This document shows, in pieces, positions 1 to 64,000 of a DNA stretch of 64,000 nucleotides. Location of the stretch: assembly GCF_900114765.1 (NCBI RefSeq), contig NZ_FOUD01000003.1, positions 1-64,000 of the forward strand, read 5' to 3'. The notes under the pieces were generated by a model, which saw only the letters and a list, made by a program, of their open reading frames with translations, was not told where the DNA came from and did no database searches. The position numbers were made by a program, and so were the translations under genes. The DNA comes from Halopseudomonas pachastrellae (GTDB taxonomy: Bacteria; Pseudomonadota; Gammaproteobacteria; Pseudomonadales; Pseudomonadaceae). Numbering within the stretch: position 1 is the first letter of the stretch; each line of letters starts with the position of its first letter.

Positions 1-273
1 CCCGGCAAACTGGCGCAGGATCGTGGTTTCGTACAGCGCTTCCTCCATCGCTGGATCGCTGTAGCCGAACCAGTTCTGCAGCAGATGCACACGCAGCATC
101 GCCATCAACGGGTAGGCCGGACGGCCACCTTCACCCTTCGGATAATGTGGCTCGATCAAAGCAATCAAGCCCTTCCACGGCACCACCCGATCCATCTCGA
201 TCAGGAACAACTCCTTGCGGGTTTGCTTGCGCTTGCCAGCGTACTCGGCGTCGGCGAAGGTCATCTGCTTCAT
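1..273 (-). CDS. IS5-family transposase, N-terminal 91 residues (partial)
   Basis: The reading frame starts at an ATG at 273 on the minus strand and runs open to base 1, so only the first 91 residues are present and the DDE catalytic core is outside the window. The visible part begins MKQMTFADAEYAGKRKQTRK and continues through a PHYPKGEGGRPAYPLMAMLR segment and an LLQNWFGYSDPAMEEALYET segment. These make up the conserved N-terminal DUF772-type region of IS5 transposases, where DNA is recognised. The frame is uninterrupted in this stretch. Whether the element is intact or mobile cannot be judged. The family assignment is recognition by eye from characteristic motifs and is fairly secure; the IS subgroup is not assigned. 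Confidence 0.85.
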   Translation of the reverse strand, partial: MKQMTFADAEYAGKRKQTRKELFLIEMDRVVPWKGLIALIEPHYPKGEGGRPAYPLMAMLRVHLLQNWFGYSDPAMEEALYETTILRQFAG

Positions 274-337
274 CGGGAAACTCGGTGGGTGGGGTCGCGG
301 TATTTTGCCAAATCAGAAAGTCTTTTTCAGAGTTTCC
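1..337 (-). mobile_element. IS5-family insertion sequence, one end only (runs off the left window edge)
   Basis: The segment holds the 5' part of an IS5-type transposase gene on the minus strand plus its upstream terminal region. The outer end appears to lie near 337, where a terminal GGAAACTCTGAAAAAG-like sequence (reading inward on the minus strand) is followed outside by CTAA at 338-341. IS5 elements often use a short 4-bp YTAR-type target, so this boundary is plausible. The other end and its target copy are outside the window, so neither terminal repeat nor duplication can be confirmed. Confidence 0.75.
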
Positions 338-356
338 CTAAAGACAACACCGAACC

Positions 357-396
357 GGACGCGGAGCGTCCATACAGGCATTCCCACGCAGAGCGT
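357..396. repeat. REP-like palindromes (the second is split by the IS4 element)
   Basis: Two palindromes lie side by side. The first is GGACGC-GGA-GCGTCC at 357-371. The second has arms TTCCCACGC and GCGTGGGAA around AGA, and is seen whole only when 381-396 is joined to 1695-1699 across the inserted IS. Paired GC-rich palindromes of this kind with the CGCAGAGCGTGGGAACG core are typical intergenic REP repeats of pseudomonads. Confidence 0.7.
386..396 (+). repeat. Target-site duplication, left copy (11 bp)
   Basis: ACGCAGAGCGT directly abuts the left inverted repeat of the IS4 element and is repeated exactly at 1684-1694. An 11-bp duplication is in the usual range for IS4-family insertions. 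Confidence 0.85.
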
Positions 397-1683
397 CACT
401 AGTGTCCGGTAAAAAAACGCGGGGGTGGCTCCAGCCCCCGCAACCGCACATTATTCGTTGATAATCGGCCTTCAAGACTCGATTTGAACGGCCTGACATG
501 TTTTCACCAACTCGGTTTTCCCAACTTCTCAAATTCATTCCAAGAACGGCCTTTAACGCCGCTGTCAAAGAAAGTCAGGCTGACCGATATGCCAAGAAGG
601 TCAGCTCATGGGATCTGTTGGTTACGCTGCTCCTGGGGCAGTTAACTCAGGCTCGAAGTCTGCGCTCGCTCGCAGTGACATCACAGTCTTTACAGCCCCA
701 TAGCTACCATCTCAATGCCACAAGCCTTAGCCGTTCAACGCTCAGCGACGCCTTGCAGAAGCGTTCGTGTGAGCCGCTAAAAGCGGTATGTCAGCTGCTC
801 CTGGCTCAGGTTGGACGCAAGCAAAGACGCTCGATGGAGCCGATGATCAGCTTGATTGATTCGACCTGCATTACCTTGCGTGGCCCAGGTTCGATGACTG
901 GACTCTTGCCACCAAGACGCGGATCACCCAAGGGCTCAAGCTCCATGTCGGACTGGACGCTCAGCAATTCGCCCCGACTTACGTGAATGTCACCCCCGCC
1001 AACATCAACGACCTTAGCGATGCACTGCAAATGCCAATCGAGTCAGGTGTGACCTACGTGTTCGACAAGGGTTACTGCGACTACAACTGGTGGCACCACA
1101 TCGATCAGGCGGGTTCGATTTTTGTCACCCGACTAAAGAAAAATGCCAGTGTGGTGTGTATTGGAAAGCTGTCGGAACCCGAGCATGGAGTCGTGTCGGA
1201 CGAAGTCATTCGCTTCAACAAGAAAAACCTCAACACCAAACGGCCCAACCACTATTTCGGGCAAGATGTGCGCCGTATACGGGTCAGCCGTGACAGCGAC
1301 AAGTCCGATTTGATACTGGTCACCAATGATTTCAAACGTAGCGCTCAGGAAATCGCGGCACTGTACAAACAGCGTTGGCAAATCGAGCTGTTCTTCAAGT
1401 GGGTCAAGCAGCATCTGAAGCTCAAGTACTACTTCGGTTGTTCAGAAAACGCCGTGCGCTTGCAAATCTACAGTGCTCTGCTGGCGTTTCTGCTGCTGCA
1501 TGCCTACCGGCGACAGTCAGCGGCTACCAGCAGCATTTACGAGTTTGCCACTCACCTTGCGTACAGCCTATTCGAGCGGCCGGCAGCGCTGCTGAAGGCA
1601 GACGAGCGAAGGCGGGATCAAGCGCAATTGAGAGTTGCTATGGGGAGCCTTCAGCTATGAGCAATTTTCCCCGGACACTAGTG
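397..1683 (+). mobile_element. IS4-family insertion sequence, complete (1287 bp)
   Basis: The ends are defined by imperfect inverted repeats: CACTAGTGTCCGGTAAAA at the left (from 397) and CACTAGTGTCCGGGGAAAA read inward from the right (from 1683). The element is flanked by an exact 11-bp direct repeat (386-396 and 1684-1694). It encodes one transposase, read left to right, that is broken by a frameshift. Removing the element and one copy of the duplication restores a REP palindrome, so the insertion target was the repeat itself. The intact ends and exact duplication suggest a fairly recent insertion, although the transposase is now disrupted. Confidence 0.9.
498..1660 (+). pseudogene. IS4-family transposase, frameshifted
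   Basis: The N-terminal half is read from the ATG at 498 and the C-terminal half in the +1 frame, through to the TGA at 1658-1660. The switch lies near 890, where the GGC-CCA-GGT-TCG reading should be GGC-CCA-GGT-TTC: a single T appears to be missing from a TTT run. After correction the product is about 387 residues. DDE residues can be followed: Asp in SLIDSTCITL, Asp in YVFDKGYCDYNWW, and Glu in the QRWQIELFFKWVKQHLKLK signature (the Y-R-E-K region of IS4 transposases). The N-terminus resembles the DUF4372 region of this family. A sequencing error or programmed frameshifting could produce the same picture, but IS4 members normally use one uninterrupted frame, so inactivation is the simplest reading. 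Confidence 0.85.
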
Positions 1684-1694
1684 ACGCAGAGCGT
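1684..1694 (+). repeat. Target-site duplication, right copy (11 bp)
   Basis: This is the exact second copy of ACGCAGAGCGT, immediately outside the right inverted repeat of the IS4 element. It continues into GGGAAC, which completes the interrupted REP palindrome. Confidence 0.85.
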
Positions 1695-1728
1695 GGGAAC
1701 GATCAACGGAGCGGCAGCCGCCACCCAG

Positions 1729-2835
1729 CTACTCCGGAAACAACGCCAACCCAATACTCAACAACATCCGATCCGTCATCCGATCCAAATCCAGCCCGGT
1801 AATCTCGGCAATCCGGTCCAACCGATAACGCAAAGTGTTGCGATGGACTTCCAGGGCGGCAGCGCAAGCCTGGGCGTGGCCGTTGTGCTGCAGCCAGCTA
1901 CGCAGGGTAGCGACCAGCTGTCCGCTGCCATCGGCCCTGCGCAGGGGCTGCAACGGCGCCAGCAGGCGCTGCACGGTCCAGCTGCCCTGCTGTTGATGCA
2001 GCAACACCGCCAGACGGTAATCCCCCAGCCCGACCAGACGCTCGGACAGGCGCATCTCCTGAGCGTAATCCCGCAGATTGATCAGCGCCTCGGTGGCCTC
2101 GCGCAAATCCGCCAGTGACTCGACCGCTTCGGCCAGCAGCAGGCGCCCCACCGGCCAGCCGCGCTGATCAGCCTGCTCCAGCCAGCTACGCCGGACCGTC
2201 TCGGCCTTGCCGCTGCGCAGCCAGAGTACGTCATGCAGGCCCAGCGGCAGGATGATGTCATGCGGATGGCGCAGGCGCATCTGGCTGATCAGCTGGCCCT
2301 GGGCCAACTCGTGGTCGGTTTCGCTCGCCAGGCACAGCAGACAGCCTTGCAGCGGCCACTTCCAGCGCATGCGCAGCCGCTCGGCGTCGGCCTCCAGGCT
2401 CGCCAGCGGGTAGCCGCGCTCCAGCAGGTTGACCAGCCAGGCTTCCTGCTGCTGCCCGCGCCAGTGCTGCTCGGCCTGCAGCACCCGCTGCTCGACCAGC
2501 ATCTCGGCGGTCATGCGCAGCAGCTCGGCAAAGGGCCGTACCTGTTCCGGGTCGCCAGTGATGCCCAGCACACCGACCAGTCGGCCAGCATGCAGCAGGG
2601 GCAGGTTGATACCCGGTTTAACCCCCTGCAAACAGGCCGCGGCCTGCTCATCCAGCGCCACCACGCGCTGGTTCGCCAACACCAGCTGGGCGCCTTCATG
2701 CAGTGAGTCGATGCGCTGAGCATCACCGCTGCCGATGATCACGCCCTGCCGATCCATCACGTTGATGTTGTAAGGCAGGATGGCCATGGCCCTATCAACA
2801 ATGTCCTGGGCCAGCAGCCGGTCCAGTTCAAACAT
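1729..2835 (-). CDS. cdaR: CdaR/SdaR-type sugar-diacid-responsive transcriptional regulator
   Basis: This 368-residue protein opens with the diacid-recognition domain typical of CdaR (MFELDRLLAQDIVDRAMAIL, then NINVMDRQGVIIGSGD and INLPLLHAGRLVGVLGITGD, about residues 1-135). A GGDEF-derived middle region follows, and a PucR-type helix-turn-helix lies at the C-terminus (about 315-355, including EVHRNTLRYRLDRI). CdaR proteins activate genes for uptake and breakdown of glycerate, glucarate or galactarate. No such catabolic genes lie next to it here. The left neighbour is the IS pair, so the original target operon may have been displaced or lies outside the window. The family is confident; the specific inducer is not known from the sequence. 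Confidence 0.85.
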   Translation of the reverse strand: MFELDRLLAQDIVDRAMAILPYNINVMDRQGVIIGSGDAQRIDSLHEGAQLVLANQRVVALDEQAAACLQGVKPGINLPLLHAGRLVGVLGITGDPEQVRPFAELLRMTAEMLVEQRVLQAEQHWRGQQQEAWLVNLLERGYPLASLEADAERLRMRWKWPLQGCLLCLASETDHELAQGQLISQMRLRHPHDIILPLGLHDVLWLRSGKAETVRRSWLEQADQRGWPVGRLLLAEAVESLADLREATEALINLRDYAQEMRLSERLVGLGDYRLAVLLHQQQGSWTVQRLLAPLQPLRRADGSGQLVATLRSWLQHNGHAQACAAALEVHRNTLRYRLDRIAEITGLDLDRMTDRMLLSIGLALFPE

Positions 2836-2924
2836 AGTTCACTCCTGTGTCATCACCCGGTCATGCAAGCTGGCTCATGATGCCCCCGTGACGCAGCACC
2901 AACCACGACTCGGGAGACGCCAAC

Positions 2925-3131
2925 ATGGCCTTTAATCCGGATTTTGCAGGTGACACTCACTCCGCTGCCAGCGAGCGCCGCGAACGCCGCCGACAGGAAG
3001 ACAAAAAGCGCATGGCCTACCGCCGTGCCATCGAGGACTACCGCGAGAGTCAGGCGCTGCAAGCGTCTTTCAGTGACTTTCCCGAACTGCTTGGTCAAAC
3101 CGACTTTCATCGTTCGCATCGTCTCTACTGA
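2925..3131 (+). CDS. Small charged protein, PA3496-like
   Basis: A 68-residue protein starts at the ATG at 2925, preceded by a GGGA-type ribosome-binding sequence. It is strongly charged, with an RRERRRQEDKKRMAYRRAIEDYRE segment (written here as a motif range, about residues 18-42) followed by FPELL. This pattern, a basic helix followed by AIEDY and FPELL, resembles the small PA3496-family proteins of pseudomonads, which have no firmly established function. It has no signal peptide or membrane segment. Its last bases overlap the end of the convergent LysR gene by 7 bp. A competing minus-strand frame (2853-3254) has no recognisable homology and is less likely to be real. Confidence 0.6.
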   Translation: MAFNPDFAGDTHSAASERRERRRQEDKKRMAYRRAIEDYRESQALQASFSDFPELLGQTDFHRSHRLY

Positions 3132-4075
3132 TCGGCAACGGTAGGTTCGAAGGGTTCTGCCAACTGACGGATCAGCGCCTTTTCCTCGCGCAGAAAAGCC
3201 AGAAACGCTTCTGCGACCGGGCTCAGGCGCTTGCCGCGTGAATGCACTGCGCACCAGCTGCGCATCAGCGGCAACTCGCTGATATTAAGGCAGACTAGCT
3301 CGCCGCGCCGAATCCAGGCCGCCGCCGCGTGGCCCGGCACCAGCGCTACGCCCAGTCCTGCTATGGCGCCCTGCACCAGCGCCTCGGTCGACCCCAGCTG
3401 CATGCTCTGCCCCAGATGCACGCGCTTGAGCTGCAGAAACTCATCGCAGGCCTTGCGGATACCCGACCCGGCCTCGCGCTGCAGGACCATTTCTTCCTCC
3501 AGTCTAGCCAGCGGGATATGGGTTTGCCTGGCCAGCGGGTGATTCGGGCGGGCAACAGCGACAATGGGGTTATTCAGAAACGGGAAGAACTCCAGCGCCC
3601 GGTCAGCCGGCACCAGCCCCATGATCACCAGGTCATCCAGGTTATCGGCCAAGCGCTGGATGATCTGCGCCCGACTGGTGACGTCGAGGCGAAAGGTGAC
3701 CTGCGGGTAGCGTTCGCGAAACGCCGCCAGCAGATGCGGCAGCAGATACTGCGCGCTGCTCGCCGCCGACAGCCGCAACTCACCGCGCAGGCTGCCCTCC
3801 AGCGTCGAGAGATTCATGTCGAGGCTGTCCAGACGATCAAAGATGTCAGCGGATGCAGCCAGCAGCGACTCCGCCGCCTCGGTGAGATACAGCTTGCGGC
3901 CCACGTACTCGAATAACGGCAAGCCAACCTGCTCCTCCAGCTGGCGAATCTGCAGGCTGACAGCCGGCTGGGTCAGCGCCATGGCTTCGGCGGCGCGACT
4001 GTAGGAGCGGGACTCACAGACCGCGCGAAACACTTGCAGCTGGCGCAGGGTCATTCGCAGCAATGATTTACGCAT
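3125..4075 (-). CDS. LysR-family regulator divergent from the pyruvate carboxylase genes (PycR-like)
   Basis: The 316-residue protein carries an N-terminal LysR helix-turn-helix (MTLRQLQVFRAVCESRSYSR onward, about residues 8-68, with AEAMALTQPAVSLQIRQLEE as the recognition part) and a C-terminal periplasmic-binding-like effector domain (about 95-300). The start at 4075 has AAGG 12 bases upstream; Met8 at 4054 is an alternative. It is transcribed away from pycA, the same arrangement as PA5437-PA5436-PA5435 in P. aeruginosa, where the regulator (PycR) controls the carboxylase subunits. By synteny and LysR habit it probably autoregulates and activates pycA through the inverted repeat in the shared 223-bp intergenic region. 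The effector molecule cannot be inferred. Confidence 0.85.
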   Translation of the reverse strand: MRKSLLRMTLRQLQVFRAVCESRSYSRAAEAMALTQPAVSLQIRQLEEQVGLPLFEYVGRKLYLTEAAESLLAASADIFDRLDSLDMNLSTLEGSLRGELRLSAASSAQYLLPHLLAAFRERYPQVTFRLDVTSRAQIIQRLADNLDDLVIMGLVPADRALEFFPFLNNPIVAVARPNHPLARQTHIPLARLEEEMVLQREAGSGIRKACDEFLQLKRVHLGQSMQLGSTEALVQGAIAGLGVALVPGHAAAAWIRRGELVCLNISELPLMRSWCAVHSRGKRLSPVAEAFLAFLREEKALIRQLAEPFEPTVADQ

Positions 4076-4123
4076 GATGGTCTAGCCTTGATGGACGGGG
4101 CGGCTTTGCATGGCCGCAGTATA

Positions 4124-4141
4124 TATAAGCAATCACTTATA
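4124..4141. promoter_or_regulatory. Candidate LysR binding site (TATAAG-N6-CTTATA)
   Basis: A perfect 6+6 bp inverted repeat with a 6-bp spacer sits in the divergent region between the LysR gene and pycA. It is followed at once by another ATAAGC half-site (4143-4148). The core has the T-N11-A form expected of LysR regulatory sites. The assignment to the adjacent regulator is inference from position. Confidence 0.55.
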
Positions 4142-4298
4142 CATAAGCCAAGTATTATTCATTTCACAGAATACAGGCGGCCCCCGTAGGGTATGCAGGA
4201 CACATTTTGCAATGTGTTGCCCGGGGACCACGCATCCAAGGCGCGACACGCAAAATGTTCACCGCATCCACTCGATCACCACCACGAGGAACGCGTAC

Positions 4299-5714
4299 GT
4301 GATCAAGAAAATTCTGATTGCCAACCGGGGCGAGATTGCCGTTCGCATCGTCCGCGCTTGCGCGGAGATGGGCATCACCTCGGTTGCGGTCTATACCGAT
4401 CCCGACCGCTATGCCCTGCATGTCAAACGTGCCGACGAGTCCTACAACGTCGGCAGCGACCCGCTGGCGGGTTATCTGAACCCGCGCCAGCTGGTTAACC
4501 TGGCGGTAGAAACCGGCTGTGACGCACTGCACCCGGGCTACGGGTTTCTGTCTGAGAACGCCGAACTGGCGAAGATCTGCGCCGAGCGCGGCATCAAGTT
4601 CATTGGTCCGGCGGCGGAGGTCATTACCCGCATGGGCGACAAGACCGAAGCCCGCCGCAGCATGATCGCCGCCGGTGTACCGGTCACGCCGGGCACCGAA
4701 GGCAATCTGGCGGATCTGGCTGAGGCCCTGCGTGAAGCAGAGCGCGTCGGCTACCCGGTGATGCTCAAGGCAACATCCGGCGGTGGTGGTCGCGGTATCC
4801 GTCGCTGCAACAACCGCGAAGAGCTGGAATCGGCGTACCCCCGCGTCATCTCTGAAGCCACCAAGGCGTTCGGCAGCGCGGAAGTCTTCCTCGAGAAGTG
4901 CATCGTCAATCCGAAGCACATCGAAGCGCAGATTCTCGCCGACAGCTTCGGCAACACTGTGCACCTGTTCGAGCGCGACTGCTCGATTCAGCGCCGCAAC
5001 CAGAAGCTGATCGAGATCGCGCCCAGCCCGCAGCTGACCCCCGAACAACGCGCCTACATCGGCGATCTGGCGGTCAAGGCGGCGCAAGCCGTTGGCTACG
5101 AGAACGCCGGTACCGTCGAGTTTCTGCTGGCCGATGACGAAGTGTATTTCATGGAAATGAATACCCGGGTTCAGGTTGAGCACACCATTACCGAGCAGAT
5201 CACCGGCGTCGACATCGTCCGCGAACAGATCCGCATCGCTTCCGGCCTGCCGCTGTCGATCAAGCAGGAAGACGTTCAGCACCAGGGCTTTGCCATCCAG
5301 TTCCGGATCAACGCCGAGGACCCGAAGAACAACTTCTTCCCCTCTTTTGGCAAGGTCACCCGCTACTACGCACCGGGCGGCCCGGGCGTGCGGGTCGATA
5401 CCGCGATCTACACCGGTTACACCATTCCGCCGAACTTCGACTCCATGTGTCTGAAGCTTATTGTCTGGGCAATGACCTGGGAAGAAGCGCTGGACCGTGG
5501 CCTGCGTGCGCTGGACGACATGCGTCTGCAGGGGGTCAAGACCACGACCCCGTACTACCAGGAAATTCTGCGTAATGCCGAGTTCCGCTCCGGCGTGTTC
5601 AACACCAGCTTCGTGGAAGCCCATCCCGAGCTGCTGAACTACTCGATCAAACGCAAACCCGAGGAGCTGGCGCTCGCCATCGCAGCCGCGATTGCCGCCC
5701 ACGCCGGACTATGA
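4299..5714 (+). CDS. pycA: Pyruvate carboxylase subunit A (biotin carboxylase subunit)
   Basis: The 471-residue biotin carboxylase uses ATP and bicarbonate to carboxylate the biotin carried by its partner subunit, feeding oxaloacetate formation (anaplerosis). The chosen start is GTG at 4299 (VIKKILIANRGEIAVRIVRA), with AGGAA upstream; the frame is open further upstream to 4110, but that extension is unlike the family. Visible elements are the N-terminal carboxylase domain (LIANRGEIAVRI), the ATP-grasp glycine-rich loop (KATSGGGGRGIRRC), the lid and metal region (EMNTRVQVEHTITE), and the C-terminal biotin-carboxylase domain. The gene lies 95 bp upstream of pycB with a repeat hairpin between them. 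The two-subunit form matches PA5436/PA5435. An acetyl-CoA carboxylase AccC role is less likely, because the partner is a transcarboxylase-biotin protein. Confidence 0.92.
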   Translation: MIKKILIANRGEIAVRIVRACAEMGITSVAVYTDPDRYALHVKRADESYNVGSDPLAGYLNPRQLVNLAVETGCDALHPGYGFLSENAELAKICAERGIKFIGPAAEVITRMGDKTEARRSMIAAGVPVTPGTEGNLADLAEALREAERVGYPVMLKATSGGGGRGIRRCNNREELESAYPRVISEATKAFGSAEVFLEKCIVNPKHIEAQILADSFGNTVHLFERDCSIQRRNQKLIEIAPSPQLTPEQRAYIGDLAVKAAQAVGYENAGTVEFLLADDEVYFMEMNTRVQVEHTITEQITGVDIVREQIRIASGLPLSIKQEDVQHQGFAIQFRINAEDPKNNFFPSFGKVTRYYAPGGPGVRVDTAIYTGYTIPPNFDSMCLKLIVWAMTWEEALDRGLRALDDMRLQGVKTTTPYYQEILRNAEFRSGVFNTSFVEAHPELLNYSIKRKPEELALAIAAAIAAHAGL

Positions 5715-5718
5715 ATTT

Positions 5719-5784
5719 AGCTTGAAGCCAGAAGCCTTAAGCTGGAAGCAGCACCAGACTACTTCCAGCTTTCAGCTTCAAGCT
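5719..5784. repeat. AGCTTGAAGC-type inverted repeat between pycA and pycB
   Basis: The arms AGCTTGAAGC (5719-5728) and AAGCTGGAAG (5739-5748) are matched in inverted order by CTTCCAGCTT (5762-5771) and GCTTCAAGCT (5775-5784). Together they form a long, interrupted RNA hairpin in the pycA-pycB spacer. Low-complexity AGCTTGAAGC/AGCTGGAAGC repeats are frequent between pseudomonad genes; a related stretch is at about 27080-27112. A role in partial termination or mRNA protection is inference. Confidence 0.6.
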
Positions 5785-5809
5785 TCCAGCTCATCAGGAG
5801 ATTAGACAG

Positions 5810-7615
5810 ATGAGTAAACGCATTACCGTTACCGATACCATCCTGCGCGACGCCCACCAGTCCCTGCTGGCGACCCGTCTGCGTACCGAAGACATGCTGC
5901 CGATCTGCGACAAGCTGGATCAGGTCGGCTACTGGTCACTGGAAGTCTGGGGCGGCGCGACCTTCGACGCCTGCGTCCGCTTCCTGAAAGAAGATCCGTG
6001 GGAGCGCCTGCGCACCCTGCGCAAGGCGCTGCCGAACACCCGCCTGCAGATGCTGCTGCGCGGTCAGAACCTGCTCGGCTACCGCCACTACAGCGACGAC
6101 GTGGTTCGCGCCTTCGTCGCCAAGGCCGCCGAGAACGGTATCGACGTGTTCCGCATCTTTGATGCCATGAACGACGTGCGTAACCTCAAGGTCGCCATTG
6201 AAGCCGTCAAGGCTGCCGGCAAGCACGCCCAGGGCACCATCGCCTACACCACCAGCCCGGTGCACACTGTTGAAACCTTCGTGCAGCAGGCCAAAGACAT
6301 GGCCGCGATGGGCATCGACTCCATCGCGATCAAGGACATGGCCGGTCTGCTGACGCCGTTCGCCACCGGTGATCTGGTCAAGGCGCTGAAAGCCGAACTC
6401 GACCTGCCGGTGTTCATCCACTCGCACGACACCGCCGGTCTGGCCGCCATGTGTCAGCTCAAGGCCATCGAAAACGGTGCCGACCACATCGATACCGCAA
6501 TCTCCTCCATGGCCTGGGGCACCAGCCACCCGGGTACCGAGTCGATGGTTGCCGCGCTGAAAGGCACCCAGTTCGACACCGGCCTGGATCTGGAGCTGCT
6601 GCAGGAAGTCGGCATGTACTTCCACGCCGTGCGCAAGAAGTACCACCAGTTTGAAAGCGACTTCACCGGCGTCGACACCCGCGTGCAGGTCAACCAGGTG
6701 CCGGGCGGCATGATGTCCAACCTGGCCAACCAGCTGAAAGAGCAAGGCGCACTGGACCGCATCCAGGACGTATTCGCGGAGATTCCGCGCGTACGTGAAG
6801 ACCTCGGCTTCCCGCCGCTGGTGACCCCGACCTCGCAGATCGTCGGCACCCAGGCGGTATTCAACGTGCTGGCCGGTGAGCGCTACAAGACCATCACCAA
6901 CGAGGTGAAGCTGTACCTGCAGGGCCGCTACGGTCAGGCACCGGGTGCGGTGAACGAGAAGCTGCGTCGTCAGGCCATCGGTGGCGAAGAAGTCATCGAC
7001 GTGCGTCCGGCCGATCTGCTCAAGCCGGAAATGGACCGTCTGCGCGGTGAAGTCGGCGCACTGGCCAAGTCGGAAGAAGACGTACTGACCTTCGCCATGT
7101 TCCCGGACATCGGCCGCAAGTTCCTTGAAGAGCGCGAAGCCGGCACCCTGAAACCCGAGCAACTGCTGCCGGCACCGGGCGAAGGCGCCCCTGCCGCATC
7201 CAGCGAAGGTGTACCGACCGAGTTCATCATCGACGTTCACGGCGAGTCCTACCGCGTCGACATCACCGGTGTTGGCGTCAAGGGCGACGGCAAGCGCCAC
7301 TTCTACCTGAGCCTCGACGGCATGCCGGAAGAAGTGGTGTTCGAGCCGCTCAACGCCTTTGTCGGCGACGGTGGCAGCAAGCGTAAGCAGGCCAGCGAGC
7401 CGGGCCACGTCACCACCAGCATGCCGGGCAACGTGGTCGACGTGCTGGTCAAGGTCGGCGACACCGTCAAGGCCGGTCAGGCCGTACTGGTCAGCGAAGC
7501 CATGAAGATGGAAAGCGAGATCCAGGCTGCCATCGCCGGTACCGTCAAGGCGGTCAACGTCGCCAAGGGCGACCGTGTGAACCCGGGCGAGATCCTGATC
7601 GAGATCGAAGCCTGA
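5810..7615 (+). CDS. pycB: Pyruvate carboxylase subunit B / oxaloacetate decarboxylase alpha-type (carboxyltransferase and biotin carrier)
   Basis: The 601-residue protein joins an N-terminal carboxyltransferase TIM barrel (TDTILRDAHQSLLATRLRTE, metal-binding HSHDTAGLA region, about residues 1-300), a conserved PYC/OADA domain (about 310-450), a Pro/Ala/Glu-rich linker, and a C-terminal biotinyl-lipoyl domain. The biotin-accepting lysine is in the EAMKMES motif, at about Lys566. It transfers carboxyl from biotin to pyruvate to give oxaloacetate. The ATG at 5810 follows a CAGGAG ribosome-binding site. Family members in sodium-pumping complexes (OadA) look alike, but no oadB/oadG membrane subunits are adjacent and a biotin carboxylase is. 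The pyruvate carboxylase function is therefore favoured, as for PA5435. Confidence 0.92.
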   Translation: MSKRITVTDTILRDAHQSLLATRLRTEDMLPICDKLDQVGYWSLEVWGGATFDACVRFLKEDPWERLRTLRKALPNTRLQMLLRGQNLLGYRHYSDDVVRAFVAKAAENGIDVFRIFDAMNDVRNLKVAIEAVKAAGKHAQGTIAYTTSPVHTVETFVQQAKDMAAMGIDSIAIKDMAGLLTPFATGDLVKALKAELDLPVFIHSHDTAGLAAMCQLKAIENGADHIDTAISSMAWGTSHPGTESMVAALKGTQFDTGLDLELLQEVGMYFHAVRKKYHQFESDFTGVDTRVQVNQVPGGMMSNLANQLKEQGALDRIQDVFAEIPRVREDLGFPPLVTPTSQIVGTQAVFNVLAGERYKTITNEVKLYLQGRYGQAPGAVNEKLRRQAIGGEEVIDVRPADLLKPEMDRLRGEVGALAKSEEDVLTFAMFPDIGRKFLEEREAGTLKPEQLLPAPGEGAPAASSEGVPTEFIIDVHGESYRVDITGVGVKGDGKRHFYLSLDGMPEEVVFEPLNAFVGDGGSKRKQASEPGHVTTSMPGNVVDVLVKVGDTVKAGQAVLVSEAMKMESEIQAAIAGTVKAVNVAKGDRVNPGEILIEIEA

Positions 7616-7660
7616 GCCGGTGCCGTACAGCGGGTGGCAACACCCGCTGACATTTAACTG

Positions 7661-7684
7661 CACCGGCGCCTATCGGCGCCGGTG
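7661..7684 (+). terminator. Hairpin downstream of pycB
   Basis: CACCGGCGCC and GGCGCCGGTG form a perfect 10-bp GC-rich stem around a 4-base loop, 45 bp after the pycB stop. No U-tract follows, so it may be an inefficient terminator or an mRNA-end stabiliser. Confidence 0.6.
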
Positions 7685-7743
7685 TCGTATGCGAGACGCC
7701 AAGCGTCTCCTGAACAGTTCAACCTGATGATTGAGACTGCGAC

Positions 7744-8451
7744 ATGAATAACGACTCCAGACGCAATGAAAGTGCCGAAGAAGCCCTCAAGCAAATCGTC
7801 GACGGCTTCAACCGTTTCCGTAACGAGGTTTATCCCGCCCAGCAGGAACTGTTCAAACAATTGGCCCACGAACAGATTCCGCGCGCCATGTTCATTACCT
7901 GCGCCGACTCGCGCGTTGCGCCGGAGCTGATCACCCAGAGCTCGCCCGGCGACCTGTTCGTCTCCCGAAACGTCGGCAACGTGGTACCGCCGTACGGTCA
8001 GATGATGGGCGGCGTTTCCACCGCCATCGAGTTCGCGGTACTGGCGCTGAACGTGCAGCACATCATCATCTGCGGCCACTCCGACTGTGGCGCGATGAAG
8101 GCGGTACTGGCCCCGGAAACCCTCGACTCGCTGCCGACGGTAAAGGCCTGGCTGCGCCACGCCGAAGTCGCCAAAATCGTGGTCGAAGACAACTGCGGCT
8201 GCTGCGACGACAAGCTGGCCATGATGACCGAGGAAAACGTCATCGCCCAACTGCAGCACCTGGCGACCCACCCGTCGGTCGCATCCCGCCTGGCCCGTGG
8301 CGAGCTGTTCATCCACGGCTGGGTGTACGACATCGAGACCGCCCGCATCCGCGCCTACGACTCGGAAACCAACGAGTTCCGCCAGATCGGCGAAGGCCCG
8401 CTGCCGATGGCAACACCGCGCGCGCGCTACCCCGGCCGCAACGCGAGCTAA
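7744..8451 (+). CDS. can: Beta-class carbonic anhydrase
   Basis: The 235-residue enzyme interconverts CO2 and bicarbonate. Zinc ligands are visible: Cys53 in the CADSR motif, then His112 and Cys115 in GHSDCGAM, with the Asp55/Arg57 catalytic dyad in CADSR. The SRNVGNVVPP segment is the usual beta-CA active-site wall. There is no signal peptide, so it is cytoplasmic. It lies just downstream of the bicarbonate-consuming pycAB pair and upstream of purEK, whose PurK also uses bicarbonate. A role in supplying bicarbonate to these carboxylases is a reasonable inference, but it is separated from pycB by a hairpin and is probably transcribed on its own. Confidence 0.93.
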   Translation: MNNDSRRNESAEEALKQIVDGFNRFRNEVYPAQQELFKQLAHEQIPRAMFITCADSRVAPELITQSSPGDLFVSRNVGNVVPPYGQMMGGVSTAIEFAVLALNVQHIIICGHSDCGAMKAVLAPETLDSLPTVKAWLRHAEVAKIVVEDNCGCCDDKLAMMTEENVIAQLQHLATHPSVASRLARGELFIHGWVYDIETARIRAYDSETNEFRQIGEGPLPMATPRARYPGRNAS

Positions 8452-8463
8452 CCGACGGGCGCA

Positions 8464-8493
8464 TTACTGTATTTACACAATTACAGGTATACT
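8464..8493 (+). promoter_or_regulatory. Putative purE promoter
   Basis: A good -10 hexamer, TATACT (8488-8493), is present. The only reasonably spaced -35 candidate is the weak TTACTG (8464-8469; 18-bp spacer). The predicted transcript start near 8500 gives a leader of about 115 nt that contains a hairpin. Confidence 0.4.
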
Positions 8494-8541
8494 GCGCCGT
8501 CTGTTTAGCGGCAGGCCCTCCATAAGCCTGCACTCTCCAAG

Positions 8542-8571
8542 CAAGCCACGCCAGTTCGCTGCCGTGGCTTG
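8542..8571 (+). terminator. Hairpin in the can-purE intergenic region / purE leader
   Basis: CAAGCCACG (8542-8550) pairs with CGTGGCTTG (8563-8571) across a 12-base loop, followed by TTGGTTTCT. It lies downstream of the likely purE -10. It could terminate can transcripts or act in the purE leader as an attenuator; the sequence does not decide. Confidence 0.5.
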
Positions 8572-8616
8572 TTGGTTTCTGCCGCCGAGGCGGCCCTGAT
8601 GAGCGAGGCACTACAG

Positions 8617-9108
8617 ATGACCGCACTGGTTGGCGTGATCATGGGCTCCAAGTCCGACTGGTCCACCCTGAGCCATACGGCCGACATGCTTGAACAGCTG
8701 GGTATTCCCTACGAAGTAAAGGTGGTTTCTGCTCACCGCACCCCTGATCTGCTGTTCCAATACGCTGAAGAAGCGGCCGATCGCGGCATTGAAGTGATCA
8801 TCGCCGGCGCCGGCGGCGCAGCCCACCTGCCGGGCATGTGCGCAGCCAAGACCCACCTGCCGGTCCTCGGCGTTCCGGTGCAATCCTCCATGCTCTCTGG
8901 TGTCGACTCGCTGCTGTCCATCGTGCAGATGCCGGCCGGCGTTCCGGTCGCCACCCTGGCTATCGGCAAGGCTGGTGCGATTAATGCCGCGCTGCTGTCA
9001 GCCAGCATTCTTGGCGGCAAGCACCCGCAGTTCAGCAAGGCCCTGCAGGAATTCCGCACCCAGCAGACCGACAACGTGCTGGACAACCCAGACCCGCGTC
9101 AGGCTTGA
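8617..9108 (+). CDS. purE: 5-(carboxyamino)imidazole ribonucleotide mutase
   Basis: The 163-residue class I PurE converts N5-CAIR to CAIR in purine synthesis. The start at 8617 ([15 protein letters not shown]) is chosen because it gives the family length and follows GAGG; the frame extends to 8569 without conserved sequence. Visible motifs are GSKSDW at the N-terminus, SAHRTPD, the [12 protein letters not shown] nucleotide loop and [13 protein letters not shown]. It precedes purK by 10 bp, so the two are co-transcribed. The PurE/PurK pair works in sequence: PurK makes N5-CAIR from AIR, ATP and bicarbonate, and PurE rearranges it. Confidence 0.95.
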
Positions 9109-9118
9109 GGAAACGGAT

Positions 9119-10201
9119 ATGAAGATCGGTGTCATCGGTGGTGGACAATTAGGTCGCATGCTGGCGTTGGCCGGCACCCCGCTCGGCCAGCAGTTCGCGT
9201 TTCTCGACCCGGCCCCGGACGCCTGCGCCCAGGCCCTCGGTGAGCATATCCGCGCCGATTACAACGACACCGATCACCTGCGCCAGCTGGCCGATGAAGT
9301 GGACGTGGTGACCTTCGAGTTCGAAAGCGTGCCCGCCGAAACCGTCGCCTTCCTGTCGCAATTCGTTCCGGTCTACCCGAATGCCGAATCGCTGCGCATC
9401 GCCCGTGATCGCTGGTTCGAGAAGTCGATGTTCCAGGACCTCGGCATCCCCACCCCGGAGTTTGCCGACATCCAGTCGCAGGACAACCTCGACGCTGCGG
9501 TCAAGCGCATCGGCCTGCCGGCGGTGATGAAAACCCGCACCCTGGGTTATGACGGCAAGGGCCAGAAGGTCCTGCGCCACCCGGAAGACGTGGTTGGCGC
9601 CTTTGCCGAGCTGGGCAGCGTGCCCTGCATTCTGGAAGGCTTTGTGCCCTTCACCGGCGAGGTATCACTGGTCGCCGTGCGCGCCCGCGACGGGGAAACC
9701 CGCTTCTACCCGCTGGTGCACAACACCCACGAGAACGGCATCCTCAAACTGTCGATTGCCAGCACCGAGCATCCGCTGCAAGCGCTGGCCGAAGACTACG
9801 TTGGCCGCGTGCTCGACAAGCTGGACTACGTCGGCGTGCTGGCCTTCGAATTCTTCGAGGTCGACGGCGGCCTGAAAGCCAACGAGATCGCCCCGCGCGT
9901 GCACAACTCCGGCCACTGGACCATCGAAGGCGCCGAGTGCAGCCAGTTCGAAAACCACCTGCGCGCTATCGCCGGCCTGCCGCTGGGCTCGACCGCCAAG
10001 GTCGGTGAAAGCGCGATGCTGAACTTTATCGGTGAAGTGCCAGCAGTCGAGGCAGTCAGTGCCATCGAGCACTGCCATCTGCACCACTACGGCAAGGCCT
10101 TTAAGGCCGGCCGCAAAGTCGGCCACGCCACCCTGCGCTGCCCGGATATAGCGGCGCTGAAAGCGGGTATCGCCGAGGTTGAGGCGCTGATCGACAAATA
10201 A
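9119..10201 (+). CDS. purK: 5-(carboxyamino)imidazole ribonucleotide synthase
   Basis: The 360-residue ATP-grasp enzyme makes N5-CAIR from AIR, bicarbonate and ATP. The start is the ATG at 9119 (MKIGVIGGGQLGRMLA), preceded by GAGGAAACG; the frame is open upstream through purE, but that is shadow sequence. The glycine-rich N-terminal domain (GGGQLGRM), the ATP-grasp central domain (KTRTLGYDGKGQ, EGFVPFTGEVSLV) and the C-terminal EIAPRVHNSGHWTIEGA substrate/metal region are all present. Length equals that of pseudomonad PurK. A strong terminator follows at 10223-10253, closing the purEK unit. Confidence 0.95.
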   Translation: MKIGVIGGGQLGRMLALAGTPLGQQFAFLDPAPDACAQALGEHIRADYNDTDHLRQLADEVDVVTFEFESVPAETVAFLSQFVPVYPNAESLRIARDRWFEKSMFQDLGIPTPEFADIQSQDNLDAAVKRIGLPAVMKTRTLGYDGKGQKVLRHPEDVVGAFAELGSVPCILEGFVPFTGEVSLVAVRARDGETRFYPLVHNTHENGILKLSIASTEHPLQALAEDYVGRVLDKLDYVGVLAFEFFEVDGGLKANEIAPRVHNSGHWTIEGAECSQFENHLRAIAGLPLGSTAKVGESAMLNFIGEVPAVEAVSAIEHCHLHHYGKAFKAGRKVGHATLRCPDIAALKAGIAEVEALIDK

Positions 10202-10222
10202 GTTGGTGGCGGGATAAACGAG

Positions 10223-10253
10223 AAAGGCGCAGCACTGGGTGTTGCGCCTTTTT
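10223..10253 (+). terminator. Rho-independent terminator of purEK
   Basis: AAAGGCGCA (10223-10231) and TGCGCCTTT (10243-10251) form a 9-bp stem followed by further T residues, 21 bp after the purK stop. Confidence 0.85.
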
Positions 10254-10665
10254 GCTTGCAGCAACCGTTGCCGATGCTCCTGTGGAGGGCCACGGCACGC
10301 CGTGGCCGTGCGACCAACACCACCGCACCGTTGGCTTGTTCACTACGCTGCTTTCTTGCTCGCCTTTCGCCTTTTCCGGCGAGCCAAGGGGGGCTGCTTG
10401 CCCAGCCCCCCTTAGCGATCCCCCGGGGCACCCGGCTACGCGGCCCTTCGGGTTCGCTGCGTTGCTCGGGCTAACGGGGAGTCATAAAACTCGTCGCTTC
10501 GCTCCTCAGACAACCTATGACTCTTTTTCCCGTTAGCCCTGCGCTACTCGCCCGCGTAAACGGGACTCGGGTCCGTGCGGCAGTCACCTTCGTTGATCTT
10601 GCCTTCAAACCTAAAATCCCCGCAGCACCACACGGTGCTCCGGGGGTTGCTCATCGCTCATTGCA
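10254..10665. repeat. Gene-free region with several GC-rich palindromes
   Basis: No convincing gene is seen between the purK terminator and the convergent acyl-CoA dehydrogenase. The region has a GGCCACGG/CCGTGGCC hairpin (about 10288-10308), an AAGGGGGGCTG/CAGCCCCCCTT hairpin (about 10384-10411), and a two-part inverted repeat: GGGCTAACGGG then GAGTCATA (10468-10486), answered by TATGACTC then CCCGTTAGCCC (10516-10539). Short frames here are low-complexity and lack homology. It looks like a composite of dispersed intergenic repeats. Confidence 0.6.
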
Positions 10666-11886
10666 TTACTGGTAGCGCTTGAGCTCGGCCTTGGCAATCG
10701 CGTTGCGGTGCACTTCATCCGGACCATCGGCGGTGCGCAGGTGGCGGGCGTATACGTACAGCTGGGCCAGCGGGAAGTCGGACGAGAAGCCACCAGCGCC
10801 GTGGGCCTGAATCGCCCAGTCGATGACCTGACAAGCCATGTTCGGCGCGGCGACCTTAATCATCGCGATTTGCTTGGCAGCGACCTTGTTGCCTACGGTA
10901 TCCATCAGGTGCGCAGCGTTCATCACCAAAAAGCGCGCCTGATCGATCATGATCCGCGACTCGGCGATGCGCTCACGCCAAACGCCCTGCTCGGACAGCG
11001 GCTTGCCGAAGGCAACACGCTTGCTCAGGCGTTCGCACATCAGCGCCAGCGCACGCTCGGCCTGACCGATTACGCGCATGCAGTGGTGGATACGGCCCGG
11101 GCCAAGGCGCCCTTGCGCGATTTCGAAGCCACGACCTTCACCCAGCAGCATATTGCTGGCCGGTACACGGACGTTTTCAAAGACGATTTCCGGGTGACCG
11201 TACGGCGGATCCATATAGCCGTAGCAACCCATGTCACGCACTACCGTCACACCGGGGGTGTTCATCGGCACCAGAATCATCGACTGCTGCTGGTGACGGT
11301 TCGGGTTTTCCGGGTCGCTCTTACCCATGACCACCATGATTTCGCACCGCTCGTTAGCGGCGCCGGAGATGTACCACTTTCGGCCGTTGATAACGTACTC
11401 GTCGCCGTCACGCTCAATGCGGGTTTCCACGTTGGTCGCGTCGGAGGAAGCAACCAGCGGCTCGGTCATGGCAAAAGCTGAGCGGATTTCGCCGTTCAGC
11501 AGCGGGGTCAACCAGCGCTCTTGCTGCTCCTTGGTGCCATAGCGGGCCAGCACTTCCATGTTGCCGGTGTCCGGTGCACCACAGTTGAAGACCTCGGAGG
11601 CCCACATGCCGGGCACGCGACCCATCAGCTCGGCCAGCGGGGCGTATTCCATGTTGCTCAGGCCCGGGCCGTGCTCTGCTTCCGGCAGAAACAGGTTCCA
11701 CAGACCTTCGGCGCGGGCCTTGGCTTTCAGCTCTTCCATCAGCTTGACGGTGGTGTAGGCGTTGCCGGCCTTCTCGTTGGCGCGGATTTCTTCTTCGTAA
11801 CGCTGCTCATTCGGGAAAACATGCGCATCCATAAAGTCGGAAACGCGTTTCTGCAGGTCCAGCGAACGTTCGGTCTGGTGATACAT
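10666..11886 (-). CDS. Acyl-CoA dehydrogenase family protein
   Basis: The 406-residue flavoenzyme should oxidise an acyl-CoA to a trans-2-enoyl-CoA. The helical N-terminal domain (about 1-130), the middle beta domain ([20 protein letters not shown] and [10 protein letters not shown], about 140-250) and the C-terminal helical domain (about 255-406) are clear. The [11 protein letters not shown] motif and the terminal [17 protein letters not shown]...[10 protein letters not shown] region resemble the ACAD10/11-like branch rather than classical short-chain enzymes. Substrate length is not evident. It diverges from a TetR gene and its promoter overlaps an 18-bp palindrome, so repression by that TetR protein, relieved by an acyl-CoA or related ligand, is likely. 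Confidence 0.88.
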
Positions 11887-11947
11887 GGCGAACTCCTGAG
11901 GTGTCGATCATGCGGCTGCGGTGGCGGCCGTCCTGAACACAAAATCT

Positions 11948-11965
11948 CAATACACATGTGTATTG
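11948..11965. promoter_or_regulatory. 18-bp palindromic operator between the acyl-CoA dehydrogenase and TetR genes
   Basis: CAATACACATGTGTATTG is a perfect 18-bp palindrome. On the minus strand it lies directly after a consensus -35 hexamer TTGACA (plus-strand 11964-11969), so it fills the spacer of the acyl-CoA dehydrogenase promoter, where a bound repressor would block polymerase. The adjacent TetR protein is the obvious candidate ligand; this is inference from position and symmetry. Confidence 0.7.
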
Positions 11966-12046
11966 TCAATTGTGTATGGAAATAGATATGACGCGGCCTT
12001 CGCCTGACTTATAATCGGCCGCTTCACTCAGTCACCGGAGCTGCCG

Positions 12047-12700
12047 ATGTCCGCTGCCAGCAAACCCACCCGCCGCGGTCGCCCAACCGGCCGCGCCGTG
12101 CTGACGCCACAGGACTGGTTCGATGCCGCGACCGAAGCCATCCTTGACGGCGGCTTCGATCAGTTGCGCGTACTGCCCTTGGCCAAACGCCTGAAGGTGA
12201 CCCGAGGCAGCTTTTACTGGCACTTCGAAGACCTGCCGCAATTCATTCGCCTGTTCCTCGATCAATGGAAAGCCCTGCGCATCAAGGGCCTGCGCTACTG
12301 GAAGCCGGGTATGGACCCGTCGCTTACGCCGCAACAGGAAGTGGATCGCGTGCTACTGCTGATGTTTGAGGGGCCGGCGGTGGAGTTCAAACGCATGAAG
12401 GTGGAGTTCGCCATCCGCGATTTTGCTCAACGCGACCTCTACGCCCGCGACATTGTTGCCGCTGTAGACGAGGCCCGCGTAGAACAGACCGCCAGACTGC
12501 TGCAGCCCCTGGTGCCTGAAGGCAACGCTCGGGGCATGGCAATGATTCAGTACGCCACCGTGCTTGGCAGTGTGCTGCTGTTCCGTGGCCAGCTCGGCGG
12601 CGAGAAGGCACTGCAGACGATCCGCGAACAATGGCGCTCATTGCTGCAAGCGCCTCAAGTTGTCACCTCTGAGGCCGATAATGACAGTACGGGAAGCTAA
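12047..12700 (+). CDS. TetR-family transcriptional regulator
   Basis: The 217-residue protein has an N-terminal TetR helix-turn-helix (about residues 22-68), with the diagnostic LAKRLKVTRGSFYWHFEDLP recognition segment, preceded by a basic tail (KPTRRGRPTGR). The C-terminal ligand domain (about 80-200) is helical and does not identify an inducer. It is divergent from the acyl-CoA dehydrogenase gene across a 160-bp spacer holding a perfect palindrome, the usual setting for a local repressor. It is followed by the MHYT kinase gene, which has its own ribosome-binding site and is probably unrelated in function. Confidence 0.88.
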   Translation: MSAASKPTRRGRPTGRAVLTPQDWFDAATEAILDGGFDQLRVLPLAKRLKVTRGSFYWHFEDLPQFIRLFLDQWKALRIKGLRYWKPGMDPSLTPQQEVDRVLLLMFEGPAVEFKRMKVEFAIRDFAQRDLYARDIVAAVDEARVEQTARLLQPLVPEGNARGMAMIQYATVLGSVLLFRGQLGGEKALQTIREQWRSLLQAPQVVTSEADNDSTGS

Positions 12701-12816
12701 GCTGGACAGCTTGCGCCAACCCCGCCATGATTTCATAGTGCCGTCACGCGCCGGATGCGGGATGACTGCGCACCTGCTGACGCCAGGCTGGCGTTGGGCA
12801 TAGTCAGGAGCGAAGC

Positions 12817-15800
12817 GTGCCGATCCATTCCTGGTTTTATCAGGCCGACCTACATCAAGGCCCCCTATTGCATGGCCACCACCACCACCACAGCTTAATA
12901 GTGCTGTCGGTGCTGGTCGCCATTGCGGCGTCGTGGCTGGCCTTGCAGGTGGCAGGCCTGGCGCGCCGCGCCGCCACTCCGGCCACCCGCCGCGGTGCTG
13001 TGCTCAGTGGTGCCGCCGCGCTCGGTGGCGGCATTTGGGCCATGCACTTTATCGGCATGCTGTCTTTCACCCTGCCGCTGGAAGTGCACTACGACCTTAC
13101 CGTTACGCTGCTGTCCATACTGCCCGCCATGGGCGCCTCGCTAATTGCCCTGCAGCTACTCTCACGCCGTCTGCTGGGCGCCCGCGAACTGCTGATTGGC
13201 GGTACCCTGATCGGCGCTGGCATCGGCACCATGCACTATGTCGGAATGACCGCCATGCGCATGGACGCCCAGCTACTGTTCGACCCCTGGTGGTTTGCCG
13301 GCTCGGTGGTAGTGGCCGTGGTGCTGGCCATTCTTGCGCTCTGGATTCGCTTCGGTCTGGGCCGCCCAACCGCCAAAACCCTGCTGGTGGCGGCGGTGGT
13401 CATGGGGTTGGCGAATGCCACCATGCACTACACCGGCATGGCAGCGGTGCGCATTATCGGTACGCCGGAAACTGGCTACATCACGCAGTTTGAACAGCAA
13501 CGCAACCTCGGCCTGCTGATCGCCTTCGCCACGCTGATGATGGGCATTCTGGTCGGCGCGGTGAACGGTGCTGTGCGCTTCAACCAGCTATATCAAAAAG
13601 TACAAGCCAGCGAAGAGCACATCCGTGGCATCGTCGACACCGCGGTGGACGGCATCATCAGCTGGGACCGCCACGGCCGTATTCAGGAGGTCAACCACGC
13701 CGCCGAGCAGATGTTCGGCTGGCCGGAGGCCGAGTTGCTTGGGCAACACCTGGATATGCTGCTGCCACTGAGCAGCCGAGAACGACTGAATACCTTTCTT
13801 GCCGAGTTTGCTGCCGGCCGCAAGCCTGAGCAACTGGGCAGCAGTACCGAGAGCTGGTGGAAGCGCCGCAATGGCGAGCACTTCCCGGTACGGCTGTCGA
13901 TTGGCCAAACCCACATCCACGGCAAGATTCGCTTCGTCGGCTTTGTCAGCGACATCACGGAACGTCGCCAGCTGGAAGACTCGCTGCAGCAGAGCGAGGA
14001 ACAATACCGCAGCCTGATCAGCAATATTCCGGGCGTTACCTTTCGCTGCCTGCCGCGCGAAGACTGGCGGATGCTGTTTGTCAGTGATGCCGTAGAGCAG
14101 TTGACCGGCTGGCCGCCCGAGCGCTTTCTCACCGGCGACCTGAGCTTTGCCGACATCATTCACCCTGCCGACAGCGACTTCACCGTCGAGCATGTCATGG
14201 GTGGCCTCGGCCGCCATGAAAAGTACAACCTCGAGTACCGCATCTTCCACCGCGACGGCCAGATTCGCTGGGTATCCGAGTACGCCAGCGCCATTTTTGA
14301 CGAGCAAGGTGACCCCGAGTGGATTGACGGGGTCATCATTGACATTACCGAGACCAAGCTGCGCACGGCGGAATTCGAGGGCATCGTGCGGGCCATCAGC
14401 CAGGCCCAGGGCATGCTTGACCTCGATATGCATGGCCAGATCCAGTTTGCCAACCCGCACTTTCTGGCGCTGTGCGGCTGCACCGAAGACCAGCTCAAGG
14501 GGCGCAGCTTCCAGCAGCTGATCGACAACGGTGAGTTTAGCGATGAAGCCTGGGCCAGCATTCGCCGAGGTGAATATCTGGTCGGTGAGTACAGCCTTAC
14601 CCACAGCCAGGGCAATAGCGTCTATGTGCAGATCTACTGCAACCCGATCATCGACAGCCTGGGCAATCCCGCCAAGGTGATCGTTCTGGTCACCGACCTG
14701 AGCGAGCGCCGGCGCATGGAAGTCGATCTGCTCGAAGCCAAGGAGCGTGCCGAGCTGGCGGCCGAGTCCAAGGGCGCCTTCCTGGCCAACATGAGTCACG
14801 AAATCCGCACCCCAATGAACGCCATAATCGGCTTCAGCGAAGTGCTGCTGAACGACAACCTGACCGCCAATCAGCGCAAGTACGCACGTACCGTTAACCA
14901 GTCTGCCCGTTCACTGCTGGGCCTGCTCAACGATATTCTCGACACCGCCAAGCTGGAAAAGGGTCAGGTACGGCTGGAGGGCCAGGACTTCTCTCTGCGC
15001 GAACTCTGCCAGCAACAAATCAACGTGTTCAGTCTGGAAGCCAATCGCAAGGGCTTGCAGCTGGCGCTCAGCTACCAGCTACCGCAGGAGCACTTCAGCG
15101 GCGACCCGACGCGTATCCGTCAGGTGCTGACCAACCTGCTGGGCAATGCCATCAAGTTTACCGAGCAAGGCCGGGTCGAGCTCCGCGTGGATAAGCACCA
15201 GAAACAGGTCCGTCTGCGCATCAGCGACACCGGCATCGGTATCCCGACGGATCGCCTGCAGCAGATTTTCGAGCCGTTCGCCCAGGCTGATGCGTCCATG
15301 AGCCGGCGCTTTGGCGGCACCGGATTGGGTACCACTATCGCGCGCCAGCTGGTGGAACTGATGGGTGGTCACATCAGCGTCGAGAGTACTCCGGGGCAGG
15401 GGTCTACCTTCCAGGTACTACTCCCGCTAACCGCTGCCAGTGCAGACGCCAAGGCGCTGAGCGCACTCACCAGTAACCGCATTGAGCTGCCACCACTACG
15501 CATTCTGGTTGCCGATGATGTCGCCGAGAACGTGCAACTGATGGAGCTGTTGCTGCACAACGAGGGCCACCGGGTACGCAGTGTGGGCAACGGGCTACGT
15601 GCCTTCGAGCTGGTGGCCGAGGAGCCCTTCGATCTGATCCTCATGGACATGCAGATGCCGGAAGTTGACGGCCTGGAGGCCACCCGCATCATCCGCCGCT
15701 ACGAAGCCAATCTGGGGCGACGGCCCACCCCGATCATTGCCCTCACCGCCAGCGTGCTGGACAAGGATCGCCAGGCGGCACGAGAGGCCGGCATGGAAGG

Positions 15801-16473
15801 CTTTGCCTCGAAGCCGGTCGACCGCGTGGCGCTGCGCCAGGAAATGGCGCGGGTATTGGGCCTGCAAGCCCCCAGCGCCGACCACGACAGCGCCAAGACG
15901 GATCAGACTGCCCCCTTGATCGACTGGGCCGGCGGCGAGCTGCGCTGGGGCAATCGGGCCGCTCTGGAACAGGCCATTCACCGCTTCCTTGGGGAGTTGC
16001 CCGGCCAACTTGCCGAGCTCGACCAGGCGTTGGAGCAAGGGGCGCTGGAGCAGGCTCGCCGTCTGGCACACAAACTCAACGGCAGCGCCGGCAACCTGTC
16101 ACTGCAGGCGCTGCGCCTGCTTGCCAGCGAACTGGAGGCCAAGCTGGCCGCGGGCCAGAACGATACCGAAACGCTGCGTCAGGCGCTGCATACCTGCGCC
16201 CTGCAGAGCCGCGCTGCGGCGCCGGTTCCCGCTCCTGCCCAGACCGGTGTCGCCGGCGAGACGCTGGATGCGGCAGAGCGTGACAGCCTGATTGAGAAGC
16301 TAATCACCGTGCTGCAACGCGGCGAGGTCAACGAACAGGCCCTGCAGCGTCTGGCTGGCAGCCTCACCAGCGAGCAACGCATGGCGCTTGACCAAGCGCT
16401 CGATAATTTTGACTTTGCAGCCGCTATCGCTCTGCTGGAAGCCGAGCTCAGCACTGCCTCCACCCAAGGTTGA
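12817..16473 (+). CDS. MHYT-domain hybrid sensor histidine kinase (MHYT-PAS-PAS-PAS-HK-REC-Hpt)
   Basis: The 1218-residue membrane kinase starts at GTG 12817, with AGGAG upstream. The N-terminal seven-helix MHYT sensor (about residues 20-245) shows three signature motifs, MHFIGM, MHYVGM and MHYTGM, proposed to bind metal and sense O2, CO or NO. Three PAS segments follow (about 260-385, 393-510, 515-630; ending DITERRQLE, DITETKLRT and DLSERRRME). Next come HisKA with the phospho-histidine in SHEIRTPMN (His661), an ATPase domain (GNAIKF, DTGIGIP, GGTGLG), a receiver domain (Asp944 in ILMDMQMP) and an Hpt domain (His1085 in AHKLNGSAGN). The N-terminus is His-rich (HGHHHHH). It ends 4 bp before the HD-GYP regulator, its likely phosphotransfer partner. 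Confidence 0.9.
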   Translation: MPIHSWFYQADLHQGPLLHGHHHHHSLIVLSVLVAIAASWLALQVAGLARRAATPATRRGAVLSGAAALGGGIWAMHFIGMLSFTLPLEVHYDLTVTLLSILPAMGASLIALQLLSRRLLGARELLIGGTLIGAGIGTMHYVGMTAMRMDAQLLFDPWWFAGSVVVAVVLAILALWIRFGLGRPTAKTLLVAAVVMGLANATMHYTGMAAVRIIGTPETGYITQFEQQRNLGLLIAFATLMMGILVGAVNGAVRFNQLYQKVQASEEHIRGIVDTAVDGIISWDRHGRIQEVNHAAEQMFGWPEAELLGQHLDMLLPLSSRERLNTFLAEFAAGRKPEQLGSSTESWWKRRNGEHFPVRLSIGQTHIHGKIRFVGFVSDITERRQLEDSLQQSEEQYRSLISNIPGVTFRCLPREDWRMLFVSDAVEQLTGWPPERFLTGDLSFADIIHPADSDFTVEHVMGGLGRHEKYNLEYRIFHRDGQIRWVSEYASAIFDEQGDPEWIDGVIIDITETKLRTAEFEGIVRAISQAQGMLDLDMHGQIQFANPHFLALCGCTEDQLKGRSFQQLIDNGEFSDEAWASIRRGEYLVGEYSLTHSQGNSVYVQIYCNPIIDSLGNPAKVIVLVTDLSERRRMEVDLLEAKERAELAAESKGAFLANMSHEIRTPMNAIIGFSEVLLNDNLTANQRKYARTVNQSARSLLGLLNDILDTAKLEKGQVRLEGQDFSLRELCQQQINVFSLEANRKGLQLALSYQLPQEHFSGDPTRIRQVLTNLLGNAIKFTEQGRVELRVDKHQKQVRLRISDTGIGIPTDRLQQIFEPFAQADASMSRRFGGTGLGTTIARQLVELMGGHISVESTPGQGSTFQVLLPLTAASADAKALSALTSNRIELPPLRILVADDVAENVQLMELLLHNEGHRVRSVGNGLRAFELVAEEPFDLILMDMQMPEVDGLEATRIIRRYEANLGRRPTPIIALTASVLDKDRQAAREAGMEGFASKPVDRVALRQEMARVLGLQAPSADHDSAKTDQTAPLIDWAGGELRWGNRAALEQAIHRFLGELPGQLAELDQALEQGALEQARRLAHKLNGSAGNLSLQALRLLASELEAKLAAGQNDTETLRQALHTCALQSRAAAPVPAPAQTGVAGETLDAAERDSLIEKLITVLQRGEVNEQALQRLAGSLTSEQRMALDQALDNFDFAAAIALLEAELSTASTQG

Positions 16474-16477
16474 CCCC

Positions 16478-17467
16478 ATGCCCTTCAAGGACCGCCGCCC
16501 GTCGATACTGCTGGTGGATGACGAACCAGCCAACCTGCACGTACTCAAGCATATCCTGCAGGACGACTACCGTCTGCTGTTCGCCCGCGACGGCGAGCGC
16601 GCGCTGGAGCTGGCCAGCAACGAGCATCCGCAGCTGATTCTGCTGGATGTGATGATGCCGGGCACCACCGGCCATGAGGTCTGTACACGGCTGAAGGCCG
16701 ACCCGCGGACCGAAGCCATTCCGGTCATCTTTGTCACCGCTCTGGCCAACCCGGAGGACGAGGCGTTGGGCTTTGAGCTGGGCGCCGTCGACTACATCAG
16801 CAAACCGGTCAGCGCCCCCATCGTCCGCGCCAGGGTGCGCACGCACCTGTCACTAGTGCGCGCAGAGGTCCTGCGCCAGACCCGGCTCAACATCGTGCAG
16901 GCCCTGGGCATGGCCGCCGAGTACAAGGACAACGAGACCGGCCTGCACGTCATTCGCATGAGCCACTTCTCCCGCATCATCGCCCTGGAAGCCGGCTTCA
17001 GCGCTGAAGACGCCGAGGAGCTGCTGCACGCTGCCCCCATGCACGATGTCGGCAAAATCGGCATTCCCGATGCCATCCTGCAAAAGCCTGGCAAGCTCGA
17101 CGCCGACGAGTGGGCCATCATGCAACAGCATCCGGATATTGGCGCGCGCATCATCGGCGAACACGACGCCAGCATGCTGCAAATGGCCCGTCGCATTGCC
17201 CTTGGTCATCACGAGAAATGGGATGGCAGCGGCTATCCGGCAGGCCTGGCCGGCACCGATATCCCCGTTGAGGCCCGTATCATTGCCATAGCCGACGTGT
17301 TTGACGCCTTGACCAGCGTGCGCCCGTACAAGCGGGCCTGGAGCGTGGACGAAGCCGTCGCCCTGATTCGCGAGCAGAGTGGCAAACACTTCGATCCGCA
17401 CCTGGTGAATTGCTTCCTGGCGCGCCTGGACGAGATTATCGAGATCCGCGACCGCTGGGCGGAGTAG
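16478..17467 (+). CDS. Response regulator with HD-GYP cyclic-di-GMP phosphodiesterase domain
   Basis: The 329-residue protein begins at ATG 16478 (MPFKDRRPSILLVDDEPAN), four bases after the upstream kinase stop. The receiver domain (about 8-125) has acidic residues in VDDEPAN, the phospho-acceptor Asp57 in ILLDVMMP, and the conserved Lys in YISKPVSAP. The HD-GYP domain (about 150-320) has the H189-D190 pair in HDVGKIGIPD and the HHEKWDGSGYP signature, so it is predicted to hydrolyse c-di-GMP. The tight linkage and the kinase's Hpt domain suggest a His-Asp-His-Asp relay ending here, lowering c-di-GMP on stimulation. The direct partnership is inference. Confidence 0.92.
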   Translation: MPFKDRRPSILLVDDEPANLHVLKHILQDDYRLLFARDGERALELASNEHPQLILLDVMMPGTTGHEVCTRLKADPRTEAIPVIFVTALANPEDEALGFELGAVDYISKPVSAPIVRARVRTHLSLVRAEVLRQTRLNIVQALGMAAEYKDNETGLHVIRMSHFSRIIALEAGFSAEDAEELLHAAPMHDVGKIGIPDAILQKPGKLDADEWAIMQQHPDIGARIIGEHDASMLQMARRIALGHHEKWDGSGYPAGLAGTDIPVEARIIAIADVFDALTSVRPYKRAWSVDEAVALIREQSGKHFDPHLVNCFLARLDEIIEIRDRWAE

Positions 17468-17541
17468 GCGCCGACTCACCGATGTGGAACACTGACGCGC
17501 TGAATCTGTCTCAGCACTGCCAGAGAGATTGGAATACGCTG

Positions 17542-18069
17542 ATGCTGCGCCCCCTGCTACTGCTATTTGCCCTTGTACTACCACTCGCCTCGAGCGCCGC
17601 TCCCGCGACCATCGACTGGCTCGACCTGCTGCCGGCAGAGGACTACCAGGCCATGCTCGACATGCCGGAAATCGACCATGGCGGCAACCTGGACAGTGAG
17701 GGTGACTTTACCCAGAACCTGCACCAGCGCGATGGTCTGCCCGAGGTCATGTATTCGACCCGCGTAGTCGATGACTACGACGGCCAATCGGTACGCATTG
17801 GCGGCTATCCCGTGCCGCTGGAGACCGACGCTCAGGGGCGCTACCTGAGTTTCTTTCTAGTACCCTATGCCGGCGCCTGCATCCATGTACCACCGCCACC
17901 ACCCAACCAGATCATCCTGGTCGACTACCCCGATGGTATCGTGATCGATGATATCTACCAGGCCTTCTGGGTGCAGGGCACCCTGCGCGTCAGCCAAAGC
18001 AGCAACGAACTGGCCGACGCCAGCTACGCACTGTCCGCCGAGCGTGTGTGGCTCTACGACGGCGAATAG
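17542..18069 (+). CDS. DUF3299 exported protein
   Basis: The 175-residue protein starts at ATG 17542 with a clear signal peptide (MLRPLLLLFALVLPLASSAA, cleavage after about residue 20). The mature part has the DUF3299 hallmark FFLVPYAGACIHVPPPPPNQ, with a single conserved cysteine, then YDGQSVRIGGYPVPLE upstream and a C-terminal beta-rich region. It should be periplasmic or a lipid-free envelope protein. In other bacteria DUF3299 proteins often lie beside ABC-type export systems (MacB-like), but here the neighbours are a c-di-GMP regulator and a hydrolase. Function is unknown. Confidence 0.8.
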   Translation: MLRPLLLLFALVLPLASSAAPATIDWLDLLPAEDYQAMLDMPEIDHGGNLDSEGDFTQNLHQRDGLPEVMYSTRVVDDYDGQSVRIGGYPVPLETDAQGRYLSFFLVPYAGACIHVPPPPPNQIILVDYPDGIVIDDIYQAFWVQGTLRVSQSSNELADASYALSAERVWLYDGE

Positions 18070-18192
18070 GGGCGTAACAGAACGCTCTTGGCGAGTACGC
18101 AAATCGCCCAGCCGGGTGGCCCCACGCCAGCACTGAATCCGTTATGCTGTGACCAAATTATCATTGGCCCGCCCAAAGGGAGCCTTTTGCAC

Positions 18193-19125
18193 ATGCATAT
18201 TCTGATAGGCCTTATCGGCCTGTTCATCCTGATTGCCACCAGTCTGCGCCGCTGGTTGCTACGGCGCGAAACACCGCAGGTGCAAGCGGTCGATTTCCAG
18301 GGTGAGCTGTATCAGGTCGGCCAGGCCTGCGTTGCCCGCCAGGGGCCGGAGGATGCAGCGCAAAGCGTCATCGTCATGCCCGGTTTTGTCGAGAACTTCC
18401 TGTATTTCACGGCGTACTATCAGGATCCTGCCCTGCAACTGATCATGCTGACCAGCGCCGACTACCATGTCCCGGTCAACCGTCCACGCTACCGCAAAGC
18501 CGAGTGGGTCGCCCCGCTGCGCTCGCGCCCCGGTACCATTGCCTACGACGCCGAAGTGCTCAACCAGGCCCTGGAGCACCTGGCCACCGGTCATCAGGTG
18601 CGCGTGCACGGCCATTCCCGCGGCGGCGCAGTCATTCTGGAAGCGGCGCGTCAGCGTCCGGAGCTGTTCAGCCGGGTCGAGGTTATCCTCGAGGCGCCGG
18701 TTCTGCCCCAGGGCAAGCCCTTCCGTGAGGTGCCCAGAGCCGCGCGCTGGTTTCTGCCGTTTTACCTGTTTGCCTGGCAGCAGCAGCCCATCTCACCCAG
18801 CAACCGACACCTGTTTGGCCCGCTGGATGACCCACGCAAGCGCGAACTGGTCAGTGCCCTGCCGTTCAACCCGCGTCACGGCAAAACATTTGTCGACAAC
18901 ATTCTCGACCTGGCCGACTGGATGGAGCGCACCCCCACCGCTATTTATCAGCACCTGCAGCGCGGCGCCATCCTGGTCCCGGAGAAGGATCGCATCCTGC
19001 AGGCCGAAGCGATGCGGCGCAGCGCGGACCAGGCAGAGAACCTGCAGATCATCCAGATCCCGGACTGCAGCCACCTGATCACCCAGGACCGTCCCGACTG
19101 CATCCCGCCGCTGGCGGAGACCTGA
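18193..19125 (+). CDS. Alpha/beta-hydrolase fold protein with N-terminal membrane anchor
   Basis: The 310-residue protein is read from ATG 18193 (MHILIGLIGLFILIATSLRR), where AAAGGGAG lies upstream; the longer frame from 18088 adds non-conserved sequence. The first 17 residues form one membrane helix. The nucleophile elbow GHSRGG puts the catalytic serine at Ser142, and a late HL in CSHLITQD supplies the likely catalytic His. The substrate is unknown; serine hydrolases of this size include esterases and lipases. It ends 2 bp before trmO and may be translated with it. Confidence 0.8.
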   Translation: MHILIGLIGLFILIATSLRRWLLRRETPQVQAVDFQGELYQVGQACVARQGPEDAAQSVIVMPGFVENFLYFTAYYQDPALQLIMLTSADYHVPVNRPRYRKAEWVAPLRSRPGTIAYDAEVLNQALEHLATGHQVRVHGHSRGGAVILEAARQRPELFSRVEVILEAPVLPQGKPFREVPRAARWFLPFYLFAWQQQPISPSNRHLFGPLDDPRKRELVSALPFNPRHGKTFVDNILDLADWMERTPTAIYQHLQRGAILVPEKDRILQAEAMRRSADQAENLQIIQIPDCSHLITQDRPDCIPPLAET

Positions 19126-19127
19126 AC

Positions 19128-19820
19128 GTGGGCTGGGAGTTCGAGCCGGTCGCCGTTGTGCACTCCTGCTTCGCAGAGAAATTTGCCATCCCGCGCCAGC
19201 CCCTGCTGGCCCCGGCGGCTACCGCCACCCTGGAGCTGTTGCCCCCCTATGACCAGCCCGAGGCGCTGGAGGGGCTGGAAGGCGTCAGCCATCTGTGGCT
19301 GCTGTTCGTTTTTCACGCCGCCGGTCACGGCAGCAAGCACCTGCGCGTTCGCCCGCCGCGCCTTGGCGGTAACCAGCGTATCGGCGTGTTTGCCAGCCGC
19401 GCCACCCACAGACCCAACCCGATCGGCCAATCGGTGGTGCGCCTTGAGGGCATTGTTGACGGCCGCCTGCTGCTGTCCGGCGTTGACCTGCTGGACGGCA
19501 CACCGATACTCGACATAAAGCCCTACGTGCCCTATGCCGATGCCATTGGCGACGCGCATAACTCGCTCGCCCCGGCACCGCCCGCGCCTATCGCCGTTGT
19601 CTGGCAGGACAGCGCGCGGCAGCAGGCGGAAATACAGCAGCAGCGTCTCGACCAGCCTCTGGTCGCGTTGATTGAGCAGTGCCTGGCACAAGACCCGAAG
19701 CCCGCCTACCAGACGCCCGATGCCGAGCGCGAGTACGGTGTACGCTTCTGGGACGTCAACGTCCGCTGGCACTACCCCCGCCCCGAGTGCATCTGCGTGC
19801 TGGGCGTCGAGCCAGTCTGA
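19128..19820 (+). CDS. trmO: tRNA (N6-threonylcarbamoyladenosine37-N6)-methyltransferase TrmO
   Basis: The 230-residue protein starts with GTG at 19128. It has the TsaA/TrmO beta-barrel with LEGVSHLWLLFVFH, followed by the SAM-binding signature FASRATHRPNPIGQSVVRL and DLLDGTPILDIKPYVPYAD. TrmO methylates t6A at position 37 of tRNA-Thr(GGU), using S-adenosylmethionine. The C-terminal part (about 150-230, ending in GVRFWDVNVRWHYPRPE) is the usual extension in proteobacterial members. It is almost fused to the hydrolase gene upstream (2 bp), so the two are probably co-transcribed, although no shared function is known. Confidence 0.9.
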   Translation: MGWEFEPVAVVHSCFAEKFAIPRQPLLAPAATATLELLPPYDQPEALEGLEGVSHLWLLFVFHAAGHGSKHLRVRPPRLGGNQRIGVFASRATHRPNPIGQSVVRLEGIVDGRLLLSGVDLLDGTPILDIKPYVPYADAIGDAHNSLAPAPPAPIAVVWQDSARQQAEIQQQRLDQPLVALIEQCLAQDPKPAYQTPDAEREYGVRFWDVNVRWHYPRPECICVLGVEPV

Positions 19821-19895
19821 ACCGCCGCCGGGTGGCAGTAGCCCGAGGGCGGGTTATACTCGGGCCACGTTGAGTCACAGGGTAGTGCACGCGCC

Positions 19896-21101
19896 ATGGA
19901 GCAGCTGTATTTCTCACCGATGCTGCTGGGCATTTGCCTGCTGGTTGCCATCGCACTGTGCGCCACGGCCTTGTACCGAACAGTGCCCGGCGAGCCCGGC
20001 CCCGGATTCTGGCTGGCAGGCTGTTGGAGCCTGATCGCCGGTATCGTGCTGTTTCTGATCTTTGTGATTACCCGAAACCCGGTGCTGAATGTCCTGGGTA
20101 ACGCCCTGCAGCTGGCCGGCGAGGCCCTGTTTTTATTGGGTATTTTCCGTTTTTTTGGCCGCCGTATTCCCTGGTGGACCCTGCCGGCGAGCACCGGCGT
20201 CATGGTGCTGTTCAACAGCTGGTACTGGCTGACCAATGGCAGCTCTGATCTGCTGATGGGGGTGTACTCCAGTATTGCCGGGCTGCTCCCGCTGCAAGCC
20301 ATCGCTCTACTGCTGCGCGAGAGCCGCGATCCGGCCACCCGCCCGGCACGCCTGCTGGTCGCCATCGCACTGGTTATCTACAGTGCAGTCACCCTGCTGC
20401 GCGGCGCCCTTGGCTACCGCAACTGGTGGCTTGATGCCCCCTACGTGCAGCCCTACGAATCATTCAGCTACCTGCTGTCCTACAATTTCGCCCTCCCCGC
20501 ACTGGTGCTCGGTTTTGTCGGCTGCTGTCTGATGACCACCCAGCGCGTTCTGGCCCGTAGCGAGCAACTGGCCGCACAGCTGCAGGAACAAGCCATCCGC
20601 GACCCGCTCACCGGCGCCTTCAACCGTCGCGCCTTTCACCAGCAACTGGCCGATGAAGTGGCCCGCAGCGAGCGCTATGGCAGACCACTGTGCCTGGCCA
20701 TCTTCGACCTGGATCACTTCAAGCAGCTTAACGACGAGCTTGGCCATCAGGCAGGCGACCACGCCTTGCAGCATTTCGCCGCCCTGTGCCAGCAGCAGGC
20801 ACGGCATAGCGATCTGTTTGCCCGCTTTGGTGGTGAAGAGTTTGTGCTGCTGATGCCCGAAACCTCGGCAAGCCAGGCCAGCCATTCACTGGAGCGTCTG
20901 CGTCAGCAGGTGGCAGCGCACCCATTTCAGTACCGGCAGCAGCGCTACAACTTGCGCGTGAGTATCGGGTTGGCGCAAAGGCAGATGGGCGACAACGCCG
21001 ACAAGTTGCTACGCCAGGCGGATCTGGCGCTGTACCAGGCCAAGAGCCAAGGCCGAAACCAGCTCCAGCTGTGGTCGGCCGAGCCAACCGTGGCATACTG
21101 A
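19896..21101 (+). CDS. Membrane-bound diguanylate cyclase (GGDEF)
   Basis: The 401-residue protein has about six hydrophobic helices in residues 5-225 and a C-terminal GGDEF domain (about 235-395). The active-site signature is GGEEF (312-316). An intact allosteric inhibition site, RHSD (303-306), lies exactly five residues upstream, so product feedback by c-di-GMP is expected. The DPLTGAFNRRAF and DLDHFKQLNDELGHQAGD motifs are typical. It should synthesise c-di-GMP from GTP at the inner membrane. With the HD-GYP protein at 16.5-17.5 kb and the PilZ protein at 23.4-24.2 kb, it forms a local c-di-GMP gene group. The sensory input is unknown. Confidence 0.92.
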   Translation: MEQLYFSPMLLGICLLVAIALCATALYRTVPGEPGPGFWLAGCWSLIAGIVLFLIFVITRNPVLNVLGNALQLAGEALFLLGIFRFFGRRIPWWTLPASTGVMVLFNSWYWLTNGSSDLLMGVYSSIAGLLPLQAIALLLRESRDPATRPARLLVAIALVIYSAVTLLRGALGYRNWWLDAPYVQPYESFSYLLSYNFALPALVLGFVGCCLMTTQRVLARSEQLAAQLQEQAIRDPLTGAFNRRAFHQQLADEVARSERYGRPLCLAIFDLDHFKQLNDELGHQAGDHALQHFAALCQQQARHSDLFARFGGEEFVLLMPETSASQASHSLERLRQQVAAHPFQYRQQRYNLRVSIGLAQRQMGDNADKLLRQADLALYQAKSQGRNQLQLWSAEPTVAY

Positions 21102-21131
21102 GCCACCTGCCCACACCAAGGATCTTGCACC

Positions 21132-21533
21132 GTGTTCAACCTGGGCCACGCCACGTTATTGCTCGTATGCGCCTTTGCCGGCTGGTGGCTCTGGCGCGCC
21201 CTGGGTCAGGGTGATCACGCACTGCGGTGTGTGCGCTCGCACTGCGAGCGCGCCGACGTGCAACTGCTGGACGACAGTGTGGCGCTCAGCTCCGTGCGCA
21301 TCGGGCGCAACCGCCGCGGCATGCCTGGGCTGATTCGCCGCTACAGCTTCGAGTTCACCGTCACCGGCGAGCACCGCTACCGCGGTCATCTTGATCTGCA
21401 TGGCCTGCAGGTACTGCAGATCGAACTGGCGCCGCACCCTTTCCCGGGCGGCGAAGCGCCCTCCGGTGAGCCAGCTGCTTCTACCGGCGGCAAGGCGCTA
21501 CGATTCATAGAATTTATTAAACAAGCCGAATAG
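21132..21533 (+). CDS. DUF3301 family protein
   Basis: The 133-residue protein starts with GTG at 21132. One N-terminal membrane helix (FNLGHATLLLVCAFAGWWLW) is followed by a basic cytoplasmic domain with C-x4-C (CVRSHCERADVQLLDDSVAL) and a beta-rich YSFEFTV-GEHRYRGHLDLHGLQV segment. This matches the DUF3301 family found in many gamma-proteobacteria, where the gene often lies beside a CobW-like GTPase gene, as here. Function is unknown. It ends only 20 bp before the parS-like site and the CobW start. Confidence 0.85.
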   Translation: MFNLGHATLLLVCAFAGWWLWRALGQGDHALRCVRSHCERADVQLLDDSVALSSVRIGRNRRGMPGLIRRYSFEFTVTGEHRYRGHLDLHGLQVLQIELAPHPFPGGEAPSGEPAASTGGKALRFIEFIKQAE

Positions 21534-21553
21534 AGTTATTTTTACTATTCAAT

Positions 21554-21569
21554 AGTTCCACGTGGAACC
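21554..21569. other. parS: parS-like ParB binding site (14 of 16 positions)
   Basis: AGTTCCACGTGGAACC differs from the 16-bp pseudomonad parS TGTTCCACGTGGAACA only at its two outermost bases; the inner 14-bp palindrome is perfect. It is 26.5-27 kb from oriC and overlaps the ribosome-binding region of the CobW gene, so ParB binding could also affect translation or transcription there. Confidence 0.8.
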
Positions 21570-21570
21570 A

Positions 21571-22530
21571 ATGCTCAGCCAGATCCCGACTCACCTGATT
21601 GCCGGCCCGCTTGGCGCCGGTAAGACCAGCTTGCTGCAGAACCTCCTGGCGCAACGCCCTGCGGATGAGCGCTGGGCCGTGCTGATAAACGAGTTTGGCC
21701 AACTGGGGCTCGACCGCGCATTGCTGCAATCCAGTACAGAGTCAGGGGTCAGCATGGCGGAAATACCTGGCGGCTGTCTTTGCTGCGTGAACGGTGTGCC
21801 CTTCCAGGTCGGCCTGGGCCGCCTGCTGCGCAAGGCACGGCCCGACCGTTTGTGGATAGAGTGCTCCGGGCTGGGGCACCCGGCCGAGTTACTGCAGCAG
21901 CTGGCGCGCACGCCCTGGCAAGGCGTGCTGGATCTGCAACCACTGCTGATGGTGGTGGACGCAGGCCAACTGGCAAGCGGCGAGCCCTTGCCTGACAGTC
22001 AGCAGCGCAGCCTGCCCCACGCCGGTCTGCTGATAGCCAACCGTACCGATTTGCTCAGCCCTGAGGCACAACAGCGGCTGGCCGATGCCTGGCCGCAAGC
22101 GCTCCCCTGCCAGCATGGCGCAGTTGACTGGGCCGCCATCCCCCGTCATAACACGCCGGCTGCCAGCAGCGAGCTGCCGTCCGCCAGTGTAGGTCAGCCC
22201 GTCGGTCAGATCGCTCTGCAGCCCGGACAGTGGCAGTGCCACGCACAGTTGGAGCATGCCCCCTACAGCCTGGCCTGGCGCACTGCCAGCGACCAGCGCT
22301 TCAACCGGGAAAAGCTGGAACAGTGGCTGGGCTGTCAGCCCTGGCTACGCGCCAAGGGCATCTTGCATACCGATCAGGGTTGGCTGGCCTGCAACCTGGT
22401 GCCAGGGCAGCCGGTCACCTGGACGGACAGCGCCTGGCGACAGGACAGCCGGCTTGAACTGATCTGCGCCGAGCGTCCAGACCGCGAGCAGCTTGAACAG
22501 GGCTTGCGGGCAGCCGCCTGCTGCCAGTAA
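21571..22530 (+). CDS. CobW/COG0523-family GTP-binding metallochaperone-like protein
   Basis: The 319-residue G3E GTPase is read from ATG 21571 (MLSQIPTHLIAGPLGAGKTS); the GTG at 21562 lies inside the parS palindrome and is less likely. It has the P-loop GPLGAGKT (12-19), the metal-binding motif GGCLCC (Cys69, Cys71, Cys72), ECSGLGHP (switch/Walker B region) and NRTD as the base-recognition motif. The C-terminal CobW_C domain spans about 210-310. Such proteins deliver zinc or cobalt to client enzymes. No Zur-type operator is seen upstream. Adjacency to a DUF3301 gene is typical of the family in gamma-proteobacteria. Confidence 0.88.
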   Translation: MLSQIPTHLIAGPLGAGKTSLLQNLLAQRPADERWAVLINEFGQLGLDRALLQSSTESGVSMAEIPGGCLCCVNGVPFQVGLGRLLRKARPDRLWIECSGLGHPAELLQQLARTPWQGVLDLQPLLMVVDAGQLASGEPLPDSQQRSLPHAGLLIANRTDLLSPEAQQRLADAWPQALPCQHGAVDWAAIPRHNTPAASSELPSASVGQPVGQIALQPGQWQCHAQLEHAPYSLAWRTASDQRFNREKLEQWLGCQPWLRAKGILHTDQGWLACNLVPGQPVTWTDSAWRQDSRLELICAERPDREQLEQGLRAAACCQ

Positions 22531-22554
22531 GGTGGCGTTTTTGCTGGCGACATC

Positions 22555-22917
22555 ATGACCCGCTTACTTCTGCTTGCCCTCACCCTGTTCAGCCCAGCCA
22601 TTCTGGCCAGCGCCTGTCTGATCGAATCAAACGACGACCCGTTGCCCATTCGCCTGTGCCAAGCCAACCGCACCATACCTGACGGCCTGTTCGAGCAGCA
22701 GTTCTGCCAGCCACAAATTCCCGACCGCAGCTTCCAGATACAGATGCTAGACGCCTGCCCAGACGGCGCCTACGGCGTTTGCGCAGGCGCGCATACCGAA
22801 GGTGTCGGATACCAGCAGGATATTCACTACTACAGCAACGCAGAGGATGCGCCGGTACTGCAGGCCTATTGCGAGCAGATCAGCCAGGGCCAGTGGCAAA
22901 CACCCTCCTCGCCCTGA
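22555..22917 (+). CDS. Small cysteine-rich exported protein of unknown function
   Basis: The 120-residue protein has a signal peptide (MTRLLLLALTLFSPAILASA, cleavage near residue 20), and the mature part has six or so cysteines (CLIES, LCQAN, FCQPQ, ACPDG, VCAGA, YCEQI) that would pair in the oxidising periplasm. No family is recognised. It starts 24 bp after the CobW gene and could be co-transcribed. It is convergent with the DUF192 gene, whose stop is 1 bp away. Real coding potential is supported by the signal sequence and the cysteine spacing; function is not suggested. Confidence 0.7.
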   Translation: MTRLLLLALTLFSPAILASACLIESNDDPLPIRLCQANRTIPDGLFEQQFCQPQIPDRSFQIQMLDACPDGAYGVCAGAHTEGVGYQQDIHYYSNAEDAPVLQAYCEQISQGQWQTPSSP

Positions 22918-22918
22918 G

Positions 22919-23368
22919 CTAGTGCATTGGCGGTGTCGGCGGCAGCTCCGACATGTCCAGCTGGTCGCCCTCTTCCAGCCCCAAGCGCGCGACGCTGCCC
23001 GCCGGCAGCTCTATTACCCAGCGCAGCGGCTGCGTCGCCTGATAGAGGGCACACGGCAACTCGGCACAGGGCGGCACCTCGGAAAAGACATGCCGAATCT
23101 CGCCAGTGTCTGCAACAAACACCAGGTCCAGACTGATCAGCATATTGCGCATCCAGATGGCCGGTTGGGTGCCGGCAGGAAAATCAAACAGCATGCCGCT
23201 GCCAAAGGGCAGATCAGACACGCCCATCAGGCCCTGACGACGGCTGTCTGGATCAGCCACATAGGTGAGCTCAAAGGAGGTGTTACCCAGCACCACGGAG
23301 CGTGTGCCGGCCTGGGCACTGGTGCACGCCAGCACGGCAACAACCATGGCTAACAGACTTGTCTTCAC
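22919..23368 (-). CDS. DUF192 family exported protein
   Basis: The 149-residue protein has an N-terminal signal peptide (MKTSLLAMVVAVLACTSAQA) and a DUF192 domain (about 30-145). Hallmarks are RRQGLMGVSDLPFGSGMLFDF, WMRNMLISLDLVFVADTG and LPAGSVARLGLEEGD. DUF192 proteins are small beta-barrels of unknown role in bacteria and archaea. The start codon overlaps the stop of the PilZ gene (23365-23368, ATGA), so the two are translationally coupled and transcribed leftward together. Confidence 0.88.
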   Translation of the reverse strand: MKTSLLAMVVAVLACTSAQAGTRSVVLGNTSFELTYVADPDSRRQGLMGVSDLPFGSGMLFDFPAGTQPAIWMRNMLISLDLVFVADTGEIRHVFSEVPPCAELPCALYQATQPLRWVIELPAGSVARLGLEEGDQLDMSELPPTPPMH

Positions 23369-24204
23369 AGGGTATCTTTCAGCAGGTTCTGATAGACCAG
23401 ATTGGTCAGGTACAGACGGTTCTGTTCGCTCAGCTCAACAAACTCCACTCCGGTGGCAACCTGCTGCTCCTGAGCTTCTTCCACGGTCACTGCGCGCACA
23501 CGCGCATCCACCGTCATATACACATCCAGCCCCGAAGGGTTGATGCGGAAGGACAACTTCAGCTCTTCGTCCTTGTTGGCAAAGGGTTTGGCAGACACCA
23601 GACGTGCCCCACCCACGCTGATATCAGTCATGCGAGCCGAACCCTGGGCGCCGTTCTGGCGGATCACCGCCGTGACCAGGTCCACCGATGCGCGGGCCGA
23701 ACTACGAATGCGCATGGACTGCACGGTCTCAGGATAGGCCAGATGCAGATAGGGAAAGGGCGACAGACTGGATTTAAGTACACGGGTCTTGTAGGCCACC
23801 GCGTCCTTACCCACAAAGCCACGGACCAGAAACTGCTGGCCTTCCTTCACGAACACCAGCTTGCCCTGCACCGTCGGCGCGGTCACCAGCAGGCTGACCG
23901 GCGCGTGAAAGCCGATCATGCGCACCTGATAGCGCTCGGCGCTGTTGCTGTTCATGGTCTGCAACTGCACGGCGTCGCCCGGCGCCAACTGGATCTGCTC
24001 CAGCGTGGATACGGTTGCACCCTCTCCGTTGCTTGCGTGCTCTGCAGTGGCGCTGCGATAAACCCCCAGCTTGACCAACTGCTTGAGCAGTGAACGGTTC
24101 TCTACCACCTTAGACTGAGCAAACAGCACCTTGCCGTCAGCATCGACAACGTTCCACGGCAACGGCTTGCCGACGGGGATGTCTTCTTCAGTCAGCGCTA
24201 TCAT
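23365..24204 (-). CDS. YcgR-type flagellar brake / PilZ-domain c-di-GMP-binding protein
   Basis: The 279-residue protein (start MIALTEEDIPVGKPLPWNVV at 24204; the frame continues to 24291 without conserved sequence) has an N-terminal YcgR-like domain (about 5-125) and a C-terminal PilZ domain (about 145-275). The c-di-GMP-binding motifs are present: RSSAR (RxxxR) and DISVGGARL (D/NxSxxG). YcgR proteins bind c-di-GMP and slow flagellar rotation. Its nearness to diguanylate cyclase and HD-GYP genes supports c-di-GMP reception. No flagellar genes are in the window, so the target is uncertain. Confidence 0.85.
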   Translation of the reverse strand: MIALTEEDIPVGKPLPWNVVDADGKVLFAQSKVVENRSLLKQLVKLGVYRSATAEHASNGEGATVSTLEQIQLAPGDAVQLQTMNSNSAERYQVRMIGFHAPVSLLVTAPTVQGKLVFVKEGQQFLVRGFVGKDAVAYKTRVLKSSLSPFPYLHLAYPETVQSMRIRSSARASVDLVTAVIRQNGAQGSARMTDISVGGARLVSAKPFANKDEELKLSFRINPSGLDVYMTVDARVRAVTVEEAQEQQVATGVEFVELSEQNRLYLTNLVYQNLLKDTL

Positions 24205-24292
24205 TGGCACAAAACAGCTCCGGTTCAGAATTCCAATTGGCATCAAATGTATCAGCGTCCGGACGGCGCGGCTATATGCTGTTGCAGCCAAA

Positions 24293-25477
24293 TCAGGTGT
24301 AGAGGTCCGCCCGAGTCAACGGCAGGTGATGCCCACCACCAGGCAATGGCTTGACCGCCAACACCTGATGAATGTTCATCCAGTTATGCGCAAATCCGTA
24401 GGCGCATCCGGCCAGGTAGATCCGCCATATTCGCAGGCTACGCTCGCCGACCAGCGCCCTTGCTTGCTCAAGACGGTCCTCCAGGTTACGGCTCCAGTGC
24501 TGCAGAGTGAGAGCATAGTGCAGGCGCAGACTCTCCACATCGACCACCTCCAGGCCCTGCTCGCTCATGCTACCAACCGCTGTCGCCAAGTGCGGCAGCT
24601 CGCCGTGAGGAAATACATAGCGACCAATAAAGCGTCCGGCGCCGCGCCCTACGGGCCTGCCATCGACATGACGGGCCGTGATGCCGTGATTGAGTACCAG
24701 CCCGCCCGGGCGTACCTGCTCGGCCAGGATTCGGAAGTAGTTATCCAGATTGGCGTGTCCGACGTGCTCAAACATGCCAACGCTGACGACCTTGTCATAT
24801 TGCTCACTCCTCGGCAGATCGCGGTAATCGCGCAGCTCCAGCCGTACCTGCTGGCCTAGTCCCTGGGACCGCACCCGCTGGTTTCCCAACTCCAGCTGCT
24901 GTTCGCTTAACGTGATGCCGTGCACGCGAACGCCATACTCCCGCGCAGCATGACGCGCCAGGGCGCCCCAACCGCAGCCCACATCCAGCAGGTAGTCGCC
25001 CCGATGCAAACGCAGCTTGCGACACAGGTGATCAAGCTTTTGGACCTGAGCGCGGGCCAGCGAATCTTCCGCATGGCGAAAATAGCCGCACGAGTACACC
25101 ATCTCCGGGTCGAGCCAGAGCGCATAAAAGCTGTTGGACAGATCGTAGTGGTAAGCGACCGCCTGAGCATCGCTCTGACGGTCATGGGGGGCGGTTGCGG
25201 GCGGGTCGCCGGGGGCATTGATCACCAGCGACTGACTCAGCCGGTCAGCAATGGCCATTGCATCCGGCAACGGCCCGTGGATATCCAGGCGTTCTTCGAT
25301 ATAGGCCTCGCCGAGTGCATCCAGCGTCGGTCGCTGCAACTCGGCGAGTAAGGCTGGATCGCGTATCCGCAGCTCCACCGTGGGTGACTGTGCTAGATCC
25401 AGCGATTCGCCATCGGGCAGGCTGATCCGCAGCGGCAGCTGCAACGCACCAAGGGTGCTGGCCAGTTGGGCAAGCAT
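24293..25477 (-). CDS. Cyclopropane-fatty-acyl-phospholipid synthase family methyltransferase
   Basis: The 394-residue enzyme has a non-conserved N-terminal region (about 1-105) and a SAM-dependent methyltransferase core: HYDLSNSFYALWLDPEMVYSCGYF, LLDVGCGWG (SAM motif I), VGMFEHVG and the late GYAFGFAHNW-like segment. Family members methylate unsaturated acyl chains of membrane lipids to cyclopropanes. The orthologous P. aeruginosa gene (PA5546-like) also lies near glmU, so its location is conserved. The related TUM/UfaA branch cannot be excluded. Confidence 0.88.
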   Translation of the reverse strand: MLAQLASTLGALQLPLRISLPDGESLDLAQSPTVELRIRDPALLAELQRPTLDALGEAYIEERLDIHGPLPDAMAIADRLSQSLVINAPGDPPATAPHDRQSDAQAVAYHYDLSNSFYALWLDPEMVYSCGYFRHAEDSLARAQVQKLDHLCRKLRLHRGDYLLDVGCGWGALARHAAREYGVRVHGITLSEQQLELGNQRVRSQGLGQQVRLELRDYRDLPRSEQYDKVVSVGMFEHVGHANLDNYFRILAEQVRPGGLVLNHGITARHVDGRPVGRGAGRFIGRYVFPHGELPHLATAVGSMSEQGLEVVDVESLRLHYALTLQHWSRNLEDRLEQARALVGERSLRIWRIYLAGCAYGFAHNWMNIHQVLAVKPLPGGGHHLPLTRADLYT

Positions 25478-25531
25478 GGCTATTCCCCCATGAGATGTTT
25501 ACCCCACTATAGAACAGCCAAGCGGCGGGCC

Positions 25532-26893
25532 TCAGGACTTGGTCGGACGCTTCCAGCCGTCGATGTTGCGCTGGCGTGCGCGACTCACGGCCAAGGTGTC
25601 TGCAGGCACGTTAGCGGTGATGGTCGAGCCCGCCGCGGTGGTGGCTCGCGCGCCGATAGTTACCGGTGCTACCAGCGCGGTGTTGGTGCCGATAAAGGCA
25701 CCTTCCTCAATGGTGGTCAGGTGCTTGTTTGCGCCATCGTAGTTGCAGGTAATAGTGCCTGCGCCAATGTTGACGTCCGGGCCGACAACCGCATCGCCGA
25801 TATAAGACAGGTGGTTAACCTTGGCGCCTGCGCCGATATCAGCCTTCTTGGTCTCGACAAAGTTACCAATCTTGGCACCCGCATGCAGTCGCGTGCCGGG
25901 CCGCAGGCGCGCATAAGGGCCCACATCACAGCCACTCGCAAGCTCGGCCCCGTCGATATGGCTGAAGGCCTTGATATGGCTGCCGGCGCCAATATGGCAA
26001 TCACGCAGCACACAGTTGGACTCGATGATCACGTCGTCTTCGATCACCACCCGCCCTTCCAGTACCACGTTGATATCGATGCTGATATCGCGTCCCACGC
26101 TTACATCGCCGCGCACATCAATGCGCGCCGGGTCGGCCAGGCTGACGCCTTCGGTCATCAGGCGCTCGGCCTGACGACGACGGTACTCGGCCTCCAGCAC
26201 CGCCAGCTGCACCCGGTTGTTGGCGCCCAACACCTCATACTCGTCGCCCGCGTGCGCCACCTCCACCGGGATCTGCTCGGCGACGGCCATGGCCACGACA
26301 TCGGTCAGATAGTACTCACCCTGAGCGTTCTGATTGGACAGGCTGCCCAGCCAGCGGGCGGCATGCTTGCCAGGCAGCGCCATGATGCCGGTGTTGCCCT
26401 CGCGGATGCGCAGCTGCTCGGCGCTGGCATCTTTCTGCTCGACAATCGCCTGGACCTCGCCGGCCTCGTTACGCAGGATACGGCCGTAGCCCGTCGGGTC
26501 AGCCAGGGTCACGGTCAGCATGCCCAGCGCCTGCGCACCTGCCTGGCTGCTCAGCTGCGCCAAGGTCTCGGCGCGCAACAAAGGCACGTCGCCGTACAAC
26601 ACCAGCACCTGATCAGCACCCTCGGTGCCCGGCAGGGCCTGTGCCACCGCATGACCGGTCCCCAATTGCTCGGTCTGCAGTACCCAGTGAATATCCTCGG
26701 CGGCCAGTTGTTCACGCACCAGCTCGGCACCGTGGCCAATCACGACATGAATCCGCGTTGGCGACAGACTGCGAGCGCAGTCAATCACATGCCCCAACAT
26801 GGGCTTACCTGCCACCGGATGCAGAACCTTGGGCAGTTTGGAGCGCATGCGAGTGCCTTGACCGGCGGCAAGAATGACAACGTGCAGATTCAT
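25532..26893 (-). CDS. glmU: Bifunctional UDP-N-acetylglucosamine pyrophosphorylase / glucosamine-1-phosphate N-acetyltransferase
   Basis: The 453-residue enzyme makes UDP-GlcNAc for peptidoglycan and LPS. The N-terminal uridyltransferase (about 1-230) has [20 protein letters not shown] and VLYGDVPLL; the C-terminal half is a left-handed beta-helix acetyltransferase (hexapeptide repeats from about 250, with [21 protein letters not shown]). Length matches the family. As in other pseudomonads it lies just downstream of the atp operon, but is separated by a strong terminator. The usual neighbouring glmS is not present in this window; a CFA-synthase-like gene follows instead. Confidence 0.96.
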
Positions 26894-27043
26894 GGAAACG
26901 TCCTGTAGGAAAATAAAAGTTCGCGCATTCTAGCAAAGCAGAGCAGGCTTCTGGGGATGGAGTGACTGGCTGCAAGCTTGGTCAGGATGGGGCGGAGCGA
27001 AGCGCCGTAAAGTGTCTTTGAATATTTACAGCTACCGGAAAAC

Positions 27044-27076
27044 AAAAAAAACCGCGCGGCTTGGCACCGAGCGGTT
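27044..27076 (-). terminator. Rho-independent terminator of the atp operon
   Basis: On the minus strand, AACCGC and GCGGTT close a GC-rich hairpin followed directly by an eight-T run, about 40 bp after the atpC stop. AGCTTGC-type low-complexity repeats lie between atpC and the hairpin (about 27080-27112). Confidence 0.85.
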
Positions 27077-27113
27077 CTTCTTGCAGCTTGCGGCTTGTAG
27101 CTTGCCGCTGGCC

Positions 27114-27557
27114 TTACCGGTTATTAAGCGCCGGTCCGCCGTACTTCTTGCGCAGTTCCTGCACGGTCCGCAATTGGGCCGCCGCCTCGGCGAGACGAGC
27201 AGAAGCCGAACCATAGTCGAATTCTGCACCTTTCTCGTTGAGAGCGCTTTCAGCGGCTTTCTTTGCTTCCAGAGCAGCTGCCTCATCAATGTCACCAGCA
27301 CGGATAGCCGTGTCGGCAAGCACCTTGACCACGCTCGGCTGAACTTCTAGGAAGCCGCCAGAGATGTAGAACACCTCTTCGCCACCGTCCTGTTTGATCA
27401 CCCGAATGGGGCCCGGCTTGAGGTCGGTCAGCAGCGGCGCGTGACCAGGCATGATGCCCAGATCACCCAGGTTGCCGTGTGCAATGACGCGTTCAACCAG
27501 ACCTGAGAACAGCTCTTCTTCCGCGCTTACGATATCGCAGTGCACTGTCATAGCCAT
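27114..27557 (-). CDS. atpC: ATP synthase F1 subunit epsilon
   Basis: The 147-residue epsilon subunit is read from ATG 27557 ([20 protein letters not shown]), with GAGG seven bases upstream; the frame runs to 27596 without homology. It has the N-terminal beta-sandwich ([31 protein letters not shown]) and the C-terminal helical hairpin (about 90-138) that regulates ATPase activity in the central stalk. The C-terminus carries a short extra tail (PALNNR). It is the last gene of the atp operon, 42 bp after atpD. Confidence 0.95.
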
Positions 27558-27599
27558 TGTATCGCCTCGGTTCAGCGCCCCCTTGCGGGGGCGCACCCA

Positions 27600-28988
<1,389 letters not shown>

Positions 28989-29026
28989 CTAAATGGTTGA
29001 AACCGTTCCGGTTAAACCGGGTCGCC

Positions 29027-29890
29027 TCAAACCGCGGCGGCGCCGCCGACGATTTCCGAAATTTCCTGCGTGATCGCTGCCTGACGAGCCTTGTTGTAGA
29101 TGAGCTGCAGATTGTTGATGAGCTCACCGGCGTTGTCAGTCGCGTTCTTCATCGCGATCATCCGGGCTGCCTGTTCACAGGCATTGTTTTCGACCACAGC
29201 CTGGTAGACCTGGGACTCGATGTACCGCACCAGCAGTCCATCAAGCAGTTCCCGGGCATCGGGCTCGTACAGATAGTCCCAGCTGCCTTTCTGTGCGCCT
29301 TCGTCTTCGGAGGGCACCAGCGGAATCATCTGTTCCACTTTGGGCTGCTGAACCATGGTATTGACGAAGCCGTTGGAGACCAGATACAGACGGTCGATGC
29401 GTCCTTCGTTGTAGCCGTCCAGCATTACCTTGACGCTGCCGATCAGGTCGTTCAACGCGGGCTTTTCGCCCAGGTTGCTGATCGCCGCGACAACATTGCC
29501 GCCGTAGCTACGGAAGAAGGAAGCGCCCTTGCTGCCGATAACACAGAGTTCGGTTTCGACGTTACGGTCACGCCATTCTTTCATGCTGTTGACCAGAGCC
29601 TTGAACAGGTTAGTGTTCAAGCCGCCGCACAGACCGCGATCCGTGCTCACCACGATGTAACCGACACGCTTGACTTCACGCTCTTGCATGAACGCGTGAC
29701 GGTACTCGGGGTTGGCGTTGGCCAGATGACCGATCACCTGCTGGATACGCTCAGCGTACGGGCGGCTGGCCGTCATGCGCTGTTGTGCCTTGCGCATCTT
29801 GCTGACCGCCACCTTTTCCATGGCGCTGGTGATCTTCTGCGTACTTTTAATACTCGCGATCTTGCCGCGAATCTCTTTTGCGCCTGCCAT
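29027..29890 (-). CDS. atpG: ATP synthase F1 subunit gamma
   Basis: The 287-residue gamma subunit forms the rotating central shaft. The N-terminal helix ([20 protein letters not shown]) and the C-terminal helix ([26 protein letters not shown]) that make the coiled coil are clear, as is the conserved [10 protein letters not shown] segment. Length is normal. It starts 76 bp after atpA. Confidence 0.97.
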
Positions 29891-29966
29891 GTCACACCTT
29901 TCCAGGTTTGCCCTTGGCCGGATCGCGCGAAGCGGGGCTCAGCTCACGCTGCGCCCCGCCGTCGGC

Positions 29967-31511
29967 TTACCAGCTCTGGGTCGCCTTGAACTTCTCGATG
30001 CCGGCTTTGATGCCTGCTTCGATATCGTCGTTGTAATCGCCCTTTTCATTGATCTTGGCCAGCAGGTCTGCGTGCTCAGATTTGAAGTAGGCAATCATGG
30101 CTTTCTCGAAAGCACCGACCTTGTTCTGCTCGACGTCGGACAGGAAGCCCTTCTCGGCTGCGAACAGGCTGACACCCATCTCGGCGATGGACATCGGCGC
30201 GTACTGGTCCTGTTTCATCAGCTCGGTAACACGCTGACCGTGCTCCAGCTGCTTACGGGTGGCTTCGTCCAGATCAGAAGCGAACTGGGCGAATGCAGCC
30301 AGCTCACGGTACTGTGCCAGTGCAGTACGGATACCACCGGACAGTTTCTTGATGATCTTGGTCTGAGCAGCACCACCTACACGGGATACCGACACACCGG
30401 CGTTAACGGCCGGACGGACACCCGAGTTGAACAGGTTGGATTCCAGGAAGATCTGACCGTCGGTGATGGAAATCACGTTGGTCGGTACAAACGCGGATAC
30501 GTCACCAGCCTGGGTTTCGATGATCGGCAGAGCGGTCAGCGAGCCAGTCTTGCCAGTTACGGCACCGTTGGTGAACTTCTCGACGTACTCTTCGGAAACG
30601 CGGGAAGCGCGCTCCAGCAGACGGCTGTGGAGATAGAACACGTCGCCCGGGTAAGCTTCACGGCCCGGCGGGCGGCGCAGCAGCAGGGAGATCTGACGGT
30701 AGGCAACGGCTTGCTTGGACAGGTCATCATAGATGATCAGAGCGTCTTCGCCGCGGTCGCGGAAGTATTCACCCATGGTGCAGCCGGCGTAGGGAGCCAG
30801 GAACTGCAGGGCAGCCGGGTCAGAAGCAGAAGCGGCAACGATCACGGTGTGACCCATGGCATCGTGCTCTTCCAGCTTGCGTACCACGTTGGCGATGGTC
30901 GATTGCTTCTGACCAACAGCGACGTAGACACACTTAACGCCGGAACCTTTCTGGTTGATGATGGCGTCAACGGCCATGGCGGTCTTACCAGTCTGGCGGT
31001 CGCCGATGATCAGCTCACGCTGACCACGACCTACCGGAACCATCGCGTCGACGGCCTTGTAGCCAGTCTGGATGGGCTGGTCGACCGACTTACGCCAGAT
31101 CACGCCCGGCGCAACTTTTTCAACTGCGTCGGTAGCGTTGGCGTTGATGTCGCCTTTGCCGTCGATCGGAGCGCCCAGTGCGTTGACAACGCGACCCAGC
31201 AATTCCGGACCAACCGGCACTTCCAGGATGCGGCCGGTGCACTTGACGGTCATGCCTTCGGCCAGACCCAGGTAGTCGCCCAGGATTACCGCACCAACGG
31301 AGTCTTGCTCCAGGTTGAGTGCCATACCAAAGACGCCTTCGGGAAACTCGAGCATTTCCCCGTACATTACATCGGCGAGACCGTGAATCCGCACGATACC
31401 GTCAGATACGGAAAGAATCGTACCTTCGTTGCGTGCTTGAGAAGAGATATCGAGCTGCTCGATCCGCTTCTTGATGATGTCACTGATCTCTGATGGATTC
31501 AGTTGTTGCAT
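29967..31511 (-). CDS. atpA: ATP synthase F1 subunit alpha
   Basis: The 514-residue regulatory nucleotide-binding subunit has the N-terminal crown domain (about 25-95), the P-loop GDRQTGKT and the [11 protein letters not shown] segment, then the arginine-finger region ([12 protein letters not shown]) and the C-terminal helical domain. It pairs with beta in the F1 hexamer. Length equals that of pseudomonad AtpA. There are no anomalies. It begins 29 bp downstream of atpH. Confidence 0.98.
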
Positions 31512-31540
31512 GCCTTTATCCTCAAAACCTTATGCTGAAA

Positions 31541-32077
31541 TCAGGAGCCCAACGACTCGGCCAGTTTGGTCAGCTTTCCGCGCACGGAGGCGTCGATGAC
31601 CAGGTCGCCGGTGCGAACAACCAGTCCACCAATCAGTGACTTGTCCAAGGTCGCATCGATGCGCACATTGCGATCGAGCTTTTTGGACAGCGCCTGAGCG
31701 AGCTGCTGCTGCTGTGCGTCAGTCAGCTCGAAGGCCGAACTGACGTTGATGTCGATGGTGCGCTCAAGTTCAGCTCGGAAGCTGTTGAATAGCGTCGCGA
31801 TCTCGGGCAGCAGGGCAAGCCTGCGGTTATCGGCGAGGATCATCAGAAAGTTGCGTTGCTCCTCGGACACCGATTGACCGGTGCACTCGAGGATGACCTC
31901 GGCTTTCTTCTGTTCCGCCAGACCCGGATCGGTCAGCAGCTGGCGAGTTGCCTCGTCTGCGGCCACCTGGCCAGCAGCGTTCAGCACCTCGGCCCATTCG
32001 GCCAGGGCCTGTTGGGCTTTTGCCCGCTCAAATGCCGCTTTGGCGTAGGGGCGGGCCAGCGTAATCAGTTCTGCCAT
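31541..32077 (-). CDS. atpH: ATP synthase F1 subunit delta
   Basis: The 178-residue peripheral-stalk protein links the top of F1 to subunit b. It has the N-terminal helical bundle beginning MAELITLARPYAKAAFERAK (about 1-105) and the C-terminal region with DKSLIGGLVVRTGDLVIDASVRGKL, both family hallmarks. The start lies 11 bp after the atpF stop. Confidence 0.96.
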   Translation of the reverse strand: MAELITLARPYAKAAFERAKAQQALAEWAEVLNAAGQVAADEATRQLLTDPGLAEQKKAEVILECTGQSVSEEQRNFLMILADNRRLALLPEIATLFNSFRAELERTIDINVSSAFELTDAQQQQLAQALSKKLDRNVRIDATLDKSLIGGLVVRTGDLVIDASVRGKLTKLAESLGS

Positions 32078-32088
32078 GATGACCTCGC

Positions 32089-32559
32089 TTAGAGTTCGGC
32101 TACCAGCTTGTTCAGCATGTCACCGTGCTTGTCAGCGTCGACAGAAGTTTCCAGAATCTTCTCGGCGCCAGCCACTGCGATAGCAGCGATTTCGGCGCGC
32201 AGAGCGTCTCTGGCCTTGATGCGCTGCTGTTCGATTTCCGCCTGGGCCTGAGCCAGAATTTTCTCGCCTTCTTTGCGAGCGTCTTCTTTGGAGCCTTCAA
32301 CAATCTGGTTGGCGCGCTTGTTAGCTTGCTCAATCAGTGCTGCGGCCTGCTCTTTTGCCTGACGCAGTTCCTGGGCTGACTTCTCTTGTGTCAGTTCCAG
32401 GTCCTTGGCGGCGCGATCAGAGGCTGCAAGGCCGTCTGCGATCTTCTTCTGGCGCTCCTGCAGAGCAGCGATGACCGGAGGCCACACATACTTCATGCAG
32501 AACACCACGAAGATGAAGAACGCGATCGCTTGACCGAGTATCGTCAAATTGATGTTCAC
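32089..32559 (-). CDS. atpF: ATP synthase F0 subunit b
   Basis: The 156-residue stator protein has one N-terminal membrane helix ([20 protein letters not shown]) with the usual VWPPV turn, then a long charged coiled-coil helix (about 35-150) that dimerises and reaches the F1 delta subunit. Length matches gamma-proteobacterial AtpF. It is the fourth gene of the operon, 63 bp after atpE. Confidence 0.97.
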
Positions 32560-32622
32560 GTCTTCACCTCTTGCCTGTTATTCAAAACCATCAAGTTGGA
32601 GTCGCCGTTACCGGCGACTGCA

Positions 32623-32877
<255 letters not shown>

Positions 32878-32947
32878 TTAAAGCTCCCAGTTTTCAGTTA
32901 ATTGCAAGTTATGGGTTTTCGGGTAGAACTAAATCGTCATCGCCTGA

Positions 32948-34239
<1,292 letters not shown>

Positions 34240-34360
34240 CTGTACTCGTTCACCCCTGCCGGTGGTGCATGCGTGAAACAAATTACCGGGCTGTTCGGCC
34301 ACCTTGCTGCGCGCGCACCCGGCGCGGGGATTCGTGTGGCCGCCCCCTAAAGCGCCGGTG

Positions 34361-34389
34361 ATTATATGTGTTAGCCCTGCCAGTAGCAA
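34361..34389 (-). promoter_or_regulatory. Sigma70-type promoter of the atp operon
   Basis: On the minus strand, TTGCTA (34384-34389) and a perfect TATAAT (34361-34366) are separated by 17 bp, directed toward atpI. The predicted start is near 34354. Confidence 0.65.
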
Positions 34390-34539
34390 CCAAACAGGCG
34401 CGGCACTACATGGCGCGAGGGCGCATGCTGCCTGATCTGCGCGGCATCCCCGGCTGCTTTGGTTGTGCCTTGGAATCAGGCACTACATGTTGTGGTCAAA
34501 ACGCCAATCAAGCCGCCTGACGGTCATCTTTTGTAATAA

Positions 34540-34557
34540 TTGGCGGCGCCTCGCCAA
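34540..34557 (-). terminator. Hairpin downstream of parB
   Basis: TTGGCG and CGCCAA form a stem around a 6-base GC loop, followed on the minus strand by TTATTA. It is 36 bp beyond the parB stop, so it probably ends the mnmG-rsmG-parA-parB transcript before the atp promoter. Confidence 0.55.
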
Positions 34558-34592
34558 GCCAGCAATGACGCCACTTGCGCGCTCGCAAGAGC

Positions 34593-35453
34593 TTAGCGGA
34601 TGTGCTCGAGAATGCCATCAAGCTCGTCAAGCGAGCTGTAGCTGATGACCAAACGGCCCTTGCCGCGGGCACCATGCAGCAGCTTCACATCGGCGCCCAG
34701 ACGCTCCCCCAGGTCCTGTTGCAGACGCTCCACATCCGGGTTGGTGCGCTGTTGTGTCGCATCCCTTCGGGGATTCAGCCACTGGCGAACCAGCGCTTCG
34801 GTCTGACGAACGGTCAGCCCCTTGGCGACCACCTGGCGTGCGGCGGTGGTTTGCTGCTCGGCCGGTAGACCGAGCAATGCGCGGGCATGGCCCATCTCCA
34901 GATCGCCGCGCTCAAGCATCAGCTTGACGTCTTCGGGCAGGCTCATCAGGCGCAGCAGGTTGGTGATGCTGACCCGTGATTTGCCAACGGCATCGGCCAC
35001 CTGCTGCTGGGTCAGCTCGAACTCCTGCTGCAGCCGCTGCAGGGCGATGGCTTCTTCGATCGGGTTGAGGTCTTCGCGCTGAATGTTCTCGATCAGCGCC
35101 ATGGCGATGGCGGCTTCATCCGGCACTTCGCGGATCACCGCCGGAATGCTGTCCAGGCCGGCCAACTGACTGGCGCGCCAACGGCGCTCACCGGCGATGA
35201 TCTCGTAGCGGCCTTCGCTGATCGGGCGCACAACGATGGGCTGCATCACGCCCTGGGCACGAATCGACTCGGCCAGTTCCTCCAGCGCCTGCGGGTCCAT
35301 GTCCCGGCGGGGCTGATACTTGCCGCGCTGGACCAGATCTACCGGCAGCTCCTTGAGCACCTGATCCTGGCTGTCGTTCTCGCTGGCCGCGCCGGCGCCT
35401 GCACTCAGCAGTGCGTCCAGTCCCCGTCCCAAGCCGCGCTTCTTGCCCGCCAT
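34593..35453 (-). CDS. parB: Chromosome partitioning protein ParB (Spo0J)
   Basis: The 286-residue protein is read from ATG 35453 (MAGKKRGLGRGLDALLS), with AAGGA upstream. It has the N-terminal ParA-activating tail (LGRGLDALL), the CTP-binding ParB/Srx domain with GERRWRASQLAG, the helix-turn-helix that reads parS (TQQQVADAVGKSRVSITNLL) and a C-terminal dimerisation region. It loads on parS as a CTP-gated clamp and stimulates ParA. Matching parS sites occur in recF (two) and at 21554. It lies 17 bp downstream of parA. Confidence 0.96.
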   Translation of the reverse strand: MAGKKRGLGRGLDALLSAGAGAASENDSQDQVLKELPVDLVQRGKYQPRRDMDPQALEELAESIRAQGVMQPIVVRPISEGRYEIIAGERRWRASQLAGLDSIPAVIREVPDEAAIAMALIENIQREDLNPIEEAIALQRLQQEFELTQQQVADAVGKSRVSITNLLRLMSLPEDVKLMLERGDLEMGHARALLGLPAEQQTTAARQVVAKGLTVRQTEALVRQWLNPRRDATQQRTNPDVERLQQDLGERLGADVKLLHGARGKGRLVISYSSLDELDGILEHIR

Positions 35454-35470
35454 GCTCGTTGTCCTTGTCG

Positions 35471-36274
35471 TCAATCGTTCAAATCGGTAACGGCAGCCGC
35501 CTTGGCTGCCTGCTTGCTGCGACGTACCACCTCGCCGGCGAGCGCCAGGTAGGCAACAGCGCCACGCGACTGCTTGTCATACGCCAGCGCGGGCATACCG
35601 AAGCTGGGCGCCTCGGCCAGACGCACGTTGCGCGGAATCACGGTCTGGTAGAGCTTGTCGCCAAAATGCGCGCTGAGCTGGGCGGATACATCCAGCGTCA
35701 GGCTGTTGCGCGGGTCGTACATGGTGCGCAGAAGACCTTCAATCTGCAGGCTCGGATTAAGCACCGAGCTGATCCGGCTGATGGTGTTGACCAGCGCGGA
35801 CAGACCTTCCAGCGCGTAATACTCGCACTGCATCGGAATGATCACTCCATCAGCGGCGACCAGGCCGTTGACGGTCAGCATGTTCAGCGACGGCGGACAG
35901 TCGATCAGGATGAAGTCGTAATGCTCGCGGGCGTTGACCAGCGCGTAGCGCAGGCGGCTCTCTTTCATCTTGATGTTGATCAGCTCGACTTCGGCGGCGG
36001 TCAGGTCGCCGTTGGCGGGCAGCAGATCGTAGCCGCCGTACTCCGAGCGGCAGACCGCATCGGCAAACTCGCACTGCCCGGTCAGCAGCTCGTACACCGA
36101 GTTGTCCAGGTTGGCCTTGTCGATACCGCTGCCCATGGTCGCGTTGCCCTGGGGGTCGAGATCAATCAGCAGCACCTTACGCTTGGTTGCGGCCAGCGAG
36201 GCGGCGAGATTGATCGTGGTGGTGGTCTTTCCCACACCGCCTTTCTGGTTGGCAATTGCCAGCACCTTGCCCAC
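35471..36274 (-). CDS. parA: Chromosome partitioning ATPase ParA (Soj)
   Basis: The 267-residue deviant-Walker ATPase is read from GTG 36274 (VGKVLAIANQKGG), with AAGGGGG upstream; the extension to 36343 runs into rsmG and is not conserved. The motif KGGVGKTTTTINLAA has the signature lysine of the MinD/ParA class, and LIDLDPQGNAT, LIDCPPSLNMLT and the C-terminal VIPRNVRLAEAPSFGMPAL are typical. It moves ParB-parS complexes by gradient-driven ATPase cycling on the nucleoid. Confidence 0.96.
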   Translation of the reverse strand: MGKVLAIANQKGGVGKTTTTINLAASLAATKRKVLLIDLDPQGNATMGSGIDKANLDNSVYELLTGQCEFADAVCRSEYGGYDLLPANGDLTAAEVELINIKMKESRLRYALVNAREHYDFILIDCPPSLNMLTVNGLVAADGVIIPMQCEYYALEGLSALVNTISRISSVLNPSLQIEGLLRTMYDPRNSLTLDVSAQLSAHFGDKLYQTVIPRNVRLAEAPSFGMPALAYDKQSRGAVAYLALAGEVVRRSKQAAKAAAVTDLND

Positions 36275-36291
36275 GTATGACCCCCTTGATC

Positions 36292-36936
36292 TCAGCCCTG
36301 ATTCATCCGTCGCAGTATCAACAGATGGCGGCTGCCGACGCAACCGGGAACCTGCAATTGTGCACTGCTCTCGAGCTGGAAGTCGACCGGCATGGCGGCC
36401 AGTTCGTCCTCCGGATACACGCCCTTCATGGCCAGCCAGCGGGTATCCGGGCTGCCCAGGTGACGCGTCAGGTGAGTGAAATCGGCGAGCGAGGCAAAGG
36501 CCCGCGAGGTGATGCCGTCAAACGGCTGCTCGACGTTGAACGCCTCGACGCGGCTGTTGATCACCTCAAGATTGGTCAGCCCCAGCTCGGTTTTCACCTG
36601 GGTCAGAAAGCGGGTCTTCTTGCCATTGCTGTCGAGCAGGGTAAAACGGCGGGCCGGAAACATGATCGCCAGCATCACGCCGGGCATGCCGCCACCGCTG
36701 CCAACATCAAGCCAGCGCTCGCCCTGGATGTAGGGCAGGATGCTCAGGCTGTCGAGCAGGTGGCGGCTGACCATCTCGTCCGGGTTGCGCACCGCGGTGA
36801 GGTTGTAGGCCTTGTTCCACTTGTTCAGCAGCGTCAGGTAGGCCAGCAACTGGCCTTGCTGATCTTCGGTCAGGTCGATGCCTAACAGCCGCGCACCGTG
36901 CGCCAGCTCGATTGCGTGTTGCCCCATCGCGCTCAT
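36292..36936 (-). CDS. rsmG: 16S rRNA (guanine527-N7)-methyltransferase
   Basis: The 214-residue SAM-dependent enzyme methylates G527 of 16S rRNA. It has [27 protein letters not shown] and the SAM loop [16 protein letters not shown], with the family's [12 protein letters not shown] segment. Its start overlaps the mnmG stop by 4 bp (36933-36936, ATGA), so the two are translationally coupled; parA begins 17 bp after its stop. Loss of this gene is known to give low-level streptomycin resistance. Confidence 0.95.
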
Positions 36937-38831
36937 GCCTCCTTGGCCAGACTGCCGCTACCCAGGGCATTGCGTTTTTTCAGGTGAATCAGCAACAGAC
37001 TGACCGCCGCCGGGGTCACGCCCGGGATACGCGAGGCCTGCCCCAGCGTCTCCGGCCGCACATCAGCCAGCTTGCCGCGAATCTCGTTGGACAGACCGTT
37101 CAGGCTGGCGTAGTCCAGATCGTCCGGCAGACGCGTCTGCTCGTGTTGGCGCAGGCGATCGATCTCTTCCTGCTGACGCTCGATATAACCGGCGTACTTG
37201 GCCTGAATCTCGACCTGCTCGGCCGCATCGGCCTGCACATCGCTGCCGCCGGTCAGGGCGACCAGCGCGCTGTATTCCACTTCCGGGCGGCGCAGCAAAT
37301 CAAGCAGGCTGTACTCGTGGGTCAGTGGCGTGCCGTACTGGGCGCTGTAGGCCTGGCCTTGGGCACTGCCCGGCTGCACCCAGGTGCTGCGCAGACGCTG
37401 GGTTTCCTGCTCGATGGCTTCGCGCTTGGCATTGAACGCCGCCCAGCGCGCATCGTCGACCAGCCCCAGCTCGCGGCCCTGTTCGGTCAGGCGCAGATCG
37501 GCGTTGTCTTCACGCAGTACCAGGCGGTATTCGGCACGCGAGGTAAACATGCGATAGGGCTCGCGGGTGCCCATGGTGATCAGGTCGTCGACCAGTACCC
37601 CGATGTAAGCTTCATCGCGGCGCGGACACCAGGCGTCCAGCTCCTGCGCACGGCGCGCGGCATTCAGACCGGCCAGCAGGCCCTGAGCGCCGGCCTCTTC
37701 GTAGCCGGTAGTGCCGTTGATCTGACCGGCAAAGAACAGGCCGTCGATCACCTTGGTTTCCAGCGAGTACTTCAGGTCCTGCGGGTTGAAGTAATCGTAT
37801 TCGATGGCATAGCCCGGGCGCAGGATGTGCGCGTTTTCCATGCCCTTGATCGACTGCACGATCTGCAGCTGCACGTCGAACGGCAGCGAGGTGGAGATAC
37901 CGTTGGGATACAGCTCGTGGGTGGTCAGCCCCTCGGGCTCGATAAACACCTGGTGACTCTGCTTGTCGGCAAAGCGGTGAATCTTGTCTTCGATCGAGGG
38001 GCAGTAGCGCGGCCCGATGCCCTCGATGACCCCGGAATACATGGGGGAGCGGTCGAGGTTCTCGCGGATGATGTCGTGCGTGCGCTCATTGGTGTGCGTG
38101 ATGAAGCAGTTGACCTGCTCGGGGTGCAGCTCGGCGCTGCCCATGAACGACATCACCGGAATCGGTGTATCGCCTGGCTGCACGGTCATCTGGCTGAAAT
38201 CGACACTGCGTCCGTCGATACGCGGCGGAGTGCCGGTCTTCAGGCGATCAACCCGCAGGGGTAACTCACGTAATCGTTTTGCCAGGGCAATGGCCGGCGG
38301 ATCACCGGCGCGGCCGCCGGAGTAGTTGTCCAGGCCGATATGAATCAGCCCGCCGAGGAAGGTACCGGTGGTCAGCACCACGTTGTCGGCGAGAAAACGC
38401 AGGCCCATCTGGGTAACGACGCCACGCACCTGCTCTTGCTCAACGATCAGGTCATCGCAGGCCTGCTGGAAAATCCACAGATTGGGCTGGTTTTCCAGCA
38501 TGTGACGGATGGCGGCCTTGTACAGCACACGGTCAGCCTGGGCGCGGGTTGCCCGTACCGCCGGGCCCTTACGGCTGTTGAGCACGCGAAACTGGATACC
38601 GGCTTTGTCGGTCGCCAGCGCCATGGCGCCGCCCAGCGCATCGATCTCTTTCACCAGGTGGCTCTTACCGATACCGCCGATAGCGGGGTTGCAGCTCATC
38701 TGTCCCAGCGTCTCGACGTTGTGACTGAGCAGCAGGGTCTTCACGCCCATACGCGCGGCTGCGAGCGCAGCTTCGGTACCGGCATGGCCACCACCGACCA
38801 CAATGACGTCAAAACGGCTGGGAAAGTCCAC
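36933..38831 (-). CDS. mnmG: tRNA uridine-5-carboxymethylaminomethyl modification enzyme MnmG
   Basis: The 632-residue FAD protein, with MnmE, modifies U34 of several tRNAs. The dinucleotide-binding motif [19 protein letters not shown] is at the N-terminus; [14 protein letters not shown] and the glycine-rich [19 protein letters not shown] insert are present, with the helical MnmE-binding C-terminus (about 550-632). It heads the leftward mnmG-rsmG-parA-parB operon. Its partner gene mnmE is 5.3 kb upstream, separated by a codB/codA/MFS block running the other way. Confidence 0.97.
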
Positions 38832-38880
38832 CTGTCACCTCGTTTGCCGGGCGTACCCCCGGCACAGAAAAAAGGGGCTG

Positions 38881-38909
38881 ATTATAGGGCCAAGGGGAGA
38901 AAATTGCAG
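38881..38909 (-). promoter_or_regulatory. Putative mnmG promoter
   Basis: On the minus strand a perfect -10 TATAAT (38881-38886) is preceded, 17 bp upstream, by the weak -35 CTGCAA (38904-38909). It points toward mnmG, 50 bp away, and lies directly beside the AT-rich/DnaA-box region. Confidence 0.55.
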
Positions 38910-38956
38910 CCGTGCTGACCATTTTTTGTACAACCGGCTTTTCTCTCCCGGCAAAG

Positions 38957-39216
38957 AGTTAAAAAGAATAAAGATGAAAATATATAAAAAGACTGAATAA
39001 GTTAATGTTAATAGGGCCGCCCTGTCCTGTGGAAAACCCTGTAAACCCCTTTATTTTCATAGCTTTGTGAAAAAAGAAAGGTTGTGAAAAAACGGTCAGT
39101 TAGAGGTGGGCAGGCAGTGGTGCATCCTGTGGATGAAAGGCCGGGTTATCCACAGGCGGGTTATGCCCAGGCTTGTCCTCCGGGTTATCGACCGGGTTGG
39201 GGGGCAGTTTTCCACA
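38957..39216. other. Origin-like region upstream of mnmG: AT-rich tract plus DnaA-box cluster
   Basis: In the 605-bp mnmG-codB gap, an AT-rich tract of about 57 bp (38957-39013) is followed by six DnaA-box-like 9-mers in 190 bp. They are TGTGGAAAA (39028-39036), TGTGAAAAA (39066-39074 and 39083-39091), TGTGGATGA (39128-39136, one mismatch), the perfect TTATCCACA (39146-39154) and TTTTCCACA (39208-39216). An unwinding-type AT tract beside DnaA boxes is the layout of a replication origin, and in E. coli oriC lies next to this gene (gidA). The main origin is probably at 48.3-48.75 kb; this may be a secondary or relic origin or a DnaA reservoir. No gene is recognised in the gap. Confidence 0.6.
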
Positions 39217-39274
39217 GGGTTCAGCAAGCGCTTATCGGTTGCTGCCCCATCCGTTTTCTCACCGGTATACGCCT

Positions 39275-39318
39275 TATAATGGGGCAGTGTTTATGAGTAA
39301 TTGTGCAGTCTGCACAAT
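39275..39318 (+). promoter_or_regulatory. codB promoter with palindromic operator
   Basis: A perfect -10 TATAAT (39275-39280), with no good -35, is followed by the 19-bp palindrome ATTGTGCAG-T-CTGCACAAT (39300-39318), about 13-31 bases after the expected start. The position suits a repressor or an activator-controlled roadblock. A weak -35 is typical of activated promoters, so the PucR-type protein of this operon is the candidate ligand. Confidence 0.6.
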
Positions 39319-39436
39319 ATGCGCCCTGCTCCAGCTGTCTCTACCGGCGCTATCGGGCCTGCTGGCACGCTGGTTGCTCTAGCCCGGACAGGTATCCACC
39401 GTCGTGGATGCACCGCTGCCAACCGGAGACAATGTC

Positions 39437-40720
39437 ATGAGTGAAATACAAGACAGCGCCGATCAGGATTACCCCCTGAGCCCGGTGCCGACCCATGCGC
39501 GCAAGAGCATGTGGTCAATGAGTTTCGTCCTGCTGGGTTTTACCTTTTTCAGCGCCACCATGTGGGCCGGTGGCAGTGTTGGGGCTGCCTTCGAGTTCTC
39601 CACCCTGCTGTGGATTTTGCTGATTGGTAACCTGCTGTTGGGCGCCTATGCTGCAGGACTGGGCTTTATCGCTGCCCGCTCGGGCCTGAACACCGCGCTG
39701 ATGAGCCGTTATGCCTTTGGCGATGTGGGCAGCAAGCTGTCCGACTTTATTCTCGGCTTTACCCAGATCGGCTGGTACGCCTGGGGCACCGCCACCATGG
39801 CGCTGCTGCTGGTGAAAATGACCGGCCTGCCGGAAAGCCTGACCCTGCCGCTGATGGTGCTGTTCGGCTTTGGCTTTTGCATCAGCGCCTTTATTGGCTA
39901 TCGCGGGCTCGACCTGCTGTCGCGGGTCGCAGTGCCTGCGATGATCATTCTGATTGCCGTCAGCCTGGGCATTGCCGGCTCCGATGCTGGCGGTCTGGCT
40001 GGGCTGTCTGCGATCGACCCGAGCGCCGAGATGAGCGTGGCGGCGGCCATTACCCTGGTGTTCGGCACCTTTGTCAGCGGCGGTACCCAGGCCACCAACT
40101 GGACGCGCTTTGCCAAGTCCGGCAAGGCTGCGGTTATCGCAACCCTGGCCGCTTTCTTCGTTGGTAATGGTTTGATGACTCTGGTCGGCGCCTTTGGCGC
40201 GCTGGTGTACCAGCAGGCCGATATCGTCGACATCATGGTGGCGCAGGGCCTGGCTACCCTGGGTGTGCTGATGCTGTTCCTTAACCTGTGGACCACCCAG
40301 GACAACACCGTCTACAACTTTGCTGTGGCCGGCTGCAACCTGCTGCGCACCGAGCGTCGCCGTACCGTCACCGTGGTTGGTGCCGCCATTGGTACCCTGC
40401 TGGCCGTACTGGGTATGTACGATTGGCTGATCCCCTTCCTGATTCTGCTGGGTACCTTTATCCCACCGTTGGGTGGCGTGATCATGGCCAACTATCTGGT
40501 GACCTGGCGCGGGCGCTACGGTGATCTGGCGACCACTGCCCTGCCGGCTTTCAACTGGGTGGGGCTGAGTGCCTACGCCATCGGCTCGCTGGTTGCCTAC
40601 ACCTCAAACTGGGTCGCGCCGCTGGTGGGTGTGCTGACCGCTGCCCTGGCGTATGCGGTACTGGCGCTACTGATCAACCCGGTACGTGAACGCCGCGCTG
40701 CGCTGTCCAGCCGCGCATGA
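39437..40720 (+). CDS. codB: Cytosine permease
   Basis: The 427-residue NCS1-family transporter starts at ATG 39437, after GGAG. About 12 membrane helices are visible, with conserved GGSVGAAF near the first helix, GFTQIGWYAWGTATMAL, GTFVSGGTQATNWTRF and LWTTQDNTVYNFAVAG (helix 8 region). CodB imports cytosine for deamination by CodA, encoded two genes downstream. It starts a rightward operon in which the next two starts overlap the preceding stops. A related purine or thiamine-precursor permease is possible, but the codA link makes cytosine most likely. Confidence 0.9.
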   Translation: MSEIQDSADQDYPLSPVPTHARKSMWSMSFVLLGFTFFSATMWAGGSVGAAFEFSTLLWILLIGNLLLGAYAAGLGFIAARSGLNTALMSRYAFGDVGSKLSDFILGFTQIGWYAWGTATMALLLVKMTGLPESLTLPLMVLFGFGFCISAFIGYRGLDLLSRVAVPAMIILIAVSLGIAGSDAGGLAGLSAIDPSAEMSVAAAITLVFGTFVSGGTQATNWTRFAKSGKAAVIATLAAFFVGNGLMTLVGAFGALVYQQADIVDIMVAQGLATLGVLMLFLNLWTTQDNTVYNFAVAGCNLLRTERRRTVTVVGAAIGTLLAVLGMYDWLIPFLILLGTFIPPLGGVIMANYLVTWRGRYGDLATTALPAFNWVGLSAYAIGSLVAYTSNWVAPLVGVLTAALAYAVLALLINPVRERRAALSSRA

Positions 40721-41460
40721 GTGAGCTGCTGTGTACAGCCGATATCCCGGACCTGCCGGGTCTGGGGGCCATTCGTCTGCGCGCCGGTCGAACCGGCGCC
40801 AGACGTCGAGTGCGTTGGCCCTATGTGGCGGAAAACCGCTCGTTCACGCCCTGGATCAAGGGCGGCGAGCTGGTGTTCATCACGGGTATCGGTCGACATC
40901 ACAGTCTGGATAACCTGTTTGAACTGGTGCACGAGGGCGCCGCGACCGGGGTAGCTGGTCTGGTGATCCTGACCGGTGATGCCTATATCGGTCAGTTACC
41001 GGCCGCGCTGCTGAAACGCGCCGATGCATTGCAGTTGCCCCTGTTGGAGCAACCCTATTCGCTGCCTATGGTGACGGTGACCGAAGTTATCAGCCGCGCC
41101 ATTATCGCTCGCGAACAGTTGGCCGCGCGTGCTGCAGAAGATCAGGCCGACCATCTGCTGCAGCGCTTGCAGCTGCGCCTGGGCTCGCTACCTGAGCGCG
41201 AGGCCTTTATTGCCCCCTGGTTTGCCGAGCATCAAGCGTTGCTGCATGAACTTAGCCCCACCCTGGCCGCCTGGCTACAGCATGGCGGCAACCTCAGTGC
41301 GGCCGCCGCGAGCCTTGGCAGTCACCGTAATTCCGTGCGTTACCGGCTGAACAAGCTGTTTCGCGCTACCGGTCTGGACCCACGCAGACCAGCCGATCTG
41401 AATAACCTGATTCTGGCGCACCTGTTGTGCCAAAGCCCTGATTCTGGAGAATACCCATGA
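40717..41460 (+). CDS. PucR-family transcriptional regulator of the cod operon
   Basis: The 247-residue protein has an N-terminal PucR-type sensory region (about 5-125: ADIPDLPGLGAIRLRAG, GELVFITGIG, AGLVILTG, ADALQLPLLEQPY) and a C-terminal HTH_30 domain (about 185-240, with LGSHRNSVRYRLNKLFRATG). It lacks the central GGDEF-like part of full-length PucR proteins and is therefore short. PucR regulators control purine and related nitrogen catabolism. Its ATG overlaps the codB stop (ATGA), and codA overlaps its end likewise, so all three are translationally coupled and it probably controls this operon. Confidence 0.85.
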   Translation: MSELLCTADIPDLPGLGAIRLRAGRTGARRRVRWPYVAENRSFTPWIKGGELVFITGIGRHHSLDNLFELVHEGAATGVAGLVILTGDAYIGQLPAALLKRADALQLPLLEQPYSLPMVTVTEVISRAIIAREQLAARAAEDQADHLLQRLQLRLGSLPEREAFIAPWFAEHQALLHELSPTLAAWLQHGGNLSAAAASLGSHRNSVRYRLNKLFRATGLDPRRPADLNNLILAHLLCQSPDSGEYP

Positions 41461-42713
41461 CCCTGCCCCTCACTGCCATCGTCAATGCCCGCCTGGCCGG
41501 TCGCCCCGGTCTGTATCGCGTCGCCATGGCTGATGGTCGCTTCACTGCCATCGATGCCCAAGCTGCCAGCCAGAGCGCGGCGGCGGACGAGCTGGATGCC
41601 GGCGGCAATCTGCTGCTGCCACCTTTTGTTGAGCCGCACATTCACCTGGACGCCGCACTGACCGCCGGTGAGCCGCGCTGGAACCAGAGCGGCACCCTGT
41701 TTGAAGGCATTGAATGCTGGGGTGAGCGCAAGGCCATGCTGAGCCGTGATGATGTGGTGAGCCGCGCCGAACAGACGCTCAAGCTGTTTGCCGCGCACGG
41801 TATCCAGTACGTGCGCACCCACGTGGATGTAACCGACCCGCAGCTGACTGCGCTGCGTGCGATGGTTGAAGTGCGCGAGCGGGTGCGTGAGTTTGTCGAC
41901 CTGCAGATTGTCGCTTTTCCGCAGGAGGGGATTCTGTCCTTTCCGGGCGGTAAGGAGCTAATGACCGAGGCGGTGGCTATTGGCGCCGATGTGATCGGCG
42001 GCATCCCGCACTTTGAGTTCACCCGCGACTACGGCGTGGAGTCGGTCAAGTGGCTGATGGACCTGGCTGAGCGCCATGACTGCCTGGTGGATGTGCATTG
42101 CGATGAGATTGACGATCCGCAATCGCGCTTTCTCGAAGTGCTTGCCGCCGAAGCACTGAGCCGTGACTACGGCAGCCGGGTAACCGCCAGCCACACCTGT
42201 GCCATGCACTCCTACGAGGATGCCTATTGCAGCCGTCTGTTCCGCCTGTTGGGCAAGTCTGGCCTGAACTTTGTTGCCCTGCCCACCGAAAACCTGCATT
42301 TGCAGGGGCGTTTTGATGGATACCCCAAACGTCGCGGTATTACCCGAGTACCGGAGTTGCTCGATGCCGGCCTCAAGGTTTGCTTTGGCCAGGACTCGAT
42401 CCGCGACCCCTGGTATCCGATGGGCAACGGTAACCTGCTGCGTACCCTGGATGTTGGTCTGCACGCCTGCCATATGCTGGGGATGGAACGCATTGAGACC
42501 GCGTTGGAGATCGTGACCGACAACGGCGCGGCCGCGCTTAACCTGAACAGCTACGGTATTGCCGTTGGCAACCCGGCGCGCTGCATGGTGGTAAACGGCG
42601 CTACACCCTACGAGGTGTTGTTAAACCAGTCGCCAGTGTTGGCCTCGATCCGCGACGGGCGTTGCCTGGTGCAGCGCGAAGCGCCGGTGCATGAGGTTGC
42701 CGGGTGGTCCTGA
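41457..42713 (+). CDS. codA: Cytosine deaminase
   Basis: The 418-residue amidohydrolase converts cytosine to uracil and ammonia. Metal and catalytic residues align with E. coli CodA: HIHLD (two His ligands), the HFEFTRDYGVES segment, VDVHCDEIDDPQSRF (His ligand and catalytic Glu), SHTCAMHSY and the late Asp in CFGQDSIRDPWYP. E. coli has His where this protein has Gln in FGQD, a substitution I believe is common in pseudomonad homologues. Activity on other cytosine-like or triazine substrates cannot be excluded. It overlaps the PucR gene by 4 bp. Confidence 0.9.
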   Translation: MTLPLTAIVNARLAGRPGLYRVAMADGRFTAIDAQAASQSAAADELDAGGNLLLPPFVEPHIHLDAALTAGEPRWNQSGTLFEGIECWGERKAMLSRDDVVSRAEQTLKLFAAHGIQYVRTHVDVTDPQLTALRAMVEVRERVREFVDLQIVAFPQEGILSFPGGKELMTEAVAIGADVIGGIPHFEFTRDYGVESVKWLMDLAERHDCLVDVHCDEIDDPQSRFLEVLAAEALSRDYGSRVTASHTCAMHSYEDAYCSRLFRLLGKSGLNFVALPTENLHLQGRFDGYPKRRGITRVPELLDAGLKVCFGQDSIRDPWYPMGNGNLLRTLDVGLHACHMLGMERIETALEIVTDNGAAALNLNSYGIAVGNPARCMVVNGATPYEVLLNQSPVLASIRDGRCLVQREAPVHEVAGWS

Positions 42714-42768
42714 GGCTAGCGCTGCTGTGCTAAGGTGACCGGCCGGTTCTGTCATTCAGAGGCCCGCT

Positions 42769-44133
42769 TTGCCCCCAGCAACCCATGACGGCGTCCCCAT
42801 GCCCCAACGCGTCGGTGCGATCATCGCGATCGCACTGGGCGTAACCATGGCTGTGCTCGACGGCATGATTGCCAATGTTGCGCTGCCAACCATCGGCGCC
42901 GATCTGGGCGCCAGTGCAGCCGGCTCTATCTGGGTGGTCAACGCCTATCAACTGGTTATTGCCGTCAGCCTGCTGCCACTGGCCTCGCTTGGCGACCTGT
43001 GGAGCTATCGGCGCGTTTACCTGATCGGCTTGGCGATCTTTGCCAGCATGTCGGTGCTCTGTGCCCTGAGTGACTCGCTGCTGGAGCTGACGTTGGCGCG
43101 CATGCTGCAAGGGCTGGGCGCGGCGGCGGTGATGAGTGTCAACGGTGCACTGACCCGGCTGATTTATCCGCGTGCGCGACTCGGCCGCGGCGTAGCACTC
43201 AATACCCTGATTGTGTCGGTGGCGGCGGCCGCCGGGCCCAGTGTGGCAGCTGCTATCTTGTCTCTCGCCAGTTGGCCCTGGCTGTTTGCTGTCAGTGCCC
43301 CGGTCGGCGTACTGGCCCTGCTGATGGGGTGGCGCTTTCTGCCAGCCAACGAGGGTGCGCCTAGCCAGCGTTTTGACTTGCCCAGCGCCGCGCTGAACGT
43401 CCTTACGCTGGGCTGTTTCTTTCTGGCGGTGACCGGCTTTGCCCAGGGGCATGGCGGTTGGTGGCTGCTGCTGCCGGTTGCGATCGGGCTGCCGCTGGGC
43501 TGGCTGTTTGTGCGCCGTCAACTGAGCCGCAGTATGCCGTTGCTGCCGGTGGATTTGCTGCGTATTCCCATCTTTGCCCTGTCTATCTGCAGCTCAATCA
43601 GCGCCTTTACCGCGCAGATGCTGGCGATGGTCTCCATCCCGTTCTACTTTCAGCATGCGTTGGGCCTTAATGCTATTCAGACTGGTCTGCTGATGACGCC
43701 CTGGCCGCTGGCAACCATGTTTACTGCGCCACTGGCAGGAAGACTGCTGGAGCGCTACCACGCCGGCTTGCTCGGTGGCATCGGCATGCTGCTGTTTGCC
43801 GGCGGGCTGTGGGGGCTGGCCAGCCTGCCCGATAGCCCCGGATTTGGCTTGATACTGGCCTGGATGATGCTCTGCGGCGCCGGTTTCGGGTTGTTCCAGT
43901 CGCCCAACAATCACACCATCATCACCGCCGCCCCCCTGCACCGCAGCGGCGGCGCCAGCGGCATGCTCAGCACCGCTCGGCTGGTCGGCCAGACCTGCGG
44001 TGCCGCGCTGGTGGCACTGATGTTCAACCTGTTTGCGGATAACGGCACCCATGTTGCGCTGCTGGTGGCCAGCACCTTTGCGGTGATGGCGGCGGTAGTC
44101 AGCAGTTGGCGGATGCGTCAGGCGCTGCCCTGA
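42769..44133 (+). CDS. MFS transporter, DHA2 (14-helix) drug-exporter type
   Basis: The 454-residue protein has about 14 hydrophobic helices and the DHA2 signatures: LDGMIANVALPTIGADL in helix 1, WVVNAYQLVIAVSLLPLASLGDLWSYRR (motif A loop) and LQGLGAAAVMS. The start is uncertain. TTG 42769 has an AGAGG site at good spacing; ATG 42799 (MPQRVGAIIAIALG) lacks one. It is 55 bp after codA and convergent with mnmE, with stops that nearly touch. The substrate is unknown; export of toxic pyrimidine analogues is a speculation suggested only by location. Confidence 0.85.
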   Translation: MPPATHDGVPMPQRVGAIIAIALGVTMAVLDGMIANVALPTIGADLGASAAGSIWVVNAYQLVIAVSLLPLASLGDLWSYRRVYLIGLAIFASMSVLCALSDSLLELTLARMLQGLGAAAVMSVNGALTRLIYPRARLGRGVALNTLIVSVAAAAGPSVAAAILSLASWPWLFAVSAPVGVLALLMGWRFLPANEGAPSQRFDLPSAALNVLTLGCFFLAVTGFAQGHGGWWLLLPVAIGLPLGWLFVRRQLSRSMPLLPVDLLRIPIFALSICSSISAFTAQMLAMVSIPFYFQHALGLNAIQTGLLMTPWPLATMFTAPLAGRLLERYHAGLLGGIGMLLFAGGLWGLASLPDSPGFGLILAWMMLCGAGFGLFQSPNNHTIITAAPLHRSGGASGMLSTARLVGQTCGAALVALMFNLFADNGTHVALLVASTFAVMAAVVSSWRMRQALP

Positions 44134-45504
44134 CTATTTGCCAATGCAGAAGCTGGAGAAGATCCGCCCCAGCAGATCATCGGCGGAAAACTCGCCGGTG
44201 ATTTTGCCGAGTGCCTGCTGGGCCATGCGCAGGTCTTCGGCCAGCAGCTCGCCGGCGCCCATCAGGGTCAGTTGATCAAAGCCGTGCTGCAGGTAGTCAG
44301 CTGCTTCCTCCAGCGCTTCGAGGTGGCGGCGGCGGGCGCTGAACAGGCTTTCGCCGGTCTGCTCAAAGCCCATGCAGGCCTTCAGGTGTTCACGCAGCAG
44401 GTCGATGCCCTCGCCCTGCCTGGCTGACAGGTGCAACACAACCGAGCCATCGGCTGCGGTGTCCTGTGCTACCGGTTCACCGGTAACGTCGACCTTGTTA
44501 TATATCAGCGTAACCTTGGCCGGGTCGGGCCGCTGCTCGAGAAATTCCGGCCAGAGCAGCTCGGGATTTTTGGCTTCGGGTTGGCTGGCGTCGACCATCA
44601 GCAAAATGCGATCTGCCTCGCCGATGGCCGCCATGGCGCGCTGCACGCCAATTTGCTCCACCTGATCATCGGTGTCACGCAGGCCTGCGGTATCAATGAT
44701 GTGCAGCGGCATACCATCGATGTGGATGTGTTCGCGCAGGATGTCCCGGGTGGTACCGGCAATGTCGGTAACAATGGCGCTTTCCCGCCCGGCCAGGGCG
44801 TTGAGCAGACTCGATTTGCCAGCGTTGGGACGCCCGGCAATCACCACGTTCATACCGTCGCGCAGCAATGCACCCTGCCCGGCCTGGCGCTGTACCTGGG
44901 TCAGTTCGCCCTGCACCGCCTGTAGCTGGGACAGTACGTGGCCGTCGGCGAGAAAGTCGATCTCTTCCTCCGGGAAGTCGATCGCCGCCTCAACATAGAT
45001 ACGCAGGGCAATCAGCGATTCGGTCAGCGCGCGTACGCGCTGGGAAAACACCCCTTGCAGGGAATTCAGGGCGTTGCGCGCGGCCTGCTCGGAGCTGGCC
45101 TCGATCAGATCGGCAATGGCCTCGGCCTGGGCCAGGTCCAGCTTGTCATTGAGGAAGGCACGTTCGCTGAACTCGCCCGGGCGGGCCTGACGGGCACCGG
45201 CGGCCAGGCAGGCCTTGAGCAGCAGATCCATCACTACCGGGCCACCGTGGCCCTGCAGCTCCAGCACGTCTTCGCCGGTAAAGGAATGCGGCCCCGGAAA
45301 AAACAGCGTGATGCCTTCATCCAGGGTCTGCTCACCGGAGAAAAACGGGCCGTAATGGGCGTAGCGCGGCCGCGGTTCACGCCGGGCAATCTGCTGGGCG
45401 ATGGAGTGCGCCGCCGGGCCCGACACACGAATGATGCCTACCCCGCCCTGCCCGGGGGCCGTGGCGAGGGCGGCAATGGTATCGGCGTGATAGGGCGTGC
45501 TCAT
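44134..45504 (-). CDS. mnmE: tRNA modification GTPase MnmE
   Basis: The 456-residue protein is read from ATG 45504 ([21 protein letters not shown]), with GGAG six bases upstream; the frame continues to 45534 without homology. It has the N-terminal folate-binding dimerisation domain (about 1-118), the helical domain, the inserted G domain ([23 protein letters not shown]; about 220-380) and the terminal catalytic motif FCIGK. With MnmG it builds the 5-substituent on U34 of tRNA. It lies alone between the codA block and yidC rather than next to mnmG. Confidence 0.97.
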
Positions 45505-45533
45505 GGCGGCTCCGATGTTTTCTGTGGATAGCA

Positions 45534-45557
45534 AAACGCCCCGCGAACGGGGCGTTT
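45534..45557 (-). terminator. Rho-independent terminator after yidC
   Basis: AAACGCCCCG and CGGGGCGTTT form a perfect 10-bp stem with a 4-base loop, followed on the minus strand by T residues, 20 bp past the yidC stop. It separates the rpmH-yidC unit from mnmE. Confidence 0.85.
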
Positions 45558-45576
45558 GACTGGCGGTGAGCAGGAC

Positions 45577-47268
45577 TTAGTCCTTGCTCGCAGCGCCCTT
45601 CTCGATCTGCCGGGTAATGTACCACTGTTGTGCAATGGACAGGCAGTTGTTGACTACCCAGTACAGCACCAGACCGGCCGGGAACCACAGGAAGAAGAAG
45701 GTAAAGATGATCGGCAGCATCTTCATTACCTTGGCCTGCATCGGGTCCGGCGGCGTCGGGTTCAGCTGCTGCTGCAGGAACATGGTCGCGCCCATGATGA
45801 TCGGCAGGATGAAGTACGGATCCTTCAGCGACAGGTCGGTGATCCAGCCGAGCCATTCGGCCTGGCGAATTTCGACGCTTTCCATCAGTACCCAGTACAA
45901 GGCAATGAAGACCGGCATCTGCACCAGAATCGGCAGACAGCCACCCAGCGGGTTGATCTTCTCTTTCTTGTACAGCTCCATCATGCCCTGGGACATTTTC
46001 TGACGGTCATCGCCGTACTGCTCACGCAGTGCCTGCAGCTTGGGCGCAACACGGCGCATATTGGCCATGGAGCGGTAGCTGGTGGCTGACAGCGGGAAGA
46101 AGATCAGCTTGATCAGGCAGGTCAGCAGAATGATGCTCCAGCCCCAGTTGCCGACAAAGCCGTGAATCAGGCTCAGTACCCAGAACAGCGGCTGGGCAAT
46201 CCACCACAGGAAGCCGTAGTCAACGGTCAGCTCCAGACCCTGAGAGATGGCCTTGAGGTCATCCTGAATCTTGGGGCCGGCGTAGAAATCGGCGCTGATC
46301 TGCTGCTGCTCGCCAGCCGGCACGGTAACGGCCGGGCTGGTGAAGCCGACAATGTAGTTGCCACTGCGGTCTTTCAGCGTGCGGTAGTGATGAGTGACCT
46401 CCGGGCTCGGAATCCAGGCGCTGACAAAGTAGTGCTGCAGCCAGGCGATCCAGCCACCGGAGACGTTCTCAGCCAGGCGAGTGTCGTCCAGCTCCGACAT
46501 CTTCAGCTTGGTGTAAGAGGCATCGTCGCTCCAGTAGGCGGTACCCAGGAAGGTCGCCATGCCAGTGGCAGTGGAGCTGGACGGATCACCGCTGCCGTCG
46601 CGCTTGATCTGACCAAACAGGCTGCCGCTCCAGGGCTGGCTGCTCTGGTTGTCGATCAGGTAGCTGACGCCGACCAGGTAGCTGCCACGGGTAAAGGTGA
46701 AGCGCTTGGTGACGTTGACGCCTTCGCTGCTGGTAGTCAGGTCAACAACCAGTTGCTCCTGGCCGTCGGCCAGCTGGTAGCTGTTCTGCTCAACGCTGTA
46801 ACGCGCGCGGCCACTGGACTTGTCCGGGCCTTGCTGGCCGGTCAGGCCGCTCTGCGCGATGTAGGTGCGGTTGCCCGATTGCTCCAGCAGCTGGAACGGC
46901 AGATCCGGACGATCCTTGCGGGTCGGATACTGCGGCAGCGCCAGCGAAACAATGTCACCGCCCACCGGGTTGATAGTTACCTGCAGGGTGTCGGTTTCAA
47001 CCTTGACCAGTCCACCCTTGGCATCCGGGGTGGTTACCTGGGCCGGTGCCAGGGCTTCGCCCTCGCCATTGATGGCAGCCGGTACATCACCGTCATGAGC
47101 GGCGGCGTTGTCATCGCTGCCCGGCAGATCACTGCTGTCGAGCGGCGCGACCTGGGTCTGCGCTGCCGGAGCAAGATCCTGCTGAACAAAATCCTTATTC
47201 CACTGCACCACCATCAGGTAGGTGATCACCAGTAGAGCACCGATGAGGATATTACGTTGGAGGTTCAT
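45577..47268 (-). CDS. yidC: Membrane protein insertase YidC
   Basis: The 563-residue inner-membrane insertase has an N-terminal signal-anchor ([20 protein letters not shown]), a large periplasmic domain (about 50-345) and the conserved five-helix core (about 350-550; [39 protein letters not shown] segment, [21 protein letters not shown]). It inserts and folds membrane proteins, including F0 subunit c encoded in this window. The ATG overlaps the yidD stop by 4 bp. Length is close to P. aeruginosa YidC. Confidence 0.97.
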
Positions 47269-47516
47269 GGTTTGTTGGCCATTCGGGTCGGTCGGTTGGC
47301 AGAAGCTGGCGGTACCGGATCATACCCACCGGGGTTCCAGGGGTGACAACGTCCAAGGCGGCGTGCGCTGAGCAGGCTGCCCTTGAGAAAACCATGCTCT
47401 TCGATGGCTTCCTGGGCGTAGCAGGAACAGGAGGGATAGAAACGGCAGTGACTGGCCATCATGGGACTGATGGCGTAGCGGTAAACCTTGATCAGTCCGA
47501 GCGCGATGCTACGCAT
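47265..47516 (-). CDS. yidD: Membrane protein insertion efficiency factor YidD
   Basis: The 83-residue protein starts at ATG 47516 ([20 protein letters not shown]); the longer GTG start at 47540 would overlap rnpA further. The cysteine-bearing core [20 protein letters not shown] and [15 protein letters not shown] are diagnostic. An N-terminal amphipathic helix attaches it to the inner membrane, where it assists YidC. It overlaps the rnpA end by 8 bp and the yidC start by 4 bp, the standard tight packing of this operon. Confidence 0.93.
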
Positions 47517-47904
47517 GGGATGACGGGGGTCCGGGGTCACGTGAGCGGTTTTTTGCAGCCGATTTTATAAGCCTGCGCCACATGCCCTGGTACAGGGCAT
47601 GCAGAGCAGCATTGTCCAGGTCGCCCAGACCCTTGCGGGCCAGTACGACAATGTCCAGATCTCCCAGCTCAGCGCGATGCTGTCTGAACGACTCACGGGC
47701 GATGCGCTTGACCTTGTTACGGTCTACCGCACGCCGAACATTTTTCTTGGCAATGACCAGACCCAGCCGTGCGTGGCCCAGAGAGTTCTCTCTGGCCAAC
47801 AGCAACAGACTGGGTCTTGAGGCTTTGCAGGTGGCTCCATCGAATACGCGCTTGAACTGAGCAGGCGTCAATAGCCTGTGTTCAGGTGTGAATCCGAGAT
47901 CCAC
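47509..47904 (-). CDS. rnpA: Ribonuclease P protein component
   Basis: The 131-residue basic protein starts with GTG at 47904. It has the RNase P fold with [28 protein letters not shown], the conserved RNR-type motif that contacts the catalytic RNA, and FDIVV-type [10 protein letters not shown]. It assists 5' processing of pre-tRNA. It starts 14 bp after rpmH, as in nearly all bacteria, so the two share the rpmH promoter. Confidence 0.96.
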
Positions 47905-47918
47905 CAGTAAACCGGTGC

Positions 47919-48077
<159 letters not shown>

Positions 48078-48109
48078 TCAGAGCAAAGTGCCCCTTCGAG
48101 GGACCGGCA

Positions 48110-48138
48110 ATTCTAGAGAAAAAGCCAGGGCAGGTCAA
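48110..48138 (-). promoter_or_regulatory. Strong sigma70 promoter of the rpmH operon
   Basis: On the minus strand TTGACC (48133-48138), a 17-bp spacer and TAGAAT (48110-48115) point toward rpmH. Both hexamers are one mismatch from consensus. Confidence 0.8.
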
Positions 48139-48334
48139 TTTCTCCGCAGGGTAAAAAATGGGCTATTCGGCGATTAATTTCACCAGCCTCTCTGCACGCA
48201 GATCAGCATGCAGCTGGGACGAGCTTGTCATGCCTAAACGTGCAGGTTTCAGCCTTTGTCGGTTGATCTGCTTATGGCTGGCAGCGGGTGTTTTCGCGTT
48301 GGCTCTTTTCCGGCTTTGAGGCCTGTTCGGCCAA

Positions 48335-48730
48335 GCACGTTATCCCTGTTAGTAAACAATATGAAATCAGTTTGATTAAAAGATAAATACAGTGACTGTA
48401 TATAGTGCAGCGTTCTTCTGTGGATAAGCGGATAAACCTGAATAAGATCAATGCGTTGATGCGATGATAACCCTGCGGATAACGCGGGGACGGCACCCTT
48501 GGGGTCTTGTGTGTGGCTTGTGGATAAAAGGCATGGATATCCACAGGCCGTTTTATCCACCGATTCGGGCCCCGGTTACCAACAACGCTGGGGCGCACTT
48601 GTTAACAGGTTCTACAGAGCCCGATTTACAAGGCATTTCTAGGATATTGCCGTCCAATTTTTGGATTCAGTCGGGCCTGTGACACCAGGCTTTTTTGTCG
48701 CAGGGAGGGGGTTGGTGTGTGGATAAGTCG
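48335..48730. other. oriC: Chromosomal replication origin oriC (rpmH-dnaA intergenic region)
   Basis: The 788-bp gap between rpmH and dnaA is the classical pseudomonad origin position. It has an AT-rich tract (about 48346-48406) and then DnaA boxes: perfect TGTGGATAA (TTATCCACA inverted) at 48419-48427, 48519-48527 and 48718-48726, plus one-mismatch sites at 48537-48545 and 48553-48561. Gene orientation switches here, with leftward genes to the left and rightward genes to the right. The short frames within it are not credible genes. Confidence 0.9.
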
Positions 48731-48748
48731 GGGGTGAAGGGATAGAAT
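48720..48748 (+). promoter_or_regulatory. Putative dnaA promoter overlapping a DnaA box
   Basis: The -10 hexamer TAGAAT (48743-48748) has a weak -35 (TGGATA, 48720-48725) at 17-bp spacing. The -35 lies inside the perfect DnaA box at 48718-48726, which suggests DnaA autoregulation. Confidence 0.5.
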
Positions 48749-48841
48749 AGGCTGCTCTGTTATCCGTAGTTCGTCGCCCCGCCGCGATGTGCATTTGTCT
48801 TCAATAAAAGCCGCTGGTTTCAGTGGTCCCCGGGGGATTCA

Positions 48842-50326
48842 GTGTCTGTTGCACTTTGGCAGCAATGCATCGATTTTTTGCGTGATGAGCTTCCATCGCA
48901 ACAGTTCAATACCTGGATTCGCCCGCTGCAGGTCGATGGCGATCAGGCCGAGATACGTCTCTATGCGCCCAATCGCTTTGTGCTTGACTGGGTCAATGAC
49001 AAATATCTGAACCGCATTCAGGAACTGCTGGATGACCTGTCCCAGGGGCAGGCGCCTATGGTGTCGCTGCTGATTGGTAGCCGCCGTGCTGCGCCTGCCG
49101 CCGCACCGGCCGCTCCAGCGGCACCTGCACCAACGCCGCGACCGATTGACCCGACGCCTGCCGCCGCGCCTGTGACGCCGGCAGTAACCCCGGTCGTTGT
49201 CAGCTCACAACCGGCCGCCGATCATGCGGGTGCAGACGCCACCGCCGAGTTCGCCGGTAATAGCCAGCCCGACACCAGTCAGCCACCGCCTACCCTGATC
49301 AAGCACACCAGCCTGCTCAACCGTAGCTTCACCTTCGAGAATTTTGTCGAGGGTAAGTCCAACCAGTTGGCGCGCGCTGCTGCCTGGCAGGTGGCCGATA
49401 ACCCCAAGCACGGTTACAACCCGCTGTTTCTTTACGGCGGCGTAGGTCTGGGTAAAACCCACCTTATGCACGCTGTGGGCAATCACCTGCTGAAGAAGAA
49501 CCCGGCGGCCAAGATTGTTTACCTGCACTCCGAGCGCTTTGTTGCCGACATGGTCAAGGCGTTGCAGATGAACGCCATCAATGATTTCAAGCGTTATTAC
49601 CGCTCGGTGGACGCGCTGCTGATTGACGACATTCAGTTTTTTGCCAAAAAGGAGCGTTCGCAGGAGGAGTTCTTCCATACCTTTAACGCGCTGCTAGAAG
49701 GCGGCCAGCAGGTCATCCTCACCAGCGACCGTTACCCGAAGGAAATCGACGGCCTGGAAGAACGTCTCAAATCGCGTTTTGGCTGGGGGCTGACGGTTGC
49801 CGTCGAGCCGCCGGAGCTGGAAACCCGCGTCGCTATTTTGATGAAGAAGGCCGAGCAGTCGCGGGTGGATCTACCCCACGACGCGGCCTTCTTTATTGCC
49901 CAACGCATTCGCTCCAACGTGCGTGAGCTCGAAGGTGCGCTCAAACGTGTTATCGCCAGCGCCCACTTCATGGGGCGCGATATCACCATCGAGCTGATTC
50001 GCGAGTCGCTGAAAGACCTGCTGGCCTTGCAGGATAAATTGGTCAGTATCGATAATATCCAGCGTACCGTTGCCGAGTACTACAAGATCAAGGTCGCGGA
50101 CGTGCTGTCGAAGCGTCGTTCGCGTTCGGTCGCCAGGCCGCGTCAGGTTGCCATGGCGCTGTCCAAGGAGCTCACCAATCACAGCCTGCCGGAAATCGGC
50201 GATGCCTTTGGTGGACGCGATCACACCACGGTATTGCATGCCACGCGCAAGATTGCTGAACTGCGCGAAACCGATGCGGATATCCGCGAGGACTACAAGA
50301 ATTTGTTGAGGACGCTGACGACCTGA
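48842..50326 (+). CDS. dnaA: Chromosomal replication initiator protein DnaA
   Basis: The 494-residue initiator starts with GTG at 48842. Domain I (about 1-80, [21 protein letters not shown]) binds DnaB and regulators; domain II is a long Ala/Pro-rich linker (about 82-155). Domain III is AAA+ ([17 protein letters not shown]-loop, LLIDDIQFF Walker B), and domain IV has the DNA-binding signature [15 protein letters not shown]. It binds the DnaA boxes just upstream and at the mnmG side. It is the first gene of the dnaA-dnaN-recF-gyrB series. Confidence 0.98.
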
Positions 50327-50373
50327 TCGTCAGCCCACACCACTGCCAACCAGCACGAGGTCGAAGGAAGACA

Positions 50374-51477
50374 ATGCAATTCACCATTCAGCGCGAAGCT
50401 CTGTTGAAGCCCCTGCAACTGGTTGCGGGTGTTGTGGAACGCCGCCAGACCCTTCCGGTTCTGTCCAACGTACTGCTTGTTGTCGACGGCAATACCCTGT
50501 CGCTCACCGGTACCGATCTGGAAGTCGAACTGGTTGGTCGCATTCCCCTGGAAGAAGGTAGCGAAGCCGGCGAGATCACCGTGCCTGCGCGCAAGCTGAT
50601 GGACATCTGCAAATCGTTGCCGGATGACACCGCCATCACCCTCAAGGTGGAAGAAGGCAAGGCGCTGATCAAGGCCGGCCGCAGTCGCTTTACGCTGGCT
50701 ACCCTGCCGGCCGCCGATTTCCCGAACGTTGAAGACGGCCCGGGCGCGATGAGTTTCGCCATCACCCAGAACAAGCTGCGTCGCCTGATTGATCGCACCA
50801 GCTTTGCCATGGCTCAGCAAGACGTGCGCTATTACCTCAACGGCCTGCTGCTGGAGATCAACAAGGGCCAGCTGCGAGCAGTGGCCACAGATGGTCACCG
50901 TATGGCGATGTGTACCGTTGATGCCAACATCGACTATCAAGAACGTTATCAGCTCATCGTGCCGCGCAAGGGTATTCTTGAGCTGGCCCGTTTGCTGGGT
51001 GAAGCTGATGACACTGTTAACGTCGTGCTGGGTAGCCATCACATTCGCGCCACCACTGGCGACTTTACCTTTACCTCCAAGTTGGTCGACGGCAAGTTTC
51101 CGGATTACGAGCGTGTTCTGCCGCGCGGCGGCGACAAGATTGTTGTTGCCGATCGTCAAACCCTGCGTGATGCATTCAGCCGCACCGCCATTTTGTCGAA
51201 CGAAAAGTATCGCGGTATTCGCCTTACCCTCGAGTCCGGTCAGCTGAAGATTCAGGCTAACAACCCGGAGCAGGAAGAGGCAGAAGAAGAAGTGATGGTC
51301 GATTACAACGGCGCCGGTCTGGAGATCGGGTTCAACGTCAGCTATTTGCTCGACGTAATGAACGTGCTGGGTCATGAGCAGGCCAAGCTGGTACTGTCTG
51401 ACGCCAACAGCAGCGCGCTCGTTCAGGAAGCCGAGTCCGACGAAAGCCTCTACGTCGTCATGCCCATGCGCCTCTGA
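50374..51477 (+). CDS. dnaN: DNA polymerase III subunit beta (sliding clamp)
   Basis: The 367-residue clamp has three repeated domains (about 1-120, 128-245 and 246-367), beginning MQFTIQREALLKPLQLVAGV and ending VVMPMRL, the conserved C-terminal peptide-binding pocket tail. The dimer encircles DNA and tethers Pol III. Length is that of pseudomonad DnaN. An AAGGAAG ribosome-binding site precedes it, and recF begins 6 bp after its stop. Confidence 0.98.
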   Translation: MQFTIQREALLKPLQLVAGVVERRQTLPVLSNVLLVVDGNTLSLTGTDLEVELVGRIPLEEGSEAGEITVPARKLMDICKSLPDDTAITLKVEEGKALIKAGRSRFTLATLPAADFPNVEDGPGAMSFAITQNKLRRLIDRTSFAMAQQDVRYYLNGLLLEINKGQLRAVATDGHRMAMCTVDANIDYQERYQLIVPRKGILELARLLGEADDTVNVVLGSHHIRATTGDFTFTSKLVDGKFPDYERVLPRGGDKIVVADRQTLRDAFSRTAILSNEKYRGIRLTLESGQLKIQANNPEQEEAEEEVMVDYNGAGLEIGFNVSYLLDVMNVLGHEQAKLVLSDANSSALVQEAESDESLYVVMPMRL

Positions 51478-51483
51478 TCGCGC

Positions 51484-52578
51484 ATGCCCCTCACTCGTCT
51501 TGCGGTCACCGCGGTGCGTAATCTGCACCCGGTGACCCTGCTTCCCTCCCCTCGCATCAATCTCGTTTCCGGCGCCAACGGCAGTGGCAAAACCAGTCTG
51601 CTGGAAGCCATTCATATTCTCGGCCTCGCGCGCTCCTTTCGTAGCACTCGTTTGCAACCCGTTATTCAGTACGAGCAAGACAGCTGTACCGTTTTTGCCG
51701 AGCTGCAATCCCATCACGGTGTCGCTTCAAAACTGGGTATTTCGCGCAATCGACAGGCCGATTACGAGATACGCATTAACGGACAAAGCGCACGCAGCAC
51801 AGCGCAGCTTGCCGAATTACTGCCACTGCAACTGATTAACCCTGACAGTTTCCGTTTGCTCGAAGGTGCGCCAAAACAGCGTCGGCAGTATCTCGATTGG
51901 GGTGTGTTCCACGTGGAACATCGTTTCCTGTCAGCTTGGCAGCGGTTGCAAAAGAGTCTCAAACAACGGAATTCGTTGCTGCGACGTGGTAGAATCGAAC
52001 GTTCGCTTCTGGCCCCATGGGAGGCCGAGATAGTCGCCGCTGGTGAGCAGATAGACGGCTTCCGGCAGGCCTATCTCCAGCAGCTCAAGCCCATCTTCGA
52101 ACAGACGCTGGGCGAGCTGGTTGAACTGGATGGCCTCACCCTCAGTTACTTCCGAGGCTGGGACAGAGAGCGGGGTTTGGCAGAGGTACTGGATAGCCAG
52201 TTCGAGCGCGACTGTGCTCTCGGGCATACCCAGGCCGGCCCTCAACGGGGTGATTTGCGCTTGCGGCTGCGGGGGCTGAATGCAGCTGAGGTGCTCTCAA
52301 GGGGGCAGCAGAAGCTGGTGGTATGTGCTCTGAAAATAGCCCAGGGCCGACTGCTGCGTCAGCTTGATCGCCAGCAGGACTGTGTCTTCCTGGTGGACGA
52401 CCTGCCCTCAGAACTGGATCAGGCGCACCGGCAGGCGCTGTGTGGCCTGCTCGAATCGCTGGAGTGTCAGGTATTTATTACCTGCGTAGATGCCGACTCG
52501 CTGAGCAACTGCTGGCAGCCGGATACACCTTTATCCATGTTCCACGTGGAACATGGGCACATTGTGCAGACCGAATGA
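51484..52578 (+). CDS. recF: DNA replication and repair protein RecF
   Basis: The 364-residue SMC-like ATPase has the P-loop [19 protein letters not shown], the signature-type [17 protein letters not shown] and Walker [12 protein letters not shown]. With RecO and RecR it loads RecA at gaps. The gene contains two perfect 16-bp parS sites in the same reading frame, each coding for the pentapeptide FHVEH (at about residue 142 and near the C-terminus, just before GHIVQTE). ParB binding in recF thus constrains its protein sequence. gyrB starts 18 bp downstream. Confidence 0.96.
51905..51920. other. parS: parS site inside recF (perfect 16-bp)
   Basis: TGTTCCACGTGGAACA is the full pseudomonad parS palindrome, about 3.3 kb from the centre of oriC and 16.5 kb from parB. 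It encodes FHVEH in the recF frame. Confidence 0.95.
52538..52553. other. parS: Second parS site inside recF (perfect 16-bp)
   Basis: This is an identical TGTTCCACGTGGAACA palindrome 633 bp after the first, near the 3' end of recF. It again encodes FHVEH. Confidence 0.95.
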
Positions 52579-52590
52579 AGTCTGGAGTGA

Positions 52591-55011
<2,421 letters not shown>

Positions 55012-55084
55012 TCTGCTGTAGGTGGGCAAAGTTACCTGCCACTTCGGTCAAAGTTAAACGTCTCGGCCAGAGTTAAGTGACGGA

Positions 55085-55117
55085 AAAGCCCCGGTGAGCT
55101 AGCTCAACCGGGGCTTT
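55085..55117. terminator. Bidirectional hairpin terminator between gyrB and the hsd operon
   Basis: AAAGCCCCGG (55085-55094) and CCGGGGCTTT (55108-55117) form a 10-bp stem, and the loop itself is the palindrome TGAGCTAGCTCA. It lies 73 bp after gyrB and 19 bp beyond the convergent metallopeptidase stop, so it can end both transcripts. Confidence 0.75.
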
Positions 55118-55136
55118 GCTATAAGGGGGGGAGCTC

Positions 55137-55862
55137 TCACCAGCGCTCTTCGGCAAGATATGAGTTATTCAGCAGCTCTCTGAGCTGACTCCATTGAGGA
55201 AGGTGTTGATTCAGAAGACTGATGAAACGGTCGTTGTGATGCCGTTCATGCAAATGGGCCAGCTCATGCACCAGGATGTACTCGAGGCATTGCACGGGCT
55301 TCTTGGCCAGTTCCAGGTTGAGCCAAATGCGCTGGGCTTCGATGTTGCAGGTGCCCCACTTGGTCTTCATGCGCTTGATGCCCCAGGCGCGCACTTCAAC
55401 CCCTAGCTTCGGTTGCCATTTTTCCAGCAGCTCCGGCACCAAGCGCTTCAACTCTGCACGATAGAAGTCCTGAATCACCTGCTCGCGCCGCTCGACGGTG
55501 GTCTCCGGGCGTACGAAAAGATCCATGCATGCCTTACCGCGCAGCGCTATATGCAGTGCTGTACCACTGGTCTCATGCACACGTAGGCGATACCGCTGGC
55601 CCAGGAAGTAATGGCTCTCGCCACTAACCATGCGTCGCTCGGATTGCCGGGGCTGGGCCTGAAACTTCGCCTGCTGGCGTTTGATCCAGCCAAGCTTACC
55701 TACGACTGCCTGGCGCACTGCTTCGTCATCTACCGCCAACGGAGCTGCCACACGCACACGTCCCTGTGGCGGATAAACACCTAGGTGCAAGTTCTTGATC
55801 GGCTTGCGCACGACTTCCACGGCCAAGCCGCTGACCGTGATCTTTCGGGACTCAGTACTCAT
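55137..55862 (-). CDS. YgjP-like (DUF45) zinc metallopeptidase domain protein, last gene of the hsd operon
   Basis: The 241-residue protein is read from ATG 55862 (MSTESRKITVSG), overlapping the hsdR end by 11 bp. It has the DUF45/YgjP fold: an N-terminal beta-rich domain (about 5-110) and a peptidase domain (about 130-241) with the zinc site VHELAHLHERHHNDRF (HExxH plus a downstream His), preceded by KTKWGTCNIEAQRIWLN. Such SprT/M48-type proteins are often found attached to type I restriction operons, but their role is not established. They could process HsdR or another subunit. It ends convergent with gyrB. Confidence 0.88.
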   Translation of the reverse strand: MSTESRKITVSGLAVEVVRKPIKNLHLGVYPPQGRVRVAAPLAVDDEAVRQAVVGKLGWIKRQQAKFQAQPRQSERRMVSGESHYFLGQRYRLRVHETSGTALHIALRGKACMDLFVRPETTVERREQVIQDFYRAELKRLVPELLEKWQPKLGVEVRAWGIKRMKTKWGTCNIEAQRIWLNLELAKKPVQCLEYILVHELAHLHERHHNDRFISLLNQHLPQWSQLRELLNNSYLAEERW

Positions 55863-58800
55863 GTTGATGCTTGACCAGTTCCAGCAAGGCATCTAGCCGT
55901 TCGTTCTCCTGTCCTGCCAAATATTCACCCCTGGTATCAGCTATGCCGCTGCCGCATTGATCCAGAGCCCCCTTGATTGCTAGGCGCACGCGTTTAATCT
56001 TCATTGCATTGCCGCGCCAGTCATCCTGTCGGCTGTCCAGTACGGCTGCATCCACGGCCAGTGCTAGGCCCGTATGCTGTCCGAGGTTGTCATACAGTGC
56101 CTTGCGGGCCGGGGTATTGATTGAACCGGGATAGTTGGTCGAGCTGGTGGGGTTCTTGGCCTGCTGAGCCAGCTTCACCACCTCATCCAGATATTCCTGG
56201 TAGCTGATGGCATCTTCCTTGCGCTTGACGATCAACGCATCCAGCAGCGAAGACATGGTCTCGTAGTATTTTGGGTTGATCGGCGACTCATCGATGATCA
56301 GCTTACGCACGTTGTTCTCGATGGTCTCGGCCACAGCTTCCTGACTTTCACGGATGCCCTTGGGCAGCGCGTCTACAGCTCCGACACCGCGCTCCACGAT
56401 CAGCTGGATCAGCGACATATCGTCGAAGGCAGAGATTTTCTCGCTCTCATCGGCACGGATGTAGGTGTCGATCAAGAAGCGCATGTCCGGCTCGTAGGCC
56501 TTCAAGTCGATGTAATCGCCACTGGCCAGCTTCACCTCGTCGCGCACTTTGGTGAAGTGATCGACCTCATCCTTGATCTCGGTGATTTCCCTGGCGTTAT
56601 AGCCTGCCTCTTCCAGCTCGTTGGCCAGGTTGCCGAAGCAGCGAATCAGCGCGGAGGTCATCTTGTACAGGTTCAGTCGCTTCGGCTCGTTGGTCTTGAG
56701 CACTTCGGCGTTACCTGAGTCGGTGCCGCAGAAGAAGCGGATATAGGCAGGCGTGTCCTTGGGTTTCTCAACCGGCTCGCACAGAGCCTTGATCGCCTCG
56801 CGGGCCTCCTCCAGGTCTTCCTGGGCTTTGCTCAGCCGGTCTTCCAGCAGGCCTGCCACATCGGCTTTGTCGTAGCCGTCCAGTGCGCCGCTGGTGTAGT
56901 CGCCGATGGCACCCTCCAGCTGCTTGAACAAGTCCTTGTAGTCGATGATGTAGCCATACTGCTTGTCCTCACCGTCCAGGCGGTTGACCCGGCAGATGGC
57001 CTGGAACAGACCGTGGTCGCGCATCTGCTTGTCGATGTAAAGGTAGGTGGCTGAAGGTGCATCGAATCCGGTCAGCAGCTTGTCCACCACGATGAGCAGA
57101 CGCATCTGCCCCGGCTCCTTGATGAAGCGCTGCTTCACTTCCTTCTCGAAGGTTTCCGGGTCTTTGTCGCCCAGCATCTGGTTGTAGATTTCGTACTGGC
57201 GCAGCTTCTCGGTCAACCCCTCTCCGGTGGCCTCGCCCTTGATATCCGCTGGCGAAGGCTTGTAGCTGGTGACGATGGCGCACTTGTCGCCCATTCCGGC
57301 CTTGCAGAACAGCTCATAGCACTTACAGGCTTCGAAGATACTGCTGGTGACCAGCATCGCATTACCCCGGCCATCAGCCAGGCGGTGCTTGGTAGCCATG
57401 TCCATCAGAATGTCAGCGACGATCTTCTCCAGTCGCGACTGGCTCGACAGCACTTTCTGCATCGTGCCCCAGCGCTGTTTGAGTTGGGCCTTGGCCAGGT
57501 CGTTCAGCCCCTTGGTCTTGGCCTCGAACCACTGATCGATCTTCTGCTGCGAGGTGATGTTCTGATCGATGTCGCGGGCTTCGTAGCGCAGGTCGAGTAC
57601 CACACCATCTGCAACGGCTTCATTGAATTTGTAGGTGTGGATGTAGCGGCCAAACACCTCGATGCTCTTCTGCTTGTCGGCCTTGAGCAGCGGCGTGCCG
57701 GTGAAACCGATAAACACGGCATTGGGCAGGATGGCCTTCATCGCCTTGTGAAGCTCGCCGGACTGGGTGCGGTGGCACTCGTCGACGAACACATAGAGAT
57801 CGCCCTTGGCGCGGAAGTCCGGCGGCAGGCTCTTGCGCAGCTCCTCAACAAAGTCTTCGACATCGGCATCCTCGCGGGCCCCGAATTTGTGGATCAGCGA
57901 GCACAGCAACCAGGGCGATGGTTGGTTGAGCTTGTCGATCAAGTCGGCACCGCTGGTGGTGCGCACGATCTGCTCATTGACGCCGGTAAACACCTTCTCG
58001 ATCTGCTCATCCAACTCGGTACGGTCGGTGATGATCAGCACACGCGAGTCCTGGATGTTTTCCCGAATCCACTTGGTCAGCCAGACCATGGTCAGGGATT
58101 TTCCCGAACCCTGAGTGTGCCAGATGATTCCGCCCTCGCGCCGACGCAGATAGCGCTGCGCCTCGCGGATGCCGAAGTATTGATTGTGCCGGCAGAGCTT
58201 TTTCACCCCGCTATCGAACACGATGTAGTCGTGAATCAGCTCCAGAAAGCGTGCCTTGTTGCACAGCTGAAGCAGATGCCGATCCAGCAGATTGTCGGCA
58301 GCTGCGCTGTCCGCGTTTTCCTCTTTCCAGGTGAGGTAGTACTTCTCGCCGGTCTGGATAGTGCCGTAGCGCAGGCCCTGGGAATCGTTGCCGGCCATCA
58401 CATACTGCATGGTGGAGAAGAATGGCTGGATAAACTCGGCCTTCTGGTTATCCAAGTTCTGCCGGATGCCTTCGTTCACCGCCACCTTGGAGCGCTTGAG
58501 CTCCAACACGCCCAGCGCAATGCCATTTACATAGAGCACGATATCCGGGCGCTTGGTATGGGCCTTGGCATCAGCGCCCTTGATGGTGACTTCCTCGGCA
58601 ATCGCGAAGTGGTTGCGCTCAAGATGCTTCCAGTCGATCAGCCACACAGTCTGGGTGTTTTCACCGACCTCGGGCTTGATCTTCACCCCGTAGCGCAGCA
58701 GCTCGTACACCGCCTTGTTGCGGTCATACAGGCCCTTGCTGGCGTCATTGGCGGCCTTGTTCAGCTCGAAGATGGCCCGGCTTGCCAGATTAGTCTCTAC

Positions 58801-58959
58801 GCCTTGGTCAATCAGCCAGCCACGCAGCAGTTCCGCTTCGATATTGGCGTTGTTAAGGCGCTCAGCCCAATCGCCCAGGTACTCATAGCCCAGTGCCTGC
58901 TGAAACAGCTTGGCCACGCGTTGCTGGGTCTTTTTTTCGATCTGGCCGACTGTAGTCAT
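55852..58959 (-). CDS. hsdR: Type I restriction endonuclease subunit R
   Basis: The 1035-residue motor and nuclease subunit is read from ATG 58959 (MTTVGQIEKK), with AAGGAA at better spacing than the ATG at 58965. The nuclease motif (RPDIVLYVNG...LELKRS; PD-ExK) is near residues 138-155. The helicase part has Walker A WHTQGSGKSLTM (about 282), DECHR (Walker B/DEAD-like), the GFTGTPLL motif and the late QAICRVNR motif VI. It translocates and cleaves unmethylated DNA with HsdM and HsdS. It is separated from hsdS by the inserted AAA/TOPRIM gene. Confidence 0.95.
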   Translation of the reverse strand: MTTVGQIEKKTQQRVAKLFQQALGYEYLGDWAERLNNANIEAELLRGWLIDQGVETNLASRAIFELNKAANDASKGLYDRNKAVYELLRYGVKIKPEVGENTQTVWLIDWKHLERNHFAIAEEVTIKGADAKAHTKRPDIVLYVNGIALGVLELKRSKVAVNEGIRQNLDNQKAEFIQPFFSTMQYVMAGNDSQGLRYGTIQTGEKYYLTWKEENADSAAADNLLDRHLLQLCNKARFLELIHDYIVFDSGVKKLCRHNQYFGIREAQRYLRRREGGIIWHTQGSGKSLTMVWLTKWIRENIQDSRVLIITDRTELDEQIEKVFTGVNEQIVRTTSGADLIDKLNQPSPWLLCSLIHKFGAREDADVEDFVEELRKSLPPDFRAKGDLYVFVDECHRTQSGELHKAMKAILPNAVFIGFTGTPLLKADKQKSIEVFGRYIHTYKFNEAVADGVVLDLRYEARDIDQNITSQQKIDQWFEAKTKGLNDLAKAQLKQRWGTMQKVLSSQSRLEKIVADILMDMATKHRLADGRGNAMLVTSSIFEACKCYELFCKAGMGDKCAIVTSYKPSPADIKGEATGEGLTEKLRQYEIYNQMLGDKDPETFEKEVKQRFIKEPGQMRLLIVVDKLLTGFDAPSATYLYIDKQMRDHGLFQAICRVNRLDGEDKQYGYIIDYKDLFKQLEGAIGDYTSGALDGYDKADVAGLLEDRLSKAQEDLEEAREAIKALCEPVEKPKDTPAYIRFFCGTDSGNAEVLKTNEPKRLNLYKMTSALIRCFGNLANELEEAGYNAREITEIKDEVDHFTKVRDEVKLASGDYIDLKAYEPDMRFLIDTYIRADESEKISAFDDMSLIQLIVERGVGAVDALPKGIRESQEAVAETIENNVRKLIIDESPINPKYYETMSSLLDALIVKRKEDAISYQEYLDEVVKLAQQAKNPTSSTNYPGSINTPARKALYDNLGQHTGLALAVDAAVLDSRQDDWRGNAMKIKRVRLAIKGALDQCGSGIADTRGEYLAGQENERLDALLELVKHQHEY

Positions 58960-58987
58960 TAACATCGTTCCTTGAAAACTCGTGGCG

Positions 58988-60487
58988 TTATTTAGCAGCT
59001 TCGTGTTCTTGAGTAGCTAGAATTTTTTCTTCCATCCACTCCCGAATATCGGATATGTAGTCATCCCATGCGGCTGACTTTGATGCGAGATCTACTATTT
59101 TTGAAAGACCGGTATTTCTCTCTAGGCCAATCCGAAAGATAATATCGTTCAAAAAACCATGATCATTGTCTACTGCAAAAATATCTTTAGCTGCATCAAT
59201 TATTTCGTTAAAGTCTTCATGCTCGCCATGTGGAATTTTGATAATTAATTGATGAATGAACCTCTCCGGGCTAACTGCATTTGGAAGCCTGAATTGAAAA
59301 ATCTTAGATAGAGCTTTTGTTCTGTTGCCTTCTGCGACGGGGTCATCCCCAGCAATAACTTTTCTTAACCTGTCTTCTTTTTCTTGAGTTTCGCGATAAA
59401 CGTCGCCATCCAATAGGAAAGCAGAGTTTTCACAATTATTTCCACAGGTCAGCAGCCCTCCAACAACAGTAAAGCAGTTTATAGCAGCGCCGTATCTCTG
59501 TATTGAGACATGTCTCGCCCCTCTATAGCTAGACGCAATTTTCTTAACTATCGCAGATGCCAAATCATCCTCAACGAACACCTCGATAGGCTTTGGCTGA
59601 GAGCCGGTAAGCCGATTTATTGCATCAGGTTTCGTTTCATTGAAGCATAATGATTTTTCAGCGACTCGCACTATGTGCCGTATATTAATTACCCCTTCAA
59701 GCTCCAGTACACTTTCCCTGTGTGTTGTAAATATTACCTGTAGATTTTTATCTTTTGCACGCTCATTTATGACACTGATAAGTTTTTTCATGGCTGAGTC
59801 ATGCAAAAGGAGATCTAGCTCATCAATAAGAAGTAGCGAGTTCTTCGGCGCTCTATATAAACGTTCAAGTATGTAAAATATTTTTTGCTCGCCAGCACTC
59901 ATGCTTATAGCTGAATATCTTAATGCATCTACTTCAACGCCAATAAAGGTTTTCCCAGAAGCCGTGTGTATGTTGTATTTTGAATATTCACGATTGAGAA
60001 TCGTCGACGCTTTACTCAGTATTGTCTCAATTACTTCCTCGGTAACCGCTTTGGTTGAGTAATTTATTTTTGCGTTCTTTTTCTCGGACTCAATCATTGG
60101 TACGCACTTATCTATTCCAATATAGAATACGTCGCGTTTTGGACGATTTGCATATCTAGGAGTCCAGCGTACATTGGTTTTCTTGTAAGCTCTTACCGCA
60201 CGGTCATGCATAGTCGCGTCGTCGCGATAACTGTGGACTATTTCGAGTTTACTTCCATTCCATAGTGCGTCTGTATTGGGCAGAAAAAAAGAGCTGAACT
60301 TATAATCTTCACCTTGTCCGTTCGGCTCAAATGCACATGCTAGCGCATGCAAAATAGTTGATTTCCCATTACCGTTCGGCCCAAGAATCGCAGTGACAGG
60401 CGCGCCATCAAATGATATTTCGAGATCATTGAGGTTCTTAAGATTTTGTACAACCAGTTTATGTATTACTTGTTGCGATATGGCCAC
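58988..60487 (-). CDS. AAA ATPase with C-terminal TOPRIM-like domain, embedded in the hsd operon
   Basis: The 499-residue protein has an ABC/SMC-like ATPase with Walker A GPNGNGKS (36-43), signature MSAGEQKI (196-203), Walker B SLLLIDELDLLLH (217-229) and the H-loop His in TTHRE (about 256). The C-terminal part (about 300-499) has IEVFVEDD with Glu306 and LLDGDVY with Asp360 and Asp362, the E and DxD arrangement of TOPRIM nucleases. This is the layout of OLD-type and fused PARIS-like (AAA plus DUF4435-type TOPRIM) defence proteins. The gene is visibly more AT-rich than hsdR, hsdS and hsdM, so it may have joined the operon separately. Its role in phage defence or control of restriction is inference; homology beyond the motifs was not tested. 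Confidence 0.8.
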   Translation of the reverse strand: MAISQQVIHKLVVQNLKNLNDLEISFDGAPVTAILGPNGNGKSTILHALACAFEPNGQGEDYKFSSFFLPNTDALWNGSKLEIVHSYRDDATMHDRAVRAYKKTNVRWTPRYANRPKRDVFYIGIDKCVPMIESEKKNAKINYSTKAVTEEVIETILSKASTILNREYSKYNIHTASGKTFIGVEVDALRYSAISMSAGEQKIFYILERLYRAPKNSLLLIDELDLLLHDSAMKKLISVINERAKDKNLQVIFTTHRESVLELEGVINIRHIVRVAEKSLCFNETKPDAINRLTGSQPKPIEVFVEDDLASAIVKKIASSYRGARHVSIQRYGAAINCFTVVGGLLTCGNNCENSAFLLDGDVYRETQEKEDRLRKVIAGDDPVAEGNRTKALSKIFQFRLPNAVSPERFIHQLIIKIPHGEHEDFNEIIDAAKDIFAVDNDHGFLNDIIFRIGLERNTGLSKIVDLASKSAAWDDYISDIREWMEEKILATQEHEAAK

Positions 60488-60527
60488 GTGAATTCTCTTT
60501 TATAACTTTACCGATCAATGAGGCTCG

Positions 60528-61775
60528 CTAAGCAAGTCTTATACGACCTGACAATAGCTCCTGCATCATGCCCTGCTTAAGCTGGCGAGCCTTATCGCGG
60601 CGGGATTCGAGGGCAGCGAGTTCGGCGTCCATATCGGAGAGGGTAGAGGCGACGGCGATTTGCTCACCCACATCAGGGATTGTTAACTCCAAGGCTCTCA
60701 ATTCTTTTGTGTTGATACTGGCTTGGCTCACAGCTTGTTTTGCTAAAGTTCTAGCAATGCGTCTTATAGTTTCGGAGCTGAGCAGAAAGAACAGGAAATC
60801 ACTATCAATATTTGAATTGGGTCTAAGCAGAATAAGGTTCATTCCGTGATAAAGCGGTTTGCAGTCGGAGTAGCGTGCGACTTTTCCAATATGATCAATG
60901 CTATTAATATGGCTATATAAAATGTCGCCGTGCTGAATTTTATACGACTCGATTTCTGGGCTTGGTTTGGCATGGCCAATACGATTCCAGTTAATAGTGC
61001 CATCTGAGATAGTTTCAATTCTGGTAATGGGTACGCCGTTTTTTTCGTCAGGCGTATAAACACAACCATTTGCCATGCGCGAAACTAAATCCCCCAGCCG
61101 CGCCACCCCCCACCCCCCACTAAACCCCGGCAGGCGGCGTTGGCCGGTGAGGAGTTGTTGCATGGCGGCTTGCTGGATGTCGCGTTTTTTTGCGATGAGC
61201 CGATCAATCTCAGTGAGTAGCACATCGACGTCCGAGAGGGCGCTGGCGATGGCGCGTTGTTCCTCCAGCATTGGTAAGGGAAACTTTATCTGGGAAAGTA
61301 CGTTTCCACTGAGAGATGGAAGAGCTGTGGTACTGACAAGATCGCTGAGGCGAGTATGTATCAGTCGATGATGCACGTAACGATAATCTGCTTTTTTATC
61401 GTCCAGCTCAAACGCCGTCATGTTGTTATCCAGACAGCTCGGCTGAGCAAGAATCCGCTTGCGCTCCAAAAATATTGCCGCACCGACTTTCGCGAAAACG
61501 ATGCTGTTTTCTGCAAAAATGGTAGCTCCAAGCGTCTTTCTGGTGATGTCACTGATGTAGTTATTGGCGACGAACATCCTGGTCTCGTTGCCCTCGTTGT
61601 TCATATCGGAAACTTTGAAGAATGGGTAGGTGCCCGTTACCTCCCCTTGGAATTTCAGTGGAAATCCATTCCCCCCACGAAATCGACCAATCTGTCCCGC
61701 AGTGACTAGATCCCACTCATCCGGAATCACCCCGACCTCGGTCATCTTGTAACCCGGTTTTATTTCCATGCTCAT
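60528..61775 (-). CDS. hsdS: Type I restriction-modification specificity subunit S
   Basis: The 415-residue protein is read from ATG 61775 (MSMEIKPGYKMTEVGVIPDE), overlapping the hsdM stop; the frame continues to 61955 within hsdM without conserved sequence. It has two target-recognition domains (about 15-190 and 225-390) separated and followed by the conserved helices LPMLEEQRAIASALSDVDVLLTEIDRLIAKKRDIQQAAMQQLLTGQ and IPDVGEQIAVASTLSDMDAELAALESRRDKARQ (given as positions about 180-225 and 370-410). The two domains read the halves of a bipartite target. The actual target sequence cannot be inferred. The recognition parts are more AT-rich than the helices, as is common. Confidence 0.95.
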   Translation of the reverse strand: MSMEIKPGYKMTEVGVIPDEWDLVTAGQIGRFRGGNGFPLKFQGEVTGTYPFFKVSDMNNEGNETRMFVANNYISDITRKTLGATIFAENSIVFAKVGAAIFLERKRILAQPSCLDNNMTAFELDDKKADYRYVHHRLIHTRLSDLVSTTALPSLSGNVLSQIKFPLPMLEEQRAIASALSDVDVLLTEIDRLIAKKRDIQQAAMQQLLTGQRRLPGFSGGWGVARLGDLVSRMANGCVYTPDEKNGVPITRIETISDGTINWNRIGHAKPSPEIESYKIQHGDILYSHINSIDHIGKVARYSDCKPLYHGMNLILLRPNSNIDSDFLFFLLSSETIRRIARTLAKQAVSQASINTKELRALELTIPDVGEQIAVASTLSDMDAELAALESRRDKARQLKQGMMQELLSGRIRLA

Positions 61776-64000
61776 ACCGCAAACCCCATCTTCATCAGAT
61801 GCGCATTCACCTTGACCGCCAGCGCCTCCACCTCGGCATTTAGCGCCGGTAGTGGCGTGGCATAGCGCTCGGCTAGTTGGCGGATACGACCAGTGAGGGC
61901 CTGGGAAACCCGATCCAGTTCGGTTTGCACATCGGCTTGCAGGGTGGCCAGCCATTTGTTGTCCACTACCAGATTTTTCAATTCGGCCTCACTGAGCTGG
62001 GCGTAGTGGGCCAGCACTTTGGCATCCAGCATCTTCTGCGCGGCTTTGACCTTTTTGCTGGCTTCGGCCTCGCGCTGGATCAGTTCCAAGCATTGCTCCA
62101 GTGCCTGGCGTTCTTCGTCGGCGTCACGCTCGTGCTTGATGGCCTTGAGGCGCGCCTTGACGCTGGCAGCAGTGAGCTTGCCCTTGTCGGTCTTGCCTTC
62201 AGCCAGTGGGCCATCTTCACCGCCCTGCTCCTCGTCCAGCTCTTCCAGCTCGCGGCTGATGGCATCACGTTTGGCTTCCAGCTCGGTGATGGCGGCGGCT
62301 TCGGCGGCGTAGTAGCGGCGCACAATCAATTCGGGCGGCAGCAGATCGGTATTGGGGTCGCCCTGGCTAGAGCCGCTGGCAATTAGCGGCTTCCATCCAT
62401 CGATCACCAGTTGGTAGACATCATCCTGCAAGGTGGCATACCAATAGTCCTGAAGGTGCTGGTAGACGTCGTAGGCATTCAGCAGCGGCGCGGCCTCGAA
62501 GCGGTGCAGCAAGTCTTCAGCCAGTTGCTTGAGCAGCGCCTTGGGCTGGTCGCCAATGGCGATGCCGGTTAGGTTCGGGCGGTGTTCGTCACGCCAGGCC
62601 TCGAACAAACCCGCCACAGTATGGCGGAAGGCGTCGAACTCGGGATGGCCGAAGATGGTTGGCTTGATCTCGCTAATGGAGACCCTCAGGCTGAGGTATC
62701 CAGGGCGCAGTGGCTCGAACAGCGCGCCGCGCAGGTTCGGCATTACCCCCCAGTAGGCCTGAAGGGCGTCGATATCTCGCTCGGGAATGCCGCCATGCAG
62801 GTGGGCTTCAATGTCCTGAAGATCCTCAGCTTCGCTGGTGTCGATATAGCGCGGGATATTCAGGTTGAAGTCGTTGGCCTCGATCTCGGCCATGGGCACC
62901 AGTCGTGCGAATTTCTCCACTTCAAGCTGCTGGGTGAAGGTATCGACGATCTTGTGGATGTCTTGTTCACGCAGGCGGTTTTTGTTGCCGTCCTTGATAA
63001 AGCCCTTGCTGGCATCGATCAGGAACAGGCCCTTGCGCCCGGCACTGCCTTCCTTGTCCAGCACGATGATGCAGGCAGGAATTCCGGTGCCGTAGAACAG
63101 GTTGGCTGGCAGGCCGATGATGCCCTGGATGTAACCCTGCTGGAGGATGCGCTTGCGGATTGCGGCCTCGGCACCGCCCCGGAAAAGTACACCGTGGGGC
63201 AGAATCACCGCCGCCTTGCCGGTGCTCTTCAGCGAGGTGAGCATGTGCAAGAGGAAGGCATAGTCGCCGTTCTTCTCGGGCGGAATTCCGTAGCTGAAAC
63301 GGTTGTACTCATCCTCCGCCGGGTTGAAGCCATTGCTCCAAGCCTTGGTGGAGAACGGAGGGTTGGCGACGATAAAGTCGAACAGCTTGAGGTAGCCCAG
63401 CCGGTCTTTGAAATGGGGTGCGGACAGGGTGTTGTCCTTCCAGATCTCCGCCGTAGGGCAGTCGTGCAGGATCATGTTCATCTTGGCTAGGGCGCTGGTC
63501 GCGTTGTCCATTTCCTGCCCGTAGATGGCCAGATCCAGCCCTGTGGCGCTCTTTGCTTCGTCGTGGGCCTTGAGCAGCAGCGATCCTGAACCGCAGGTCG
63601 GGTCATAGATGCTCTGCTTGCTGTCGGTAGCGCCTGCCAGGCCGATGACCTGGGCAATGATCCGCGACACTTCTGCGGGGGTGTAGAACTGCCCCTTGCT
63701 CTTACCGGACTCAGTGGCGAAGTGGCGCATCAGGTATTCGTAGGCATCGCCAAGGATGTCGTCGCCCTGGGCACGGTTGCCTTTGAAGTTGAGTGCCGGG
63801 GTGTTGAAGATGCTGACCAGGTTGGACAGACGGTCTACCATCTCCTTGCCCTTACCGAGTTTCTCCTGGTCGTTGAAGTCGGCTACGTCGATGACGCCGG
63901 TGAGGTTGTTCGCCTCGGCTAGACGGGAGATGATCTGGTTGATCTTGTCGCCGATCTCCTTGTCGCCCTTGAGCGCCACCATGTCAGCAAAGCTGCCGCC
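61772..64000 (-). CDS. hsdM: Type I restriction-modification DNA methyltransferase subunit M (5' end outside the window)
   Basis: At least 742 residues are present; the frame is open to the right edge (GGSFAD precedes the internal Met at 63982), so the N-terminus is missing. The N6-adenine methyltransferase core is clear: GQFYTPAEVSRIIAQVIGLA, SAM loop DPTCGSGSLL, catalytic NPPFSTKAW and KAAVILPHGVLFRGGAE. A long C-terminal extension (about the last 240 residues) is rich in Glu/Lys and predicted coiled coil, longer than in the standard 500-residue HsdM. It starts the visible operon; hsdS overlaps its stop by 4 bp. Confidence 0.93.
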   Translation of the reverse strand, partial: GGSFADMVALKGDKEIGDKINQIISRLAEANNLTGVIDVADFNDQEKLGKGKEMVDRLSNLVSIFNTPALNFKGNRAQGDDILGDAYEYLMRHFATESGKSKGQFYTPAEVSRIIAQVIGLAGATDSKQSIYDPTCGSGSLLLKAHDEAKSATGLDLAIYGQEMDNATSALAKMNMILHDCPTAEIWKDNTLSAPHFKDRLGYLKLFDFIVANPPFSTKAWSNGFNPAEDEYNRFSYGIPPEKNGDYAFLLHMLTSLKSTGKAAVILPHGVLFRGGAEAAIRKRILQQGYIQGIIGLPANLFYGTGIPACIIVLDKEGSAGRKGLFLIDASKGFIKDGNKNRLREQDIHKIVDTFTQQLEVEKFARLVPMAEIEANDFNLNIPRYIDTSEAEDLQDIEAHLHGGIPERDIDALQAYWGVMPNLRGALFEPLRPGYLSLRVSISEIKPTIFGHPEFDAFRHTVAGLFEAWRDEHRPNLTGIAIGDQPKALLKQLAEDLLHRFEAAPLLNAYDVYQHLQDYWYATLQDDVYQLVIDGWKPLIASGSSQGDPNTDLLPPELIVRRYYAAEAAAITELEAKRDAISRELEELDEEQGGEDGPLAEGKTDKGKLTAASVKARLKAIKHERDADEERQALEQCLELIQREAEASKKVKAAQKMLDAKVLAHYAQLSEAELKNLVVDNKWLATLQADVQTELDRVSQALTGRIRQLAERYATPLPALNAEVEALAVKVNAHLMKMGFAV

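Follow-up and report, generated by a model that had tools for sequence, protein, structure and literature searches.

Our analysis of a 64,000-nucleotide stretch of Halopseudomonas pachastrellae DNA, hereafter the window, identified a member of a known defense family in a slot of a kind already described. Judged by its homology, the gene between hsdS and hsdR of a type I restriction–modification (R-M) operon is a member of the single-protein anti-phage family IbfA/HEC-04 and no new fusion. We consider it probable that the gene encodes an ATP-gated TOPRIM effector of this family, acquired as cargo of the slot and forming a second layer of defense without need for HsdR. Of this reading, the family, the fold, the invariant acidic residues and the variability of the slot are supported by calculation. 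The part for which we found no published precedent is the recurrence of the family beside type I, II and III R-M genes.

The gene (58988..60487, minus strand) is an open reading frame (ORF) of 499 amino acids with a GTG start, and the order on the minus strand is hsdM–hsdS–IbfA-type gene–hsdR–YgjP/SprT-like metallopeptidase gene. The N6 methyltransferase gene hsdM (61772..64000) continues beyond the window, with its 5′ end at contig position 64171. It shares an ATGA overlap with the specificity subunit gene hsdS (60528..61775; Methylase_S), only short patches of which align to the related loci L086, L087 and L088. The hsdR gene (55852..58965) starts at an ATG at 58965 or 58959, and the metallopeptidase gene (55137..55892; PF01863, 7.2e-60) is the last of the operon. 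Next to it lies gyrB (52597..55011, plus strand), a chromosomal landmark. The hsd operon also lies beside a gyrB match in L086, from the same genus (L086:1-2121; 98.6%), and beside a short gyrB stretch in L112, from another family of the order (L112:2-190), suggesting a favored place for the hsd operon.

The first-pass annotation had described a single gene between hsdS and hsdR, in the same direction and more AT-rich than its neighbors, and the ORF map agrees. The gap is 40 bp on the hsdS side and 22 or 28 bp on the hsdR side, depending on the hsdR start codon. The GC content is 40.7% (35.6% at third positions), compared with 59.3% (77.2%) for hsdM, 57.5% (77.9%) for hsdR and 49.1% (52.9%) for hsdS. 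No terminator-like match was found in the gaps on either side of the gene. One weak promoter-like match lies inside it on its own strand, and the region as a whole has two on both strands versus 5.0 expected by chance. Given the spacing and the terminator-free gaps, the gene would be co-transcribed with the hsd operon. Just past the window, a 587-aa ORF (L085:9229-10992; contig 64228-65991) precedes hsdM and shows weak HsdM similarity (25%); L086 has a 587-aa counterpart at the same place, and the protein is possibly a fused or degenerate M/S paralogue. The exact sequence TAGCTA occurs four times in 19 kb versus 2.29 expected, once (L085:11520) upstream of the small first ORF. Two or more sites of the TAGCTA type ahead of hsdM, together with an rptR gene, characterize the RptR island.

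Among the PADLOC models, HEC-04 matched the protein best (E = 2.2e-44, residues 6–383 only), with the next-best model at 3.8e-21. IbfA of plasmid R64 is 47% identical to it over its residues 2–486 (234/493 aligned columns), and the R64 record holds an AAA family ATPase gene at exactly the published ibfA coordinates, which are given in a report that R64 ibfA inhibits BF23 (PMC8004404). The ibfA gene of pUA1135 is described as reducing both the burst size of a P22-like phage and its plaquing, with an abortive-like course, and its deletion from the plasmid as restoring infection (PMC12111858). Vector-borne ibfA is said there to restore interference incompletely, and the authors suggest that further genes may contribute. 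The same report treats IbfA as homologous to HEC-04, itself described as active against T4 and T5 and not against T7 or lambda. By analogy with the R64 and pUA1135 homologues, the window protein may be expected to interfere with phages. A novel protein family was considered as well; the IbfA/HEC-04 homology and the literature rule it out.

The protein combines, in one chain, an SMC/ABC-type ATPase and a C-terminal domain. The motifs GPNGNGKS, SAGEQ, LLLIDELD and TTH, together with Glu306 and the DGD at 360–362, are found at the residues where the first-pass annotation had placed them. That annotation had also proposed a TOPRIM-like C-terminus of OLD type, likely anti-phage. Folded alone, the C-terminal domain gave a model with a pLDDT of 93.4, whose best fold matches are the TOPRIM domains of OLD proteins, which are DNA nucleases; on these points the proposal holds. 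The full-length model is poorer (pLDDT 71.6, pTM 0.44), its ATPase half being unsuitable for superposition. The 19 Pfam families that the profile scan lists at E ≤ 1 do not include a TOPRIM, OLD or DUF4435 model. A sequence search for solved-structure relatives of the C-terminal region returned two chance-level matches, and a BFVD fold search returned no match at E ≤ 0.001. The TOPRIM reading derives from the predicted fold and the invariant acids.

Within the TOPRIM and helical region (residues 296–499; 58991..59602, minus strand), E306, D307, D360, D362 and E408 are invariant in 17/17 aligned rows. Three of them, E306, D360 and D362, keep the metal-A Glu/Asp/Asp set of the OLD family, and the spacing of 54 between E306 and D360 compares with 54 in TsOLD and 55 in both BpOLD and P2 Old. 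The metal-B acid that lies four residues past the metal-A Glu is missing, residue 310 being Ala in 14/17 rows and Ser in 3/17, and the invariant D307 might substitute for it. E408, a candidate for the second metal-B Glu of the OLD family, follows D360 by 48 residues, versus 49 in TsOLD, 53 in BpOLD and 90 in P2 Old, a comparison of spacing only. The alignments and the tree exclude L013, L014 and L017 (broken frames), L059 (partial), L057 (a repeat of L012) and L018 (a repeat of L002), and the tree also omits L053, a near copy of L052. Conservation over the full length in distant taxa indicates that the ORF is more than a chance reading frame.

The slot itself was surveyed through HsdR. At E ≤ 1e-200, the search found 11 places in 198 genomes of the family, not counting the window's own, and 12 in 194 genomes of the order, and slot occupancy in these 23 related operons was read by eye from ORF tables. 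In 21 of them hsdS and hsdR can both be seen, with the slot filled in 18/21 and empty in L112, L115 and L118; in L095 and L107 the cargo abuts hsdR while hsdS is off the contig. No tblastn match of the window protein was labelled in any of the 23 loci. The first-pass annotation had proposed looking for the same insertion in other hsd operons: the site recurs as a filled site, with the window gene in 0/23. That other genes occupy it in 18/21 relatives suggests a cargo slot. The hsdR–ygjP junction has no insert in any of the 20 visible cases, the metallopeptidase gene following hsdR directly in all 20 (Fisher, p = 7.5e-9 versus the hsdS–hsdR slot), and the hsdM–hsdS junction has a YhcG-type insert in 4/19 (p = 7.9e-5), the kinship of the operons inflating both significances. 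The hsdM–hsdS junction is a second, rarer insertion point. Its YhcG/DUF1016 nuclease-type genes (L089:12231-13286, L090:964-2010, L113:10673-11716 and L114:7603-8655) were identified by Pfam in L089, whereas the other three were labelled from BLAST or on visual inspection.

The cargo recognized by Pfam or PADLOC comprises GmrSD pairs, DarT with its macro-domain partner (DarTG), YhcG/DUF1016, a Schlafen AlbA_2 protein, a Ppl-type protein, a zeta-toxin match with a sub-threshold AbiH match, NERD, PDC-S04 and DUF6932. Proteins of 263, 303 and 429 aa and some others have no Pfam or PADLOC match, and several more cargo genes were labelled through BLAST or by eye only. In L086, where HsdR is 95% and HsdM 97% identical to those of the window and hsdS is different, the slot holds an AAA_15 protein of 644 aa, whose TOPRIM match is OLD-like (2e-5). 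Published accounts include DarTG2 and TgvAB as occupants of an hsdS–hsdR slot, and RloF of Campylobacter is placed between hsdR and hsdS (PMC11411939). The term guilt-by-embedding is already in use (PMC12255303 and PMC12988326).

The variable slot, from the hsdS stop to the hsdR start, spans 58960..60527 (minus strand), as judged from the slot survey and from comparison with close relatives. Against L086, the DNA is 95% identical through the hsdM stop, two patches of hsdS align, and 91% homology begins at the hsdR ATG at window position 58959. L087 rejoins at the same base, and L088 nine bases further on. At the hsdM end, L087 homology enters hsdS by about 60 bases, and L088 homology ends short of the end of hsdM. 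Thus, hsdS and the cargo differ between relatives as one block between conserved flanks, up to the hsdR start codon, and they may move as one cassette. The slot is lower in GC than hsdR in L086 (40.4%), L087 (44.4%) and L088 (48.2%); for all 20 occupied slots the deficit relative to hsdR is smaller, with a median of 3.9 points and a lower value in 16/20.

Outside the window, the family occurs on plasmids. By tblastn, 903 of 72,556 plasmid records matched, 837 of them covering at least 80% of the query and none exceeding 60% identity, and 855/903 come from Escherichia, Salmonella or Klebsiella. Of 5,426 E. coli genomes, 382 match at the DNA level, in no case reaching 80% coverage of the query, and 408/413 of the places are plasmid-borne. 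A 31%-identical branch of the family occurs on IncF-type plasmids (L052:7977-9542, L053:7977-9542 and L054:7974-9545); the L054 copy is one gene from pifC, and L052 has further defense-annotated genes nearby. A phage origin was also considered, and against it stands the lack of any tblastn match in 50,697 phage records. Ten loci lie on viral contigs, four matching at E ≤ 1e-61 (L057–L060, with L057 repeating L012), two at 1e-22 and 5e-20, and four weakly.

In chromosomes the family is thinly spread. The order search matched at least 106 of 390 genomes at E ≤ 0.001 and included at least four family members (E < 1e-200); the next match stands at 2.5e-21, and the remainder are weaker and mostly match the ATPase part. 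The copy in G104 is identical to the L002 protein. With the profile at E ≤ 1e-30, the window's own family has 3/248 genomes with a match (its own genome, G1206 and G1354), the class at least 1/369 (its own genome), the phylum at least 2/398 (its own genome and G1090), the family of G104 1/44 and that of G321 at least 1/37, the center genome itself being the match in each of these last two. The order, class, phylum and G321-family values are lower bounds, as three to six candidates per genome were scored. The G1090, G1206 and G1354 copies are distant and were excluded from the count of genomic contexts.

This count covers 19 genome loci (the window, 16 homologue loci, G030 and G321), with neighbors judged by eye on predicted ORFs, aided by tblastn with the window Hsd proteins and by a Pfam scan of the R-M candidates in L005, L009, L015 and L016 only. 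As a raw count, the family lies beside or within R-M genes at 5/19 loci. Besides the window, these are L016 of Aliidiomarina, with Pfam-confirmed hsdM and hsdR of another type (27–30% identical to those of the window), between which also stand an hsdS-like ORF, a 310-aa ORF and a pair of transposase-like genes; L009, with the type III order methylase–IbfA-type gene–Res; L015, where the gene adjoins a type III Res gene and the contig begins just upstream; and L005 of Brenneria, where EcoRII, a cytosine methylase and Vsr are followed by the IbfA-type gene. In L016, the transposase-like gene pair (L016:12158-13380, by eye) separates the IbfA-type gene from hsdR. The L005 protein (L005:4020-6050) carries 177 additional residues at its N-terminus; this fused extension has no Pfam match and could be a sensor domain. 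L012, with a cytosine methylase and a Vsr-like ORF at 1.5–4 kb, was left out of the count. No R-M gene was recognized beside the family member at the other 13 genome loci, of which L008, L011, L014 and L017 are truncated or interrupted nearby, nor in the seven plasmid stretches viewed. Confinement of the family to R-M operons, one of the possibilities considered, is refuted by these numbers. The first-pass annotation would have been contradicted by homologues lying mostly outside defense loci, and 14/19 genome loci were indeed not seen in an R-M operon, in partial conflict with it.

The R-M label requires four changes on a 21-member tree, three of them forced by well-supported branches; shuffled labels need 4.6 on average, and 148/500 shuffles are as low as observed. 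The members beside R-M genes are therefore scattered rather than clustered on the tree. The changes can be gains or losses, and the involvement of three R-M types points to separate arrivals. The literature covered (mostly titles and abstract openings, with the HEC-naming paper, many subscription papers and bioRxiv preprints outside it) places no IbfA/HEC-04 member in an R-M operon.

Because the gene belongs to a known anti-phage family and the slot is filled by many different genes in related operons, it probably provides an additional line of defense, separate from the restriction enzyme rather than part of it. In our proposal, a single polypeptide of the IbfA/HEC-04 family, related to OLD proteins and acting as an ATP-gated TOPRIM nuclease, would have been acquired as cargo of the exchangeable hsdS–hsdR slot and would be expressed with the operon. 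The putative ATPase domain would serve as sensor and clamp, its state being altered by a phage product or intermediate that acts as the trigger. The changed state would switch on the C-terminal TOPRIM nuclease, which would damage host or phage nucleic acid and thereby abort the infection, independently of HsdR. A precedent is TgvAB, embedded in a type I operon and reported to defend independently of HsdR restriction; tgvAB alone is reported to give 10- to 100-fold less protection against several phages than the whole type I cluster (PMC11411939), so cargo and operon may interact. As for the target, AriB cuts tRNA (PMC12409363, as described there) and OLDs are described as cutting DNA (PMC10568477), so the substrate is not readable from the fold. 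By analogy we weakly favor RNA, or some other target in the host, rather than phage DNA, as the IbfA report describes unchanged phage genome replication with low late transcripts (PMC12111858). The TOPRIM domain of E. coli YbjD is reported to be dispensable for its phage phenotype (PMC13261556), and by this example the effector may not be the TOPRIM domain at all.

Another possibility would be a PARIS-like guard that senses R-M-inhibiting phage proteins, or the inhibited enzyme, and then kills the cell, making the placement in the R-M operon functional. It is favored by the PARIS-like parts, by the embedding next to R-M genes of three types and by T5-like phages as a common target. We nevertheless regard it as unlikely, given the 14/19 genome loci where no R-M operon was seen (four being truncated or interrupted nearby) and the unrelated modules that fill the slot in relatives. 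Moreover, ibfA acts from a plasmid outside an R-M operon (PMC12111858), where it may still guard the host's own R-M systems. The evidence from T7, which carries Ocr, is mixed, since the statement that HEC-04 is inactive against this phage conflicts with an older report, cited in the same paper, that R64 ibfA interferes with it (PMC12111858). The broader form of this idea, in which IbfA/HEC-04 is a general one-chain restriction guard, repeatedly placed beside type I, II and III R-M genes, which reads R-M inactivation and aborts infection, its plasmid copies guarding the R-M of the recipient, seems to us distinctly doubtful. If true, it would make IbfA/HEC-04 a single-protein counterpart of PARIS and PrrC, the latter mentioned as a similar second line of defense (PMC9122126).

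Direct degradation of phage DNA by an OLD-type DNA nuclease, without abortive infection, would agree with the best fold matches and the kept metal-A acids. It is improbable in view of the missing +4 metal-B acid and of the reported course of infection in IbfA cells, which is abortive-like, with phage DNA rising as in the control and a non-significant fall at 50 min (PMC12111858). A neutral hitch-hiker or decaying insert without present function, which the AT-richness, the rarity (at least four strong matches in 390 order genomes) and the three relatives frameshifted in their assemblies (L013, L014 and L017) might suggest, is very improbable for a gene with an intact frame, invariant motif residues and full-length kin across phyla that fits the slot and leaves its neighbors undisturbed.

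The cargo gene of the IbfA/HEC-04 family connects a chromosomal R-M setting with ibfA, a poorly understood plasmid gene reported to inhibit BF23 and a P22-like phage, and relatives stand beside R-M genes of three types. It also provides a mapped example of one operon at one chromosomal site whose close relatives differ by a block of specificity gene and cargo. In addition, it is a further case for the question, raised in a review of OLD proteins, of whether a lone ATPase–TOPRIM protein can defend a cell (PMC10568477).

To conclude, we compare the window gene with known systems. PARIS, the described sensor of Ocr (PMC9122126), consists of AriA and AriB, sometimes fused, and the first-pass annotation had suggested a fused PARIS built into the hsd operon. 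This candidate was set aside: DUF4435 is not among the 19 Pfam families at E ≤ 1, the best stretch of the AriAB PADLOC model falls within the ATPase half, with a score far lower than that of HEC-04, and IbfA/HEC-04 is the closest described family. The OLD family (class 1 TsOLD and P2 Old; class 2 GajA) shares the order of ABC ATPase then TOPRIM, the metal-A E/D/D with matching spacing and the best fold match, whereas the window protein has no Pfam OLD-TOPRIM match and has Ala/Ser for the +4 metal-B acid. Class 1 OLDs are described as single genes away from defense genes (PMC10568477), in contrast to the position of the window gene inside the hsd operon. IbfA of R64 and pUA1135 agrees with it in length class, whole-chain homology and ATPase–TOPRIM plan, and the aligned IncI relative L049 has the same invariant acids. 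Unlike the window gene, which is chromosomal and inside a type I R-M operon, IbfA lies in a plasmid operon with ydfA, ydeA and a ProQ-type gene, and HEC-04 is embedded in Hma. The RptR-RMS-DarTG-M48 island and the TgvAB type I R-M system carry cargo other than an IbfA-type gene, but share with the window the order hsdM–hsdS–cargo–hsdR. In the RptR island, a metallopeptidase gene likewise lies downstream, and the site is called a potential recombination hotspot.
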